The notes below the pieces were generated by a model. It ran no database searches. It was not told where the DNA came from and saw nothing but the letters and a program-made list of their open reading frames with translations. From NCBI RefSeq assembly GCF_002584535.1, contig NZ_NUOT01000008.1, positions 62,001 through 126,000 on the forward strand: a stretch of DNA of 64,000 bases, read 5' to 3'. Positions 1 to 64,000 of the stretch are shown here, in pieces (position 1 is the stretch's first letter; each line of letters starts with the position of its first letter). The stretch is from Bacillus cereus. GTDB lineage: Bacteria; Bacillota; Bacilli; Bacillales; Bacillaceae_G. A program made the translations under genes and the position numbers.

Positions 1-154
1 TGTCTCAAAAGATAAAGATTTTCATGGATTAGGCAATTATCATTATGACAAATTCGGAAATATAGATAATAAATTGATAGATGCTAGTACAGGAAAAGAA
101 ATTTATCAATCTCCGAGATATTCTATTAATGGTGTCGGGGAGGTAAAAGTTATC

Positions 155-433
155 ATGGAATATCTAGAGAAGTCAGCAAACGAAATGAAACAGAGCGCAG
201 AAGCCTTCCGAAACCATATCCCACGGGTAATTGACGAAGTAAAACAGTCTCTAAAATCAACAAAGAGTCAGCGTATGGAAAATAGAATAAATGAACTTTA
301 TCACCTTTTAGATCAGACTAGCCGAGTATATGCTTTAAAGTCTCAAGAAGTTGCAGAGTTTATTAAGAAAAAGGCGGACGAATATAAAAATGCGGACGAA
401 AATTTCCAAGGATTTGGGTGGATAAAAAAATGA
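155..433 (+). CDS. Small helical WXG100/LXG-accessory-like protein
   Basis: The likely start is the ATG at 155, preceded by GGGGAGGT at 137-144, giving 92 residues. The frame is nevertheless open all the way to the left edge, so either a longer protein is cut by the window or an upstream gene in the same frame runs into this one. The protein is predicted almost wholly helical and charged, without signal peptide or membrane segment. Size, helicity and pairing with the next gene resemble the small accessory proteins encoded beside LXG-type polymorphic toxins (YwqH/YwqI type). The stop overlaps the next start in an ATGA arrangement, so translation is coupled. The family call rests on pattern only. 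Confidence 0.5.
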   Translation: MEYLEKSANEMKQSAEAFRNHIPRVIDEVKQSLKSTKSQRMENRINELYHLLDQTSRVYALKSQEVAEFIKKKADEYKNADENFQGFGWIKK

Positions 434-708
434 GACAAATGTACTTTAACGAAGAACATATAGAAGACGCTTTTGAAAGCTTAAACAAATTAATCACATA
501 TATAAATGAAAATCAAGAGCGTATCAACGACATTTATAACCTCGTACAAGCTGGTTGGTCACAAAATGGTGCGGGAAAAAAAGCGACGGAAGATTTAGGG
601 ACCTTACGTAAAGAATTGAACCACGGTATTAATGAAATACACACAAAGAAAAAAGAATTAAGAAATGATTGGGAACTGATGAAAGCTGTAGATAGAAGTT
701 ATAAATAA
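430..708 (+). CDS. WXG100-like small protein
   Basis: This 92-residue helical protein has a central AGWSQNGAG turn, which recalls the W-x-G hairpin between two helices of WXG100/ESAT-6-like proteins. The ATG at 430 overlaps the previous stop and has GGTGG about 8 nt upstream; a GTG at 418 is in frame but poorly placed. WXG100-like proteins are exported by type VII secretion, usually as partners of larger toxins. No LXG toxin follows here: a strong terminator at 807-838 ends the unit, so the partner must be to the left of the window or lost. Exact family uncertain. Confidence 0.5.
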   Translation: MRQMYFNEEHIEDAFESLNKLITYINENQERINDIYNLVQAGWSQNGAGKKATEDLGTLRKELNHGINEIHTKKKELRNDWELMKAVDRSYK

Positions 709-806
709 AAATAGAATTAAAACAATCAAAAAAATTTAGTTAATACTTGTCGTATTAACTTAAATTGAATTATATTCGATTAACAACTAATCATAATCTA
801 AAAACA

Positions 807-838
807 AAAGTCCCTCTCACTCGAGAGGGACTTTCACT
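807..838 (+). terminator. Terminator after the WXG-like pair
   Basis: A perfect 12-bp stem (AAAGTCCCTCTC at 807-818 with its complement at 823-834) has a 4-nt loop. The left flank is A-rich, so it could also stop transcription coming from the right, including the pseudogene at 846-1175. Confidence 0.75.
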
Positions 839-845
839 TTATCAG

Positions 846-1175
846 CTAAATTCTCTTGTATATTTTTTTTACATGCCAATACATTTCTACCTCTTGATCT
901 GTCGCTTTTCTTTTATATAAACCCACGTCATCAACCGCAATCCATACCTAACCTTTTAAATCTCCAAAAAAGTCCCTCTTGAGTTGCTCCGATGTAATTG
1001 CACCTGTTTTAGTAACTATCTCTTCATTCATCAAACTACACTGCCTCTCATCTTCTAATAAAAATACCGATTCCACAAAAGTTGAATCCTTGTGGAATAA
1101 AAATGTGTATTCTTTTGATTCTGCTGGTACTTTGATGATACATCAAACAGATTCGTTAACATCGAAAATTTGCAT
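846..1175 (-). pseudogene. Decayed small hypothetical gene with two in-frame stops
   Basis: Read on the minus strand from an ATG at 1175, one frame of 110 codons looks like a natural soluble protein but is broken by TGA at codon 11 (1143-1145) and TAG at codon 76 (948-950). It ends with TAG at 846-848. The segments between the stops have protein-like composition, for example EEIVTKTGAITSEQLKRDFF and QEVEMYWHVKKI. I do not recognise the family. The gene sits between the WXG-like pair and a toxin remnant, so it may once have belonged to a toxin/immunity island, which is inference only. Confidence 0.55.
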
Positions 1176-1330
1176 TTCCACCGATTACATCTCCTATTAA
1201 CTATTTTGTTATTACATGTAAGATTCTAACAAAGCAATGTTAAGAATATGAAAATTGGAATTTAAAGGTAATATCTTGTGGTATAGTAAAAATACGTTCA
1301 TTGTTACCCATCCGAGGCGTTCTCTTTTGA

Positions 1331-1468
1331 TTGCATCTTTTTTTACGAAAAATTACCTCCACAATAAGAGGACAAACTGTTTCTAATGAAATTTTGAAAG
1401 AAATTAGAACAGAAATAAGAAAAAAAGCTAATGCATTACCTGAAATAAAAATTATAAAAGAGGACTGA
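1331..1468 (+). pseudogene. C-terminal remnant of a larger gene, probably a polymorphic toxin
   Basis: The frame ending in TGA at 1466-1468 is open for only 45 codons after a stop at 1328-1330. Its last ~37 residues (from ITSTIRGQTVSNEIL to PEIKIIKED) have the composition of a protein C-terminus but no start codon with a ribosome binding site. It ends 5 nt before the ATG of an Imm70-like immunity gene, the place where the toxin's C-terminal domain would normally be encoded. The toxin identity is inferred from that position alone. Confidence 0.45.
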
Positions 1469-1473
1469 TAAAA

Positions 1474-1893
1474 ATGGCAGTAGGATTTTCTGTAGATATG
1501 TTTTTTTATGAAGCAGGACACCCTGACTTTCTACACAGTTTTTTCTCAACAGTGTCATACCACTGTGAGCCTGATGGTTGGGGAACTAAATACCCTTTAT
1601 TAATGCAGGATTTATATTTTGAAAGATTAAAATGGCAGGATGTGTCTGCGGCATTAAAAAACGTGGAAGAAATTAGAGAAAAATTGAGCAAAATCCCTCC
1701 ATCAGAGGTAATATGGGATTTTGAAGATATAACAAAAAAACCACCTTATGGAGATAAAATTCCTGCTAAAATAACTAACTTAGCAAACTATCATACTATT
1801 CAAGGAACTTCTTTTTTAGATTTACTAAAAAATGCATTAAAGGAATCAGAGGAATGTAAAATGGATGTAACGATCGAAAAGGTTGGGAGATAA
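1474..1893 (+). CDS. Imm70-like immunity protein
   Basis: The 139-residue soluble protein matches my memory of the Imm70 family of polymorphic-toxin immunity proteins: an N-terminal MAVGFSVDMFFYEAGH segment, a FHSFFST-like stretch (HSFFSTVSYH, about residues 21-30), a GWGTKYPLLM stretch near residues 35-44, and VIWDFEDI near 80-87. It starts at an ATG with AGAGG about 12 nt upstream. Such proteins protect the producing cell by binding the toxin domain encoded just upstream. Here the upstream toxin gene survives only as a 45-codon tail, so this looks like an orphan immunity gene, useful if at all against toxins from neighbours. A Rho-independent terminator follows at 1935-1968. Confidence 0.65.
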   Translation: MAVGFSVDMFFYEAGHPDFLHSFFSTVSYHCEPDGWGTKYPLLMQDLYFERLKWQDVSAALKNVEEIREKLSKIPPSEVIWDFEDITKKPPYGDKIPAKITNLANYHTIQGTSFLDLLKNALKESEECKMDVTIEKVGR

Positions 1894-1934
1894 AATTAGT
1901 AACAAAACCTGTCAGAGTAGAGTGTTATCATAAT

Positions 1935-1968
1935 AAAAATCACTTCAAATGAGGTGATTTTTATTTTT
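1935..1968 (+). terminator. Terminator after the Imm70-like gene
   Basis: A 13-bp stem with one G-U pair (1935-1947 with 1950-1962) and a short loop is followed by a T-rich tail. Confidence 0.75.
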
Positions 1969-2054
1969 GTCTAACAACGAAGAGTTCAACTTGATTGGAG
2001 TTTTAAAAATAAGTTTCTGCAACTCCTTAATCACGGATTTATGGGAATGTAATA

Positions 2055-2084
2055 TTTACAGTTGTTGCATGAGATTGGTATGAT
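2055..2084 (+). promoter_or_regulatory. Candidate sigma-A promoter for the 44-residue gene
   Basis: TTTACA at 2055-2060 and TATGAT at 2079-2084 are separated by 18 bp, with the start codon about 28 bp downstream. The match is by eye. Confidence 0.4.
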
Positions 2085-2112
2085 TTAGGTGTTATTTCAA
2101 GGAGGTCTTTTC

Positions 2113-2247
2113 ATGAGTTATGATCCTATTGCAACGTATGGAACAATTAGCACAGACAGTTCTTATTTAGTGTTCTATTTAAATATAAATAAAACAATTA
2201 GAGATATTCAAATAAAAAGCGAAGGACAGAACCTAAAAAAAGGGTAA
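2113..2247 (+). CDS. Small hypothetical protein, 44 residues
   Basis: The short frame begins with ATG at 2113, 8 nt after a near-perfect AAGGAGGT ribosome binding site, and has a sigma-A-like promoter just upstream. The product begins MSYDPIATYGTISTDSSY and ends with a basic tail. It has no membrane segment and no family I recognise. The strong translation signals argue that it is, or recently was, expressed. It could be the intact start of a longer, now truncated gene. Confidence 0.5.
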   Translation: MSYDPIATYGTISTDSSYLVFYLNINKTIRDIQIKSEGQNLKKG

Positions 2248-2434
2248 AAAACAAGGATTTTCTTTAGTCCGAATATGAAAATATAAGTATTAATAAATAA
2301 TTATGTAAGGATTATAGTATTTAATCTCATTAGTAGTAAATAAATAGTCCAAACCTTTTCCGTATAGTATGAATATTTTATTATAGGGAATTGCTTGTCC
2401 CTAACACTACGTATATATGGAAAGAAGGGATTTT

Positions 2435-2872
2435 ATGTATTCAGATGATTATCATTCATGCGAATCTAGATGTTCATCTAGCAGTCAATTATGTAATGAA
2501 TTTGCGAGAATCTTAGGTGGAGAGGGATCAGTCACTCCGGAGGGAGTATGTTTGGTACAAAAGTTTCGTAATATTAGATTTACGATTCTTGGACGTAGAA
2601 CAAGGTCTCCACTTGTAAACCCTCAATTTTTTTCATTTGAAGATCTGGATAGTAGAGGTAATGCGTTAAATTTAGGAGAAACTGTGCTTTTACAAGAAGA
2701 AATTAACCCGTTATTAACTGAACTTAGAAAAAGAGATATTATAGTTACAGCGATTCATAATCACTGGTTATTTGACGAACCACGGGCAATGTATATGCAC
2801 TTTGAATCTATTGAACCACCATTAGAATTTGCTAGAAAAATAAGAGCAGCATTTAGAGTATTAAGAGGATAG
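2435..2872 (+). CDS. DUF1259-like protein
   Basis: This 145-residue protein has features of the DUF1259 (LppY/LpqO-like) family: an early FARILGGEGSVTPEGVCLV segment, where a gene-product-like ILGG is followed by a beta strand, and a late motif VTAIHNHWLFDEPRAMYMHF, with the family's conserved H-N-H and H. The function of the family is not established. The start at 2435 is chosen because AAGAAGGGA lies just upstream of it, whereas the ATG at 2417 has no site. The N-terminus is Ser/Cys-rich (SCESRCSSSS) with no signal peptide, unlike the secreted family members. The gene stands alone between the preceding gap and a strong terminator at 2885-2916. Confidence 0.65.
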   Translation: MYSDDYHSCESRCSSSSQLCNEFARILGGEGSVTPEGVCLVQKFRNIRFTILGRRTRSPLVNPQFFSFEDLDSRGNALNLGETVLLQEEINPLLTELRKRDIIVTAIHNHWLFDEPRAMYMHFESIEPPLEFARKIRAAFRVLRG

Positions 2873-2884
2873 TCTGATTTTACA

Positions 2885-2916
2885 ACAGGGGGGATTTTAA
2901 TCCTCCCTGTGTTTTA
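2885..2916 (+). terminator. Terminator after the DUF1259-like gene
   Basis: A 12-bp GC-rich stem with one mismatch (2885-2896 with 2899-2910) is followed by GTTTTATTTAT. Confidence 0.8.
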
Positions 2917-2989
2917 TTTATCTTTATGATTTTTAAGTAAAGGACATCTCTAATGCCCTTTTTGGATAGTAATTGCTGTATTATAATTT

Positions 2990-3331
2990 TTATTTATTCC
3001 CTGGAGCAGGTTGATCCACTCCTTTAACATGGTGTTTATGCCCATCATCTTCAGTCGTGTAAAAATCATAATAATGAACATGCATTCCATTTCCAACAGG
3101 AATGGCTGGTCCTGAGTATGCCTTATAATAATGGGTGTGCCCATCCTCAAATAGAACATATCCTTCTGTATAGTGAATATGTCCTCCCTCTTGCGTCGGA
3201 ATTGGTGGTGATGTTACATCCAAACATTGATGTACATGACCATCTGCCACGGATGTATAATCAACAGATCCATGGTTATGATGTGGTACAAATCCGGAAA
3301 CAAAATCATTTTTTCTTACTTTTCTATCCAA
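2990..3331 (-). CDS. YmaF-like His-rich protein
   Basis: The protein contains six H-x-H pairs (HNH, HVH, HIH, HTH, HVH, HKH) about 17-20 residues apart, most preceded by Gly or Asp-Gly, which matches the YmaF family. The spacing suggests a repeated beta-hairpin that could bind metal ions; no function is established. A GTG at 3340 touches the AAGGGGTGG site directly, so the TTG at 3331, about 5 nt downstream of the site, is the more likely start (113 residues). There is no signal peptide or membrane segment. The neighbours give no functional hint. Confidence 0.65.
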   Translation of the reverse strand: MDRKVRKNDFVSGFVPHHNHGSVDYTSVADGHVHQCLDVTSPPIPTQEGGHIHYTEGYVLFEDGHTHYYKAYSGPAIPVGNGMHVHYYDFYTTEDDGHKHHVKGVDQPAPGNK

Positions 3332-3501
3332 TCTACCCACCCCTTGTACATAAAGATTACTTCTATAAACTATATGTTTAGAACAAAAAAGTGATTCTTA
3401 ATAACAACTCATACTTGTATAACCTATACATGTGAGGTTGATATAATGTACCATTGTTAGTAGTATCTAAAAAACACCCTAAATTAAGGATAGATCTTGT
3501 A

Positions 3502-4036
3502 TTATCTAACCCAACGAATATACTCACCAAAATAAATCCATCCGCGATCTTTTACATGAACCCAATCACCTTCACGACCATCAATCTCGTAATCTTTTTG
3601 TTCTAGTACACCTACTACTTTTGAGTTCGTTGTAGAAAATTCACGTAAGCGCACATCAGAACCTCACCATCACGAAGACTATCTTTCGTATCTCCGTTTG
3701 ATGTTCTAAACTTCACTATACTTCCAGTAGCCTTCGAAGTCGTTTGTGTTTCAGTTGCTTTAAAAGCTTTTTTTCAAAATTTCATGTCTGCGAACAGTTT
3801 TCTTTACTTCATCAGAGCTTGTTTCTGCTTGCTCTTCACTGTTTGCAACAACAGAAGTATTATATTCTGGAATACCATGCAATTCACTGATTAAAAAGTG
3901 GATAATAACGGACATTAGACCGTTTTTATCACCGCCGCGCCCTAACATCCACAAGAATTTACGATAGAGTATGCGCCCATTTTGTTCAATAAAAAGAGCA
4001 TCCACGTCAGTAGATGCCCAAATGTGTAGGAGTTTT
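3502..4036 (-). pseudogene. Frameshifted gene with an SH3-like C-terminal segment
   Basis: Three overlapping minus-strand frames join into one protein-like sequence. An N-terminal part reads LHIWASTDVDALF and continues to HEILKK. A frameshift at a poly-A run near 3770 leads into ATETQTTSKATG and then to RDGEV. A second frameshift near 3664 leads into DVRLREFSTTNSKVVGVLEQ and ends GEYIRWVR. The last part (VLEQKDYEIDGREGDWVHV) reads like a bacterial SH3 repeat as found in cell-wall hydrolases. The gene is therefore a dead remnant, perhaps of a phage-type lysin or other wall-binding protein; the parent family is not certain. Confidence 0.55.
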
Positions 4037-4188
4037 CAATGAGTATTGAATAGGACCTTGGAGATCTTGTCCCATACTCCAATATATGCTTGTCCTTCTT
4101 AAAATGTGAAAGAGAGCACTCCCAAAAATTAAGTGCTTTCTCTTGAAAAATTATGGGATAACATATTGAAAACGAACTATCCATACAA

Positions 4189-4461
4189 TTGTATGAATAT
4201 ATGCTTGTTCACATTCCTTGTTATTGTGTTTTTAGATTTATTACGCTTACTACGCTTGCAATTATTCCTTGGTCGGCCTTATTTGTATATCTAGGTTGGA
4301 AGCTTGTAGAAAAGTGGGAGAATATAAACGAAGTAGCTGGCCCCTATGTTAAATATTTTGCTATTACAGCAGTGGCCCTGATTGTTTTCTATTTTGCTGT
4401 AACAATAGTAATGAGAAGACGTAACAAGTGGTTAATTGTAAGGAGTGCTATAAATGTCTGA
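4189..4461 (+). pseudogene. Truncated DedA-family membrane protein (C-terminal fragment)
   Basis: The ~90-residue frame contains a stretch reading IIPWSALFVYLGWKLVEKW, then AGPYVKYF, a hydrophobic helix and a basic end. This is the look of the last third of DedA (SNARE-associated) membrane proteins, which are normally about 200 residues. The first ~15 codons do not match, no convincing ribosome binding site precedes the ATG, and the missing N-terminal two thirds are not found upstream. It is therefore probably a degraded fragment that still carries the translation start of the next gene within its last codons. Confidence 0.5.
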
Positions 4462-4630
4462 TATAATCCGTCTCTTTATTATCATGCTCATTGCAAGTTA
4501 TTTATTTTTCTCCGTAATGATGGAATTTAAAAATCCACAAAAAAGTATGTTCTGGTTCACGATTGAAATCTTGTTTCTTTTGGGAACGTTACTATTAATA
4601 AAAGAATTCTTCATCAAATATGTAACATAA
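4454..4630 (+). CDS. Small membrane protein, 58 residues
   Basis: ATG at 4454 lies 8 nt after AAGGAG and overlaps the end of the DedA-like fragment by 8 nt. The product has two hydrophobic stretches, roughly residues 4-22 and 33-51, joined by a short polar loop (MEFKNPQKS), so it should be a two-pass membrane protein. I do not recognise a family. It could depend on translation of the upstream fragment. Confidence 0.5.
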   Translation: MSDIIRLFIIMLIASYLFFSVMMEFKNPQKSMFWFTIEILFLLGTLLLIKEFFIKYVT

Positions 4631-4713
4631 CTTTCTCTCTTCCTCCCTGAATAAAACTCAATATTCCGCAAATACTGTAGATATAATCTTTCTCCATTCC
4701 CCCATTGGAGCCG

Positions 4714-4752
4714 AGCAGTTAGCCTTTGCTAGCTGCTTTTTTGTTTTTTTCA
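4714..4752 (+). terminator. Terminator at the start of the direct repeat
   Basis: AGCAGTTAGC at 4714-4723 pairs with GCTAGCTGCT at 4728-4737 (one G-U pair), followed by a long T tract interrupted by one G. A near copy is at 7975-8005. Confidence 0.8.
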
Positions 4753-4910
4753 CACTTCTTCCTCAATACTCATATACTATTTTGAATCAAAAATAATATC
4801 TAAGCATTAAAATGAAAGGTATCCTTTTACAACTTTTCAATTGATTCCAAGGCTTATTTCCTCTTAAAGAGCACTGTTCGAAGGTACTCTTTTTATTGTG
4901 ATGTTTTTTA
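4716..4910. repeat. ~195-bp direct repeat, copy 1
   Basis: This segment, from the GCTAGC hairpin to ATTGTGATGTTTTTT, recurs at 7975-8170 at roughly 85-90% identity by eye. It includes two hairpins (GTTAGC/GCTAGC type and AGAGCAC/GTGCTCT type) and no open frame. In this copy the second stem carries a mismatch (GTACTCT). Confidence 0.75.
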
Positions 4911-4934
4911 TAAAATGAAATTTTTGTTAGATAT

Positions 4935-5030
4935 TTACACCTTGATGAGTAACTTACATATATTATCATGTGTGCCACATTCCACTCTCTGAGGCCCTGA
5001 TAAGAGCACGTATATAGTGCTCTTTTTATA
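4935..5030 (+). repeat. Promoter-plus-hairpin cassette, variant D
   Basis: A TTTACACC-like box is followed 17-19 bp later by CATATA, about 45 bp of non-coding sequence, and an AAGAGCAC/GTGCTCTT hairpin (5003-5010 with 5018-5025) with a T tail. It resembles the cassettes at 5070, 6449, 7444 and 8396. It could specify a short RNA. Confidence 0.35.
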
Positions 5031-5069
5031 GTGGATAATTTCAGTATCAAATGGCGTTTTTGTTGATTT

Positions 5070-5172
5070 TTGACACATTTAAACGAAACAAGCATATGTT
5101 ATTGTATAGAGAACATCACTCATAAAAACCCATCTTCCTATGAACACGCTATATTTGTGCTATATTTGATTT
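5070..5172 (+). repeat. Promoter-plus-hairpin cassette, copy A
   Basis: TTGACA at 5070-5075 and CATATG at 5093-5098 are exactly 17 bp apart and are preceded by a GGCGTTTTTGTT box. The following ~50 bp ends in a decayed hairpin (AACACGC/TGTGCT) and a T-rich run. The segment ACAAGCATATGTTATTGTAT is shared with copy B. Confidence 0.4.
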
Positions 5173-5447
5173 TTTAAATAGACATATCCTTTTTACATAT
5201 TTTCAAAAAGGCTGCACACACTATCCATAAGCCATTCGAACTAGCGGTTCACTCCCTCTTTCAATGAGTATGCCATTAGTTAATCTCACAAACTCATGAG
5301 ACCCACAGGCAGGCAACTAAAAATGTTGTCTGCCAAATCATTAACAAATTTTGTATAATCAATGCTGATTTTGTACAGACTCTTTAAAAAGCTATTGACA
5401 TTTCCATAATTTCTCTGACGGACTCCCCACCGTTATCCAAGGGCTTT

Positions 5448-5486
5448 AATAACAGACAACTTTTTCAGTTGTCTGTTATTTTGTTG
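5448..5486 (+). terminator. Strong terminator
   Basis: A perfect 13-14-bp stem (AATAACAGACAAC at 5448-5460 with its complement at 5468-5480) is followed by TTTGTTG. No gene immediately precedes it. Confidence 0.75.
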
Positions 5487-5587
5487 TATAATCCTTTCCC
5501 ATTCACACATACTATTCATGAGTCAATTTACCAATACGAGTCATTTTGTTACTTTTAAAATCTACCTAAGTTAATTTACTCCTCATG

Positions 5588-5613
5588 GGACAAGCGATTT
5601 CGCTTGTCCTATT
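5588..5613. terminator. Hairpin, probable terminator
   Basis: A perfect 10-bp stem (GGACAAGCGA at 5588-5597 with TCGCTTGTCC at 5600-5609) has a 2-nt loop and a short T-rich tail. Confidence 0.55.
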
Positions 5614-5756
5614 TGTAATTAAAACTTTATCTTTATGCCCCTTTCCTAATTCTCTGTATTTTAAATTTATTTTTTTATTTAGTATTTAACCCAAAAATTT
5701 GCACAATATAAAAGATGTTGCTCACTACTATGTGGGTACAAAAGGAGGATTATAAA

Positions 5757-6269
5757 ATGGACAAACGAACAGAGAAAAAAGTTGAAGCTGTGGCACGAAA
5801 AGCTGCTGATTTAGAAGTTTCACAAGAATTAACTAGTCTTAAAGATCAAATTCAGCAGTTACAACAGTCTTTATCTCAAGCATCTCAAGGTCAACAACAA
5901 CAGCCGCAACAAGGATTGCAACAAGCTAACCAACTGATGCAACAGCTTCAACAATTTAGCCAACAGTCTCAACAACAAATGCAACAAGCTGATCAACAAT
6001 TACAACAAACTATCCAACAAGCTATTCAAACATTAAATCAAGGTTTACAGTATCTACAAGCTAATCAGACATTAAGCCAAGTAAATCAAGCTATTTCTCA
6101 GGCTCAATCACAAGTTGGTCAAACGGGTGGACAACAAGGGCAACAAATGGGCGGTCAACAAGGTATGCAAATGGGTAACCAACAAGGGCAGCAAATGGGC
6201 GGTCAACAAGGTATGCAAATGGGTAACCAACAAGGACAGCAAATGGGCGGTCAACAACAATTTCAATAA
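5757..6269 (+). CDS. Gln-rich repeat protein
   Basis: The 170-residue protein has a charged N-terminus (MDKRTEKKVEAVARKAADLE) and then almost only Q, with S, A, L, G and M. A central heptad-like region (LQQANQLMQQLQQ) favours a coiled coil; the C-terminal third consists of GQQMGGQQGMQMGNQQ units. The start at 5757 follows a clear AAAGGAGGAT site; an in-frame ATG at 5715 has none. The DNA of the C-terminal part is a 48-bp tandem repeat with two full copies plus partial ones (about 6120-6255). I recognise no family. Such sequences tend to self-associate, and a spore-surface or matrix role is possible but unproven. A terminator follows at 6390-6419. Confidence 0.7.
   Translation: MDKRTEKKVEAVARKAADLEVSQELTSLKDQIQQLQQSLSQASQGQQQQPQQGLQQANQLMQQLQQFSQQSQQQMQQADQQLQQTIQQAIQTLNQGLQYLQANQTLSQVNQAISQAQSQVGQTGGQQGQQMGGQQGMQMGNQQGQQMGGQQGMQMGNQQGQQMGGQQQFQ
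6120..6255 (+). repeat. 48-bp tandem repeat inside the Gln-rich gene
   Basis: The unit encodes 16 residues (QGMQMGNQQGQQMGGQ). Two nearly identical copies and flanking partial copies differ at only a few third-codon positions, so the array looks recent and likely to vary in copy number. Confidence 0.8.
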
Positions 6270-6389
6270 GCACATTCATGGCAATCCCTACAATAGTAAA
6301 TTTTCTGTATCTTATATAGCAGTAAGCAAACTTCAATTTCTTTTTGTTAGTAATTATTAGTATTAAATAAATAACAATACAAGTTCTTG

Positions 6390-6419
6390 AAAGAGCACTT
6401 TTATATAGTGCTCTTTTTT
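6390..6419 (+). terminator. Terminator after the Gln-rich gene
   Basis: AAAGAGCACT at 6390-6399 pairs perfectly with AGTGCTCTTT at 6407-6416, followed by TTTTTTG. It belongs to the AGAGCAC hairpin family repeated through this region. Confidence 0.8.
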
Positions 6420-6448
6420 GTATACATATTTCACTTCAGTTATTTCGA

Positions 6449-6558
6449 CTTTCACATTTACAATGAAACTAGCATATAAATAATCAATATAAACAAGGAG
6501 ACTTAAAGGCATTGGAATCTTCTTTCTAGGAGCACCTATATCAGATGCTCTTTTTACA
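6449..6558 (+). repeat. Promoter-plus-hairpin cassette, variant H
   Basis: A TTTCACATTTACA segment is followed by AAACTAGCATATA with 18-bp spacing, then about 55 bp and a GAGCACC/GATGCTC hairpin with a T tail (6530-6555). The layout matches copies A-C. An AAGGAG inside it is followed by no worthwhile frame. Confidence 0.35.
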
Positions 6559-6710
6559 TATACAATGTAAATAACGATTTTATTCATTTCACATCAATTT
6601 ACTATTATTAGAAAAGTTAGAAATATTTACTCGGTGTTTTTTCTGAATAATCATGATATTATTCAATTGCTGGCGTTCACCATCCCACGAACTCAGCAAC
6701 TGCATCCATG

Positions 6711-6748
6711 AACTCTGCTCTCGTCGTTGAGAGTAGAGTTTTTATTTA
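6711..6748 (+). terminator. Terminator-type hairpin
   Basis: AACTCTGCTCTC at 6711-6722 pairs with GAGAGTAGAGTT at 6729-6740 (one G-U pair), with a TTTATTTAT tail. No gene immediately precedes it. Confidence 0.65.
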
Positions 6749-6894
6749 TAGAATCATCCCCAATAAACTCTGTATATTATTACAATATGAAATTTTTGTT
6801 TAAATCCATCTTTATTTTTGAATGTATCTTTACTAATACTTTTGTGTTAAAATCCTCTAGGATATTAATCTTCATATTATTTTTTGGAGGCTTT

Positions 6895-7350
6895 ATGAAT
6901 AATCAAAATAACAATGAAACAAATAACATCAATGGACTATTTGCAGTTCTTCAAATAGTGTTACCACTGGTACTACCTATTGTTCTCCCTACAGTTATAA
7001 TTGTAGGAATGAAACAATGGATGCCTAATGACATTGAATATACAAGTATAATGTCACTATTGACGTTATCTATTGGCTTTTTCATATTTGGAATAATCTT
7101 CTCTTTCATATTACGAGTATTCAAACTATCTGAGGAAAAACTAATAGAATTAGGTTTCTTAGGATTCACAATTTCAATTGTTAGTACATTTCTTACGATG
7201 TATGTCGGATATTTTGGGTTAGCAAATCTTAATTTTACAACGGTGAAATTATCCCCTCATGCCGTGTTGATTTTTGCTATTTTATTTACAGTTCTTCTAG
7301 AAATTATCTTTAAATTGATTGATAAATTTGATACATCCGATGAAAGATAA
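6895..7350 (+). CDS. Four-helix membrane protein of unknown function
   Basis: The start at 6895 (MNNQNNNETNN) follows TTGGAGG by 6 nt; longer in-frame starts lack a site and would add an unlikely hydrophobic leader. The 151-residue product has a short Asn-rich cytoplasmic N-terminus and four hydrophobic helices at about residues 17-38, 54-80, 90-112 and 124-143. The end is charged (LIDKFDTSDER). I recognise no family and see no conserved catalytic motif. It has no operon partner; the AGAGC-type hairpin at about 7384-7411 can terminate it. Confidence 0.6.
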   Translation: MNNQNNNETNNINGLFAVLQIVLPLVLPIVLPTVIIVGMKQWMPNDIEYTSIMSLLTLSIGFFIFGIIFSFILRVFKLSEEKLIELGFLGFTISIVSTFLTMYVGYFGLANLNFTTVKLSPHAVLIFAILFTVLLEIIFKLIDKFDTSDER

Positions 7351-7443
7351 GCACTAAAATAAAATACAACAACCGTTATCCAAGAGCGCATACATGAATG
7401 TGCTCTTTTTATTTGCAATTAAAATAGCGTTTTTATTAAAAAC

Positions 7444-7552
7444 TTTTCACATTTATACTGGACAAGCATATGTTATTGTATGGAGATTCTCTACTCATAG
7501 AAATCTACCTTTCTAATCTAAGAGCACGCTTATATGTGTGCTCTTAGATTAT
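7444..7552 (+). repeat. Promoter-plus-hairpin cassette, copy B
   Basis: TTTTCA at 7444-7449 and CATATG at 7467-7472 are 17 bp apart. After about 40 bp there is a perfect 13-bp hairpin (AATCTAAGAGCAC at 7515-7527 with 7538-7550). The core CAAGCATATGTTATTGTATG is shared with copies A and C. A six-codon ATG frame lies inside, without a ribosome binding site, so an untranslated short RNA is the likelier product if any. Confidence 0.4.
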
Positions 7553-7687
7553 TTATTATGAAATAACGATTTTATTCAAAATGACGGTCCTGATTCATTT
7601 GGACACATTTACCAGTATTATTTCCAAAAAGTTCATGTTACGGTTAATTAGTCGAGTACGTCATTACTTGACGATTACCCTTAGGAG

Positions 7688-7713
7688 CCCCGTAGATAAA
7701 CGGGGTTTCTTTT
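7688..7713 (+). terminator. Terminator-type hairpin
   Basis: CCCCGT pairs with ACGGGG across a 6-nt loop, with outer A-T and G-U pairs and a TTTCTTTTATTT tail. Confidence 0.65.
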
Positions 7714-7779
7714 ATTTAAATAACTATTTTGTTCAAATTCTGGATAAATGTTAATATTCTTCATAAAGGAGGTCTACTA

Positions 7780-7872
7780 ATGAAAAAGATTTTTTCAGTT
7801 ATTTTCATAGCAATTTTCCTTTTAATAGTTCTATATTTTGTTGGTATGTCACTTTTTTGGAACCAGCCTTAA
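7780..7872 (+). CDS. 30-residue single-pass membrane peptide
   Basis: ATG at 7780 follows a strong AAAGGAGGT site with 7-nt spacing. The product is a Lys-Lys start, a hydrophobic helix (about residues 4-26) and the end FWNQP. It is too short for a secreted protein after cleavage and lacks the charged tail of known type I toxins. Small membrane peptides of this kind are common in B. cereus-group genomes. No family recognised. Confidence 0.5.
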   Translation: MKKIFSVIFIAIFLLIVLYFVGMSLFWNQP

Positions 7873-7974
7873 GTTAAAATAAATAATAAATTATCACTAT
7901 GATTATTTAATAAATCTTCCGTCAATATAATAGATAACCCATTAAGTTACTTTCTCTATTACCCATGAACCAAA

Positions 7975-8170
7975 CAGTTAGCTTTTGCTAGCTGCTCTTT
8001 TGTTTTTTCACACTTCTCCCTCAATACTCATATGCTATTTTGAATCAAAAAATAATATCTAAGCTATAAACTGAACGGTATCCTTTTACAACTTTTCAAT
8101 TAATTGCAAAGATTCTTTTCCTTTACAGAGCACTGTTCGAAGGTGCTCTTTTTATTGTGATGTTTTTTTT
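7975..8170. repeat. ~195-bp direct repeat, copy 2
   Basis: This is the partner of 4716-4910. It starts with the CAGTTAGC/GCTAGCTG terminator hairpin (7975-7982 with 7987-7994) and ends at ATTGTGATGTTTTTTTT. In this copy the AGAGCAC/GTGCTCT stem is perfect. Confidence 0.75.
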
Positions 8171-8395
8171 AAATAAAATATTCATTAAATTTAGCGTTTT
8201 TATTCTTTTACGGACATACTCAGCTATCAAAAAACAACATACAATATAAAAAATTCACTTCAGAAGGAAAATCTGACTACAAAAGTTTTTCAAAAGATAT
8301 TAGGGTCTTCATCTGGCTTTCAATATCTATTTTTATTTTTCCTTTTCCTGAATCAACATTCACATTCTGCTTCAAAGTGGCGCTTTTGTTTATTT

Positions 8396-8497
8396 TTGAC
8401 ACGCCTTAATGAGACAAGCATACTTTATTGTATGAAGACCCTCTCTCATAGATTGCTATCTTTCTAAGAGCACATTCACACATGTGCTCTTTTTTAT
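8396..8497 (+). repeat. Promoter-plus-hairpin cassette, copy C
   Basis: TTGACA at 8396-8401 and CATACT at 8419-8424 are 17 bp apart, a good sigma-A layout. A perfect 9-bp hairpin (AAGAGCACA at 8466-8474 with TGTGCTCTT at 8483-8491) and a T run follow. An 11-codon ATG frame (MKTLSHRLLSF) lies between them without a ribosome binding site. Confidence 0.4.
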
Positions 8498-8568
8498 CAA
8501 ATAACGTTTTTGTTAAACTATTTATGAATAAGTGTCCATCGAACAGTTATGTCTTCTGTGACTATTTG

Positions 8569-8814
8569 CTACAAATAATATGCAGTTTCATACGGAACCG
8601 TTGAAAAAGGTATCCTATACTGCATAATGTACATTGGATAATAATATTGCAATGAATGATAGTAAGGTTGTATACTTTGTTGCATTTGTTGTGCTTGTAT
8701 CGCTTGTTGCTGTGCTTGTATAGCCTGGTGAACAGCTTGAATTGTACTTTGCGCAGGACCATGCCCACCTAAAGGACGCTTTCGCATTTCATTGTAAAAA
8801 TAACTGGGAAACAT
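8569..8814 (-). CDS. Small Gln/Tyr-rich protein
   Basis: The 81-residue product begins MFPSYFYNEMRKRPLGGHG, has a central Q/A-rich stretch (IQAQQQAIQAQQMQQ) and a Tyr-rich C-terminal third (YYHSLQYYYPMY). ATG at 8814 follows GGTGGGGTG at about 7 nt. Composition of this sort (Q, Y, P, H, without Lys) is typical of spore coat or exosporium-associated proteins, but I recognise no family. It is oriented opposite to the Gln-rich gene at 5757 and shares its low-complexity style. Confidence 0.55.
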   Translation of the reverse strand: MFPSYFYNEMRKRPLGGHGPAQSTIQAVHQAIQAQQQAIQAQQMQQSIQPYYHSLQYYYPMYIMQYRIPFSTVPYETAYYL

Positions 8815-9095
8815 TTTTATTCACCCCACCCTCGTAAATATTCTCACCCGTCACCTTTCATACTATGAACATTGATTTAAAGTTGATAATTTGTGAAACT
8901 TTTTACCTTATCATTCTCTAACCTCTTTCTATTCAAATAACGCTTTCGTCCATTTTATCCAACTGATTTTCCCCCACCCTTTTACTGACTTTTCGGTACA
9001 TAATAAATCCCTTAAATTTTTTAAATTTCGTCCAAGCACCATTTCTATTTCACAAATAATATATATGGACAACTAACAAGGAGAGTGACATACGT

Positions 9096-9566
9096 ATGGC
9101 GGATTATTTTTATGAAAATGGTAAGAAGTGTTATAAAAACCAATATCACTCGTATTCTAGTCAAAAAGAACATAAATGTTTCGTTGAGACTCATACAATT
9201 TCCGGATCGGGAGTAAATTTAACTGGAAATATCCCCCTAGATTTTTTCTTACGCCCTAACACTTCAAGAACTATTTTTGAAGACTTTACCAAAAATCACA
9301 ATAAAACATTAATTCAGATTTCTGCTGCTGGTAATAGTGCCCCTTTTGAAGTAACTATTCGAACAAGAGGATCTCGCATACCAATTACCGCTAGATTAAG
9401 TGAAGAGGATTCACCACGGATATTTCAAGTGGAAGATTTCGAAAGCCTTACTTTCTCAAATACCACTAACAGTCCTAGTGTCGGGAATATATTTATCCAA
9501 AAAACGTTCTGTATTTGCTGTAATGAAAAAGATAATTCTTGTAATGAATGTGACTATGAAGGTTAA
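9096..9566 (+). CDS. Cys-flanked beta-rich protein, possible spore-surface subunit
   Basis: The 156-residue protein follows a GGAGAGTGAC-type site by several nt. A Tyr/Lys/Cys-rich N-terminal arm (KKCYKNQYHSYS) is followed by a predicted all-beta core from about residue 33 (HTISGSGVNLTGNIPLDFFL) to 140, then a Cys-rich end (CICCNEKDNSCNECDYEG). Cysteines at both ends around a beta sandwich recall the self-assembling endospore appendage (Ena, DUF3992) subunits of the B. cereus group, but I see no decisive motif. Other spore-coat or exosporium proteins are possible. A perfect terminator follows at 9581-9609. Confidence 0.55.
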   Translation: MADYFYENGKKCYKNQYHSYSSQKEHKCFVETHTISGSGVNLTGNIPLDFFLRPNTSRTIFEDFTKNHNKTLIQISAAGNSAPFEVTIRTRGSRIPITARLSEEDSPRIFQVEDFESLTFSNTTNSPSVGNIFIQKTFCICCNEKDNSCNECDYEG

Positions 9567-9876
9567 AATTCATCACCAGAAGAATCCTTTATATAAAGGA
9601 TTCTTTTTTCATATCACCATCCAATTATTCACTATTACACCTCCTCATTTCTTAACAAATAACGCTTTTATATGAAATCTGTACACATTTTTGACACATC
9701 CACTATCACAATCCACTGAAAATTCATGATAATATTAATTTGTTGAATACGCCAAATTTCGACATTGCACGACAACAATATCTCCCTTATCGAATCCCTG
9801 TCCCCCAGGGATTTTTCCTTGTATTCATTACTTTTTGTTTCACTAAATTTTCATCCCGAACAAAATTCAAATTTGA
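9567..9876 (+). other. Intergenic region with two terminators
   Basis: Besides the terminator at 9581-9609, this stretch has an AAATAACGCTTTTATATG box near 9658, a TTGACACATC segment near 9699 like the start of the cassettes, and a hairpin at 9793-9813 (AATCCCTG with CAGGGATT) with a TTTCC tail. No gene seen. Confidence 0.5.
9581..9609 (+). terminator. Terminator after the Cys-flanked gene
   Basis: AGAATCCTTT at 9581-9590 pairs perfectly with AAAGGATTCT at 9595-9604, followed by TTTTT. Confidence 0.85.
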
Positions 9877-10011
9877 TTAAAGTAACTGTGTTTTCCGCTC
9901 ATCCATACGAGTTACTTTTCCACTTTTATATACAAAGGACTGTTCCCCATGACCACTTGTTGGTGGCTCTATTGAATGAATTTGTCCATCTTTCACAACA
10001 TTCTCTAGCAT
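9877..10011 (-). pseudogene. DUF3954-like phage protein remnant
   Basis: The minus-strand frame MLENVVKDGQIHSIEPPTSG continuing to SFVYKSGKVTRMDERKTQ resembles small phage proteins of the DUF3954 type (a V-x-DG-x-I...P-x-SG-x-G pattern). A good GGAGGTG site and ATG lie near 10054-10075, but in a different frame, and the intervening sequence has a stop. The N-terminus has therefore probably been frameshifted away. It lies just downstream of another phage-type small gene. Confidence 0.4.
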
Positions 10012-10150
10012 TACGTAGCAATCCACCTATCGATGAATTGCAATATATACTTGTTCCCATATTTGTTCACCTCCGTATTCAGTTTTCAAAGAATTACAAT
10101 AAAATTTATAGAATACATAACTTGTCTATTTTTTATGAAAAAAAGAGGAA

Positions 10151-10324
10151 TTAATCCTCGATACTTTCTTTTGCTTGCATTTCTTTGATGATGGCCCAAC
10201 CAGCCTCGTAATATGCTCGAAGGATGTTTTCAATTTCCTTTTGTGTTTTAGGTTCAGGAGCCACAACATAAACTTTCGTTTTTCCAAATTCATAAGTCGC
10301 TGCATATTCCTCTTGTTGGCTCAT
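10151..10324 (-). CDS. Small phage-type protein, 57 residues
   Basis: The start at 10324 (MSQQEEYAATYEFGKTKVYV) follows AAGAGGTGAC by 5-6 nt. The product has a short beta N-terminus, VVAPEPKTQKEIEN and a C-terminal helix (AYYEAGWAIIKEM). It resembles short uncharacterised proteins from Bacillus phages. The frame extends upstream to a weaker ATG at 10384 with no site; that extra part may be the tail of a lost upstream gene. Function unknown. Confidence 0.5.
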   Translation of the reverse strand: MSQQEEYAATYEFGKTKVYVVAPEPKTQKEIENILRAYYEAGWAIIKEMQAKESIED

Positions 10325-10817
10325 GATGTCACCTCTTGAAGTGCTTTTTATATATTTATGCTTTAGATCAATTGGTACTGCCATTGGAAGTGCTGATATT
10401 TTCCCCCTTTCTTTCTAACTAGTTTATAAGTGCGCTTTTCGCACGTTATATTTTTAAATTTTTTCTACAGTACTTTCTAATGCTTCTGCGATTTTTAAGG
10501 CTACAAAGAAGCAAAAGCAAACAATTTCAAACTACATTTTTGTATTGTTACTTTTATGTCAAGGACATTAAACCTCCCCGAAACAAGAAAAGAATCGATA
10601 TATCTCATTGCAAAAACTTTCAATGTTTCATTCATCCTGCGAAGCAACACTTGTTGCATTATGAAAATCAGCTGCTAGCTTGTCATTTGGAAAATATTTT
10701 TTCACAAACATGTCTAATTACATAATAAAAACTATAACTTCTACTTAAACATTGAATTTTTATAATTTATGTCATGTACTCTTCGTATAATTAATACTGA
10801 ATACAGGAGGTACTGCT
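10325..10817 (+). other. Upstream region of the recombinase
   Basis: About 490 bp hold no complete gene. On the minus strand near 10460-10505 the frame reads VALKIAEALESTVEKI followed by a stop, which looks like the last residues of a Cro/CI-type HTH repressor, so a phage regulator was probably lost here. A -10-like CGTATAAT lies at 10784-10791 ahead of the recombinase; it resembles sporulation sigma-E/K -10 boxes only loosely, and no good -35 is seen. Confidence 0.4.
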
Positions 10818-12365
10818 ATGAGAACCGCGATCTACTTACGTAAATCACGCGCTGATCTAGAAGCCGAAGCACGTGGTGAAGGCGAAACTTTAGCAAAACA
10901 CCGCACTACCCTGCTGAAAATCGCTAAAGAGAAAAGTTTAAATGTTTTAGCTGTTCGTGAGGAAATCGTTTCTGGTGAGAGCTTAGTGAAACGTCCTGAG
11001 ATGTTAGCACTACTCGAAGAAATTGAGGATAACAAATATGACGTTGTTCTTTGCATGGATATGGACCGTTTAGGTCGTGGTGGCATGAAAGAACAAGGAA
11101 TCATTTTAGAGACATTTAAACGCTCCAATACGAAGATTATGACACCTAGGAAGACTTATGACCTTAACGATGAGTGGGACGAAGAATACAGTGAATTTGA
11201 GGCGTTTATGGCGCGTAAAGAGTTAAAGATTATTACCCGCCGGATGCAACGTGGTCGTATTGCAAGTGTAGAGGCTGGCAATTACCTTGGTACGCACGCA
11301 CCATACGGATACGATATCCATCGCTTAAATAAGCGTGAGCGTACGTTAACGATTAATCTAGAAGAAGCCTCTGTTGTCAGAATGATATTTGAATGGTATG
11401 CAAATGAGGATATGGGAGCCTCCATGATTACGAACAAATTAAATCAGCTTGGCTATAAAAGTAAATTAGGGAACGACTGGAATCCATACAGCGTGTTAGA
11501 TATGTTAAAAAATAATATTTACATCGGAAAAGTAACGTGGCAAAAAAGAAAAGAAGTGAAACATCCGGATGCAACGAAACGTAGTTGCACTAGACAAGAT
11601 AAATCAGAATGGATTATTGCAGATGGAAAACATGATTCGATTATCTCAGAAAGTTTATTTGAAAAAGCACAGGAGAAATTAAATACAAGATATCACGTTC
11701 CTTATAATACGAATGGATTAAAGAATCCCCTAGCCGGAATTATCAGATGTGGGAAATGCGGATACAGCATGGTGCAAAGGTATCCAAAGAATCGAAAAAA
11801 GACAATGGATTGTAAACACCGTGGTTGTGAAAACAAATCAAGCTATACAGAATTAATCGAAAGACGTTTACTCGAGGCTTTAAAGGAATGGTATATCAAT
11901 TACAAAGCTGATTTTGCTAAAAATATTCAAGACAGTCTTTCTAAAGAAAAGCAAGTAATAAAAATAAATCAAGCTACATTACGCAAGCTTGAAAAAGAAT
12001 TATTAGATGTTCAAAAGCAAAAAAATAATTTACACGATTTATTAGAACGAGGCGTTTATACGGTTGATATGTTTTTGGAACGTTCTAATGTTGTATCAGA
12101 TCGCATGAATGAAATTACTGACATGATGGAGAACCTCCAAAAGGAAATTAATACTGAAATAACAAAGGAACGCGTAAAAAAAGATACGATTCCTCAAGTA
12201 GAGCATGTATTAAATCTTTATTTCAAAACAGATGATCCAATGAAAAAGAATAGCCTGTTAAAGTCTGTTCTGAAAAAAGCTATTTACACGAAAGAAAAAT
12301 GGCAAAGGCTCGACGATTTCAAGCTTGTGCTCTACCCTAAGCTCCCTAAAGATGGCGACAAATAA
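10818..12365 (+). CDS. Large serine recombinase (site-specific integrase/excisionase)
   Basis: The 515-residue protein has the three domains of large serine recombinases. The resolvase domain starts at once (AIYLRKSR, catalytic Ser10 with Arg8) and contains DMDRLGRGG. A recombinase domain follows from about residue 170 (PYGYDI) to 260. A zinc ribbon has C311-x2-C314 and C332-x4-C337, and a coiled coil of about residues 370-450 ends in a lysine-rich tail. The start has AGGAGGT 8 nt upstream. These enzymes join att sites through a Ser-DNA link. The gene ends 17 bp from the broken dpaB frame, so it almost certainly recombines that junction. The layout parallels spoIVCA of skin and the spoVFB-intervening element; whether it also acts in phage-style integration is unknown. 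Confidence 0.93.
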   Translation: MRTAIYLRKSRADLEAEARGEGETLAKHRTTLLKIAKEKSLNVLAVREEIVSGESLVKRPEMLALLEEIEDNKYDVVLCMDMDRLGRGGMKEQGIILETFKRSNTKIMTPRKTYDLNDEWDEEYSEFEAFMARKELKIITRRMQRGRIASVEAGNYLGTHAPYGYDIHRLNKRERTLTINLEEASVVRMIFEWYANEDMGASMITNKLNQLGYKSKLGNDWNPYSVLDMLKNNIYIGKVTWQKRKEVKHPDATKRSCTRQDKSEWIIADGKHDSIISESLFEKAQEKLNTRYHVPYNTNGLKNPLAGIIRCGKCGYSMVQRYPKNRKKTMDCKHRGCENKSSYTELIERRLLEALKEWYINYKADFAKNIQDSLSKEKQVIKINQATLRKLEKELLDVQKQKNNLHDLLERGVYTVDMFLERSNVVSDRMNEITDMMENLQKEINTEITKERVKKDTIPQVEHVLNLYFKTDDPMKKNSLLKSVLKKAIYTKEKWQRLDDFKLVLYPKLPKDGDK

Positions 12366-12382
12366 GCGTTTGCTTTTTGTCG

Positions 12383-12823
12383 TCATCCTCTTGGTGTAAT
12401 TAGGTTTACACCATTTAGACCAAGAGCATCATTTGTCGAAACAGCTAATACAACGGGTTTCCCATTCCGAAGCGTTGCCTTTGCTGCCATTAGTACCGGA
12501 GAATCTGTCATCGCATTAGCAAATTTACTCATTGAATTTCCTGTTAGTGGAGCAATCACCATACAATCTAATGGTATTTTGGGACCAAGTGGTTCTGCCC
12601 CTACGATAGAATTAATAACCTTATTTCCTGTTATCTCCTCAATTCTTTCAATCCACTCTGCCCCTTCACCAAATCTAGTATTTGTTGTTTGTACAGTGTA
12701 TGAAACAACTGGCAGTACTTCCACCCCCTCTGCAATCAGCTTTTCTACATGTGGCATAACTTCTGCATACGTACAATGCGAACCTGTAAATCCAAAGCCA
12801 ATCCGCTTCCCTTTCAAACTCAT
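12383..12823 (-). pseudogene. dpaB: Dipicolinate synthase subunit B, 5' part (interrupted)
   Basis: DpaB (SpoVFB) is the flavoprotein-like subunit that with DpaA makes dipicolinic acid from the lysine pathway in the sporulating mother cell. The N-terminal ~141 residues are intact, including the GFGFTGSHCTY nucleotide-binding start and the APLTGNSMSKFANAM segment. After GLNGVNL the frame enters the element and ends ITPRG, giving 146 residues against about 200 for the family. The missing C-terminal ~55 residues are not in the window. The gene overlaps dpaA by 4 nt and has its own AGAGGAGAA site. If the element is precisely excised the full gene is restored, as reported for a spoVFB-intervening element; otherwise dipicolinate synthesis would fail. 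Confidence 0.92.
12392..12413. promoter_or_regulatory. Candidate attachment/crossover site in dpaB
   Basis: TGGTGTAA at 12392-12399 and TTACACCA at 12406-12413 are a perfect 8-bp inverted repeat around the 6-bp centre TTAGGT. It lies exactly where the dpaB frame leaves its family sequence (native through Asn-Gly-Val-Asn-Leu). Serine recombinases act on short imperfect dyads with a 2-bp central crossover, so this is the likely att core. The matching site should lie at the unseen left end. Confidence 0.6.
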
Positions 12824-13722
12824 TTCCCATTCTCCTCTCTTGCAACCATCTCTGCTGTTAATAGCTGAGAAAGAACATTCGCCAAAATTTGCCCCGCTGT
12901 TTTCGGTGCAACAATTCCGGGAAGACCTGGCGCTAGCAATGCTTTAACTCCTCGTTTCTCTGCATAGCGAAAGTCCGTGCCACCTGGTCTAGAGGCTAGG
13001 TCAATAATTAAAGTGTGCGCCGGCATCCGTGAAATGACACTTGCTGTTACAACAAGGTGTGGAATTGTATTAATAACAATATCAATATCACTTACTTCCT
13101 CCTCGATGTTATGCATATAAAAAGGAGAAAACATCATTTCTGAAATACGAGCGATATGTTCCGAGCGCCTTGCTCCTACTTTGACATGCGCTCCTAGTGA
13201 TTGAAAAGCCCTAGCTACACTCATTCCAGTTCTACCAAATCCTAAAACCATTACATTCGAACCGTGAATCGTATAATCTGTATTTTGAATAACCATCATT
13301 AATGTTCCTTCTACCGTTGGAATAGAATTGTAGATCGCTACATCATCACGATCGAATAATTTCACAAGTTTTCGATTTGTAGTATTTACAATATTCTCCA
13401 AATACGGTGTACCAATTCCTGAATATATAGTAAAGCTTGCTGGTGTTTTTTCAACTTGTTCCTTCGTAATCACAATTTTTTCATTTGAAAAAATAGTATC
13501 TACTTCCCCTTTTGCATTTGTTCCTGCTACCGGCAAAATAATTGCATCTAAAGAAGTGAAATCTAGATCTTGCATACTCTCTTTTGCTGCCCCTGTAAAA
13601 CCATGATCCAGCTGATCGAACCCTACTAATGAAAGTTTTGCATCAAGTTCAACTAACTTACGAATCACTTCTAGCTGTCTTGCGTCTCCTCCTATGACAG
13701 CGATGTGCATCTCAGTCAACAT
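12820..13722 (-). CDS. dpaA: Dipicolinate synthase subunit A
   Basis: DpaA (SpoVFA) supplies the NAD(P)-dependent dehydrogenase part of dipicolinate synthase, which converts a lysine-pathway intermediate to dipicolinic acid for the spore core. The 300 residues are full length. Visible features are an N-terminal AVIGGDARQLEVIRKL fold, a second Rossmann motif VLGFGRTGMSVA at about residue 160, and the end AGQILANVLSQ. Start at the ATG at 13722 with AGGGA and GAAGGTGA upstream. It is the first gene of the dpaA-dpaB operon, which in Bacillus is under sigma-K, and a sigma-K-like promoter is visible at 13788-13815. Confidence 0.95.
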   Translation of the reverse strand: MLTEMHIAVIGGDARQLEVIRKLVELDAKLSLVGFDQLDHGFTGAAKESMQDLDFTSLDAIILPVAGTNAKGEVDTIFSNEKIVITKEQVEKTPASFTIYSGIGTPYLENIVNTTNRKLVKLFDRDDVAIYNSIPTVEGTLMMVIQNTDYTIHGSNVMVLGFGRTGMSVARAFQSLGAHVKVGARRSEHIARISEMMFSPFYMHNIEEEVSDIDIVINTIPHLVVTASVISRMPAHTLIIDLASRPGGTDFRYAEKRGVKALLAPGLPGIVAPKTAGQILANVLSQLLTAEMVAREENGK

Positions 13723-13787
13723 TCCCTACTTCACCTTCTTTTTTCTATCATTTATAAGAAAAGCGCCTACTTTTTCTTTTTCCTCCA

Positions 13788-13815
13788 CATCATATGTACC
13801 GTACGAGTTAGAGGT
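13788..13815 (-). promoter_or_regulatory. Candidate sigma-K promoter of dpaA
   Basis: On the minus strand ACC (13813-13815) is followed after 16 bp by CATATGATG (13788-13796), close to the sigma-K pattern mACm-N16-CATAnnnTA. It sits about 65 bp before dpaA, and sigma-K control of spoVF is known in B. subtilis. Confidence 0.45.
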
Positions 13816-14001
13816 GATTGAAAAACAAAGGCATCCACTATTTCTAAACATGTGAAATTCTATAAAATAAAGCTATATTCATTAGGTGTTCTTTTATTAA
13901 CATGAATTATTAGCCTTCTCCAATTGAACTTCTATAGGGGAGCATTTTATCTCCCACTTTTTACTAAGCCTGAAAGTAGTGTATTACTACCTAGAAATAG
14001 A

Positions 14002-14028
14002 AAAAAAAGACAACCGAAATGGTTATCT
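14002..14028 (-). terminator. Terminator after ymxH
   Basis: On the minus strand GATAACC and GGTTGTC pair around ATTTC (one G-U pair), followed by eight Ts. Confidence 0.8.
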
Positions 14029-14029
14029 T

Positions 14030-14281
14030 TTACTGTGAGCCTGGACGGTTTGCAAGATCAAAAATAATCATATCATGACCGACCTTTTTAATCCGGCTCC
14101 ATTCTACCCTTACTTCTTGCTGTTCTCTTTTGAAACCACCCCATTTTCCCACTGGTATAATAAGAGCTTGAATTTTCCCATCCTTCTCGTTTATTTCTAA
14201 ATCAGCATGACCTAAAATCCCCATTCTTTCCGCACGTTCCAAATCCACAATTTCTTTTCCACTTAATTCACTTAAACGCAT
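14030..14281 (-). CDS. ymxH: YlmC/YmxH-family PRC-barrel protein
   Basis: The 83-residue protein is the size and shape of the YlmC/YmxH family: MRLSELSGKEIVDLERAERM, then ADLEINEKDGKIQALIIP, and a basic end where IKKVGHDMIIFDL forms the last strands of a PRC-barrel. In this family the domain is linked to sporulation; its molecular role is unclear. The start at 14281 has AAAGGAGAGAG 5 nt upstream, while the longer frame to 14404 has no site. It lies downstream of mlpA as in other Bacillus genomes, but with a terminator between them. Confidence 0.88.
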   Translation of the reverse strand: MRLSELSGKEIVDLERAERMGILGHADLEINEKDGKIQALIIPVGKWGGFKREQQEVRVEWSRIKKVGHDMIIFDLANRPGSQ

Positions 14282-14436
14282 GTCACTCTCTCCTTTACCC
14301 AAAATCTTTCGTACAATATTCTCAAATCTCATCCTGTAATAAGTACGTATTCTACATATCTCTAAAAAATACCAAGAAAATGAAATCCTCTTCCTAACAT
14401 TCAAAATCTCTTATAACGTTAAAAAGCTTACTACAT

Positions 14437-14476
14437 AAAAATAACCGCATCTCCTCGTAAGAGATACGGTTATTTC
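14437..14476 (-). terminator. Terminator after mlpA
   Basis: A 15-bp stem with one wobble pair encloses a 6-7-nt loop, with a TTATTTTTATG tail on the minus strand. Confidence 0.8.
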
Positions 14477-14479
14477 GCC

Positions 14480-15718
14480 TTATTTCATTCCTTTTGGAAG
14501 CTCTCCATTTGGACTAATTAGTGCTGCAGAAAATTCATTGGTAAACATAGTGCGAACCAATGTATCTACATCTTTTTTCGTCACTTTGTTTACACTCTCA
14601 ATAATTTCATCAAGAGAACGGTGTTTTCTAAGAAGTAATTCATTTTTACCATTACGACTCATACGACTATTCGTACTCTCTAAACTCAACATTAAATTTC
14701 CTTTAAGCTGTTCTTTACTGTTCACAAGTTCTTTCTCTGTAATACCGGTATTTTTCAACGTCTCTAAAGTTTCTTGCATTGTATCATATAAAGTATTTAA
14801 TTGTTGGCTTCCTGTACCACCATAAAGTGTTAACATCCCTGTATCTTCATAAGAAGAATGATACGAGAACACTGAGTATGCTAATCCTCTTTGTTCACGC
14901 ACTTCTTGGAATAAGCGGCTACTCATACTTCCACCTAATATATTATTTAATACAATTAAGTTATAAATATCTTCATGTCCCATTTGCAATCCTTGGAATC
15001 CTAAACATAAATGAGCTTGCTCTGTTTCCTTCTTGCGAGCAACTTTATTAAAATGAAAAATTGGGCTATGTACTTGTTCACGATTTGTTGTTCCCTCATA
15101 GTTACCGAAATATTGTTCCACCGTTTGAACAAATGTTTCATCAATATTTCCAGCAATCGAAACTACAACATTTTCAGGTGTATAATGATCTTTTATATAT
15201 TGACGCAGTGTATCCCCTGTAAATGTTTCAAGCGTTTCTTCTGTACCTAGAATTGGGTATCCAAGCGGATGCGTTTCATATGTTGCTTTCGTTAACATGT
15301 CATGTACGATATCATCTGGTGTATCTTCATACATTTTAATTTCTTCAAATACAACATTCTTCTCTTTCTTCAATTCCTCTTCATCAAATGTTGAATTAAA
15401 GAACATATCCGCTAAAACATCTAACGCATACTTAGCATGTTCATCTAGCACTTTCGCATAATAGCACGTATATTCTTTTGAAGTAAACGCATTTACTTGC
15501 CCACCAATGCTATCAAATGATTCTGCAATTTCTCTTGCACTACGCGTCTCTGTTCCTTTAAAAAACATGTGCTCTAAAAAGTGCGAAACCCCATTATTTT
15601 TCTCATTTTCATTTCTAGAACCAGCATGAATCCATATACCAATCGCAACTGAACGTACAGTTGGTATGTTCTCCATAACGATCCTTACACCATTTTTACA
15701 AGTATATTTTTTAATCAA
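14480..15718 (-). CDS. mlpA: M16-family zinc processing protease
   Basis: This is an inverzincin-type (M16) metalloprotease, homologous to mitochondrial processing peptidase; in Bacillus it is YmxG/MlpA, with a poorly defined regulatory role. The inverted zinc motif HFLEH is at about residue 47, and a second glutamate follows in the ADMFF/KKEKNVVFEEI region. AGGAGGAAAG precedes a TTG at 15718, giving 412 residues, the usual length. The longer frame from 15775 adds residues that do not match the family. Only the N-terminal repeat carries zinc ligands; the C-terminal repeat (from about residue 200) is the inactive half. ylxY lies upstream. Confidence 0.9.
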   Translation of the reverse strand: MIKKYTCKNGVRIVMENIPTVRSVAIGIWIHAGSRNENEKNNGVSHFLEHMFFKGTETRSAREIAESFDSIGGQVNAFTSKEYTCYYAKVLDEHAKYALDVLADMFFNSTFDEEELKKEKNVVFEEIKMYEDTPDDIVHDMLTKATYETHPLGYPILGTEETLETFTGDTLRQYIKDHYTPENVVVSIAGNIDETFVQTVEQYFGNYEGTTNREQVHSPIFHFNKVARKKETEQAHLCLGFQGLQMGHEDIYNLIVLNNILGGSMSSRLFQEVREQRGLAYSVFSYHSSYEDTGMLTLYGGTGSQQLNTLYDTMQETLETLKNTGITEKELVNSKEQLKGNLMLSLESTNSRMSRNGKNELLLRKHRSLDEIIESVNKVTKKDVDTLVRTMFTNEFSAALISPNGELPKGMK

Positions 15719-15804
15719 AAACTTTCCTCCTAATGCCAGTTTCTCTAAATAATTGCTATTATTTAATGATAACAAGTTTGAACATGAATGTCATGTAAAT
15801 GTAT

Positions 15805-16704
15805 TTAATCAATGCGTTTTTCATCTAATAATTCCGTAATATTACCTACTTTATATCCTTGTTTTTTCAACTGTAAAATCATTGTATTAAGCGCTTCCGC
15901 TGTTGGGGATGTCGGGTGCATCAGTACAATTGCACCTGGGTGCACTTTCCTCATCACACGCTGAAGAAGTACTTCAGGCTCAGGGCGTTTCCAATCAATT
16001 GTATCAACTGTCCACATAATAGTCCCCATCTTTAACCCGGCCGCTACTTCTACAACTTCATCACGAAAACTTCCACTCGGTGGTGCAAACCATCGTACTT
16101 TTTGATTTGTAGCTGCCTCAATAATTTGATTTGTCTTTTGTAATTGTTCTTGTATCTGAGTTCTAGATAGCGTTTTCATATCTGGGTGTGTATAAGAATG
16201 ATTTCCTACTTCTTGCCCTGCATCTACGATCATTTTTGCAAATCGTAAATTTTCTTTTACCCAGCGTCCTTCTAGAAAAAACGTTGCCTTTACATTGTGC
16301 TTTTTCAATGTTTCTAATATACGCGGAAGATATTCATTTCCCCATGCCACATTTATGGTTAATCCTACCATTTTTTTATTTGGGTTTCCACGATAAATAG
16401 GAGAAGGCGATAAATCTTCTAAGTGTATGCTTGGTGAAACTTCCCGATATACAAGGTGCTTCTCATCAAAATTCCCTATATTCTTCATGTAATTATATGA
16501 TGCTTCAATATCAACCTCTTTACCATTATACCCTGGTGTCGCCTTCCAAATCTTATCAATTATCGCATTTTGTGGTGCAATTGAATACTGTTTCGCTTGT
16601 TTCTGAATTTTTTCATATAAATCGTCATTTGCCAACACTGAATACGAGCATAGGCCTATACAAAATAAGAATATAGCTATGAATACAAAGATACGAGTTC
16701 TCAT
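15805..16704 (-). CDS. ylxY: YlxY polysaccharide deacetylase-like protein, probably inactive
   Basis: The 299-residue protein has an N-terminal signal/anchor segment (about residues 4-25), a linker, and a NodB-type fold from about residue 110. The NodB family usually begins with T-F-D-D-G-P; here the first motif reads TINVAWG, so both catalytic/metal aspartates are absent. The second motif is kept (GNHSYTHPDM), as are APPSGSFRDEV and the LMHPT motif. YlxY proteins share this loss, so the enzyme is probably catalytically altered or dead. It should sit outside the membrane. It lies between pnpA and mlpA as in other Bacillus. Confidence 0.88.
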   Translation of the reverse strand: MRTRIFVFIAIFLFCIGLCSYSVLANDDLYEKIQKQAKQYSIAPQNAIIDKIWKATPGYNGKEVDIEASYNYMKNIGNFDEKHLVYREVSPSIHLEDLSPSPIYRGNPNKKMVGLTINVAWGNEYLPRILETLKKHNVKATFFLEGRWVKENLRFAKMIVDAGQEVGNHSYTHPDMKTLSRTQIQEQLQKTNQIIEAATNQKVRWFAPPSGSFRDEVVEVAAGLKMGTIMWTVDTIDWKRPEPEVLLQRVMRKVHPGAIVLMHPTSPTAEALNTMILQLKKQGYKVGNITELLDEKRID

Positions 16705-16834
16705 CTAAACCCTCCCATTAACTATACAAATAAGAAAAGTCCATTCTCTTCTTATCTTTGTTAATTTAAGCGTTATCATGAAAACTATACCTTTCACTAA
16801 TAAAAATCTATGCATCAAATGTATTTTTATTTAA

Positions 16835-16865
16835 CAAAAAAAGCCAGGAATCCTGGCTTTTTTTA
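16835..16865 (-). terminator. Terminator after pnpA
   Basis: An AAGCCAGG/CCTGGCTT stem has A and T runs on both sides, so it may work in both directions. Confidence 0.85.
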
Positions 16866-16866
16866 C

Positions 16867-19020
16867 TTACTTCTGTTCTTGTATATTTTCTTCTTGTGAA
16901 GCTTCTTCTTTTGCTGCTTCTTTTTCTTGCTCTTCTTTTAACAATACTTTTCTAGATAAGTTCACACGACCTTGTTTATCAATTTCGATAACTTTTACTG
17001 AAATCTCATCACCGATTTTCACAACGTCTTCTACTTTACCTACACGCTCAAGTGCAAGTTCAGAAATATGAACAAGTCCATCTTTACCACTAAATAATTC
17101 AACGAAAGCTCCGAATTTCTCGATACGTTTTACTTTTCCTAAGTAGATTTCGCCCACTTGTACTTCGCGAACGATATCTTCGATAATTTTCTTCGCTTTT
17201 TCATTCATTTCTTGATCAATTGATGAAATAAATACTGTACCGTCTTGTTCGATATCAATTTTCACGCCTGTTTCTTCAATAATCTTATTAATTTGTTTAC
17301 CGCTTGGTCCAATAACATCGCGAATTTTATCTGGATTAATTGTCATTGTAATAATTTTTGGAGCATATGCAGATAGCTCTTTACGCGGTTCAGCAATCAC
17401 AGACAACATATGATCTAGAATATGCATACGCCCGATTTTAGCTTGTTGTAATGCTTCTTCTAAAATTTCGCGAGATAAACCTTCAATTTTAATGTCCATT
17501 TGTAATGCAGTTACACCTTTTGCTGTACCTGCCACTTTAAAGTCCATATCACCTAGATGATCTTCCATGCCTTGAATATCCGTTAAAATTGTGTAGTGCT
17601 CACCAGATTTCACTAGACCCATTGCAATACCAGCAACTGGTGCTTTTAATGGCACACCCGCATCCATCATCGCTAACGTACTTCCACAAATACTTGCTTG
17701 TGAAGTAGATCCATTAGATTCTAATACTTCTGATACAAGACGAACTGTATACGGGAAGTCCTTTTCAGATGGAATTACAGGTTCAAGAGCACGTTCACCT
17801 AATGCACCGTGACCAATTTCACGACGACCTGGTCCACGCATCGGTCTTGTTTCACCAACACTAAAGGATGGGAAATTATAATGATGCATAAAGCGTTTCG
17901 ATTCTTCTACACCAAGACCATCTAAAATTTGCACATCGCCTAATGCACCTAATGTACAAATACTTAGTGCTTGTGTTTGTCCACGTGTAAATAGTCCAGA
18001 ACCGTGCGTACGAGATAAAATACCTACCTCTGATGCTAACGGGCGGATTTCGTCACTCTTACGTCCATCTGGGCGGATTTTTTCAACTGTAATAAGACGA
18101 CGTACTTCTTCTTTTACAATTTTATATAAAATCTCATTTACTTGTCCTAATATTTCTGCATCAACTTCTTGTGCTTCATAATGCTCAATTACACGTTTTT
18201 TCACTTCGCTAATCGCATCTTCACGCGCGTGTTTTTCATGCACTTGAATTGCAGCATGCATATCTTTCTCTGCCATTTCACGAATAACTGTATCAAGATC
18301 GGCATTAACTTCATAAAGCACTACTTCTGCTTTTTCTTTACCAATAGCTTGTACAATCTCTTCTTGGAAAGCAATTAAACGTTTAATTTCGTCATGACCG
18401 AACATAATTGCTTCTAACATTGTTTCTTCAGGTACCTGATCTGCACCTGCTTCTACCATGTTAATCGCATCTTTTGTACCCGCTACAACAAGATGAATAT
18501 CACTTTTCTCTTGCTGTTCAACTGTTGGGTTAATAATGAATTCGCCATCGATACGACCAACTGTTGCACCAGCAATCGGACCTTCAAATGGAATATCTGA
18601 GATCGATAACGCTAATGAAGAACCTAACATAGCTGCCATCTCAGAAGAACAATCTTGGTCAACACTCATAACGATGCTGACAACTTGTACTTCATTACGG
18701 AAGCCATCTGCGAAAAGTGGGCGAATTGGTCGGTCAATTAAACGACTTGCTAAAATTGCTTTTTCACTTGGACGACCTTCACGTTTAATAAAACCACCTG
18801 GGATTTTTCCAACTGCATATAAACGCTCTTCATAGTTTACTGTAAGCGGGAAGAAATCTACATTTTTTGGCTCTTTTGATGCAGTTGCTGTAGATAGAAC
18901 TGCTGTGTCGCCATATCTTACTAATACTGCCCCATTTGCTTGTTTTGCAAGCTGGCCTGTTTCAATTGTTAGCTGACGACCAGCTAAATCTATCGAGAAG
19001 ACTTGCTTTTCTTGACTCAT
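16867..19020 (-). CDS. pnpA: Polynucleotide phosphorylase
   Basis: PNPase degrades RNA 3' to 5' by phosphorolysis and forms a trimer. The 717 residues contain two RNase PH-like domains (about 10-230 and 310-540), the core [15 protein letters not shown] and the [18 protein letters not shown] phosphorolysis region, a KH domain ([10 protein letters not shown], about 560) and an S1 domain ([20 protein letters not shown], about 622-690). A Glu/Lys-rich tail follows. It is full length. The start has GAGGGG-type bases 6 nt upstream. rpsO is just upstream, with its own terminator, an arrangement conserved in most bacteria. Confidence 0.98.
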
Positions 19021-19151
19021 TTAAGTACCCCTCTCAGTTTAAAATATTCAATTCTTCTATGTAAATGGCTAATATATCACAATATTCTTCCTCTAGTATT
19101 ACCGAAATTTAAGTAAGCTATTAAGAGTAGAAGATATATTTTTACCTAACA

Positions 19152-19178
19152 AAAAAGCGGGAATATTCCCGCTTCTTT
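19152..19178 (-). terminator. Terminator after rpsO
   Basis: AAGCGGGAA pairs with TTCCCGCTT, with a T-rich minus-strand tail overlapping the rpsO end. Confidence 0.85.
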
Positions 19179-19180
19179 GA

Positions 19181-19450
19181 CTATCGACGTAAGCCAAGCT
19201 TTGTGATTAATTCACGGTAACGTGTGATATCGCTATTACGAAGGTAAGTAAGTAAGTTACGACGTTTACCAACCATCTTTAATAGACCACGACGTGAATG
19301 ATGATCTTTCTTGTGAGTACGTAAGTGCTCGTTTAGAGTATTAATTTGCTCTGTTAGGACAGCAATTTGAACCTCTGGAGAACCAGTATCAGTCTCATGA
19401 GTTCTAAATTGTGCAATGATTTCATTTTTACGCTCTTGTGTTAAAGCCAT
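19181..19450 (-). CDS. rpsO: 30S ribosomal protein S15
   Basis: S15 binds the central domain of 16S rRNA early in 30S assembly. All 89 residues are present, including the four-helix bundle, the [12 protein letters not shown] segment and the [18 protein letters not shown] motif that contacts rRNA. AGGAGGTG lies upstream of the ATG. It is followed by a strong terminator and then pnpA; in other bacteria S15 represses its own mRNA, but I cannot recognise such a leader here. Confidence 0.98.
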
Positions 19451-19550
19451 CCTATTTCACCTCCTATTAATTAAACCCCCAATTACCGAGCAAGCGTCGG
19501 TGAGTCGCAATGCCAAGCAATGGTTGTCATAAAGTACATAACATAGAATA

Positions 19551-20522
19551 CTACTTTTCATTCGAAAAAGCAAGTATATTCTTTCCAGTACTAAAATATT
19601 CTTGTGCTGTTTTTTTATCTTTTGCAATTTGGGTAACTAATTCATCAATACCATTAAATTTTTTCTCTTCTCGAATACGCATATGCCACTCAACAGTAAC
19701 AACCTGATTATATATATCCTCATTGAAATGGAATAGATGCACTTCAATAGACAATTTACGTTCATCTTCTTTAAATGTTGGTTTATAGCCAATGTTACAT
19801 ACGCCATCATGCCACTCATCATGAACTTTTAATCTTACCGCATATACACCAACAGGTGGCAGAAGGTATTCATCGCTCAAAGCTACATTAGCTGTTGGAA
19901 AGCCAATTTGACGTCCACGTTTATCTCCGTGCACAACCGTTCCCTCTACTGTATAAGCCCTACCTAAAATAGATGGGATTTGTTCCATTTCTCCATTTCG
20001 AATCAGTTTTCGTAATGCTGTGGAACTTACTTTCTCTTCTTGAAACTCAACTCTTTCAATCACGGTCTGTGTAAACTCCCCTCTTGCATGAAATGGTAAA
20101 GTCTCCATCGTCCCTTTTCCTAAACGGCCATATGAATAGTCAAAACCTGCTACTACATGTTTTACATTTAGCCCAATAATATATTCATCTACAAACTGTT
20201 GTGGCTGTAATCCAGCAAATGATTCATCGAATTTCACCACATATAACATATCAATTCCTAAATCTGCAATTACTTTTTCTTTAATAGATAACGGTGTAAT
20301 ATACTCCACATGCGCTTCTTTTTTTCCTAAAACAACAGATGGGTGTGGATGAAAGGTTATGACAGCACTTTTATATCCTCTTTCATCCGCTATTTTTTTT
20401 GCTGTTCGAATCACACGTTGATGCCCTAAATGAATGCCATCAAAAAATCCTAATGCCATTACAGTAGGTGGTAATTCTATTTTATTTTGTTCGTGTGGAT
20501 GAGTTAAATGAATGAGTTTCAC
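19551..20522 (-). CDS. ribF: Riboflavin kinase / FAD synthetase
   Basis: The bifunctional enzyme makes FMN from riboflavin and then FAD. The N-terminal FAD synthetase (nucleotidyltransferase fold) has ALGFFDGIHLGHQ at about residue 22, and VVAGFDYSYGRLGKG near 120. The C-terminal riboflavin kinase barrel begins near 180 with YTVEGTVVHGDKRGRQIGFP. The GTG at 20522, 8 nt after AAAGGTGA, gives 323 residues, the usual length; the ATG at 20558 has no site. It closes the rimP-infB-truB cluster, 8 nt after truB. Confidence 0.95.
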   Translation of the reverse strand: MKLIHLTHPHEQNKIELPPTVMALGFFDGIHLGHQRVIRTAKKIADERGYKSAVITFHPHPSVVLGKKEAHVEYITPLSIKEKVIADLGIDMLYVVKFDESFAGLQPQQFVDEYIIGLNVKHVVAGFDYSYGRLGKGTMETLPFHARGEFTQTVIERVEFQEEKVSSTALRKLIRNGEMEQIPSILGRAYTVEGTVVHGDKRGRQIGFPTANVALSDEYLLPPVGVYAVRLKVHDEWHDGVCNIGYKPTFKEDERKLSIEVHLFHFNEDIYNQVVTVEWHMRIREEKKFNGIDELVTQIAKDKKTAQEYFSTGKNILAFSNEK

Positions 20523-20565
20523 GCCTGAATTCACCTTTTTCTGTAATAATCCTTCCAATAATTTA

Positions 20566-21489
20566 TTATAGCTTTAGTTCTTGATTGTTAACAAGCACTT
20601 TCATTGGCTTTAACATGCCAGGGTGTTTTGGATGATGTTCATAAATCGCTAAACAACGTTCATTTTTATCAAATATTGTAATTAACGGCGCTGTAACTTG
20701 CAATTCATTCTTTAAAAACATACCATTTTTTATCTTTTCTGCTTGTTTTTCATCTACAACCATTTTTGGAAATTTACTTAACGCTTCATCAATTGAGATA
20801 AAAATAGACTCTACTGTTCCATTTTGCATGTTTTCTTCAATTTCTTCAAATGATATGCAATCTTCTAGCAAAAATTCTCCTGAAGCTGTTCTCACAAGAT
20901 GTGACATATGTGCTGGGAACCCTAGTTTTTCACCAATCATAACCGCTAATGTTCTCACATACGTTCCTTTGCTACATGTAACACGGAAGCGGAATGAAAG
21001 ATTCTTCCCTTCAAATACTTCACGATCATCAAGTAATACAAATTCGTGGATTGTTATTGTACGAACCGGGCGTTCAACTTCTTGCCCTGCTCTTGCGTAT
21101 TCATATAGTTTCTTTCCGTTTACTTTTACAGCTGAATACATGGGAGGTACTTGCTCAAGTGTACCCGTTAATTCTGCTAATACGGTTTCCACTTCGGTAC
21201 GTGTAATTACGCGATTTACATCTTGTTTTTCCACCACTTCACCAGAAGCATCTTCTGTTGTTGTTGAAAACCCTATTGTAACTTCACCTTCATATGTTTT
21301 TGTTTCGCTTGTTAAAAATTGCGCAATCTTTGTGGCACGCCCTACACAAATTGGTAATACTCCTGTTACATCTGGGTCTAATGTTCCTGTATGACCAATT
21401 CTCTTTTCACGCAATATCTTTCTTAATTTAAATACACAATCGTGTGATGTCATTCCTTTTGGTTTATGTAATAGTACTACACCTTCCAT
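20566..21489 (-). CDS. truB: tRNA pseudouridine-55 synthase
   Basis: TruB forms pseudouridine 55 in the T-loop of nearly all tRNAs. The 307 residues include the start GVVLLHKPKGMTSHDCV, the catalytic aspartate in GHTGTLDPDVTGVLP (about residue 40), SKGTYVRTLA, and a C-terminal PUA-like end. A separate ~215-bp gap with a hairpin divides it from rbfA, so it may have its own promoter in addition to readthrough. ribF follows at once. Confidence 0.97.
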   Translation of the reverse strand: MEGVVLLHKPKGMTSHDCVFKLRKILREKRIGHTGTLDPDVTGVLPICVGRATKIAQFLTSETKTYEGEVTIGFSTTTEDASGEVVEKQDVNRVITRTEVETVLAELTGTLEQVPPMYSAVKVNGKKLYEYARAGQEVERPVRTITIHEFVLLDDREVFEGKNLSFRFRVTCSKGTYVRTLAVMIGEKLGFPAHMSHLVRTASGEFLLEDCISFEEIEENMQNGTVESIFISIDEALSKFPKMVVDEKQAEKIKNGMFLKNELQVTAPLITIFDKNERCLAIYEHHPKHPGMLKPMKVLVNNQELKL

Positions 21490-21680
21490 ATGTTCACCTC
21501 ATCATAATACTTTTGTAGAAAATATTAACGCATTTCTTCGCCTGTGTCTTCAGTTTGGTTCTCGTAATAGATAAGGTCTATATACCGTATCCCCCTGACT
21601 TCCGCACCTCGAACTACTCAGCTCTCTTTAGCCTCATTTTAGAACACTCATCTATATGCAAAACTTACTTTCCATTGAAA

Positions 21681-21710
21681 AAATGGATAGACAAATGTCT
21701 ATCCATTATT
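21681..21710 (-). terminator. Terminator or attenuator after rbfA
   Basis: An 11-bp stem (AATGGATAGAC type) with a 4-nt loop overlaps the rbfA stop and is followed on the minus strand by a T run. Because truB and ribF lie downstream, it may only partly stop transcription. Confidence 0.75.
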
Positions 21711-22062
21711 CTTCACGTTTACCGTCTTTATTAATTTCATGTAAAAGTGTATCAATTCGATGACCATATCCGATAGACTCATCAAATTCAAAGGAAATCT
21801 CCGGCGTTTTACGAAGACGAATACGTTGGCCAATTTCTGAACGAATAAAGCCTTTCGCTTTCGCTAAACCCTTTAATGTATTTTCTTTCTGCTCTTCATC
21901 TCCTAAAACAGAAATATACACTTTAGCAATTTGTAAATCTCCACTCACTTGTACATCTGTTACTGTAACAAATCCAACACGTGGGTCTTTAATTTTGCGA
22001 CTAATAATGTCACCTAATTCTTTTTTCATTTGCTCGCCAACACGGTTTGCACGTAGTTTCAT
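21706..22062 (-). CDS. rbfA: Ribosome-binding factor A
   Basis: RbfA is a KH-like factor that binds 30S precursors and helps mature the 5' end of 16S rRNA; it is also a cold-shock factor. The 118 residues have the usual start [19 protein letters not shown], the [19 protein letters not shown] strands and the [17 protein letters not shown] motif. It lies 15 nt after ylxP in the rimP operon. Confidence 0.97.
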
Positions 22063-22077
22063 AACTATTCACCTCAT

Positions 22078-22359
22078 TCAATACCATTCCAATTGTGTTA
22101 TCGTACGTTCAATCTCAGGAAATGAATCAATGTACGCAAGTACACGATTTATTTCTTTTTCACAGACAACACGATTTGAGGATACGGAAACAATTGCAAT
22201 TTCTGTACGTTGCCATACATCTTGATGTCCTACTTCCGAAATAGCCACATTGTAACGCTGTTTCACACGGGTTAGCACACGCTGTAAAATTGCACGTTTC
22301 TCTTTTAAAGAATGCACATCATAGATCATACACTCGAATGAGAGTGAAGCGATAATCAT
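22078..22359 (-). CDS. ylxP: DUF503 family protein YlxP
   Basis: The 93-residue protein has the DUF503 pattern: a start with [22 protein letters not shown], where HSLKEKR is the hallmark, then [20 protein letters not shown]. The fold is a small ferredoxin-like alpha/beta domain; function unknown, but always placed between infB and rbfA, which suggests a part in translation or RNA handling. It overlaps the end of infB by 4 nt, so the two are probably translationally coupled. Confidence 0.93.
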
Positions 22360-24422
22360 CGCTTCACTTCTTCCATAATGTATGCTTCAATGATGTCTCC
22401 TTCTTTAAGATCGTTGTATTTCTCAATTGTAATACCGCACTCATAGTTTTGTGCAACTTCTTTCACATCGTCTTTGAAACGTTTTAACGTATCAAGTTGA
22501 CCTTCGTAAATTACTACACCATCACGGATAATACGAACACCGCTATCACGCGTAATTTTACCGTCTGTTACGTAACAACCTGCGATTGTTCCAACTTTTG
22601 TTACTTTAAATGTTTGACGAACTTCCGCTTGACCAATTACTTTCTCTTCGAATTCAGGATCAAGCATACCTTGCATTGCCGCCTCGATCTCTTCGATTAC
22701 TTTATAAATAATACGGTGTAAACGAATATCAACATTTTCTAACTCAGCTGTACGTTTCGCGTTTACGTCAGGACGTACGTTAAATCCAATTACAATTGCA
22801 TTAGATGCAGAAGCTAAAATAATATCAGACTCTGTAATCGCACCTACGCCTGTGTGGATAATTTTCACCTTTACGCCTTCAACATCAATTTTACGAAGTG
22901 ATGCTGCCATTGCTTCTACAGAACCTTGTACGTCCGCTTTCACAATTAGGTTAATTTCTTTTACATCGCCTTCTTGGATTTGTTGGAATAAATCTTCTAG
23001 GCTTAATTTAGATTTTTCACCACGCTGTGCAAGCAATGCTTGTTGTGCACGTGATTCACCAATTTGACGCGCTTTCTTCTCATCAGCAAATGCCATGAAA
23101 CGATCGCCCGCTTGTGGTACTTCATTTAAACCTGTAATTTCAACAGGAGTAGATGGACCAGCAACTTTTACACGACGCCCGATGTCACTTACCATCGCAC
23201 GAACACGTCCGAATGACGTTCCAACAACAATTGGATCTCCTACTCGAAGTGTACCATTTTGTACAAGTAATGTTGCGATTGTTCCTTTACCTTTATCAAG
23301 CTGTGCTTCAATTACAGTACCAGTTGCATAACGATTTGGGTTTGCTTTATATTCTTCTACTTCACTTACAAGTAGAATCATTTCTAGCAAGTTGTCAATT
23401 CCTTCACCTTGAATTGCAGAAATTGGTACAAAAATTGTATCTCCGCCCCAAGCTTCTGGAACTAATTCATATTCTGTTAATTCTTGCATTACACGATCCG
23501 GATTTGCCGATGGTTTATCCATTTTATTCACAGCAACAATAATTGGTACTCCTGCTGCTTTAGCATGGTTAATTGCTTCAACAGTTTGTGGCATAACACC
23601 ATCATCTGCTGCAACAACAAGGATTGTAATATCTGTAACTTGTGCACCACGTGCGCGCATTGTTGTAAACGCTGCGTGACCTGGTGTATCTAAGAACGTA
23701 ATTTTCTTGTCATTTACTTCAACTTGGTATGCACCAATGTGCTGTGTAATTCCACCAGCTTCGCCAGCAGTTACTTTTGAATTACGGATAGAATCAAGCA
23801 ATGTTGTTTTACCATGGTCAACGTGTCCCATAATTGTAACAACAGCTGGACGCTCTTTTAAGTTTTCTTCATCGTCTTGCTCGTCGATAAATGTTTCAAA
23901 CTCTGTTTCACTTACGATTACTTCTTCTTCTACTTCGATTCCGTAATCAGCAGCAAGTAACTCAATTGTATCTTTATCTAAATCTTGGTTAATTGTTGCC
24001 ATAATACCTAGCATAAAGAGCTTTTTAATAAGTTCAGATGGCTCTTTTCCTAGTTTTTTTGCAAGATCGCCTACTGTAAGCGTACCAGAGAAAGTGATTT
24101 TGTCTGGTGTTTCTACAACTTGCGTTTGTTGTCTTCCAGCAAAGTTTTCTTGACGTTTGTCTTCATTTCCTTTGCCTTTTTTCTTCTTCTTATTACTGTT
24201 CTTTTTGCTGCGAACAACTTTTTCTTCTACTTCAAACTCATCTGCAACAGAAGGTTTTTCTGCTCCAGTATTATATTGATTATCTAATTTGTTTACTACT
24301 TCATCGTCTAACATTGTCATATGATTCGAAACCTCGATATTCATTTCTTTTAGTTTTGTAATAATATCTTTACTTGAGATATTGTGTTTCTTTGCATATT
24401 CATACACTCGAATCTTACTCAT
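22356..24422 (-). CDS. infB: Translation initiation factor IF-2
   Basis: IF-2 is the GTPase that places fMet-tRNA on the 30S subunit. ATG at 24422 after GGGGGTGAAGG gives 688 residues ([14 protein letters not shown]); the frame extends 20 codons upstream but has no site there. The N-terminal HTH-like domain is followed by a Lys-rich linker ([13 protein letters not shown], about 90-110), a second IF2_N domain (about 130), the G domain with [21 protein letters not shown] and NKMD (about 190-310), and C-terminal domains II-IV. It is in the rimP-nusA operon. Confidence 0.97.
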
Positions 24423-24426
24423 ACCT

Positions 24427-24738
24427 TCACCCCCGGTAAGTTGTATCGAGCATGCTACGCAGCTTTTTCGCAAAGCCTTCATCTAACACAGCTACAACGA
24501 CTCGCTCGTCTCTCCCAATCGCATGCCCTAATTGTTGTCGATTTTCGACTTTTCTCATTGGTATGTTGTAGTACGTGGTTTTATCAGTGATGCGCTTTGT
24601 AGTGTTCACTGACGCATCTTCAGAAAGCAACACAAGCTTTGCTTTGCCACTTCGTACCTCTTTTAAAACGAGTTCTTCACCCGAAATTATTTTTCGAGCA
24701 CGGTTTGCTAGTCCTAAAAACGCTTTCCAATCGGACAC
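24427..24738 (-). CDS. ylxQ: L7Ae-family RNA-binding protein YlxQ
   Basis: The 103-residue protein has the L7Ae/L30e fold: [19 protein letters not shown], then [17 protein letters not shown], and the [20 protein letters not shown] end. Members bind kink-turn RNA; the precise target of YlxQ is not settled. Translation starts at GTG (24738), which overlaps the ylxR stop region closely, and ends 5 nt before the IF-2 start, so the three are tightly coupled. Confidence 0.93.
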
Positions 24739-25020
24739 CTATTTCGACTCCTTCTCAACGAGCTCAAGAAGCTCTTCGTAAAGAGAACTGTCGATCTTCG
24801 CTTTTAGATGATGTTCCAAAATATTTTTCTTTTGTGCTTGAATAATACATTCCTTGTCCTTTGACAAATATGCACCGCGTCCTGATTTCTTTCCAGTTAA
24901 ATCAATGGACACTTCGCCCTCTTTGGAACGAACAATGCGAACGAGCTCGCGTTTTGATTTCATTTCTTGCGTTGCAACACATTTTCTTAACGGAACTTTC
25001 CGATTGCTCACCATCATCAC
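24739..25020 (-). CDS. ylxR: YlxR/RnpM family protein
   Basis: YlxR (DUF448) is a small basic nucleic-acid-binding protein; in B. subtilis it has been linked to RNase P and renamed RnpM. Motifs are [40 protein letters not shown] and AYLSKD, which form the positively charged face with GRGAYL. Four possible starts (GTG 25020, ATG 25017, ATG 25014, GTG 25011) follow AGAGGTGA closely; the GTG at 25011 ([11 protein letters not shown]) has the best spacing. It lies between nusA and ylxQ as usual. Confidence 0.93.
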
Positions 25021-25022
25021 CT

Positions 25023-26123
25023 CTATTCGATTTCGTCTTCAACTGAATCGAATGCGATCATGCTGTCTTCTTCTGTTACAATGCCAAGTTGCTTCGCATC
25101 AGACTCGCTCTTAATGTCAATTTTCCAACCTGTTAATTTTGCTGCAAGACGCGCATTTTGTCCACGTTTACCAATCGCTAATGAAAGCTGGTGATCCGGA
25201 ACTACTACAGTCGTTGCTTTTTCTTCTTCATTTACAAGTACTTTTACAACTTGTGATGGACTTAAAGCATTTGCTACATATTCAACTGGATCGTTTGACC
25301 AGCGAACAATATCAATCTTTTCACCTTTTAGTTCATCTACAATGCGTTGTACACGTTGTCCTTTTGGACCTACGCAAGAACCTACTGGATCAACATCGAT
25401 ATTCTCTGCATATACAGAAATTTTAGAACGATCGCCTGCTTCACGTGCTACAGAACGAATTTCTACAGTTCCATCATAAATTTCTGGTACCTCAATTTCA
25501 AATAAACGTTTTAAAAGACCTGGATGTGTACGTGATACGTAAATTTGTGGTCCTTTTGTCGTTTTTTCTACTTTTGTAATAAAGACACGAATACGATCGT
25601 GTGGTTTATATTGTTCGTTCGGCATTTGCTCACTTACTGGTAATAATGCCTCGACTTTTCCTAAGCTTACATAAATAAAGCGAGCATCTTGGCGTTGTAC
25701 AATACCAACCATGATATCTTCTTCACGATCACTAAATTCTGAATAAATAACACCGCGTTCCGCTTCGCGTACACGTTGTGTCACAACTTGTTTTGCAGTC
25801 TGTGCTGCAATACGCCCGAAATCTTTTGGCGTTACTTCAATTTCTAATACGTCGCCATCTTGATAGTTCGGGTTAATTTGCCTTGCTTCTTCTACAGAAA
25901 TTTCAAGACGTGGATCAAACACATTACTTACAACGTCTTTACGTGCTAAAACTTGAATTGTTCCCACTTCAGGATTAAAGCTAACACGTACATTTTGTGC
26001 CTGGTTAAAATTGCGTTTATAAGCAGAGATTAAAGCTGCTTCAATTGCATCAATAATAATATCTTTGCTAATACCTTTTTCTGATTCTAATACGAGCAAA
26101 GCATCTAACAACTCAGTGCTCAT
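25023..26123 (-). CDS. nusA: Transcription termination/antitermination factor NusA
   Basis: NusA binds RNA polymerase and nascent RNA and stimulates pausing and intrinsic termination. The 366 residues hold an N-terminal polymerase-binding domain (about 1-125), an S1 domain (about 135-200), and two KH domains ([19 protein letters not shown] near 250 and [19 protein letters not shown] near 320). The acidic C-terminal repeats of the E. coli protein are absent, as is normal for Firmicutes. It follows rimP by 17 nt and precedes ylxR by 2 nt. Confidence 0.97.
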
Positions 26124-26140
26124 GAAGATCCCCCTTCTTA

Positions 26141-26611
26141 CTAAAACGTAACAGCAAGTCGCGCATTGGCAACTTTATCCATTGGAATTTGGATTTCTTT
26201 TTTACGTGTTTTAATTGTTAATAATAGTGTAATTGTTGTACCATCATAGGACAGTAGCTTTCCTTCAAACATCTTTTCGCCATCAATCGGCTCATATGTT
26301 TTAATTGCCACCTGTCTTCCTACCGCTTGCTGGAAGTCTTTTTCTTTCTTTAATGGGCGTTCCGCTCCAGGAGATGATACATCCAAAAAGTAAAGATGAG
26401 GAATTGGATCCTCTTTATCTAAAGCTTCGCTTAAACGTTCACTTACCGCACCGCATTCCTCAATGTCTACTCCTGTTTCAGAATCGATGAATACGCGTAA
26501 AAACCAGTCTTTTCCTTCTTTCACATATTCTACATCTACCAGTTCAAGATTTAACTCTTCAACAATCGGCTGCGCGAGTGCTTCAACAACTTCTGTGACT
26601 TTCTTATCCAT
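26141..26611 (-). CDS. rimP: Ribosome maturation factor RimP
   Basis: RimP assists 30S assembly. The 156-residue form from the ATG at 26611 ([14 protein letters not shown]) follows AAAGGAGG; the longer frame to 26635 adds residues outside the family. It has the N-terminal KH-like alpha/beta domain with [30 protein letters not shown] in the middle, and a C-terminal Sm-like barrel (about 90-156). It is the first gene of the rimP-nusA-ylxRQ-infB-ylxP-rbfA group. Confidence 0.96.
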
Positions 26612-26704
26612 AAACAGCCTCCTTTCTGCCGCCATGTACCATTTGAAAGAAAAGCTCCGCTCTGTTTTATTGCGGTCTATCTTATTCTTTCTCGTTAGCT
26701 AACA

Positions 26705-26738
26705 AAAGCCCCTGCCACTTAGCAGGGAATATCTGTCT
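26705..26738 (-). terminator. Terminator after polC (distal)
   Basis: CCCTGC and GCAGGG pair around a 6-nt loop, with a minus-strand GCTTTTGTT tail. A second hairpin at 26839-26870 (AGAGTGGG with CCCACTCT) lies nearer polC and has its long T run on the plus strand. Confidence 0.65.
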
Positions 26739-26946
26739 TAGTATTACCAAATTTAAGAAGTAAAACTTGTAACAAAATATGTATATACGACAGAAACATT
26801 CTACCTACATACGTAGATAAAACATAGATAGTAACACGAAAGAGTGGGTTTCCCCACTCTTTTTTTTGCACAATATACATGACATGGTTATCTCGGTTAA
26901 TAGTATAACATAGCAAATAGCGATTTGCAAAGAATTTTCCTACCTA

Positions 26947-29900
26947 TTAGAACAGTGATAATTGGTTTTGATCTGGCAAATCACCTAAACAACCTTGACT
27001 ATCTAAATACTCAATAATTGTTTTAGAAACCTTACTACGCTGCTGCAAGTCCTCTTTTGATAAAAACTCACCATTTTCACGTGCTTCTACAATACTTATA
27101 GCAGCATTTGTACCAAGACCAGGTATTGCATTAAATGGCGGGATTAACGTATCTCCATCAATAATAAAGTCCGTTGCATGGGAACGATATAAATCAACCT
27201 TTTGGAATGAATATCCACGTTCGCACATTTCAAGTGTCATTTCTAAAACCGTTAATAAACTCTTCTCTTTAGGAGAAGCATCTAATCCTTTCTGTGCAAT
27301 TTCATCAATTCTCACACGGATTGATGCTGATCCTTTTACCATTGCCTCTACATCAAAGTCATCTGCACGTACTGTAAAGTATGCAGCATAAAACAGAAGT
27401 GCAAAGTGAACTTTGAAGTAAGCTATACGTACAGCCATTAGCACATACGCAGCTGCATGGGCTTTAGGGAACATATATTTAATCTTTTTACAAGAATCAA
27501 TATACCAACCTGGTACATTGTTATTACGCATCTCCTCTTCCCATTCTTCTGGTACACCTTTACCTTTACGCACCGACTCCATAATTTTAAACGCTAAAGA
27601 TGGATCTAACCCTTGATAAATTAAATACACCATAATATCATCACGACAACCAATAACTTCACTCAGTGTACATGTACCGTTATAAATTAGTTCATTCGCA
27701 TTACCAAGCCATACATCTGTACCATGGGATAGGCCAGAAATTTGGACAAGCTCTGAGAATGTCGTTGGCTTTGTTTCTTCTAACATCTGTCTTACGAATT
27801 TCGTACCAAACTCCGGTATACCAAGTGTACCGGTCTTACAATTAATTTGTTCTTCTGTGACACCTAATGACTCTGGACCTGAGAAGATTTTCATTACTTC
27901 TGGATCGTCAGTTGGTATTGTTTTCGGATCAATTCCACTTAAATCTTGTAACATACGAATAACGGTCGGATCATCGTGCCCTAGTATATCAAGTTTTAAT
28001 AAATTATCATGAATAGAGTGGAAATCAAAGTGTGTCGTTCTCCACTCCGCCCCTACTGAATCAGCCGGGAATTGAATTGGTGAAAAATCAAAAATATCCA
28101 TGTAATCTGGCACAACAATAATACCACCTGGATGCTGCCCCGTTGTACGTTTTACGCCAGTACACCCTGCAACAAGGCGATCAACTTCAGCATTTCGAAT
28201 CGTTAAGTTATGATCAGATGCATAACCTTTTACATAACCATAAGCTGTTTTCTCTGCAACCGTACCGATCGTTCCCGCACGATATACATAGTCTTCACCG
28301 AACAGTACTTTCGTATAGTTATGTGCTCGTGGTTGGTATTCTCCGGAGAAATTCAAATCAATATCGGGAACCTTATCCCCTTTAAAACCAAGGAATGTTT
28401 CGAAAGGAATATCGTGTCCATCTTTTACATAAGGAATATTACATGTTGGACAATCTTTATCAGGTAAGTCAAAACCAGAACCTACAGAACCATCGTTAAA
28501 GAACTCTGATTGCTTACATTTTGGACATACATAGTGTGGTGGTAATGGGTTTACTTCAGTAATCTCCATCATTGTCGCAACAAATGATGATCCTACCGAT
28601 CCACGTGAACCTACAAGATAACCATCAACTAATGATTTTTTCACAAGCTTATGTGAAATTAAATAAATTACGGCAAATCCATGTCCAATAATACTTTTTA
28701 ATTCTTTTTCTAGACGGGCTTCTACAATTTCTGGTAGTTCTTCACCATAGATACTCCGCGCCATTTTGTAACTCATATCACGTGTTTCATCATCTGCACC
28801 TTCAATTTTCGGTGTGTATAAGTCATCTTTTACTGGATGAACGTCACCAATCAATGATGCGATTTTTTGTGTATTTGTCACAACAATTTCCTTTGCTTTT
28901 TCTTCTCCTAGGAACGAGAAGCAATCTAACATTTCATCTGTTGTGCGGAAATATACAGGTGGTAATGAATGACGATTTAAAGGATTGGCTCCACCTTGTG
29001 AGCTTACTAAAATTTTCCGATACATTGCATCTTCTGGATCTAGATAATGTACATTTCCTGTCGCAACAACCGGTTTATCTAACGTTTCACCTAATTTTAC
29101 TAAGTTGGAAATAATCGTTTTTAATTGTCCTTCATCTCGAACTAACTCAAGTTCTACTAAATGACGTAACACCTCTGGAGGCATCACTTCAATGTAATCA
29201 TAAAACTGGGCAATTTCTTCTACTTCTTCTGGTGCCTTTTGCATCATCGCCTCAAATACTTCACCTTTATCACAAGCTGTTCCGACTAATATACCTTCTC
29301 GATATTTTTTCAATAATGATCGTGGCACTCGTGGTACTCGGTAGAAATAATTAATATGTGAATATGAAACAAGTTTGTATAAGTTTTTTAAACCTTCATC
29401 AGATGTTGCAAGCAAGGTGACATGACTCGGTCTTCCACGCTTATACGAATCGCCTTGTCCCATACTGTCATTTAATTGATCGTGATACTCATAACCTTTT
29501 TCAATCACATCTTTTAACATTTTTACTAACAAATATCCTGTTGCTTCTGTATCATAAATCGCACGGTGATGTTGTGTTAATTCGATATCAAGCTTTTTAC
29601 ACATTGTATTTAAGCGGTGGTTCTTCATCTCTGGGAATAAGAATCTAGCTAGTTCTAATGTATCAATAACTGGGTTTTGGGGCTTGTCTAAGCCGCATTT
29701 CTTAAATCCTACATTTATGAATCCCATATCAAAACTTGCATTATGTGCAACAAGTGTATGATCACCCATCCACTCTTCAAACTTTTTAAATACTTCTCCT
29801 ACTTCTGGTGCATCAGTCAACATATCATCTGTAATACCAGTTAACTCCATGATTGTAGCTGATAGCGGTTGATGCGGATTTGCAAAAGATTCAAAGCGAT

Positions 29901-31248
29901 CAATAATTTCGCCGCCTTTCACTTTTACTGCCGCTAATTCAATAACCGTATCATATACTGCAGATAACCCTGTTGTTTCGACATCAAAGACAACATATGT
30001 TTCATCTGCAAGCAACCTGTGTTCTTCATTATACGCAATTGGAACACCATCGTTTACTAAGTTTGCTTCCACACCATAAATAACTTTGATACCTGCTTTT
30101 TTACCAGCAGAGTATGCTTCCGGGAAAGACTGCGCAACTGCATGGTCTGTAACCGCAATCGCTTCATGTCCCCATTTTCCAGCTTGCGCGACGAGCTTAG
30201 ATACTCCGGTAACAGCATCCATTTGACTCATTGGTGTATGCAAATGTAGCTCTACTCGTTTTTCTCCTTCCGGTGCTTTATCCTTACGAGAAGGCCCTGT
30301 TATTTCGTTAATATCGTTCGCAATCATTACTAAGTCACGAACGAATGTATCGTTTTGAACCGAGCCTCGAGCTTTTACCCACATTCCTTTTTTCAAAGAT
30401 TGCAGAAGCGGAAGATCCTCTTTATCACGCGAAAACATCTTAATCATAATGGAATCCGTATAATCCGTCATTTTTAAAGTTAATAACGTACGTCCACTGC
30501 GAAGTTCTTTCGTTTCCACATGGAAGACATAGCCTTGAACGGTTTTTCTTCTTTCTTCATCTTGAATTTCGCGCATCGGTGTGATTTCTTCATCCGGCTT
30601 AATAAGATACCCAAGCACAACTGGTCCTTCATGTACAACATCGCTTTCTTCAGCTTGCTTCTTAGCCATCTCTTCCATAGCTTGTATAACACGCTGGCGA
30701 TCCTCTTGCTGTGTTTGCTCACGAAACTTTTGAACTTCCTCTTCGTTTTGCTTTATATTCGTTTCCAGCTGAAAACGTGGAAACCCAAACACTTCATATT
30801 GATCCCCTACTGGCTTCGCTAGATTTTTCTTTAAAGTCGTAGATTCTAACTCGTTATTTACATCAAGTAACAACTTTACCCCATTCACATATGGAAGTTG
30901 CTTCTTTAAATATGCAAACATAGGTGAAAAAGTAATTCGATCTGTACAGAGCGGCCAATATGCTTTGACCTCTTCTTCCGTATATTGTTTATTCTCCGTC
31001 ATTAGTGCAAATGACGTGTTTGCAATATGTGAAAATGACTGCTTAAGCTGCGTTTCAAGCAATTCATATAATTCCGTTGGTAAAATACGTGGCACTTGCA
31101 AATCAAAATGCCAGCTTTTATTCGCTTTATCGACAACTAACCTTTGTATACCACCACCTTGTAAATATTGATTTACAAGGTCTTCAGGCATCTGCAGCTG
31201 CTGGAGCAAAATTTGAAATCGCTCTTGTTGTTCATTTGTTAACGACAT
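26947..31248 (-). CDS. polC: DNA polymerase III PolC, alpha subunit
   Basis: PolC is the main replicative polymerase of low-GC Gram-positives, with built-in proofreading. ATG at 31248, 7 nt after AAGGAGG, gives 1433 residues. Domains in order are an N-terminal region (about 1-220), OB fold (about 235-320), PHP domain ([13 protein letters not shown] at about 332), DEDDh exonuclease inserted in PHP ([11 protein letters not shown] at about 420), and polymerase core with zinc-binding CPKCK and CPTCN (about 905 and 930) and [10 protein letters not shown] (about 960). The C-terminus carries HhH and tau-contact regions. It follows proS. Confidence 0.98.
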
Positions 31249-31343
31249 AAACATCCTCCTTCCATCTGCTATTATAAATCGAAACTTTCGGCAAAGAAAG
31301 ATTTCTTCCTTTTAACTCATTACCTTTTACTTTACATAGAAAT

Positions 31344-31373
31344 AGAAGGTACCTCACCTGGAGGTACCTCTTC
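31344..31373 (-). terminator. Terminator after proS
   Basis: AGAGGTACCTC and GAGGTACCTTCT form a strong stem; the tail is moderately T-rich. Confidence 0.7.
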
Positions 31374-33074
31374 TTATTTTACAATATTAGTAATGTATGC
31401 ATGAAGTTCTTCTACCTTCACTTCTGCAGATTCATTTGTAGCACGTACTTTTACTTCAACGATGCCTTCATCAGCTTTTTTACCAACTGTTACTCGAACT
31501 GGAAGACCGAATAAGTCCGCATCAGCAAATTTAACACCTGCACGCTCCGCACGATCATCTAACAATACTTCATAACCTTGTTCTTGTAATGAATTGTAGA
31601 TTGTTTCGCCTACTTCGCGTTGTGCGTCAGACTTCATATTTACTGGAATCACATGTACATGGAATGGTGCAACAGCTTTTGGCCAAACCAGACCATTCTC
31701 ATCATTAAACTGTTCGGCAATTGCCGCAACTGTACGAGATACCCCAATACCATAGCATCCCATAATAAGTGGCTTCGTTTTTCCATTCTCATCTAAGAAC
31801 GTTGCATTCATTGCTTCGCTATAACGTGTACCTAATTTAAATACATGTCCAACTTCGATACCACGGGCAAAACGGATTGTCCCTTGTCCATCCGGAGATT
31901 GATCTCCTTCTTGAATGAAACGTAAATCTGTATATTGACTCACCTTAAAGTCACGCTCTGGATTTACATTTACATAATGGAATCCCTCTTCATTTGCTCC
32001 ACAGCAACCATTTACAATTGCTGCTACTGCATGGTCAGCAATGACTTCAACATCATCTGCTACGTCAATTGGGCCTAGAGAGCCCACTTCACAATTTAAC
32101 AGTTCTCTTACTTCGTCATATGAAGCAAGTTCAACAACTGAAGCGCCGTATACGTTCTTCACTTTTACATCATTTACTTCATGATCCCCGCGAACAAGTA
32201 CAACAACAAACTTTTCATCGACCTTAAAGACCATAGATTTGATGCAATTTGATGCTTCGATATTTAAAAATGCAGAAACTTCTTCAATTGCTTTTTGATC
32301 TGGTGTTGCTACTTTTTCAAGTGCTTTTTCGGCTTCATCGCTCTTTGTATATGAAGCAACAACTGGAGCCATTTCAATATTTGCTGCATAATCAGATGTA
32401 TCAGAATACGCAATTGTATCTTCTCCTACATCCGATAATACCATAAATTCATGTGTATCTTTACCACCCATTGCTCCAGAATCAGCAATAACAGCACGGA
32501 AATTCAAGCCACAGCGAGAAAAAATATTAGAATATGCTTGATATATGCGATTATAAACTTCATCTAAACTTTCTTGTGTCGCATGGAAAGAGTAAGCATC
32601 TTTCATTAAAAATTCTCTTCCGCGTAATAAACCAAAACGAGGTCTTTGCTCATCACGGAATTTTGTTTGGATTTGATATAGTGTTAACGGTAATTTTTTA
32701 TAAGATTTAATCTCATCACGTACAAGATCTGTAATAACTTCCTCGTGCGTTGCTCCTAATGCAAACTCACGATCATTACGATCTTTCATACGCATTAACT
32801 CAGAACCGTAAGAATACCAGCGACCTGATTCTTGCCATAATTCAGCCGCTTGCATTGCTGGCATTAATAATTCTACAGCCCCTGCTCGTTCCATCTCTTC
32901 TCGAACAATACGTTCCACTTTGTGCAATACTTTTAACCCAAGTGGTAAAAAACTGTAAATACCAGAAGCGTTTTGACGCATAAACCCTGCACGAAGTAGC
33001 AATTGATGACTTTTAATCTCAGCATCAGCTGGTACTTCACGTAATGTAGGACTAAATACCGTACTTTGTTTCAT
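31374..33074 (-). CDS. proS: Prolyl-tRNA synthetase (bacterial type)
   Basis: ProS charges tRNA-Pro. The 566 residues have class II motif 1 near residue 60-80 ([11 protein letters not shown]), motif 2 ([19 protein letters not shown] at about 137-155), an inserted editing domain (about 220-400) that clears mischarged Ala-tRNA, motif 3 ([18 protein letters not shown] at about 440), and an anticodon-binding C-terminal domain. It has the INS insertion of the bacterial form and is full length. It lies between rseP and polC as in other Bacillus. Confidence 0.98.
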
Positions 33075-33108
33075 CTATTCGCACCTCTTTAATTTACTCT
33101 AATACGCA

Positions 33109-33142
33109 GTAAAACCCCCCACCTCAAATTAGGTGAGGGATT
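33109..33142 (-). terminator. Terminator after rseP
   Basis: CCCTCACCT and AGGTGGGG pair on the minus strand, followed by GGTTTTAC. Confidence 0.75.
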
Positions 33143-33213
33143 GCTACTTTAAGAGTTCTATTCATTTCATTCATTATTCACAAAAAATATCGTGAATTTT
33201 ATTCCACTTTATT

Positions 33214-34470
33214 TTACAAGAAAAACTTCCGAATGTCATTCCACGTTACAACTAACATAAGTAACATCAATAACGCAAAACCAATAAAGTGAACCATTCC
33301 TTCTTTTTGACGATCAATTGGTTTCCCTCGCAACGCTTCGATTAAGAAGAAGAACAAGCGTCCTCCATCAAGAGCAGGAACAGGTAATAAGTTGAATAAA
33401 CCAAGGTTTATACTTAGAACAGCCGCCAAGCTCAGAACACGAGTGAAACCATAATCTACTACTTGGTCTGTTAAATTATAAATCCCTACCGGACCTGATA
33501 AATCATTAATAGAAAACTGCCCCGTTACTAATTTCATCAGGGAATCAAAAATTAATTTTGTCCATGTATACGTCTGCTCAAAACCTGATTGAATAGAACC
33601 AACAATAGATTTCTCTACAGGAGAGTATACACCAATTCTACCAACCTCTTCCTTACCTTCTTTATCAGCTGTTGGCGTTACTTTTACATTAAATTGTTCG
33701 CTATCACGTTTTACCTGAAGGGTAATTTCTTTATTTGGGTGCTCACGTACAATCGAAACAACATCTTTCCACGTATTCGTGTCTTTCCCATCAATTGCTT
33801 GAATCGTATCATGTTGTTTCAATCCTGCTTGTTCTGCAACACTATCCTTCATTATTTTTCCAATCATTGGCTTATCAACAGGAATACCTTGTACCAATCC
33901 AATGATAACAAAAATAACAAACGCAAGAATGAAGTTCATAGCAGGACCTGCAAAGATTGTTAACGCTCGCTGCCCTAACGTTTTAGAACCAAATTGCCTG
34001 TTAAACGGAGCGATTTGGATTTCTTCTCCAGCTGAAACAATACGCGCTTTTTCATTCACACGGAAAGTTTGCAATTCCTCCTCGTATTCTTCGTAACCAG
34101 ATATTGTGAGATTATGTTCTAAATCCGCTTGTTCTACTTCAATCACGCGAACATTCGGATACTTTTCGCGCCCGTCTAGAACTAATTTCATAACCTCTTC
34201 GTTTCCATTTAGCACAAGTCCAACTTTTTTTCCTGGTTTTAATTCAACCGTTTCTGCATCCTCGCCAGCCATTCTAACATAGCCTCCAAGTGGCAGCAGC
34301 CGAACTGTATATACCGTTTCATTCTTTTCAAATGAAAATATTTTTGGTCCAAAACCAATCGCAAACTCGCGGCATAAAATACCCGCTCTTTTGGCGAAAT
34401 ATAGATGCCCTAGCTCATGGAAAAATACGAGTGCACCAAAAATTAATATAAAGGCAATCGCTGTATTCAA
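33214..34470 (-). CDS. rseP: Site-2 protease RseP/RasP
   Basis: This membrane zinc protease (M50) cleaves anti-sigma factors and signal-peptide remnants within the membrane. The zinc site HELGH lies in the first helix (ALVFFHELGHLYFAKRAG), a PDZ domain spans about residues 190-280 (AEQAGLKQHDTIQAIDGKD), and LPVPALDGGRLFFF is in the penultimate helix. AAAGGTGG lies 8 nt before a TTG at 34470, giving 418 residues; GTG 34482 and ATG 34476 lie inside or too near the site. It follows dxr and precedes proS. Confidence 0.94.
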   Translation of the reverse strand: MNTAIAFILIFGALVFFHELGHLYFAKRAGILCREFAIGFGPKIFSFEKNETVYTVRLLPLGGYVRMAGEDAETVELKPGKKVGLVLNGNEEVMKLVLDGREKYPNVRVIEVEQADLEHNLTISGYEEYEEELQTFRVNEKARIVSAGEEIQIAPFNRQFGSKTLGQRALTIFAGPAMNFILAFVIFVIIGLVQGIPVDKPMIGKIMKDSVAEQAGLKQHDTIQAIDGKDTNTWKDVVSIVREHPNKEITLQVKRDSEQFNVKVTPTADKEGKEEVGRIGVYSPVEKSIVGSIQSGFEQTYTWTKLIFDSLMKLVTGQFSINDLSGPVGIYNLTDQVVDYGFTRVLSLAAVLSINLGLFNLLPVPALDGGRLFFFLIEALRGKPIDRQKEGMVHFIGFALLMLLMLVVTWNDIRKFFL

Positions 34471-34487
34471 TTCCATAACCACCTTTG

Positions 34488-35630
34488 CTAAATTTGTTCC
34501 ATCACAAACCGTCTTGTGGCTGCATCAATTTCCTGAATTTCCTCTAAGCTCGGACGCGCAATGGCATTGTGATGGTGCATTGCTTTTTCAATGAGATCTT
34601 CTACTGTTAAGAAGCCAATTTTCTTTTGTAAAAAGGCTGCTACAGCAACTTCATTCGCTGCATTCATTACAGCTGGCATGCTTCCGCCCGTTTTTCCAGC
34701 TTCATACGCAAAGCGTAGGCAACGGAAACGCTCTTGGTTCATTTGTTCAAAATGCAGTGTTCCAATTTCCCATAAATTTAACTGTTTTGTATCTGAAAGT
34801 GGTAATCGATCAGGATATGTAAGTGCATATTGAATTGGTACGCGCATATCTGGTGAGCCGAGCTGTGCCATTACACTACGGTCCTCAAATTCAACCATAG
34901 AATGAATAATGCTTTCTTTATGTAAAACAACATCGATTTGCTCATAAGGTATGCCAAAAAGCCAATGCGCTTCGATTACTTCCAGCCCCTTATTCATCAT
35001 TGTAGCAGAATCAATTGTAATTTTCGAACCCATTGACCAGTTTGGATGACGAAGCGCATCCTCTACTGTTACATGATGCAATTCATCTCTCGTTTTATCA
35101 CGGAAACTCCCGCCTGAAGCAGTGATAACTAAGCGCGAGATTCGTTTTTCATTTTCTCCATTCAAGCATTGAAAAATAGCTGAATGCTCACTATCTACTG
35201 GAAGTAATGACACATTATGTTTGCGTGCAGCTTCCATTACAATGTGTCCTGCAGTTACTAATGTTTCTTTATTCGCAATTCCAATTGTTTTTTTTGCCTC
35301 AATTGCACGAAGTGTTGGTAACAATCCTACGCTACCTACAACAGCATTTATAACAACTTCTGCACTCGGATGAAGAGCTACCTCTAATAGTCCTTCGTCA
35401 CCACATACTACTTTTGTATTTCCAGAAACGGATTGTAACCTGACAACATCCTCCTCTCTTTGTACGGAGACAAGCTGAGGAGAAAATTCCTGAATAACTT
35501 TTACTGCGTAGTCAATATTTTTCCCTACAGAAAAAGCAACGAGACGGAATTGGTCTGGGTGCAAGCGTAATACGTCTAAAGTTTGTGTTCCAATCGATCC
35601 ACTTGCCCCTAATAAACTAATGTTTTTCAT
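34488..35630 (-). CDS. dxr: 1-deoxy-D-xylulose 5-phosphate reductoisomerase
   Basis: Dxr converts DXP to methylerythritol phosphate, the committed step of the MEP isoprenoid pathway, using NADPH. The 380 residues hold the N-terminal Rossmann motif [25 protein letters not shown] (about 120), the metal-binding [11 protein letters not shown] (about 150), [12 protein letters not shown] (about 178), and [20 protein letters not shown] (about 203). Full length. It lies between cdsA and rseP, with uppS nearby, so isoprenoid precursor and carrier lipid synthesis are grouped. Confidence 0.97.
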
Positions 35631-35650
35631 GATTCCAACCCCTCGTTTTA

Positions 35651-36442
35651 TTATGAAATGAAATGTAAGAAGTGTAAAATCGGTAATACGAACAACCAGC
35701 TATCTGTTCGATCTAATATTCCACCATGCCCAGGTAAAATTGTACCTGAATCTTTCACACCGTAATGGCGTTTAAATGCGGATTGCACCAAATCACCAAT
35801 TTGTCCAAAAATAGATATTGCAACTGTAACAATAATTACCATTCCAATATTCTCATGTACTTGGAAAAACATATTGTACACAAAAGCAACAACAATACCA
35901 CACAGAATACCGCCTAATGAGCCTTCTATCGTTTTATTCGGACTAATCTCTGGCCATAATTTTCTTTTTCCAACTGCTTTTCCTATGAAATATGCGCCTG
36001 AATCAGTTGCCCAAATAACAAACAATGCATAAAACACATATTCAATCCCGGCTATTCTCGTTTCATTTAAATACAAGAATCCCATTGCAACATACGTCGT
36101 TGCCATAAGTAAAAATGAAGCATTGTCAAAAGTAAATGTATTCTTCGAAAGGACTGTATATGATAAAAGTAATAACACAATCAAAAATGTGATTTCTAAT
36201 TTATCTAATCCAATCCAATCAAAAACTCCTCGTGCATTACTTGGAACTAAAATAATCCATAATAATAATGCAGCTAAAAACGTTGGCACCGAAATAAATG
36301 TAAGCTTGTTCATACGAACTAATTCATATAATCCAATAGAAGCAAGTGCATACACTAAAACTGTAAAAGGCACGCCACCATAAAATACGATGGGAATGAA
36401 TAGCGCGGCAGCAATCACTCCAGTAATAATTCTCTGTTTCAC
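35651..36442 (-). CDS. cdsA: Phosphatidate cytidylyltransferase
   Basis: CdsA makes CDP-diacylglycerol, the precursor of all phospholipids, in the membrane. The protein has about eight hydrophobic helices and the C-terminal family signature [20 protein letters not shown] followed by [12 protein letters not shown] at 36442, 7 nt after GAGAGGG, gives 263 residues, the family's usual length; the TTG at 36448 is only 1 nt from the site. Preceded by uppS. Confidence 0.95.
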
Positions 36443-36459
36443 TACCAAACCCTCTCTTT

Positions 36460-37236
36460 CTACACGCCTCCGAATCTGCGCCCTCTATGTTGAAAGTCTG
36501 TAATTGCATGTAGCAAATGTTCCTCGGTAAAATCTGGCCAATACACATCTGTAAACCAAAGCTCCGAATACGCAATTTGCCATAGCATGAAATTACTAAT
36601 ACGCAATTCCCCACTTGTACGAATAAGCAAGTCTGGGTCAGGTAAAGAACTTGTCATTAAGTATGAAGAAATCATTTCTTCATTTATATCTTCTGAACGA
36701 ACTTTCCCTTCTTCGTTATCTTTCATCATATGTTGCACAGCAGAAACGATTTCATCGCGACTTCCATAGTTTAACGCAAAATTGAGAATTAATCCCGTGT
36801 TCTCTTTTGTATCTTCCATGGCTTTTTCCATCGCTCTGCGCGTATGCGTAGGAAGACGATCTTTTTGTCCAATTACTCGAACTTGTACATTTTCTTCAAT
36901 CAACTCTGGTAAAAATGTACCTAAAAATTCTTCTGGAAGTTTCATTAAATATTCGACTTCCTTTTTCGGTCTTTTCCAGTTCTCAGTAGAAAAAGCATAA
37001 AGAGTCAGCACTTTTACATCAAGTTTACTAGCAAATTTCGTAATTTTTTTTACTACTTGCATTCCTTCATGATGTCCGGCAATGCGGGGCATTGCTCTTC
37101 TCTTTGCCCATCTTCCATTACCATCCATAATGATCGCAATGTGCTCTGGGATATATCCCTTTTTCACTTTTTCAACGAGATGATCAAACGATGCGACCTT
37201 TTTACCTTTAAAAAAAGGAAACTTTTTAAACATCAT
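36460..37236 (-). CDS. uppS: Undecaprenyl diphosphate synthase
   Basis: UppS extends farnesyl diphosphate with eight cis isoprene units to make the lipid carrier for cell-wall synthesis. The 258 residues contain the catalytic IIMDGNGRWAKRRAMPRIAG (Asp near residue 37), LTLYAFSTENWKRP (about 100) and the binding segment PDLLIRTSGELRISNF (about 205). Full length. Frr precedes it with a terminator-like hairpin between. Confidence 0.97.
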   Translation of the reverse strand: MMFKKFPFFKGKKVASFDHLVEKVKKGYIPEHIAIIMDGNGRWAKRRAMPRIAGHHEGMQVVKKITKFASKLDVKVLTLYAFSTENWKRPKKEVEYLMKLPEEFLGTFLPELIEENVQVRVIGQKDRLPTHTRRAMEKAMEDTKENTGLILNFALNYGSRDEIVSAVQHMMKDNEEGKVRSEDINEEMISSYLMTSSLPDPDLLIRTSGELRISNFMLWQIAYSELWFTDVYWPDFTEEHLLHAITDFQHRGRRFGGV

Positions 37237-37273
37237 TCATACCCTCCAACAAGCAGACGTATGCCTAAAAGTG

Positions 37274-37302
37274 TAAAAAGACCCCCTTAAGAAGAGGGTC
37301 AT
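37274..37302 (-). terminator. Hairpin between frr and uppS
   Basis: GACCCTC and GGGGGTC pair around a short loop, with TTTTTACAC on the minus strand. uppS to polC must then be reached by readthrough or another promoter. Confidence 0.7.
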
Positions 37303-37321
37303 ATTTGCGAAGGTATCGCTA

Positions 37322-37879
37322 TTACACTTCCATGATTTCTTTTTCTTTGTTTTTTGCGATTTCGTCAACTTTTGCAATATATTTATCTGTTTCTTTTTGA
37401 ATATCTTCAGCATATCCTCGTAAATCGTCTTCTGTAATATCGCCAGCTTTTTCAAGCTTTTTAAGATCATCGTTCGCATCACGACGTACGTTACGAACTG
37501 CTACTTTTGCTTCTTCAGCATATTTCTTAACAGTTTTTACTAAGTCTTTACGACGTTCTTCCGTTAATGCAGGGAATGCGATACGAATTACTGATCCGTC
37601 ATTAGAAGGGTTTAAACCTAAATCAGCTTTTAAGATTGCCTTTTCAATATCACCGATAGATGTTTTATCATAAGGTTGAATGACAAGTAAACGTGCTTCA
37701 GGAACTGTAATGTTCGCTAATTGCACAACAGGTGTTGGTGCACCATAGTAATCAACTTGTACCTTATCTAAAGCAGACGCGCTTGCACGGCCAGCACGAA
37801 CTGAAGCTAACTCGCGAGAGTAAGCACCAACTGCTTTTTCCATTTTTTCATTTGCAGTTTTTAATACTTGTTGTCCCAT
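37322..37879 (-). CDS. frr: Ribosome recycling factor
   Basis: RRF splits post-termination ribosomes together with EF-G. The 185-residue, tRNA-shaped protein has the domain I three-helix bundle ([20 protein letters not shown] near 26) and domain II with [18 protein letters not shown] (about 48-65); [20 protein letters not shown] is conserved. Full length. It follows pyrH by 2 nt, so the two are coupled. Confidence 0.97.
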
Positions 37880-37881
37880 AT

Positions 37882-38604
37882 TTATTTCCCCCTTACAATT
37901 GTTCCAATATTTTCGCCTAAAACGGCACGTTTAATATTTCCTTTTTCCATAACTGAGAATACAATTAGTGGAATATCATTATCCATACATAATGAAGAAG
38001 CAGTAGAATCCATTACACCTAAACCTTCTTTTAATACATCTAAGTATGTCAGTGATTCATATTTCGTAGCGGTTTCATCAACAGAAGGATCTGCACTGTA
38101 AACACCGTCTACATTATTTTTCGCCATTAAAATAACATCAGCTTCGATTTCCGCCGCACGTAAAGCTGCAGTTGTATCTGTAGAGAAATATGGGTTACCT
38201 GTACCTGCTGCGAAAATCACAACACGTTTCTTCTCTAAGTGACGAATCGCTTTACGGCGAATATAAGGTTCTGCCACTTGACGCATTTCAATAGAAGTTT
38301 GAACACGCGTTTGAATCCCAATGTTCTCCAAGCTATCTTGAAGAGCTAATGAGTTCATAACTGTCGCTAACATGCCCATGTAATCCGCTCCTGCACGATC
38401 CATGCCCATTTCGCTTCCGATTTTTCCACGCCAAATGTTTCCGCCACCTACAACAACAGCAACCTCTACATCAAGTTCTGCAATTTCTTTCACTTGTTCT
38501 GCAACTGATTTAATAACAGCTGGGTTAATTCCAAATCCTTTTTCACCAGCTAAAGCTTCACCGCTTAACTTTAAAACGACACGATTATATTTCGGTTTAC
38601 TCAT
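37882..38604 (-). CDS. pyrH: UMP kinase
   Basis: PyrH phosphorylates UMP to UDP; it is a hexamer of the amino-acid-kinase fold and is regulated by GTP and UTP. The 240 residues contain [17 protein letters not shown], the GGGNIWRG loop (about 53), [17 protein letters not shown] and [19 protein letters not shown] (about 130). Full length. It lies between tsf and frr, the conserved order. Confidence 0.97.
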
Positions 38605-38637
38605 AATGAACCTCCAATGGCTTACATCTTTATTTTA

Positions 38638-38665
38638 AAAAAGGGAACACAATGTGTTCCCTAAA
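38638..38665 (-). terminator. Terminator after tsf
   Basis: GGGAACACA pairs with TGTGTTCCC; a T run follows on the minus strand. Confidence 0.8.
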
Positions 38666-38670
38666 CTGTA

Positions 38671-39558
38671 TTAGTTGTTACCTTTTACTTGGTTCATTAC
38701 TTCTTCAGCAAAGTTGTCTTCACGCTTCTCGATACCTTCACCAACAGCGTAGCGAACGAATCCTTTAACTGTTCCGCCTTTAGACTCAACGAACTGACGA
38801 ACTTTCATATCAGGGTTTTTAACGAATGCTTGGTCAAGTAAGCAAATCTCTTCGAAGAATTTACCTAGGCGACCTTCAACCATCTTAGCAACGATTTTTT
38901 CAGGCTTGCCTTCGTTTAAAGCTTGTTGCGTTAATACTTGACGCTCATGCTCAACTTCTTCAGCTGTTACAGCATCGCGGTCGATGTATTTAGGGTTAAC
39001 TGCTGCAACATGCATTGCTACGTCTTTAGCAGCTGCTTCATCAGTAGAACCTTCAAGAACTGTTACTACACCAATACGTCCACCCATGTGTAAGTAAGCA
39101 CCGAATGCATCTGCATCAGTTTTTGTTACGATTTCGAAACGACGAAGTGTAAGTTTTTCACCAATTTTAGCAATTGCTTCATTGATGTGCTCTTCTACTG
39201 ATTTACCGTTTGCAATTGTTTGAGTCATAGCTTCCTCAACAGATGCAGGTTTGTTAGCTAATAAGTGATCAGCTAATTCTTTTGTTAAAGCTTGGAAACC
39301 TTCGTTTTTCGCAACAAAGTCAGTTTCAGAGTTTAATTCTAAGATTAAAGCATCGTTACCGTTTGTTTCGATGTAAGTTAAACCTTCAGCAGCAATGCGG
39401 TCTGCTTTTTTCGCAGCTTTCGCAATACCTTTCTCACGTAAGAAGTCAATTGCCTTCTCCATGTCGCCATTCATTTCTGTTAAAGCTTTTTTGCAGTCCA
39501 TCATACCTGCGCCAGTTTTTTCGCGAAGTTCTTTTACCATTTGTGCAGTGATTGCCAT
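38671..39558 (-). CDS. tsf: Elongation factor Ts
   Basis: EF-Ts exchanges GDP for GTP on EF-Tu. ATG at 39558 ([13 protein letters not shown]) after AGGAGG gives 295 residues; the in-frame ATG at 39567 lies within the site. The UBA-like N-terminus holds [12 protein letters not shown], and the core contains [12 protein letters not shown] and [10 protein letters not shown]. Full length. Transcribed with rpsB past a hairpin. Confidence 0.97.
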
Positions 39559-39593
39559 ACTTTTCATCCTCCTAAAATATGTATTTATACCTT

Positions 39594-39634
39594 AAAAAAG
39601 GTGATAAAAGGCCGAACCCCTTATCACCTTTCCA
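39594..39634 (-). terminator. Terminator/attenuator between rpsB and tsf
   Basis: AAAGGTGATAA and TTATCACCTTT form an 11-bp stem with a long loop, with TTTTTTAAGG after it on the minus strand. It is placed to lower tsf expression relative to rpsB. Confidence 0.75.
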
Positions 39635-39640
39635 AATTTG

Positions 39641-40345
<705 letters not shown>

Positions 40346-40465
40346 TTAGTTCCTCCTAAATGGTTTTTGATATCCTCCGTTTACTTCATCTTTAAGCGAA
40401 ACTACAAGCGTAGCACCAACACTTAAATCAGTAAACGTGTGTACTTTGTACTGACACCACTGCTT

Positions 40466-40494
40466 ACTATATCATAATGAAATTGTACAATCAA
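40466..40494 (-). promoter_or_regulatory. Sigma-A promoter of rpsB
   Basis: On the minus strand TTGATT (40489-40494) and TATAGT (40466-40471) are exactly 17 bp apart. The transcript would have a leader of about 115 nt before rpsB, long enough for autoregulation by S2. Confidence 0.65.
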
Positions 40495-40814
40495 GTCGAA
40501 AATACGAACAATGTGAAACTTTCTTTTTGATTATGATTCTATTCGTCTTTTTCCTCTTATTCAATGCTATATACATGCAAATTGAAAAGCCTCCAAAATC
40601 CTTTCTGTTTAAGTAATAGAGACCATCCTTCTATGCATTGAACCGATTAGACCATCTTCCTGCCTCACCAGAATTTAACACAAACAAAGAACAAGTACTG
40701 GTTACCTTTTGTTTTACATTACAGTGGCTTTATATAGTTTCACTTAAAAAATCCTTATCCACAAGAGAAGATAAATATATACTTCGCACAAATTCATAAT
40801 AAATCTCTCGGAAA

Positions 40815-40852
40815 ATAAAAAATCTCTCCTCATAGAAGGAGAGATTTTTTTG
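40815..40852 (-). terminator. Terminator after codY
   Basis: AAAATCTCTCCT and AGGAGAGATTTT form a strong stem with T runs on both sides. Confidence 0.88.
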
Positions 40853-40856
40853 CAAA

Positions 40857-41636
40857 TTAGTTTGTTTTTAATTTAGCAAGTTCATGTAAAAACTTGTCAT
40901 TTAATACTTTAATGTATGTTCCTTTCATACCTAAAGAACGTGATTCAATAACGCCTGCACTTTCTAATTTACGAAGTGCGTTTACGATTACAGAACGTGT
41001 AATCCCTACGCGATCAGCAATTTTACTTGCAACAAGTAAACCTTCTGTTCCGTTTAATTCTTCAAAGATGTGCTCAATAGCTTCTAACTCACTGTAAGAT
41101 AAAGAGCTAATCGCCATTTGAACAACTGCTTTACTACGAGCTTCTTCTTCGATTTCTTCTGCTTTTTCACGTAAGATTTCCATACCTACTACAGTAGAGC
41201 TGTATTCAGCAAGGATTAAATCATCATCTAAGAATTCTTGACCAAGACGAGCTAACACTAGTGTACCTAAACGCTCACCGCCACCAACGATTGGCACGAT
41301 TGTAGTTAAACCTTGACCAAATAATTCTTTGTTTTCTACAGGGAATGCTGTATACGCGCTATCTACATCTAAGTTTGAAGATGTTTCCGTAATGTTAAAT
41401 AGGCTTTGTGTATACTCTTCTGGGAATTGACGCTCTGCAAGCATTTGTTTCATACGTTCGTTCTCGATTTGTTGGTGAATTGCATATCCTAATAATTTAC
41501 CACGGCGACTTACAACGAATACGTTCGCTTCAATTACTTCACACATTGTGTCTGACATTTCTCTAAAGTTTACAGGTTTTCCTGCAGCGCTCTGTAATAA
41601 CGCATTTAATTTTCTCGTTTTTGCTAATAATTCCAT
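40857..41636 (-). CDS. codY: Global nutrient regulator CodY
   Basis: CodY is a dimeric DNA-binding protein that senses branched-chain amino acids and GTP and represses or activates hundreds of stationary-phase, metabolic and (in B. cereus) virulence genes. The 259 residues have an N-terminal GAF domain (about 1-155, with the ligand pocket around [19 protein letters not shown]) and a C-terminal winged helix, helix-turn-helix near 200-225 ([20 protein letters not shown]). Full length. It is last in xerC-hslV-hslU-codY, the cod operon. Confidence 0.98.
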
Positions 41637-41713
41637 TTCAAAAGTTCCTCCTACATGTTACTCTCATATTTTTTCATCACTTGGAAACTAGGGCGAGTCA
41701 CCTGATGACACTA

Positions 41714-43105
41714 TTACAAAATAAACTGGCTCACATCTTTATTTTTAGCAATTGTTGCTAATTTCTCCTCTACATATTGAGGTGTTATCGTTATTTTTTC
41801 TAACGTAATTTCAGATGCTTCAAACGATAAATCTTCAAGAAGTTTCTCCATAATAGTATGAAGTCTTCTCGCTCCAATATTATCCGTATCTTGATTAACT
41901 TGATAAGCAATCTCAGCAATCTTACGAATAGCATCGTCAGAAAATTCAATTTCTATACCTTCAGTTGCTAATAATGCTATATATTGTTTCACTAAAGCAT
42001 TATCAGGTTCTACAAGAATTTTAACAAAATCATCTACCGATAATTTTGTTAATTCCACTCGGATCGGGAATCTTCCTTGCAGTTCTGGAATCAAATCAGA
42101 CGGTTTAGACATATGGAAAGCACCAGCCGCAATAAATAAAATATAATCTGTTTTCACCGATCCATATTTCGTTGCAACATTCGATCCTTCGACAATTGGC
42201 AAGATATCACGCTGTACACCTTCACGCGATACATCCACGCTATTCGACTGCTTACCAGCAATTTTGTCAATTTCATCAATAAAAATAATCCCGAGCTGTT
42301 CAGCACGATAAACAGCCTCTTGTGTAACTTCATCCATATCAATTAAGCGCTGTGCTTCCTCATTTGTCAAGACTTTTCTTGCTTCTTTTACAGAAAGTTT
42401 TCGTTTTTTCGTTTTTTTCGGCATAAAACTCCCTAATGCATCTTGGAAATTCATCCCCATTTGTTCCATGCCAGTCCCTTGCAACATATCAAACATCGAA
42501 GATTGTTGTTCCGTCACTTCAATCGATACAATTTCATCTTCAAGTAAGCCAGCTGCAAGTTTCTTTTCAACTTCTTGGCGCTTCTTTTCAATTTCTATAT
42601 TATCGTGTGTTTCAGCTGTCTGATTTGTGTTTTGATTTCCCCCAAACAACATTTCTAACGGATTTTTGAATCCGGATTGTTTTTGCGGACTTGGTACCAA
42701 AATTTCAACAAGTCGCTGATTCGCTTGCTCCTCAGCCTTATCTTTAACCTTTACGACCATTTCTTCTTTCACAATGCGAACTGATGTTTCCACAAGGTCA
42801 CGCACCATCGATTCTACATCTCGGCCGACATATCCAACTTCTGTGAACTTCGTCGCTTCAACCTTAATAAAAGGTGCTCCAACGAGCTTAGCCATTCGTC
42901 GCGCTACCTCTGTCTTTCCGACTCCTGTCGGTCCGATCATTAAAATGTTCTTCGGAGCAATTTCATCGCGTAAATCTTCTGCTAGTTTACTGCGGCGATA
43001 TCGATTTCTAAGCGCTACTGCAACCGCTTTTTTTGCATCTTTTTGACCAATAATATATTGATCCAATTTTTCTACAATTTGACGCGGAGTAAAATGTAAA
43101 TGCAT
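41714..43105 (-). CDS. hslU: ATP-dependent protease ATPase subunit HslU (ClpY)
   Basis: HslU is the AAA+ unfoldase that feeds substrates to HslV. ATG at 43105 ([20 protein letters not shown]) after GGGAGG gives 463 residues; the upstream extension runs into hslV. It has Walker [10 protein letters not shown] (about 58), the I domain (about 110-245, here with an extended Lys-rich stretch [10 protein letters not shown]), Walker [11 protein letters not shown], sensor RFPIRVEL and the C-terminal tail SQFIL that docks in HslV. Confidence 0.97.
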
Positions 43106-43127
43106 ATAAAATGCCTCCCTTACGATT

Positions 43128-43670
43128 CTACAATTCTTCCACAATAATATTGTGATTTGTATACACACAAATGTCACCAGCAATTTCTAAACTTGCTTTC
43201 GCAATTGCTTTTGCTGTTAAATGTTCACTCGCATGTTGCTTTAAAGCGCGGCCAGCAGCAAGTGCATAATGCCCACCTGAACCGATTGCTAAAATACCGT
43301 CATCTGGCTCTATTACTTCTCCTGTTCCCGAAACAAGAAGTAACGTCGTTTGATCCATAACGATTAGCATTGCTTCCAATTGACGTAGCATTTTATCACC
43401 ACGCCATTGTTTCGCCATTTCGACTGCGGCACGTTGTAGATTCCCATTATACTCTTCTAATTTTCCCTCAAACATTTCAAATAGAGTAAATGCATCTGCA
43501 ACAGAGCCTGCAAATCCAGCTAACACCTTTCCTTGAAAGAGTTTGCGAACTTTACGTGCTGTATGCTTCATTACAACAGCATTACCAAATGTCACTTGTC
43601 CGTCGCCAGCCATAGCACACTCTCCATTATGGTGAATGGCAAATATCGTTGTAGCGTGGAAATTTCCCAT
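43128..43670 (-). CDS. hslV: ATP-dependent protease subunit HslV (ClpQ)
   Basis: HslV is the proteasome-like peptidase chamber (dodecamer). The 180 residues contain [19 protein letters not shown], aligned to the E. coli catalytic Thr-1 region, FAGSVADAF and [17 protein letters not shown]. The start is MGNFHATT, a five-residue extension before the TT. In B. subtilis ClpQ the extension begins with a Ser that acts as nucleophile; here that position is Gly, so how the active Thr is exposed is unclear. ATG has AAAGGAG upstream. Confidence 0.96.
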
Positions 43671-43712
43671 AGAAAAAACTCCTTTATATGTTTTTATAGC
43701 TTTAAAAGCAAT

Positions 43713-44612
43713 TTATGCCCGCGGGTGATGCTTCATGTAAACAGAACGCAATCTTTCTTTTGAAACATGCGTATAAATTTGTGTCGCTGATAAATTTTCA
43801 TGCCCCAATAACTCCTGCACAGTTCGTAAATCTGCGCCTTCATCTAACATATGTGTGGCAAATGTATGCCTTAACATATGTGGACTTATTCGCATTGTAA
43901 GGGAAGTTTTCTTAATGAGCTCATTTAAAATATAACGCACACCTCGATCTGTTAACGGCGTACCCTTTGCATTTAAAAACACCATTTGAGAGTGTTCCTC
44001 TGTTTTTTTAGCTAACTGTTTTCTCCCGTTTTCTATATAAGTAGTTAAAGCATCTTGTGCATAGCTCCCAAACGGAACGTACCTTTGTTTTTTGCCTTTT
44101 CCCATCACTAGAATTGTACCTACCGAAAAATCAATATCAGTAAGTTGTAAACTTACACATTCACTCACACGGATCCCTGTTGCATACATTAGCTCTAATA
44201 AAGCTTGATTTCTTTGACCTAGCGGTGTTTCCATGTCAGAAGCTTCAAACAAATTCTCTAATTCTTCGACGTACAAAAACTTTGGGATTGACCATTCTTT
44301 TTTGGGGAGTGACGCAAGTGCAAACGGATTATCTTCTCGATATCCTTCACGCATCAGAAAACGATATAAACTTCGTAAACTTGATACTTTTCTTGCGACA
44401 GATTTACGGGCTAACTTTTCATCGTGTAACATTGTTAAGTACAAACGAACATCTACGTATGTAACATCTAAAAAAGAGGATATACCTTCTCGCTCCATAA
44501 ATTGCACAAAATGTTCTAAATCATTTTGATAACTTGCAATTGTATATTTTGAATAATTTCTTTCAATTTGTAAATATCCAACGAATAATTGTAACAATTT
44601 CTTCACATTCAT
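43713..44612 (-). CDS. xerC: Tyrosine recombinase XerC (CodV)
   Basis: XerC with XerD resolves chromosome dimers at dif. ATG at 44612 after GAGGTGAG gives 299 residues. It has an N-terminal SAM-like DNA-binding domain (about 1-85) and a catalytic domain with the Arg in ATGIRVSE (about 148), HMLRHTFATHM (about 240), LGH (about 263) and the Tyr in IYTHVS (about 274). It begins the hslVU-codY operon, as in B. subtilis where it is codV. It is chromosomal housekeeping, not part of the dpaB element. Confidence 0.96.
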   Translation of the reverse strand: MNVKKLLQLFVGYLQIERNYSKYTIASYQNDLEHFVQFMEREGISSFLDVTYVDVRLYLTMLHDEKLARKSVARKVSSLRSLYRFLMREGYREDNPFALASLPKKEWSIPKFLYVEELENLFEASDMETPLGQRNQALLELMYATGIRVSECVSLQLTDIDFSVGTILVMGKGKKQRYVPFGSYAQDALTTYIENGRKQLAKKTEEHSQMVFLNAKGTPLTDRGVRYILNELIKKTSLTMRISPHMLRHTFATHMLDEGADLRTVQELLGHENLSATQIYTHVSKERLRSVYMKHHPRA

Positions 44613-44627
44613 ATAACTCACCTCAAT

Positions 44628-44664
44628 AAAGGCTACTAAATCGTATCACAACTCAGTAGCCTTT
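44628..44664 (-). terminator. Terminator after trmFO
   Basis: AAGGCTACT pairs with AGTAGCCTT over a 17-nt loop, followed by TATTGAGG; moderately strong. Confidence 0.6.
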
Positions 44665-44677
44665 GCAAGAAATTTAA

Positions 44678-45982
44678 CTAAATATTTACAAAATTTTGAA
44701 TTGTTTCTAAAGCGCGTGTTGCATACGCTTCATTTCGCTCCTGTTTCTTTTTAATTTTCTTTTCTAACGGTGCAAATAAACCAAAGTTCGCATTCATCGG
44801 TTGGAAATTTTTCGCATTTGTTGCAGTGATATAATTCGCCATACTTCCCATTGCAGTTACAGAAGGTAATACAACAGGCTCCTCTCCCTTTACAAGACGA
44901 GCTGCATTAATGCCTGCTAACAGACCTGAAGCAGCTGATTCTACATATCCTTCCACACCTGTCATTTGACCTGCAAAGAATAGATCATCACGATGTTTGT
45001 ATTGATACGTTGGACGAAGTAACTTAGGCGAATTAATAAATGTGTTACGATGCATTACGCCATAGCGTACAATTTCGGCATTTTCTAATCCTGGAATCAA
45101 CTGCAATATTTCCTTTTGAGGTCCCCATTTTAAATGTGTTTGGAACCCAACAATATTGTATAACGTTCCTGCTGCATCATCTTGACGTAATTGAACAACA
45201 GCATACGGTGTTTTTCCTGTTTTTGGATCTTCTAACCCGACTGGTTTCATCGGACCAAATACCAATGTTTGTCTGCCACGGCCAGCCATTACTTCTACAG
45301 GCATACACCCTTCAAAGAATACTTCTTTCTCAAACTCTTTTAATGGCACTGTCTCCGCAGCAATTAAAGCATCATAAAAACGATCGAACTCTTCCTCTGT
45401 CATCGGGCAGTTCAAATATGCTGCTTCTCCCTTATCATAACGAGATTTTAAATATACTTTGTTCATATCAATGCTATCTTTCTCGACAATCGGTGCAGCA
45501 GCATCATAAAAATAAAAATAATCTTCACCAGTTAGTTCTTTCAGCTGTGCAGAAAGACCTGGAGATGTAAGCGGGCCCGTTGCAATAACAGTTGGTCCTT
45601 CTGGAATTTCTGTAATTTCCTCGTTCATCACAGTTACGTTTGGATGATTTTTCACATACTCTGTTACTTTTGCTGCGAACTCATGACGATCTACAGCTAA
45701 CGCTCCTCCTGCTGGCACAGAGCATTCGTCTGCCGCACGAATAATAACAGAATCCATTTGGCGCATTTCTTCTTTAATAACACCAACAGCGTTCGTTAAT
45801 GTATTTGCACGAAGTGAGTTACTACATACTAACTCAGCAAATTTATCTGTATGATGAGCCGGTGTTTGTCTTACAGGCCTCATTTCATATAAGTTCACTT
45901 GGACACCACGTTTTGCAATTTGATAAGCTGCTTCACTCCCTGCAAGACCTGCACCAATGACGTTTACTACTTGTGTTGTCAT
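44678..45982 (-). CDS. trmFO: Folate-dependent tRNA (uracil-54) methyltransferase
   Basis: TrmFO (Gid) makes m5U54 in tRNA using methylene-tetrahydrofolate and FADH2. The 434 residues start with the FAD-binding [19 protein letters not shown] and contain [20 protein letters not shown] (about 54-73, with the catalytic Cys), [35 protein letters not shown] (second Cys) and [20 protein letters not shown]. Full length. It lies just after topA, as usual. Confidence 0.97.
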
Positions 45983-46012
45983 ATATTTTTCACCTTTCCT
46001 TTTCTATTCCGA

Positions 46013-46042
46013 AAAAAATGTGAGCAGTTACGCTCACATTTG
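46013..46042 (-). terminator. Terminator after topA
   Basis: AAATGTGAGC and GCTCACATTT form a stem overlapping the topA stop, followed by a T run on the minus strand. Confidence 0.85.
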
Positions 46043-48112
46043 TTGTTCCTCTTCATAATCACAAGAAATACATTGTACCTGAACGCCTTTTTTCAATTTC
46101 TTCTCTACAAGCATACCTTCACATTTTGGACATTTCCGGCCAATCGGTTTATCCCAAGATACAAAGTCACATTCTGGATATGTGCCGCATCCATAGAAAA
46201 GACGCTTCTTTTTATTACTTCGACGTTCAATAATTTGTCCTTTATCACATTTCGGACAAGTTACACCAATTTCTTTCACAATCGGTTTTGTATTTCGACA
46301 ATCAGGGAAATTTGAGCAAGCCATAAACTTCCCATATTTACCCATTTTAAAGACCATCGGGTGACCACACAACTCACAGTCTTCCCCAGCGGGTTCATCT
46401 TTAATTTCAACTTCACGCATTTCCTTTTCCGCTTTTTCTAAACGGGGTTCAAAACCTACGTAGAAATCATTAACAATTTTTACCCAATTTGCTTTCCCCT
46501 CTTCTACCTCATCAAGGCTTTGCTCCATGTTGGCAGTAAACTCAATATTAATAATTTCCGGGAAAAACTCTAAAATGAGTTCAATTACAATTTCTCCAAG
46601 TTCAGTAGGAACAAATCGTTTATTATCTAATGCAACGTATCCTCGTTTTTGAATCGTCTCGAGTGTCGGTACATAAGTAGACGGTCTCCCAATTCCAAGT
46701 TCTTCAAGTGTCCGAACTAAGCGAGCCTCCGTATAACGTGGCGGTGGCTGCGTAAAATGCTGCTTTGGTTCCACATCTTTTGAAAATACCGTTTCTCCTA
46801 TTTCTAATGGAGGCAACATTTTATCTTTTTCTTCTGCACCATCATCTTTTGACTCTACATATACTTTCATAAATCCTGGGAATTTAACTACTGATCCACT
46901 TGCACGGAACTGAACATCATTGTTAATGAGTTTAGCTGTAACGGTATCCATTATAGCAAATGCCATTTGACTTGCAACAAATCGTTCCCAAATCAATTTA
47001 TACAAACGATGTTGATCACGACTTAAGAAACTTTTCAGTTCCTCTGGCTTTCTCATCACAGAAGTTGGACGAATTGCTTCATGCGCATCTTGTGCATTTG
47101 CTTTTTTCGTTTCTTTCTTCTTCTCTGTTCCTATGTATTCCGAACCAAACGCTTCAGTAATGTAAGAACGTGCTTCTTCTTGAGCTGTTTCTGAAATGCG
47201 TGTTGAATCTGTTCTCATATACGTAATAAGACCCACAGTTCCTTGCTTACCAATATCTATCCCTTCATAAAGCTGTTGTGCAAGCATCATTGTCTTCTTC
47301 GCCCGCATATTTAATTTGCGCGCCGCCTCTTGCTGCAAGGAAGATGTTGTAAATGGTAATGCAGGATTCCGTTTTCGCTCTTTTTTCGTTACATCTTCAA
47401 CTGAGAACGCATTGTCCTTCATTTTTTCAATTATTTCTTTTACTTGCGTCTCATTTGTTAGCTGAACTTTTTCACCGTTCACACCGTAAAATGACGCTTC
47501 AAATGTTTCTTTTCCTTTTACAAATTCTGTTTTAATTGTCCAGAATTCTTCAGGAATAAAACTTTGAATCTCCTTTTCACGCTCAATTATTAAGCGAACT
47601 GCTACAGATTGTACGCGTCCTGCGCTTAATCCCTTTTTGACTTTCTTCCACAATAAAGGACTAATATTATAACCAACAAGTCGATCAAGTATCCGCCTTG
47701 CTTGTTGCGCATCTACTAAATCCATATTGATTGCACGAGGATGTTTAAATGACTCTTTAATTGCATCTTTTGTAATTTCATTAAATACAACCCGACAATC
47801 TGATTCAACATCTACATTCAACGTATTCGCTAAATGCCAAGCGATTGCTTCTCCCTCGCGGTCTGGATCGGCTGCGAGATAGACTTTTTTCACTTTTTTT
47901 GCTGCTGATTTTAAATCTTTTAAAACAGGACCTTTACCACGAATGGTAATGTATTTCGGATTGAAGTTATTTTTGACTTCTATCCCCATCTGACTTTTTG
48001 GTAAATCGCGAACATGTCCCATAGACGCGACGACTTTGTATTTTTTTCCTAAATATTTCTCAATGGTTTTCGCCTTAGAAGGCGACTCCACGATTACGAG
48101 GTAATCTGACAT
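46034..48112 (-). CDS. topA: DNA topoisomerase I
   Basis: TopA relaxes negative supercoils. The 692 residues hold the Toprim domain ([20 protein letters not shown], with [12 protein letters not shown] near 105), the active-site Tyr in [14 protein letters not shown] (about 295), the gate with [15 protein letters not shown], and three C-terminal zinc ribbons with [22 protein letters not shown] and CPKCEG/CISCD (about 580-685). Full length. It lies downstream of dprA. Confidence 0.98.
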
Positions 48113-48256
48113 GCTAGTGCCTCCTTAAGAGGTGGATTCAAGTCTTCATTAATCTTATTGATTTCTCTTGTTTTTGTCAATCAAGAATGAGTATACCATA
48201 CAGTGATAGTCTACCATTTGTCAATAATTGTTTAATAAAAACATAAAAATATAAGG

Positions 48257-49126
48257 TTAAATTAAAAATTCCTCGAGAATATCCTCCGCTTTCTGCACAA
48301 GTTTCGCGCCTTGCTGAATAAGCTGATTTGTCCCTGCTGAACTTTCCTTAAATATGGGGCCAGGAAGCGCAAATACTTCTCTATTTTGCTCTAAAGCGAA
48401 ATCTGCAGTAATAAGTGATCCACTTCTTGATTTCGCCTCTACAACTAAAACACCCTTACAAAGTCCACTTATAATTCGATTTCTTTTTGGGAAATACCAT
48501 TTTCGTGGAGGGTAATGAGGTGGATATTCAGTTAATAGCAACATATGTTTTTTCCACATATTATAAAAATAATTACTTTCTTTTGGATACATATACTGTA
48601 ACCCATGTCCTAATACAGCAATAGTTGAACTTTGTTGATGCACTGTAATTTCGTGGGCGATTGTATCAATTCCACTTGCAAAGCCGCTCACAATTAACCA
48701 GTCTTTGTATATCAGCGGTTGTAAAATAGATTGTATGCTATCTTTTCCATATAAAGACGGTTTTCTTGTTCCCACTACAGCTATTTTGTTTGCTTTATTA
48801 AGAAACTTCCTTTGCCCTTTTCCGTATAAAACAAAGGGAGGATTCGGTATTTCACGCAACAATTTCGGGTAATCCTCATCCCATATTGTAATATAAAAAA
48901 TATGATTTTTTTCTAAATGGCGTATACATTGCGAAGGGGTAGTTGTTTGTAAGAAGCTAACTAATTCTGAAGATTTTTTCGAAGTTAACCCAGTATATTT
49001 TTCCAATTCCATCGCACTAAAACTATACAGTTTTTTTACCTCTGGATCAATATATAATAAGCGAGTTAATGCTTTCCAATGATCTGCTAACACATAATGA
49101 AGATGGAGCAATCGTTCCTTTTTCAT
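48257..49126 (-). CDS. dprA: DNA processing protein DprA
   Basis: DprA (Smf) loads RecA on incoming single-stranded DNA in natural transformation. ATG at 49126 after GAGGAGAA gives 289 residues; the upstream ATG at 49141 lies inside the site. The Rossmann-like domain begins near 110 with IAVVGTRKPSLYGK, then SGFASGIDTIAHE, VLGHGLQYMYPKES and SRSGSLITADFALEQNREVF. The N-terminal SAM-like domain is present. B. cereus-group strains are not readily transformable, but they keep the gene. Confidence 0.95.
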   Translation of the reverse strand: MKKERLLHLHYVLADHWKALTRLLYIDPEVKKLYSFSAMELEKYTGLTSKKSSELVSFLQTTTPSQCIRHLEKNHIFYITIWDEDYPKLLREIPNPPFVLYGKGQRKFLNKANKIAVVGTRKPSLYGKDSIQSILQPLIYKDWLIVSGFASGIDTIAHEITVHQQSSTIAVLGHGLQYMYPKESNYFYNMWKKHMLLLTEYPPHYPPRKWYFPKRNRIISGLCKGVLVVEAKSRSGSLITADFALEQNREVFALPGPIFKESSAGTNQLIQQGAKLVQKAEDILEEFLI

Positions 49127-49173
49127 AACTATTCTCCTCACCCATAATTTTTATTATGTTAACTGTAAAAAAT

Positions 49174-49210
49174 GTAAAAAGACACCCTCTAGCACGAAGG
49201 TGTCTTTCAA
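49174..49210 (-). terminator. Terminator after sucD
   Basis: AAAGACACC pairs with GGTGTCTTT; the minus-strand tail is TTTACATTTTTTAC. Confidence 0.85.
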
Positions 49211-49215
49211 AAAGA

Positions 49216-50118
49216 TTAATAGTTTTTACAAGTTTCAAATAATCCCTTTTCTTTTAAAACAGAGATTAAAGTTTCACCCATAACAGCTGGTGTTTCAGCA
49301 ACTTTGATACCACAAGCTTCCATTGTTTTAATTTTTTCAGCAGCTGTACCTTTTCCACCAGAAATAATGGCACCAGCATGGCCCATACGTTTCCCTGCAG
49401 GCGCTGTTTGACCACCGATAAATCCAACAACAGGTTTTGTCATATTTGCTTTTACCCACTCAGCAGCTTCTTCTTCTGCTGTTCCACCGATTTCACCAAT
49501 CATAATAACAGCATGTGTTTCCTCATCTTCATTAAACGCTTTTAACGCATCGATAAAGTCTGTACCATTAACAGGGTCACCACCGATACCTACAGCAGTT
49601 GATTGACCAATGCCCTCTTGTGTTAATTGATGTACAGCTTCATATGTCAATGTACCAGATCGAGATACAATACCTACATGACCTTTTTTATGAATATATC
49701 CTGGCATAATCCCAATCTTACATTCATCAGGTGTAATTACACCCGGGCAGTTCGGTCCAAGTAAACGTGTCTGTTTACCTACCATATATTTTTTTACTTT
49801 TACCATATCTAATACAGGGATTCCTTCTGTAATACATACTACTAAATCAATCTCTGCATCAACAGCTTCCATAATTGCATCAGCCGCAAAAGCGGGTGGA
49901 ACGTATACAACTGAAGCGTTTGCGCCCGTTGCTTTTACAGCATCTTCTACTGTATTAAAGACAGGTACGCCTTCAATTGCAGTGCCACCCTTACCAGGTG
50001 TTACACCACCGACAATTTTCGTACCGTATTCAATCATTTGCTTTGTATGGAATAAACCTTGTGAACCCGTAATACCTTGTACAATAACTTTTGTATCTTT
50101 ATTAACTAATACGCTCAT
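49216..50118 (-). CDS. sucD: Succinyl-CoA synthetase alpha subunit
   Basis: SucD binds CoA and carries the phosphohistidine of succinyl-CoA synthetase (TCA cycle). The 300 residues have the N-terminal CoA-binding motif [25 protein letters not shown] (about 122), [16 protein letters not shown] and the phospho-His in [18 protein letters not shown] (about 246-263). Full length; 20 bp after sucC. Confidence 0.98.
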
Positions 50119-50137
50119 TTTTCTCCCCCGCTTTCTA

Positions 50138-51298
50138 TTAGCCCACTAGTGAAACAATTTTTTGTGCACCGTCTGCCATAGATTCTGCTGCAACAATATT
50201 TAAACCAGATTCATTTAAAATCTTCTTCCCTAATTCAACATTTGTACCTTCAAGACGAACAACAAGTGGTAATTCAAGACCTACTTGTTTCGTTGCTTCA
50301 ATAACACCTTCTGCGATTACGTCACATTTCATAATGCCACCAAAAATGTTAACGAAAATACCTTTTACATTTTTGTCAGAAAGAATAATTTTGAAAGCTT
50401 CTGTTACTTTTTCAGCTGTAGCACCGCCACCAACATCTAAGAAGTTAGCTGGATCACCATGATAATGTTTAATGATATCCATTGTTGCCATTGCTAACCC
50501 TGCACCATTTACCATACAACCAATATTTCCATCTAAAGGAATATAGTTTAAGTCATATTTAGAAGCTTCGATTTCTTTTGGATCTTCTTCTTCAAGATCA
50601 CGAAGTTCTAAAATATCTTTATGACGATATAATGCATTAGAATCAAAGTTTAATTTTGCATCTAATGCCATTACTTTCCCGTCACCTGTTGTAACAAGTG
50701 GATTGATTTCTGCAATAGAACAATCTTTTTCGATATAAGCACGATATAAGCCCATCATAAACTTCACAGCTTGTCCTACAAGCTCATTTGGAATATTGAT
50801 GTTAAATGCAATGCGGCGTGCTTGGAAGCCTTGCAGACCTACTGCTGGATCGATATACTCTTTAAAGATTTTTTCTGGTGTTTTCTCTGCTACTTCTTCA
50901 ATTTCTGTGCCGCCTTCTTCAGAAGCCATTAGAACAACTTGAGAAGTCGCACGGTCTAAAACTAGACCAACATAATATTCTTTTTTAATATCGCAACCTT
51001 CTTCGATAAGTAAGCGTTTTACTTCCTTACCTTCAGGACCTGTTTGATGTGTAACAAGCGTAGTACCTAAAATACTTTCCGCATATGTACGAACTTCATC
51101 TAAATTTTTCGCAACTTTTACACCGCCAGCTTTGCCGCGTCCACCAGCGTGAATTTGCGCTTTCACTACACATACATCTGTTCCCAATTCTTTCGCTGCT
51201 TCTACAGCTTCTTCTACTGTAAAGGCAACTTTTCCGTTCGGAACGCTAACCCCATAGCTTCTAAGGACTGCCTTACCTTGGTACTCATGGATATTCAT
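50138..51298 (-). CDS. sucC: Succinyl-CoA synthetase beta subunit
   Basis: SucC supplies the ATP-grasp nucleotide-binding half of succinyl-CoA synthetase. Its 386 residues begin [17 protein letters not shown], contain [18 protein letters not shown] (about 46), [20 protein letters not shown] (about 197) and the C-terminal [27 protein letters not shown] precedes the ATG. A sigma-A-like promoter lies at 51369-51397, so sucCD is its own operon. Confidence 0.98.
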
Positions 51299-51368
51299 GG
51301 TCCCATCCTCCCCTGTTTTCCTGTTTTACTCAAAAAGTTTTTTAATGTTTAAAAAACACTACATTGCC

Positions 51369-51397
51369 ATTGTATAAAATGATTGCCACGCTGTCTA
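51369..51397 (-). promoter_or_regulatory. Candidate promoter of sucCD
   Basis: On the minus strand TAGACA (51392-51397) and TACAAT (51369-51374) have 17-bp spacing, about 70 bp ahead of sucC. Confidence 0.45.
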
Positions 51398-51465
51398 CAA
51401 TAAAGTGTCAGAAAACTGAAATCGCTTTATTCTTTTTTGAAAATAGTAATGTTAATATGCGAAAA

Positions 51466-51500
51466 TAAAAAAATAAACTGTGAATTCACAGTTTATTTTT
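51466..51500 (-). terminator. Terminator after rnhB
   Basis: AAAAATAAACTGTG pairs perfectly with its complement around AATT, overlapping the end of rnhB. Confidence 0.88.
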
Positions 51501-52266
51501 CAATCATATCTTTAATCGGGGCAAATGTTTTTCGGTGTTCTTCTAATACACCATATGTTTCAATCGCTTGTAAGTGTTGTTTCGTTCCATACCCCATATG
51601 CTGTTCAAAACCATATTCAGGATGTTCCTTACCTAGCTCCTTCATCATACGATCACGTGTGACTTTCGCAATTATGGAAGCAGCCGAGATAGAAATACTT
51701 TTGGCATCTCCTTTAATAATAGACGTTTGTGGAATTTGAGTAGGAAGTTTCATTGCATCAATTAATAAATGATCTGGTGTACATGATAAATTCGCAATCG
51801 CATCTAACATTGCTCGTTTTGTTGCTTGATAAATATTTATCTCATCAATAACCTGAGGTGATACAATTCCAACACCAATCGCTATTGCCTTTTCTCTAAT
51901 TTCATTATAGAAACGCTCACGTTTCGCTTCACTTAGCTTTTTAGAGTCATTTAACCCTGGCACATAGAAATCCTCCGGAAGAACGACAGCAGCCGTAACA
52001 ACAGGCCCAGCTAGTGGTCCCCTCCCTACTTCATCAATCCCCGCAATATAGGAGAGCCCCCGTTCACGCAATGCTTGTTCATATTTAGACATCTCTAAAA
52101 ATTGCTCTCTTTCTTTTTGTACCAGTTCTTTTTGTTTATGCCATTTCACAATTAATTTTTGAACACCTTTTCGTTCATCTTGCGTCAACATTTGAAAACG
52201 TTCATCTTCTTCATTCGTAATCTCTTGTAGTATACTTTCCACTTCTTGTATCGTAATTTTTTGCAT
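51493..52266 (-). CDS. rnhB: Ribonuclease HII
   Basis: RNase HII removes RNA from RNA-DNA hybrids and single ribonucleotides from DNA. The 257 residues have a helical N-terminal extension (about 1-70) and the catalytic core with [19 protein letters not shown] (about 76, Asp-Glu pair), [16 protein letters not shown] and LLIDAMKLP (Asp). Full length. It follows rbgA by about 55 bp. Confidence 0.97.
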
Positions 52267-52321
52267 TAGTGTACACTCCTTTTAAACATAACCAAAAAGA
52301 AAAGACGCACAAACGCACGTC

Positions 52322-53185
52322 TTATACCTCTTCTACAAATTCATCTGGTGTTTCAAATGTCATTTTTCCGAGTTTACCACCCCGAAGTTCTCGCAGAACA
52401 AGTTCTGATGTTTTATCATAATCAACAAGGCCACCGCCCATTAAACAGCCTCTGTTCTTTCCGATTGCATCAAATAATTCTACAATATCTTCTGGAATTA
52501 CATTTAATTTATAACGCTCTTGCAAACGTTCTGGGTAATATTTTTCCATAAAGCGAAGTGCATAAACCGCTACATCCTGCAAGTTTAAAATAGAGTCTTT
52601 AATTGCACCAGTCGTTGCAAGGCGAAGTCCTACTAACTCATCTTCAAATTTTGGCCATAAAATACCTGGCGTGTCTAACAGTTCCATCTCTTTACCCACT
52701 TTAATCCATTGTTGAGCTGTTGTAACACCTGGGCGATCGCCTGTTTTCGCGATGTTTTTCTTGGCTAATTTATTAATTAACGTAGATTTTCCAACGTTCG
52801 GAATCCCAACGATTAATGCGCGAATTGCTCTTGGTTTAATCCCTTTCGCAATCATTTTATCAAACTTTTCTTTTACAAGTACTTTACATGCTGCCGTAAT
52901 TTCTTTCATACCTTGTCCAGCTTGTGCATTAATTGAAATTGCTTTATGACCTCTCTCTTCAAAGTAAACAATCCATTGCTTAGTTAAACGATCATCTGCC
53001 ATATCAGCTTTATTTAAAACAACCAATCTTGGTTTATGTGTAATAATTTCATCAATCATCGGATTTCGGGAAGATAAAGGTAAACGAGCATCTACAAGTT
53101 CAATTACAACATCGATTAACTTTAACTTCTCTGTTACTTGGCGCCTCGCTTTTGCCATATGCCCTGGAAACCATTGGATTGCCAT
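52322..53185 (-). CDS. rbgA: Ribosome assembly GTPase RbgA (YlqF)
   Basis: RbgA is a circularly permuted GTPase needed for a late step of 50S assembly. The 287 residues show the permuted motif order: VLNKADMAD (G4, about 57), SINAQAGQG (G5), then [18 protein letters not shown] (G1, about 126), GVTTAQQWI (G2) and DTPGILWP (G3). The start [20 protein letters not shown] is conserved. Followed by rnhB, preceded by the signal peptidase. Confidence 0.96.
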
Positions 53186-53207
53186 GTTGCCACCTTCTTT
53201 TTCTCAT

Positions 53208-53759
53208 TTATTTCACAATACGTGCATCTTTTAATGGCCAATATAACGTATTCGCTTTCCCAATTACTTGGTCCATCGAAATCGTTCCAATGGTACGACT
53301 ATCTTTACTAAAACGACGATTGTCACCTAGTACAAATAATTGACCTTTTGGAACTGTTTTTTTACCTGTGATTTCTTCAAGTTTGAAATCATATGTAAGT
53401 GGTCCATCAGTAAGTTGTTTTTTCTGCTTGTCTAAATACGGTTCCTCATAAGGTTTTCCGTTAATATAGAGTTTATCATTACGATACTCAATCTCATCGC
53501 CTGGTAAGCCGATAACACGTTTAATATAATCTTTTTCCTCTGTCGCTCGGAATACAATGATATCAAAATGCTTCGGTTCTCCAATGTGATAGCCGATTTT
53601 ATTAACAATCATTCGATCACGGTCATGTAGCGTCGGTGACATTGATACGCCATCTACAAGAATCGGCGCAAAGAAAAACTGCCTAATGACACCAGCCAAC
53701 ACAACAGCAATCAAAATTGCTTTTATCCATTCCCAAAGGGAACTCTTCTCTTTCTTCAT
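53208..53759 (-). CDS. sipS: Type I signal peptidase
   Basis: This enzyme cuts signal peptides from exported proteins. The ATG at 53759 (MKKEKSSLWEWIKAILIAVV) after GGAGGGG gives 183 residues. It has one N-terminal membrane helix (about 13-30), the catalytic Ser in DGVSMSPTL (about 41), the Lys in DYIKRVIGLPGD (about 83) and LFVLGDNRRFSKDSR (about 145). It is a P-type (single-anchor) member; B. cereus genomes carry several, so the exact symbol sipS/lepB is a choice. It lies between rplS and rbgA. Confidence 0.93.
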   Translation of the reverse strand: MKKEKSSLWEWIKAILIAVVLAGVIRQFFFAPILVDGVSMSPTLHDRDRMIVNKIGYHIGEPKHFDIIVFRATEEKDYIKRVIGLPGDEIEYRNDKLYINGKPYEEPYLDKQKKQLTDGPLTYDFKLEEITGKKTVPKGQLFVLGDNRRFSKDSRTIGTISMDQVIGKANTLYWPLKDARIVK

Positions 53760-53824
53760 GCATTTCCCCTCCACAATTTTGTAAGCTGTCCGTATTATAT
53801 CAAAATTTCATATAGATTGGAAAA

Positions 53825-53853
53825 AGGGAGCTTGTGCATTTACAAGCTCCCAT
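53825..53853 (-). terminator. Terminator after rplS
   Basis: GGGAGCTTGT and ACAAGCTCCC pair perfectly; the minus-strand tail is TTTTTCC. Confidence 0.9.
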
Positions 53854-53860
53854 ACATGTC

Positions 53861-54205
53861 TTATCGAATTTCTTTAATACGTGCTGCTTTACCGCGAAGG
53901 TTACGTAAGTAGTATAACTTAGCACGACGTACTTTACCACGGCGAAGTACTTCGATTTTCGCGATTCTTGGTGTGTGAATTGGGAATGTACGTTCAACAC
54001 CTACACCGTAAGAAATCTTACGAACTGTGAACGTTTCACTAATTCCGCCACCACGACGTTTAATTACAACACCTTCAAAAAGCTGAATTCTCTCACGAGT
54101 ACCCTCAACTACTTTTACGTGTACACGTAAAGTGTCACCAGGACGGAATGAAGGTAGGTCAGTTTTTAATTGGCCTTTTGTAATTTCTGCGATTAATTGT
54201 TGCAT
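53861..54205 (-). CDS. rplS: 50S ribosomal protein L19
   Basis: L19 sits at the 30S-50S interface. ATG at 54205 after GGAGAG gives 114 residues; an in-frame TTG at 54211 is closer to the site and less likely. Motifs are [40 protein letters not shown] and the basic tail [19 protein letters not shown]. It has its own promoter and an ~85-nt leader, separate from trmD. Confidence 0.98.
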
Positions 54206-54298
54206 ATTCAATTCTCTCCTTTAAACAGATGCTCTTATAAAGTCATTAATAAATTACAGCGGAACATCGTTAATACGGCTACTGCTTTCAGTAGCACA
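54206..54298 (-). promoter_or_regulatory. rplS leader RNA, candidate L19 leader
   Basis: The untranslated lead can form a stem GTGCTACTG/CAGTAGC (about 54274-54297) and has a second pairing potential near GCGGAACATC. In B. subtilis an L19 leader motif is known at this place. I cannot verify the consensus by eye. Confidence 0.35.
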
Positions 54299-54304
54299 AA
54301 TGTT

Positions 54305-54333
54305 ATAATAGCACATTGCTAGGCCTGTTGCAA
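54305..54333 (-). promoter_or_regulatory. Sigma-A promoter of rplS
   Basis: On the minus strand TTGCAA (54328-54333) and TATTAT (54305-54310) are 17 bp apart. It lies downstream of the trmD stop, so L19 is transcribed independently. Confidence 0.6.
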
Positions 54334-54352
54334 TAGAAAATATATGCAGCTG

Positions 54353-55087
54353 TTATTGTTCTTCTTTAATCTGCTCAAGCCATTTTTCTTCTTGCTTTGA
54401 CAACTCACGTTCTTCAAGTAAATCCGGTCTACGCGTATATGTGCGGCGCAATGATTCCTTATGACGCCATTCTTCAATATTCTTATGATTTCCTGACATG
54501 AGTACATCCGGTACCTTCATACCACGAAAATCGCCTGGACGTGTATAATGTGGATGTTCCAATAAGCCCGTACTAAAAGAATCTTCCACTTGTGAGTTTT
54601 GATTTCCAAGCACTCCTGGCAAAAGACGCACAACACTATCCGTAATAACCATAGATGCTAATTCTCCACCCGTTAACACATAATCACCAATAGAAATCTC
54701 ATCTGTTACAAGATGTTCGCGAATCCGTTCATCATATCCTTCATAATGACCACACACAAAAATAACATGTTCTTCCCCAGCAAGCTCTTCTGCCTTTTTC
54801 TGGGTAAATCGTTCTCCTTGCGGGCACATTAATACAACTCTTGGTTTACATTCTGTTTCTTTCGTTAATTCTTCTACAGCATCAAAAATGGGTTGCGGAG
54901 TTAAAACCATACCTGCACCTCCGCCGTACGGATAATCATCCACACTGTTATGCTTACTTGTTGTATAGTCACGGAAATTTACAACCCTCAGCTTAACTGC
55001 TTCTTTTTCTTGCGCTTTTTTTAAAATTGAAGATCCAAATACACCAGTGAACATATCTGGAAATAATGTTAAAATATCAATTTTCAT
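54353..55087 (-). CDS. trmD: tRNA (guanine-37-N1) methyltransferase
   Basis: TrmD methylates G37 next to the anticodon and prevents frameshifting. The 244-residue SPOUT protein has the start [25 protein letters not shown] (about 50), [14 protein letters not shown] (about 108) and the knot [20 protein letters not shown] (about 130). Full length. It begins at the last base of the rimM stop region (1-bp overlap). Confidence 0.98.
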
Positions 55088-55602
55088 TATAGCAATCCTT
55101 CCATCACATGAATGGTTACTAGTTTATTTTCGATGTTAACTTGCAGTACAACATCATCAATATATGGAATTAAAAGATCTTGTCCTTTTGGACGTTTAAT
55201 TACCCATACATCATTTGCACCAGGAGATAGAATTTCTTTTATCGTCCCTAACGCCTCTCCATCCTCTGTTACAACTTTACAACCAATAATTTCATGGTAA
55301 TAATACTCACCTTCAGCAAGTTCACCTAATTGATCTTCTGGTACTTTTAATAGAGACCCTTTAAATTTCTCTACTTCATCCACGTTGTTATATCCTTCAA
55401 ATGTCAATAAATCAAATGTTTTATGTTGACGATGAGAAGTGATTTTTACCGGAAGCGGTTCCGCTCCTTTATCGCTCCATATGTATAGTGTATTCCCTAC
55501 CTGATATCGTTCTTCTGGAAAATCAGTACGAGAAATGACACGAATTTCTCCTCTAACACCATGAGTATTTACAATTTTTCCTACGTTAAACCATTTTGTC
55601 AT
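55087..55602 (-). CDS. rimM: 16S rRNA processing protein RimM
   Basis: RimM binds S19 and helps mature the 30S head. ATG at 55602 ([20 protein letters not shown]), 10 nt after AGGGGTGA, gives 171 residues; the longer frame to 55668 adds unrelated sequence. The RimM N-terminal barrel (about 1-90) is followed by a PRC-barrel domain (about 95-171, from [11 protein letters not shown] to VHVMEGLL). Coupled to trmD. Confidence 0.96.
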
Positions 55603-55722
55603 AAACAGCATGTCACCCCTGTTTTCTATATAATTTAAGCATCTCCATTCCATATGTAGAACATGCAACTTCTCTTAAAATGTTAAAAAAGGGAGAGGAA
55701 TAGATCCTCGCCCTTTTCATAT

Positions 55723-55956
55723 TTATTGAATTTCCAGTGTAACTTTTTCATGATTATGATGTCCCACTGAATACAAGAGCATTCGAATTGCTTTCGCAAC
55801 TCGCCCTTGCTTTCCAATGACTTTTCCAACATCCTTAGGATGTACGGTTAATCGATATTTTATCTCTCCGTTGCAAAGTTCCTGTGTAACCTTTACATCT
55901 TCAGGATGATCTACAAGAGGCTTGACGATCGTTACGATTAACCCTTTCATAGCCAT
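55723..55956 (-). CDS. khpA: KH-domain RNA-binding protein KhpA
   Basis: The 77-residue protein (YlqC family) is a single KH domain with the GKVIGKQGRVAKAIRMLL loop (GxxG at GKQG). KhpA pairs with KhpB in streptococci and others, where the two affect cell size and RNA metabolism. GAGGTA lies next to the ATG at 55956; an ATG two codons later (55950) has better spacing and would give 75 residues. It lies between rpsP and rimM as usual. Confidence 0.93.
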   Translation of the reverse strand: MAMKGLIVTIVKPLVDHPEDVKVTQELCNGEIKYRLTVHPKDVGKVIGKQGRVAKAIRMLLYSVGHHNHEKVTLEIQ

Positions 55957-55964
55957 TACCTCAA

Positions 55965-56237
55965 TTACTTACCTTGTTTAGATAAGTGGAATTTCTCCAT
56001 AATGCCTTGGCTAGAGAAAAGATTACGAACTGTATCAGATGGTTTCGCACCGTTTCCTAACCATTTTAATGCTGCTTCTTCGTTGATTTTCACTTCAGCT
56101 GGTTGAGCAACTGGATTGTAAGTACCGATTTCCTCGATGAAACGTCCGTCACGAGGAGAACGAGAATCTGCAACAACTACACGATAGAAAGGAGTCTTTT
56201 TAGCTCCCATACGTTTTAAACGAATTTTAACTGCCAT
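55965..56237 (-). CDS. rpsP: 30S ribosomal protein S16
   Basis: S16 stabilises the 5' domain of 16S rRNA during assembly. Its 90 residues are complete: the start [20 protein letters not shown] and the [19 protein letters not shown] motif are strongly conserved. AGGTGC lies upstream of the ATG. It follows ffh, with about 100 bp between. Confidence 0.98.
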
Positions 56238-56338
56238 TTATAAAGCACCTCCGAATTTATTTCACACAGATAATTATATTAGCAAAAAGACTATTGCTTT
56301 GTAAAGTATTTTTTCTTAACAGAGCCATCTTTTTTTCC

Positions 56339-57688
56339 TTACATAAATGGAAACTTCAATCCACCTAGTCCTTTTTTCTTACCTTTTTGCATGCCTGTCA
56401 TCGTCTTCATCATTTTTTTCATATCTTCAAACTGTTTCAATAGACGATTGATTTCTTGTACGGTTGTACCGCTACCTTTGGCAATGCGTTTTTTACGACT
56501 AGCATTGATTATTTCCGGTTGTTCGCGTTCTACTTTTGTCATAGAACGGATAATAGCTTCAATATGCCCAATTTGCTTTTCATCAACTTGTGCATTTTTC
56601 AGCCCTTTGATTTTATTTGCACCTGGAAGCATCCCTAGCAATTCATCAAGCGGTCCAAGTTGACGCACTTGTCCAAGTTGCTCAAGGAAATCATCAAGTG
56701 TAAACGAAAGCGTACGCATTTTTTGCTCAAGTTCTTTTGCTTTTTCTTCATCAACTGTGGCTTGCGCCTTTTCAATTAATGTTAGAACGTCACCCATCCC
56801 TAAAATACGAGATGCCATACGTTCAGGATGGAATGCTTCAAGTGCATCTAACTTTTCGCCCATACCAGCAAATTTAATTGGTGTGTTTGTTACTGCTTTA
56901 ATAGATAATGCTGCACCACCGCGCGTATCACCATCTAATTTTGTTAATACAACACCTGTTAAACCTAACTGTTCATGGAAGCTTTGTGCAACATTGACCG
57001 CATCTTGTCCTGTCATCGCATCGACAACCAGGAAAATTTCATCCGGCTTAGCAACTTCTTTTACTTTCGCTAATTCATCCATTAGTTCTTCATCAATATG
57101 CAGACGACCTGCTGTATCGATTAAAACATAATCATGATGATCTTCTTTTGCTTTTGCAATCGCTTGTTTTGCAATTTCAACAGGACTTACTTGATCTCCT
57201 AATGAGAATACAGGCATATCCAATTGCTTTCCTAGTGTTTCAAGCTGTTTAATCGCTGCTGGACGGTAAATATCAGCTGCAACAAGCATTGGTTTACGAT
57301 TATGCTTTTTACGAAGCAAATTCGCAAGTTTACCTGTCGTTGTTGTTTTACCTGCTCCTTGAAGTCCAACCATCATAATAACAGTTGGAGGCTTATTAGC
57401 GACAGCAATTTTACTTTGCTCTCCACCCATAAGTTCTGTCAGTTCTTCCTGTACAACTTTAATTACTTGTTGTCCAGGTGTCAAACTCTTCATCACATCT
57501 TGTCCGACAGCACGCTCAGACACACGCTTTACAAAATCTTTTACTACTTTAAAGTTAACATCCGCTTCTAAAAGAGCTAGACGAACTTCTCTCATCATTT
57601 CTTTTACATCGGCTTCGGAAACTTTTCCTTTGCCGCGGATTTTTTGCATCGTCTGTTGAAGTCGGTCGGCTAATCCCTCAAATGCCAT
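56339..57688 (-). CDS. ffh: Signal recognition particle protein Ffh
   Basis: Ffh binds signal sequences and, with SRP RNA and FtsY, targets proteins to the membrane. The 449 residues have an N domain (about 1-85), the G domain with GLQGAGKTTTTGKLANLL (about 106), DTAGRLHID (about 190) and TKLDGDTRGGAA (about 245), and a C-terminal Met-rich M domain (about 300-430). Full length. ylxM, which stimulates it, lies 12 bp upstream. Confidence 0.98.
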   Translation of the reverse strand: MAFEGLADRLQQTMQKIRGKGKVSEADVKEMMREVRLALLEADVNFKVVKDFVKRVSERAVGQDVMKSLTPGQQVIKVVQEELTELMGGEQSKIAVANKPPTVIMMVGLQGAGKTTTTGKLANLLRKKHNRKPMLVAADIYRPAAIKQLETLGKQLDMPVFSLGDQVSPVEIAKQAIAKAKEDHHDYVLIDTAGRLHIDEELMDELAKVKEVAKPDEIFLVVDAMTGQDAVNVAQSFHEQLGLTGVVLTKLDGDTRGGAALSIKAVTNTPIKFAGMGEKLDALEAFHPERMASRILGMGDVLTLIEKAQATVDEEKAKELEQKMRTLSFTLDDFLEQLGQVRQLGPLDELLGMLPGANKIKGLKNAQVDEKQIGHIEAIIRSMTKVEREQPEIINASRKKRIAKGSGTTVQEINRLLKQFEDMKKMMKTMTGMQKGKKKGLGGLKFPFM

Positions 57689-57700
57689 ATTGCCGCCCTC

Positions 57701-58033
57701 CTAATCTAATTTTTCGATAGCTTCAACAACTTGTTTCATTTCTTCATTCACATGCTCTTCTTCGCCGATTAGCTGTTTTAGCTTTGCAACAAGTCGCTTT
57801 CGCTCTTGAAACTTTTGAAGTAATACTAATTTTTCTTCATATTCTTCAAGCATCGCTTCAGTCCGTTTAATGTTATCATACACTGCTTGGCGACTCACAT
57901 CAAATTCTTCCGCAATTTCACCAAGAGATAAATCATCTAAATAATAAAGCGACATATAACTTCTTTGTTTTTGCGTTAACAACGATTGGTAAAAATCAAA
58001 CAAATAATTCATTCTCGTTGTTTTTTCGAGCAT
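57701..58033 (-). CDS. ylxM: SRP-associated helix-turn-helix protein YlxM
   Basis: The 110-residue protein has a sigma-70 region 4-like HTH ([20 protein letters not shown], about 31-50) and a charged coiled-coil end. YlxM proteins bind SRP and are needed for its full activity in several species. The gene stands ahead of ffh and behind a good sigma-A promoter at 58076-58104. Confidence 0.94.
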
Positions 58034-58075
58034 GTTGGATCATCCTTTGTTAAGTGATTTCCCTTTACATGGATT

Positions 58076-58104
58076 AGTTTACATGGAGTCTAAAAGAGTG
58101 TCAA
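58076..58104 (-). promoter_or_regulatory. Sigma-A promoter of the ylxM-ffh group
   Basis: On the minus strand TTGACA (58099-58104) and TAAACT (58076-58081) are exactly 17 bp apart, about 40 bp before ylxM. Confidence 0.65.
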
Positions 58105-58134
58105 GTTTTTTTCTTAACATCCTATATTTTTTAT

Positions 58135-58163
58135 AAAAAAGAAGCGATAACACCGCTTCTTCC
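58135..58163 (-). terminator. Terminator after ftsY
   Basis: GAAGCGGTG and its partner ATCGCTTC form the stem; TTTTTTATAAAA follows on the minus strand. Confidence 0.85.
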
Positions 58164-58166
58164 ACT

Positions 58167-59156
58167 TTATATTTCTTCTTTTTCTACTAAATTTGCAAAT
58201 AAACCATACACATATTGTTCTGGATCAAATTGTTGTAAGTCGTCCATTTGTTCTCCAAGCCCAACAAATTTCACTGGTACGTCCATCTCATTACGAATTG
58301 CTAATACAATACCACCTTTAGCCGTTCCGTCTAATTTTGTTAAAACAATACCTGTAACATTTGTTGCTTCACGGAATGTTTTTGCTTGACTTAAACCATT
58401 TTGTCCAGTCGTTGCATCAATGACAAGCAACACTTCATGAGGAGCACCTGGAATTTCACGCTCAATGACACGTTTTACTTTTTCTAACTCTTTCATTAAG
58501 TTCACTTTATTTTGCAGGCGTCCTGCTGTATCACATAGCAAGACATCTGCTTTACGCGCTTTTGCAGCTTGAACTGCATCATACATAACAGCTGCTGGAT
58601 CAGAACCAGATCCTTGTTTAATTACTTCCACACCAACACGCTCTCCCCATACTTCTAGCTGTTCAATCGCTCCTGCACGGAACGTATCTCCTGCTGCTAA
58701 TAGGACAGACTTGCCTTCTGATTTAAACTTATGAGCCATTTTACCAATTGTTGTCGTTTTCCCAACACCATTAACACCAACAAATAAAATAACCGTTAAT
58801 TGATCTTGTTGCATATTCAGTTCATTACTGAAGTCCTTATCACCTTTGTAAATCCCTACTAATTTTTCAGAAATAACAGCTTGTACTTCTTTTGGATCTT
58901 GAATATTACGACGTTGTACTTCTTCCTTCAGCTGATCGATAAGCTCCATTACAGTTGTAATACCAACATCTGCACCAATTAAAATCTCTTCTAATTCTTC
59001 AAAGAAATCCTCATCAACTTTACGATAACGATATACTAGATCATTTACTTTATCCGCAAATGAATTTCTTGTTTTTTCTAATCCTTGCTTAAATTTTTCA
59101 GTTACAGTATCTGTTTGCTTTGAAATCTTTTCTTTTAATTTTTTAAAGAAACTCAT
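58167..59156 (-). CDS. ftsY: Signal recognition particle receptor FtsY
   Basis: FtsY docks the SRP-ribosome complex at the membrane. ATG at 59156 (MSFFKKLKEKISKQ), 9 nt after AGGAAGG, gives 329 residues; the ATG at 59165 touches the site. It has the N domain (about 15-95) and G domain with GVNGVGKTTTIGKMA (about 129), DTAGRLQNKVNLM (about 210) and TKLDGTAKGGI (about 270). The acidic N-terminal domain of E. coli is missing, as in other Bacillus. It follows smc closely. Confidence 0.97.
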   Translation of the reverse strand: MSFFKKLKEKISKQTDTVTEKFKQGLEKTRNSFADKVNDLVYRYRKVDEDFFEELEEILIGADVGITTVMELIDQLKEEVQRRNIQDPKEVQAVISEKLVGIYKGDKDFSNELNMQQDQLTVILFVGVNGVGKTTTIGKMAHKFKSEGKSVLLAAGDTFRAGAIEQLEVWGERVGVEVIKQGSGSDPAAVMYDAVQAAKARKADVLLCDTAGRLQNKVNLMKELEKVKRVIEREIPGAPHEVLLVIDATTGQNGLSQAKTFREATNVTGIVLTKLDGTAKGGIVLAIRNEMDVPVKFVGLGEQMDDLQQFDPEQYVYGLFANLVEKEEI

Positions 59157-59170
59157 TCTTCTCATCCTTC

Positions 59171-62100
59171 CTATTCACTTGTAACAAGTTCTTCTTCCCC
59201 GTCACCTAAACGAACGGAAACAAGCTTAGAAACACCTGATTCTTGCATTGTCACCCCGTACAGTACATCCGATTCTTCCATCGTACCTTTTCGATGTGTA
59301 ATAACAATAAACTGCGTTTCATCACTAAACTTTTTCAAATACTGCGCAAAACGAGCTACATTTGCTTCATCAAGCGCCGCTTCAACCTCATCTAGTACAC
59401 AGAACGGAACAGGTCGCACTTTTAAAATACCAAATAGCAGTGCAATTGCGGTTAAAGCACGTTCTCCACCTGAAAGCAAACCTAGATTTTGTAGTTTCTT
59501 ACCTGGTGGCTGCGCAACAATATCAATGCCCGTATTTAATAAATCTTCCGGATTTGTCATCACTAAGTCTGCTCTTCCCCCGCCGAACAACTCACAGAAA
59601 ACGGATTGAAATTCCATACGAATTGCTTGGAATGTAGTAGAGAAACGTTTTTTCATTTCCTCATCCATTTCCATAATAACTTGGTGCAATGTCGCTTTTG
59701 CTTCCTCTAAATCGTCTCGCTGTTCTAACAAGAACTCATGTCGTTCCGCTACACGTTCGTACTCCTCAATCGCCCCTAAGTTTACGGTTCCGAGTTCCTC
59801 AATAGATACTTTAATTAATTTCACCTTTTTACGCGCATCCTCTGCAGGCATCGTCATTGTATATTTCAGTTTTGCTGCTTCAAATGAAATCGTATACGTT
59901 TCGCGTAAATGTTGCAATCTATTTTCTAATTCAACATCGAGACGATTGATTTTCACTTCTTGATCTTTTAAGACCTCAAGAACATATTTATGTCGTCCTT
60001 TCGTCTCTTTTACTTCACGCTCTATATGTTCTACCCGTTCTTGAAGAGTCAGACGTTGCTCACGACGAGAACTAATTAATTCCGATGTTTGATTTCGATC
60101 GTGTGCTTTCTTTTCAATCATATTCGTAATTTGCTCTTCACCGCTTGAATTGGATGTCATTTCTTGCTTTAAGAACGCTAAATCTTCTTTTGTTTTTACC
60201 AATGTTCGCTCTGTTTCTTCTTGTTCTTTCGTTAAACGAGCTACTTTCTCTTTTTGATTAGACAAACGTTGCTGCTGTTCTGCCGCTTGTACTTTTAGCT
60301 CCGTCATCTCTGTCTGAACTTTTTCTCTTGAAGAATGCTGCTCACTTTTTTGCTTGGTTAAAGCAATAATTCTTTCATCAAGCTCTGTGATATCTTTTTG
60401 AAGCTCTGCTAAAATTCCATCCAACTCTTGTTTTCGCCCTTGCATTTTCACTTGATCTTGTAAAAATCCTTCTATTTCTAAATCATAGATGGATAAACGG
60501 TCATTAATGCGATGCTCTTCTAGCTCTAGTTGATTAATTTCTTCTTTTAATTTTTGTTCAACGACACGCTCTTGTTCCGCATCGTGACGTAATTCTTTTA
60601 TCTTAACTTCTTTTTCTTGAATTTCTTGTTTTAACGCTTTAACGAAGTTTTCTAACTTAGAAGTTTTTTCTTCCATTTCAGCAAGTTTCTTGCTCCACTC
60701 TTCTAATTCTCGCTGGCGTCCTAATAAGGATGATTTAGCTTGCTTCACAGCTCCACCAGTCATAGAACCGCCTGGATTCACAACATCACCTTCAACCGTT
60801 ACAATACGGTAACGATATTGCAATTGCTTTGCTAGTTCATTCGCACCTCTTAAATCTTTAGCAACAATGACTGTTCCTAATAAATTTGAAATTATGTTTT
60901 CATATCTATTATCGTAATGCACGAGTTCCGCTGCCACACCTACAAACGCTTGATGTTGCTTTACCATGCGTAGTTGTTCAATTGATAACGATCTTCCTTT
61001 AACAACTGCCTGCGGTAAAAACGTTGCACGCCCATGGCGATTTTGCTTCAAAAAGGCAATTGCCTTGCGGGCATGCTCTTCCGTTTGAACAACAACGTGT
61101 TGCATCGCTGCGCCCAGTGCAATCTCCATAGCAACTTCATATTCTTTCGGTACCGTAAGTAGTTCAGCTACCGCACCTTCAATACCTTGAAGCTTGTTTT
61201 CACGAGCTTTTAATACTTCACGCACTCCCTGATAGAATCCAGAGTAATCTTCTTGCATCTCTTCTAGCATTTCTTTTCGAGAACGAGCTTGTTGAACAAA
61301 TTGATATGCTTGATACAATTTTGTTTCATTTTCACTATATTGCGCCTTACATTTTCCAAGTGCCGATTCTGTTTTTTGTATATTTGTAATAACACTTGTA
61401 ACTTTCTCTTTTACTTGTTCATAACCCTCTACAAGTTTTGCCTTTTTAGCTGTAATTTGCAGGCGCATTTGTACATACTTTTCATTTTCTTCATCAAGGC
61501 GTTGATTTTTAGAATTTTGTTGTTTGAATTGTTCCTCAAGCATAGATAGTTCATTACGGTTACTTGCTTGTTGATTTAACAATTCAATATAATCACCTTT
61601 TAAATGTTCAATTTGCTCTTCCAGGTCTTCCACATATGTAGAAAGAAGTTTCTCATTTTCATGTAGCTTCTGTTCTAACTCTTTTACCTGATTCGCAAAT
61701 TTCATAAGTTCTTCTGTACTTGTTTCTATTTCTCCATCGTAAATCTTAGCTTTCTCTGTCAACTCAATAATTAATTGCTCAAGCTGCGCGCAATGCGTTG
61801 TTGCATTTTGCTTTCGTTCCTTTAATAATTCACGTTGACCTTCTAATTTTTCTAACTCTTTACTAGAAAGAAGGAGAACTTCTTGCAAGGAATCTACAGA
61901 TTCATCAATCGCTTGCAATTGTCCGCGCAATTCCTCGAGCTCTGTTTCACTTTTTTGTAAATGCGTTGACATTTTTACTTCTTCATCTTTATTATGTCCA
62001 AACTGCTTTCTAAGCGCTTCCCATTTTTCATGTAATTCTTCAATCTCATATACAATAAGAGCGGCTTCAACTTTTTCTAATTCTTCTTTTTTCTCAAGAT

Positions 62101-62743
62101 AATCTTTCGCAATAGAAGCTTGTCGTTCAAGCGGTTCTACTTGACTACTTAATTCGTGAATAATATCTTGCACACGATTTAAATTTTCTTGTGTTTCTCC
62201 TAATTTCCCTTCAGCTTTCTTTTTACGAAGCTTATATTTTAATACGCCTGCCGCTTCTTCAAACACACCACGACGTTCTTCAGATTTACTGCTCAAAATT
62301 TCTTCTACTTTCCCTTGGCTAATAATCGAGAAAGCTTCTCGTCCCATACCAGAATCCATAAATAAATCAACAATATCTTTTAGTCGACAAGATTGCTTGT
62401 TAATAAAAAAATCACTATCTCCCGAGCGAGTAACACGACGTGTAACACTCACCTCATTATACTCAATTGGTAAACGCTGATCTTCATTATTTAATGTTAA
62501 TGTTACCTCTGCAACATTAACTGCTTTTCGTGTATCGCTTCCCGCAAAAATAATATCCTCCATTTTTGCACCGCGTAATGATTTTGCAGATTGTTCACCA
62601 AGCACCCAGCGAATTGCATCTGTAATATTACTCTTTCCGCTTCCATTGGGACCAACTACAGAGGTTACACCTGGGACGAAATCAACAGATACACGCTCCG
62701 CAAAGGATTTAAATCCTACTATTTCTAATCTCTTTAAAAACAC
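59171..62743 (-). CDS. smc: Chromosome segregation protein SMC
   Basis: SMC is the condensin ATPase that organises and segregates the chromosome together with ScpA and ScpB. The 1190 residues begin with Walker A (GPNGSGKSNITDAIRWVLGE, about 31), followed by a coiled coil (about 165-500), hinge (about 515-660), second coiled coil (about 670-1020), and the signature LLSGGERALTAIALLF with Walker B CVLDEVEAALDEANV near 1090-1130. Full length, and 1-2 bp longer or shorter family members are normal. rnc lies upstream, ftsY downstream. Confidence 0.98.
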   Translation of the reverse strand: MFLKRLEIVGFKSFAERVSVDFVPGVTSVVGPNGSGKSNITDAIRWVLGEQSAKSLRGAKMEDIIFAGSDTRKAVNVAEVTLTLNNEDQRLPIEYNEVSVTRRVTRSGDSDFFINKQSCRLKDIVDLFMDSGMGREAFSIISQGKVEEILSSKSEERRGVFEEAAGVLKYKLRKKKAEGKLGETQENLNRVQDIIHELSSQVEPLERQASIAKDYLEKKEELEKVEAALIVYEIEELHEKWEALRKQFGHNKDEEVKMSTHLQKSETELEELRGQLQAIDESVDSLQEVLLLSSKELEKLEGQRELLKERKQNATTHCAQLEQLIIELTEKAKIYDGEIETSTEELMKFANQVKELEQKLHENEKLLSTYVEDLEEQIEHLKGDYIELLNQQASNRNELSMLEEQFKQQNSKNQRLDEENEKYVQMRLQITAKKAKLVEGYEQVKEKVTSVITNIQKTESALGKCKAQYSENETKLYQAYQFVQQARSRKEMLEEMQEDYSGFYQGVREVLKARENKLQGIEGAVAELLTVPKEYEVAMEIALGAAMQHVVVQTEEHARKAIAFLKQNRHGRATFLPQAVVKGRSLSIEQLRMVKQHQAFVGVAAELVHYDNRYENIISNLLGTVIVAKDLRGANELAKQLQYRYRIVTVEGDVVNPGGSMTGGAVKQAKSSLLGRQRELEEWSKKLAEMEEKTSKLENFVKALKQEIQEKEVKIKELRHDAEQERVVEQKLKEEINQLELEEHRINDRLSIYDLEIEGFLQDQVKMQGRKQELDGILAELQKDITELDERIIALTKQKSEQHSSREKVQTEMTELKVQAAEQQQRLSNQKEKVARLTKEQEETERTLVKTKEDLAFLKQEMTSNSSGEEQITNMIEKKAHDRNQTSELISSRREQRLTLQERVEHIEREVKETKGRHKYVLEVLKDQEVKINRLDVELENRLQHLRETYTISFEAAKLKYTMTMPAEDARKKVKLIKVSIEELGTVNLGAIEEYERVAERHEFLLEQRDDLEEAKATLHQVIMEMDEEMKKRFSTTFQAIRMEFQSVFCELFGGGRADLVMTNPEDLLNTGIDIVAQPPGKKLQNLGLLSGGERALTAIALLFGILKVRPVPFCVLDEVEAALDEANVARFAQYLKKFSDETQFIVITHRKGTMEESDVLYGVTMQESGVSKLVSVRLGDGEEELVTSE

Positions 62744-62857
62744 GAAAGGCCTTCCCCCTATTCTCCGTTTCCATGGTTTATGTCTGTAAAACCAAGCTAC
62801 TGTACGGATTCATATTTATTTTTTATATCGAAATAAATATAAAGTTTTATTCTATGC

Positions 62858-62894
62858 ACAAGGAATCCCCCTCATTTAAAGGGGGATTCCTTAT
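62858..62894 (-). terminator. Hairpin overlapping the rnc end
   Basis: A perfect 12-bp stem (AAGGAATCCCCC at 62860-62871 with 62881-62892) is not followed by a clear T run on the minus strand, so it may protect or pause rather than terminate before smc. Confidence 0.5.
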
Positions 62895-63628
62895 GATTGT
62901 TCTTTTAACGTTTTCAACGCCTCTGCAGCAGCTTGTTGTTCTGCTTCTTTTTTCGACTTGCCGCTACCAAGACCAAGAGCTACGCCATTTAATGTCACAC
63001 GTGACACAAATTCTCGATTGTGAGCAGGTCCTTTTTCTTGCAAAATTTGGTACTCAATATTACCGCTACCATCACGTTGAATTAATTCTTGTAATTGACT
63101 CTTATAATCCATCACATGAGAAAAAGCACCTTCATTAATTTTCGGATATACAATTTCTTTTAAGAATTCCCAAACTGTATCCAATCCTTGATCAAGGTAA
63201 AGGGCACCAATAAACGCTTCAAAGACATCCGCTAATAAAGCTGGTCGTTCACGTCCGCCTGTCATTTCTTCACCTTTTCCTAATAGAACGAGATTACCAA
63301 ATGACATTTCATTCGCAAAACGGACAAGAGATGGTTCACACACAACAGCTGCACGCAACTTTGTTAATTCTCCTTCGCTCATTGTCGGATATTTTTGAAA
63401 CAAATACTGTGATACAGTTAGTTCTAATACAGCATCTCCGAGAAATTCAAGACGTTCATTGTCTTCATGTGGCTTTTTTCGATGCTCATTCACATACGAT
63501 GAATGCGTAAATGCTTGAATCAATAATTTTTCGTCTGTAAACGTAATACCTATTTTTTGTTGGAACGTTTTAAAAGCTTCACGATATTTTGTTTCGTATT
63601 TCTTTTCTCTATATTTTCGGTACGGCAT
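62891..63628 (-). CDS. rnc: Ribonuclease III
   Basis: RNase III cuts double-stranded RNA in rRNA precursors and many mRNAs. The 245 residues have an N-terminal nuclease domain with the signature [20 protein letters not shown] (about 60) and second acidic site [15 protein letters not shown] (about 133), and a C-terminal dsRNA-binding domain (about 173-240, with [18 protein letters not shown]). Full length. It precedes smc, the conserved order. Confidence 0.97.
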
Positions 63629-63650
63629 AGGTCCCTCCAGATATAAGCCG

Positions 63651-63682
63651 AGAAAGCCCCGCTATAAAACGGGACTTCGCTC
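63651..63682 (-). terminator. Terminator after acpP
   Basis: AAGTCCCG and CGGGGCTT pair on the minus strand, followed by TCTCGG; the T run is short. Confidence 0.6.
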
Positions 63683-63687
63683 AAACA

Positions 63688-63921
63688 TTATAGATGACTC
63701 TCTATGTAAGTCACAGCATCGCCAACAGTAGCAATTTTCTCTGCATCTTCATCAGAAATTTCCATTTCAAACTCATCTTCTAATTGCATTACAAGTTCAA
63801 CTACATCTAGGGAGTCTGCACCTAAATCTTCTTTAAAGCTTGCAGCTGGTACTACTTCTGTTTCTTCTACTCCTAAACGATCCACGATGATTTTCGTTAC
63901 ACGCTCTAAAACATCTGCCAT
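63688..63921 (-). CDS. acpP: Acyl carrier protein
   Basis: ACP carries growing fatty acids on a phosphopantetheine arm attached to Ser in [13 protein letters not shown] (Ser at about residue 36). The 77-residue, acidic, three-helix protein is complete: [20 protein letters not shown] and [20 protein letters not shown] match the family. GAGGGGAGGTG lies upstream. It is the last gene visible on the right; fabG and fabD usually lie further upstream. Confidence 0.97.
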
Positions 63922-64000
63922 AATTCATTCACCTCCCCTCAAATATTATATTAAATATTTCACAAAAAAACTAGGTGAAATCTTTTCTTTTATTACATTA

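What the first reader, a model, noticed from the sequence alone, without database searches (positions are those of the whole stretch)
12383..12823. Sporulation gene dpaB (spoVFB) is split by a recombinase-bearing element
The dpaB frame matches its family up to NGVNL and then runs into unrelated sequence, ending after five codons. A large serine recombinase ends 17 bp beyond, and the ~12 kb that follows is accessory. Losing the last ~55 residues would be expected to abolish dipicolinate synthesis, so either the strain is defective or the gene is rebuilt by excision in the mother cell, as reported for the spoVFB-intervening element of B. weihenstephanensis KBAB4 and for skin in sigK.
Basis: partly seen in the sequence, partly recalled or inferred. 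Interest (0 to 1): 0.88.

Follow-up and report, generated by a model that had tools for sequence, protein, structure and literature searches.

The report
Prophage remnant splits a spore gene
A gene needed to make the heat-protecting chemical of bacterial spores is cut in two by an old viral insert that carries its own cutting enzyme; in related bacteria the same gene is cut at the same place by inserts as small as 2.8 kb yet stays under selection, so it is most likely glued back together in the spore-making mother cell.

Summary
Confirmed: dpaB (spoVFB) matches its family through NGVNL (residue 141), then ends after five foreign codons. A large serine recombinase ends 17 bp away; the 12.4 kb to the window's left edge is accessory, with a broken phage terminase. 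The missing ~58 residues are not in the window and its genome is not held, so the other half and excision are untested here. Relatives make the case. 38 IMG/VR records carry the recombinase (87-96%); dpaB is legible beyond it in two, with the same junction. In one related family, 11 of 19 genomes have dpaB cut within one codon of that place beside a related recombinase; each half occurs once, both share a 9-bp core, elements are 2.8-3.0 kb in nine, and both halves are under strong purifying selection (dN/dS 0.015, 0.05). Element and host diverge in step. So dpaB is most likely rebuilt, not dead. The window belongs to the known vfbin kind (B. weihenstephanensis KBAB4). Apparently new: the three-gene, vertically inherited mini-elements, and an unnamed ~57-aa protein accompanying these recombinases in dpaB and many sigK elements, a candidate directionality factor. 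Excision itself remains inferred.

The parts
12401..12823 (-). 5' part of dpaB (spoVFB), residues 1-141 of about 199
12383..12400 (-). last five codons of the truncated frame and its stop, read mostly from element DNA
   Evidence: differs here from the intact relatives shown
12366..12420 (.). attachment-site junction (one end of the element): element arm, short core, dpaB half-site
   Evidence: 6 of 38 IMG/VR records reach this core, 2 of them read into dpaB
10818..12365 (+). large serine recombinase, 515 aa, next to the junction
   Evidence: Pfam Resolvase, Recombinase, Zn_ribbon_recom; PDB 9dxh (YokA, the SPbeta integrase) E=1.4e-45; 39 of 39 copies 515 codons, median dN/dS 0.052
10151..10324 (-). 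57-aa ORF divergent from the recombinase (Met21 of a 77-aa frame 10151-10384); candidate recombination directionality factor
   Evidence: relatives in 38 of 38 IMG/VR loci and 11 of 11 split-dpaB relatives; dN/dS 0.22 for residues 21-77, 1.2 for 1-20, but Met1 is conserved too, 39 of 39; no Pfam, PHROG or NCBIfam match
10325..10817 (.). region between the small ORF and the recombinase; part of it resembles a gene present in L010
1..12400 (.). visible part of the intervening element (its other end lies beyond the window)
3654..3996 (-). frame-broken fragment of a phage terminase large subunit
   Evidence: phrog_9 E=3.6e-12 for 3760-4005; 72-73% identical to the L193 terminase in two pieces
1474..1893 (+). 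cargo ORF, immunity protein family Imm70
   Evidence: Pfam PF15601 E=9.5e-40
9096..9566 (+). cargo ORF of a phage family of unknown function
   Evidence: phrog_26176 E=3e-51
12820..13722 (-). dpaA (spoVFA), intact, upstream partner of dpaB
   Evidence: NCBIfam TIGR02853, residues 4-289 of 300

Best explanation
The window shows one end of a dpaB (spoVFB)-intervening element of the vfbin kind: a decayed prophage that integrated by a serine recombinase at a site inside dpaB and left the gene in two halves. In vegetative cells and in the germ line the gene stays split. During sporulation the element-encoded recombinase, steered by a small directionality factor (best candidate: the 57-aa divergent ORF), excises the element in the mother cell and restores one dpaB frame, so dipicolinate can be made; the spore inherits the unexcised copy. 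Shown: the split, its position, the adjacent recombinase, the same architecture with both halves in 11 related genomes, purifying selection on both halves and on the recombinase, kinship of the recombinases. Inferred: that the 3' half lies at the far end in this strain, that excision occurs, that it is sporulation-specific, and the role of the small ORF.
For: Split and recombinase. Same junction in L031 and L043. 11 of 19 genomes of one family cut within one codon of the same place; in 10 of the 11 both halves lie on one contig around the element, in the eleventh (G1001) they lie at the ends of two contigs. One match for each half in each of 19 genomes. A 9-bp core stands at both ends in 10 of 11 (8 of 9 bases at one end of G1044) and once in the two intact genes of that group; the element arms beside it are inverted repeats. 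Median dN/dS 0.015 (5' half) and 0.050 (3' half), 55 pairs each; window against L031, 5' part: dN 0.035, dS 1.36. Recombinase 515 codons in 39 of 39, dN/dS 0.052. All 30 recombinases labelled dpaB lie on one side of a branch, 100/94. vfbin and the sporulation-specific expression of its recombinase are in print (passages).
Against: No genome is held for the window: the 3' half was not seen in this strain. None of 38 IMG/VR records shows the 3' half or a second arm; they are trimmed records, and the same query found 19 of 19. dpaB beyond the recombinase is legible in only 2 of the 38, so the dpaB label of the others is assumed. No expression or excision data. The small ORF is only a candidate: it stands 1.5-4.3 kb from the recombinase in the IMG/VR loci, its model is modest (pLDDT 74.7, pTM 0.40) and has no fold match, and the known skin factor Skr is placed otherwise (passage).
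Confidence: 0.86

Rival explanations
1. The strain is simply defective: the element disrupted dpaB, excision no longer works, and spores lack dipicolinate.
For: The visible element is decayed (broken terminase), and the 3' half was not seen in this strain.
Against: The recombinase and small ORF are open and their families are under purifying selection; the 5' part differs from L031's by dN 0.035 with dS 1.36; split genes in 11 relatives stay under selection.
Confidence: 0.07
2. An ordinary prophage site with no developmental role: the phage uses dpaB as attachment site and leaves only on induction.
For: Two kin records that I tested carry terminase, portal and major head genes (L192, L193).
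Against: The short elements show no phage gene besides the recombinase, diverge in step with their hosts, and both dpaB halves stay under selection, which needs regular repair in sporulating cells. It is not excluded that intact phages do both, as SPbeta does (passage).
Confidence: 0.04
3. Assembly chimera joining dpaB to an unrelated prophage.
For: Only one end is visible; nothing beyond that.
Against: The same junction occurs in records L031 and L043, and a cut within one codon of it in 11 genomes.
Confidence: 0.01
4. The truncated DpaB is functional as it stands, or its last residues are dispensable.
For: The truncated frame is open up to the junction and dpaA is intact.
Against: The cut falls inside the flavoprotein domain (112 of 162 positions); the 3' half is kept under purifying selection in the 11 split relatives.
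Confidence: 0.02

Closest known systems
vfbin, spoVFB-intervening element of Bacillus weihenstephanensis KBAB4 (Abe et al. 2013, Mol Microbiol 90:415; not held; known here from passages of PMC4191935, PMC5595907, PMC10747680)
   Same: Same gene, phage-derived element with a serine recombinase reported to be expressed specifically in sporulation; excised to rebuild the gene.
   Different: The insertion point and recombinase of vfbin could not be compared letter by letter; the window could even be that strain. The short elements of the related family are about 2.8 kb and show no phage gene besides the recombinase; the length of vfbin was not seen.
skin element of B. subtilis (sigK; SpoIVCA, RDF Skr) and other sigK elements
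   Same: The next relatives of the window recombinase are mostly beside sigK halves: 22 of 34 non-dpaB rows of the tree (46-55% identical) and 5 of 9 further loci; several have a relative of the small ORF.
   Different: Target gene differs. Skr is a 64-aa ORF just upstream of spoIVCA and overlapping its start (PMC6957869, passages), whereas the candidate here is divergent. B. subtilis SpoIVCA itself was not compared.
SPbeta and its remnants in spsM (SprA/SprB), B. subtilis and B. amyloliquefaciens FZB42
   Same: Large serine recombinase of the same family by sequence (PDB 9dxh); decay of a prophage to an element that is excised only in sporulation (PMC4191935, passages).
   Different: Target spsM; recombinase only about 28% identical to those of SPbeta-like phages.
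gin element in gerE, B. cereus ATCC 10987
   Same: Intervening element removed from a mother-cell gene by a serine recombinase plus a small factor, GirX (PMC5595907, passages).
   Different: 28.6 kb, three recombinases, no phage genes, other gene.

Membership tests
sporulation gene-intervening elements (vfbin kind) | inserted inside the spoVFB/dpaB coding region | tested here: met
sporulation gene-intervening elements (vfbin kind) | element-encoded serine recombinase | tested here: met
   next to the junction
sporulation gene-intervening elements (vfbin kind) | other gene half at the far end of the element on the same chromosome | not testable with these tools
   no genome held, not in the window; met on one contig in 10 of 11 related split genomes
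sporulation gene-intervening elements (vfbin kind) | short core shared by both halves and the intact gene | tested here: inconclusive
   only one end in the window; in relatives a 9-bp core at both ends in 10 of 11 (8 of 9 bases at one end of the eleventh) and in 2 of 2 intact genes of that group
sporulation gene-intervening elements (vfbin kind) | phage-related genes | tested here: met
   terminase relic and phrog_26176 ORF
sporulation gene-intervening elements (vfbin kind) | recombination directionality factor | tested here: inconclusive
   conserved small ORF, function not shown
sporulation gene-intervening elements (vfbin kind) | excision in sporulating mother cells | not testable with these tools
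   needs cells
skin (sigK-intervening) elements | inserted in sigK | tested here: not met
   target is dpaB

The most novel reading that the evidence does not exclude
dpaB-intervening elements form one recombinase lineage that runs from tailed prophages to a three-gene, 2.8-kb device (recombinase, ~60-aa candidate directionality factor, 178-aa orphan protein) that has been inherited vertically through at least nine species and has become an obligatory step of spore formation there: a domesticated programmed deletion, with a directionality-factor family shared by dpaB and sigK elements.
Probability: 0.5. Interest if true: 0.72.

Novelty: new member of a known kind. Interest (0 to 1): 0.55.

Why it matters
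It shows that a gene split in every generation of a spore-former can be kept in working order over the divergence of many species, and the short elements reduce the system to three genes, so that the minimal parts list of developmentally timed DNA excision (recombinase, directionality factor, sites) becomes directly testable. It also warns that a dpaB annotated as truncated in such genomes need not mean a spore defect.

Tried and rejected
Tried without result: own-genome search (none held); dpaB 3' half in the IMG/VR records of the relatives (0 of 38) and in viral contigs generally (two hits at 67 and 51% identity, not looked into); dpaB 5' part in viral contigs (one relative, the same record as L031); second attachment arm in the same records (pattern in 6 of 38, the same six that read past the recombinase, at that end); phage and plasmid collections for a close recombinase (none at 60% or more); dpaA in phages (three partial hits, 36-41%); fold match for the small ORF (best E 0.21) and PDB sequence matches for it (best E 0.14) and for the 178-aa protein (best E 0.28). 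Promoter class upstream of the recombinase: a conserved -10-like block was seen, but I could not decide between sigma types and make no claim.

Rejected: dpaB of Aneurinibacillus (L049) looks shortened, but its tail reads like a frameshifted ordinary end in a draft assembly; judged by eye, not tested.

Caveats on counts: in the tree, 18 of the 38 IMG/VR recombinases were used; five loci were dropped (L057, L061, L066, L082 as repeats, L009 as partial), and the nine further loci (L183-L191) came later and are not in it. The IMG/VR rows were labelled dpaB by me although dpaB itself is legible in only 2 of 38. The root is a midpoint and the bootstrap had not quite settled (correlation 0.987). dN/dS pairs are not independent. 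In the large samples at most three candidates a genome were scored, so their counts are lower bounds. My note that no B. cereus-group genome is held is an inference from absence in samples.

Full report
What is there. On the minus strand, 12383-12823 reads as dipicolinate synthase subunit B for 141 residues (to NGVNL) and then ITPRG-stop. NCBIfam TIGR02852 is matched at 1-137 of 187, Pfam Flavoprotein at 1-112 of 162, and the match to PDB 3mcu ends at residue 142, Ile here and Met there. Intact relatives go on to about residue 199. A 515-aa serine recombinase (Resolvase, Recombinase and zinc-ribbon domains) runs the other way; 17 nt lie between the two stop codons. The dpaB 3' part is not in the 64-kb window. 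dpaA is complete; the genes right of it look by eye like ordinary chromosomal ones.

What the insert is. The 12.4 kb left of the junction has slightly lower G+C than the flank. It holds a frame-broken terminase fragment (3654-3996), an ORF of phrog_26176, an Imm70 immunity ORF, and PF07485 and YmaF ORFs. The same recombinase, 87-96% identical, stands at or near the end of 38 IMG/VR records of 9-43 kb (L010-L047). I tested proteins of two of them: both have terminase, portal and major head genes, and the tape-measure gene was tested, and found, in one (L192, L193). The window's copy is therefore best read as a decayed prophage, as far as it is visible.

Same site elsewhere. Most IMG/VR records are cut at the recombinase stop. 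Six of 38 go further: L031 includes the whole dpaB 5' part, L043 some bases of it, and four stop at the core. All six show the window's junction as far as they reach. A separate scan with the dpaB 5' part found only L031's record again.

A related family with both halves. The window's genome is not held. Samples of 398 (phylum) and 397 (order) genomes gave no DpaB closer than 80 and 85%. In the family of G1023, 11 of 19 genomes have a recombinase 55-57% identical to the window's, and all 11 have dpaB cut right beside it (NGTNLM), within one codon of the window's cut. Each of the 19 genomes has exactly one match for the dpaB 5' part and one for the 3' part; in the other 8 the two are contiguous. 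In 9 genomes the element is 2,778-3,042 bp, in G1044 9,227 bp, and in G1001 it is broken between two contigs. Three genes are found in 11 of 11: recombinase, a ~60-aa ORF and a 178-aa ORF; in the short elements little else is left (ORF lists of two).

Sites. In these elements both dpaB halves carry the same 9 bases, which the natural intact genes of G957 and G1143 have once (in G1044 one copy differs at one base). Outside the core the element ends are inverted repeats of one another, and the G1044 arms differ from the others in both arms together. This is the layout expected of serine-recombinase attachment sites (general knowledge).

The halves are alive. Nei-Gojobori dN/dS in the split genomes: dpaB 5' half 0.015, 3' half 0.050, recombinase 0.10 (medians of 55 pairs each). 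In the window's own lineage: 39 recombinases of 515 codons, dN/dS 0.052; window against L031 for the dpaB 5' part dN 0.035, dS 1.36, for dpaA dN 0.065, dS 0.76. A gene that was never rebuilt would not be expected to look so.

History. In a tree of 64 recombinases the 30 that I labelled dpaB are one side of a branch (100/94) and divide into the window's group and the group with both halves seen; of the other 34, 22 are beside sigK halves and 12 unclassified. In the order sample 19 of 397 genomes have the recombinase at E of 1e-120 or better; 10 are genomes of the split-dpaB group, and of the other 9, five are beside sigK halves and four unclassified, one of these with only 23 nt of flank. Element and host diverge in step: distances of recombinase and dpaA correlate at 0.99 for 11 and 0.975 for 10 genomes, 0 of 5000 permutations as high, and the deep branches come in the same order in both trees. 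G1143 (intact) lies outside; G957 (intact) groups with G1044 with weak support (80/61), so a clean loss or a separate gain are both open.

A candidate directionality factor. Window 10151-10324 (-), 57 aa, has a relative in 38 of 38 IMG/VR loci, in 11 of 11 split-dpaB relatives, and in 15 of 35 distinct other recombinase loci, three of these only at E 1e-4 to 6e-3 (most of those loci reach only 1.5 kb beyond the recombinase, so misses mean little). It is next to and divergent from the recombinase in the window and the short elements, but 1.5-4.3 kb away in the IMG/VR loci. The 77-aa frame as called probably starts too early: residues 1-20 evolve at dN/dS 1.2 (324 of 741 pairs usable), residues 21-77 at 0.22; Met21 is present in 39 of 39, but so is Met1. 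It has no family in Pfam, PHROGs or NCBIfam. A very short sigK element in Aneurinibacillus (about 2.4 kb) also has it, besides a helix-turn-helix ORF and the recombinase, the latter in two frames in that assembly. Phage serine recombinases need such a factor to excise (PMC5595907, passage); in the short elements only two conserved ORFs are left to supply it. That is inference.

How it works. Split gene kept through growth and in the spore line; recombinase and factor made in the sporulating mother cell; element out; dpaB whole; dipicolinate made. The timing rests on the literature: PMC5595907 says the vfbin recombinase is expressed specifically in sporulation (passage); I tested no timing.

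Known or new. The kind is known: vfbin in spoVFB of KBAB4 (Abe et al. 2013; the paper is not held; seen only as cited in passages). Whether the window is KBAB4 itself I cannot tell. I found no report of kilobase-scale dpaB elements inherited across species in the listings of searches of an open-access library; the 2013 paper may hold more. PMC4191935 (passages) already reports prophage remnants in spsM of B. amyloliquefaciens, much reduced; the one tested there (strain FZB42) is excised in sporulation. Other papers were seen in passages only: PMC6957869, PMC5025042, PMC13141910.

Limits. Everything about excision is inferred; this strain's 3' half is unseen; the related family is unnamed; the window's organism is called B. 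cereus-group-like from DpaB likeness and gene order only (the source organism of 3mcu is recalled).

Noticed in passing
L009 8825-11882 (Aneurinibacillus tyrosinisolvens): A sigK-intervening element of only about 2.4 kb: small ORF, a helix-turn-helix ORF and the recombinase (in two frames in this assembly), with sigK halves at both ends.
   Followed up: partly
L185 14-1468 (G815): A recombinase of this family lies beside a 484-aa ORF that is neither sigK nor dpaB and has no Pfam match; possibly another target gene. An IrrE-type peptidase ORF lies on the other side.
   Followed up: partly
window 5715-6269: Glutamine- and methionine-rich ORF with tandem repeats (48-bp unit at 6132-6257, 97% matches); related stretches in several IMG/VR elements.
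   Followed up: no
window 74-708 and 1474-1893: Two small ORFs that look by eye like partners of secreted LXG-type proteins, then an Imm70 immunity ORF: possible competition cargo of the element.
   Followed up: no
L172 2043-8033 (G1044): The 9.2-kb dpaB element carries ORFs that look by eye like surface proteins, and an Mga-type regulator, between the 178-aa ORF and the small ORF.
   Followed up: partly
L163-L173, between small ORF and recombinase: A block GGACTAACC is invariant in all 11 loci in the divergent promoter region; meaning unknown.
   Followed up: no
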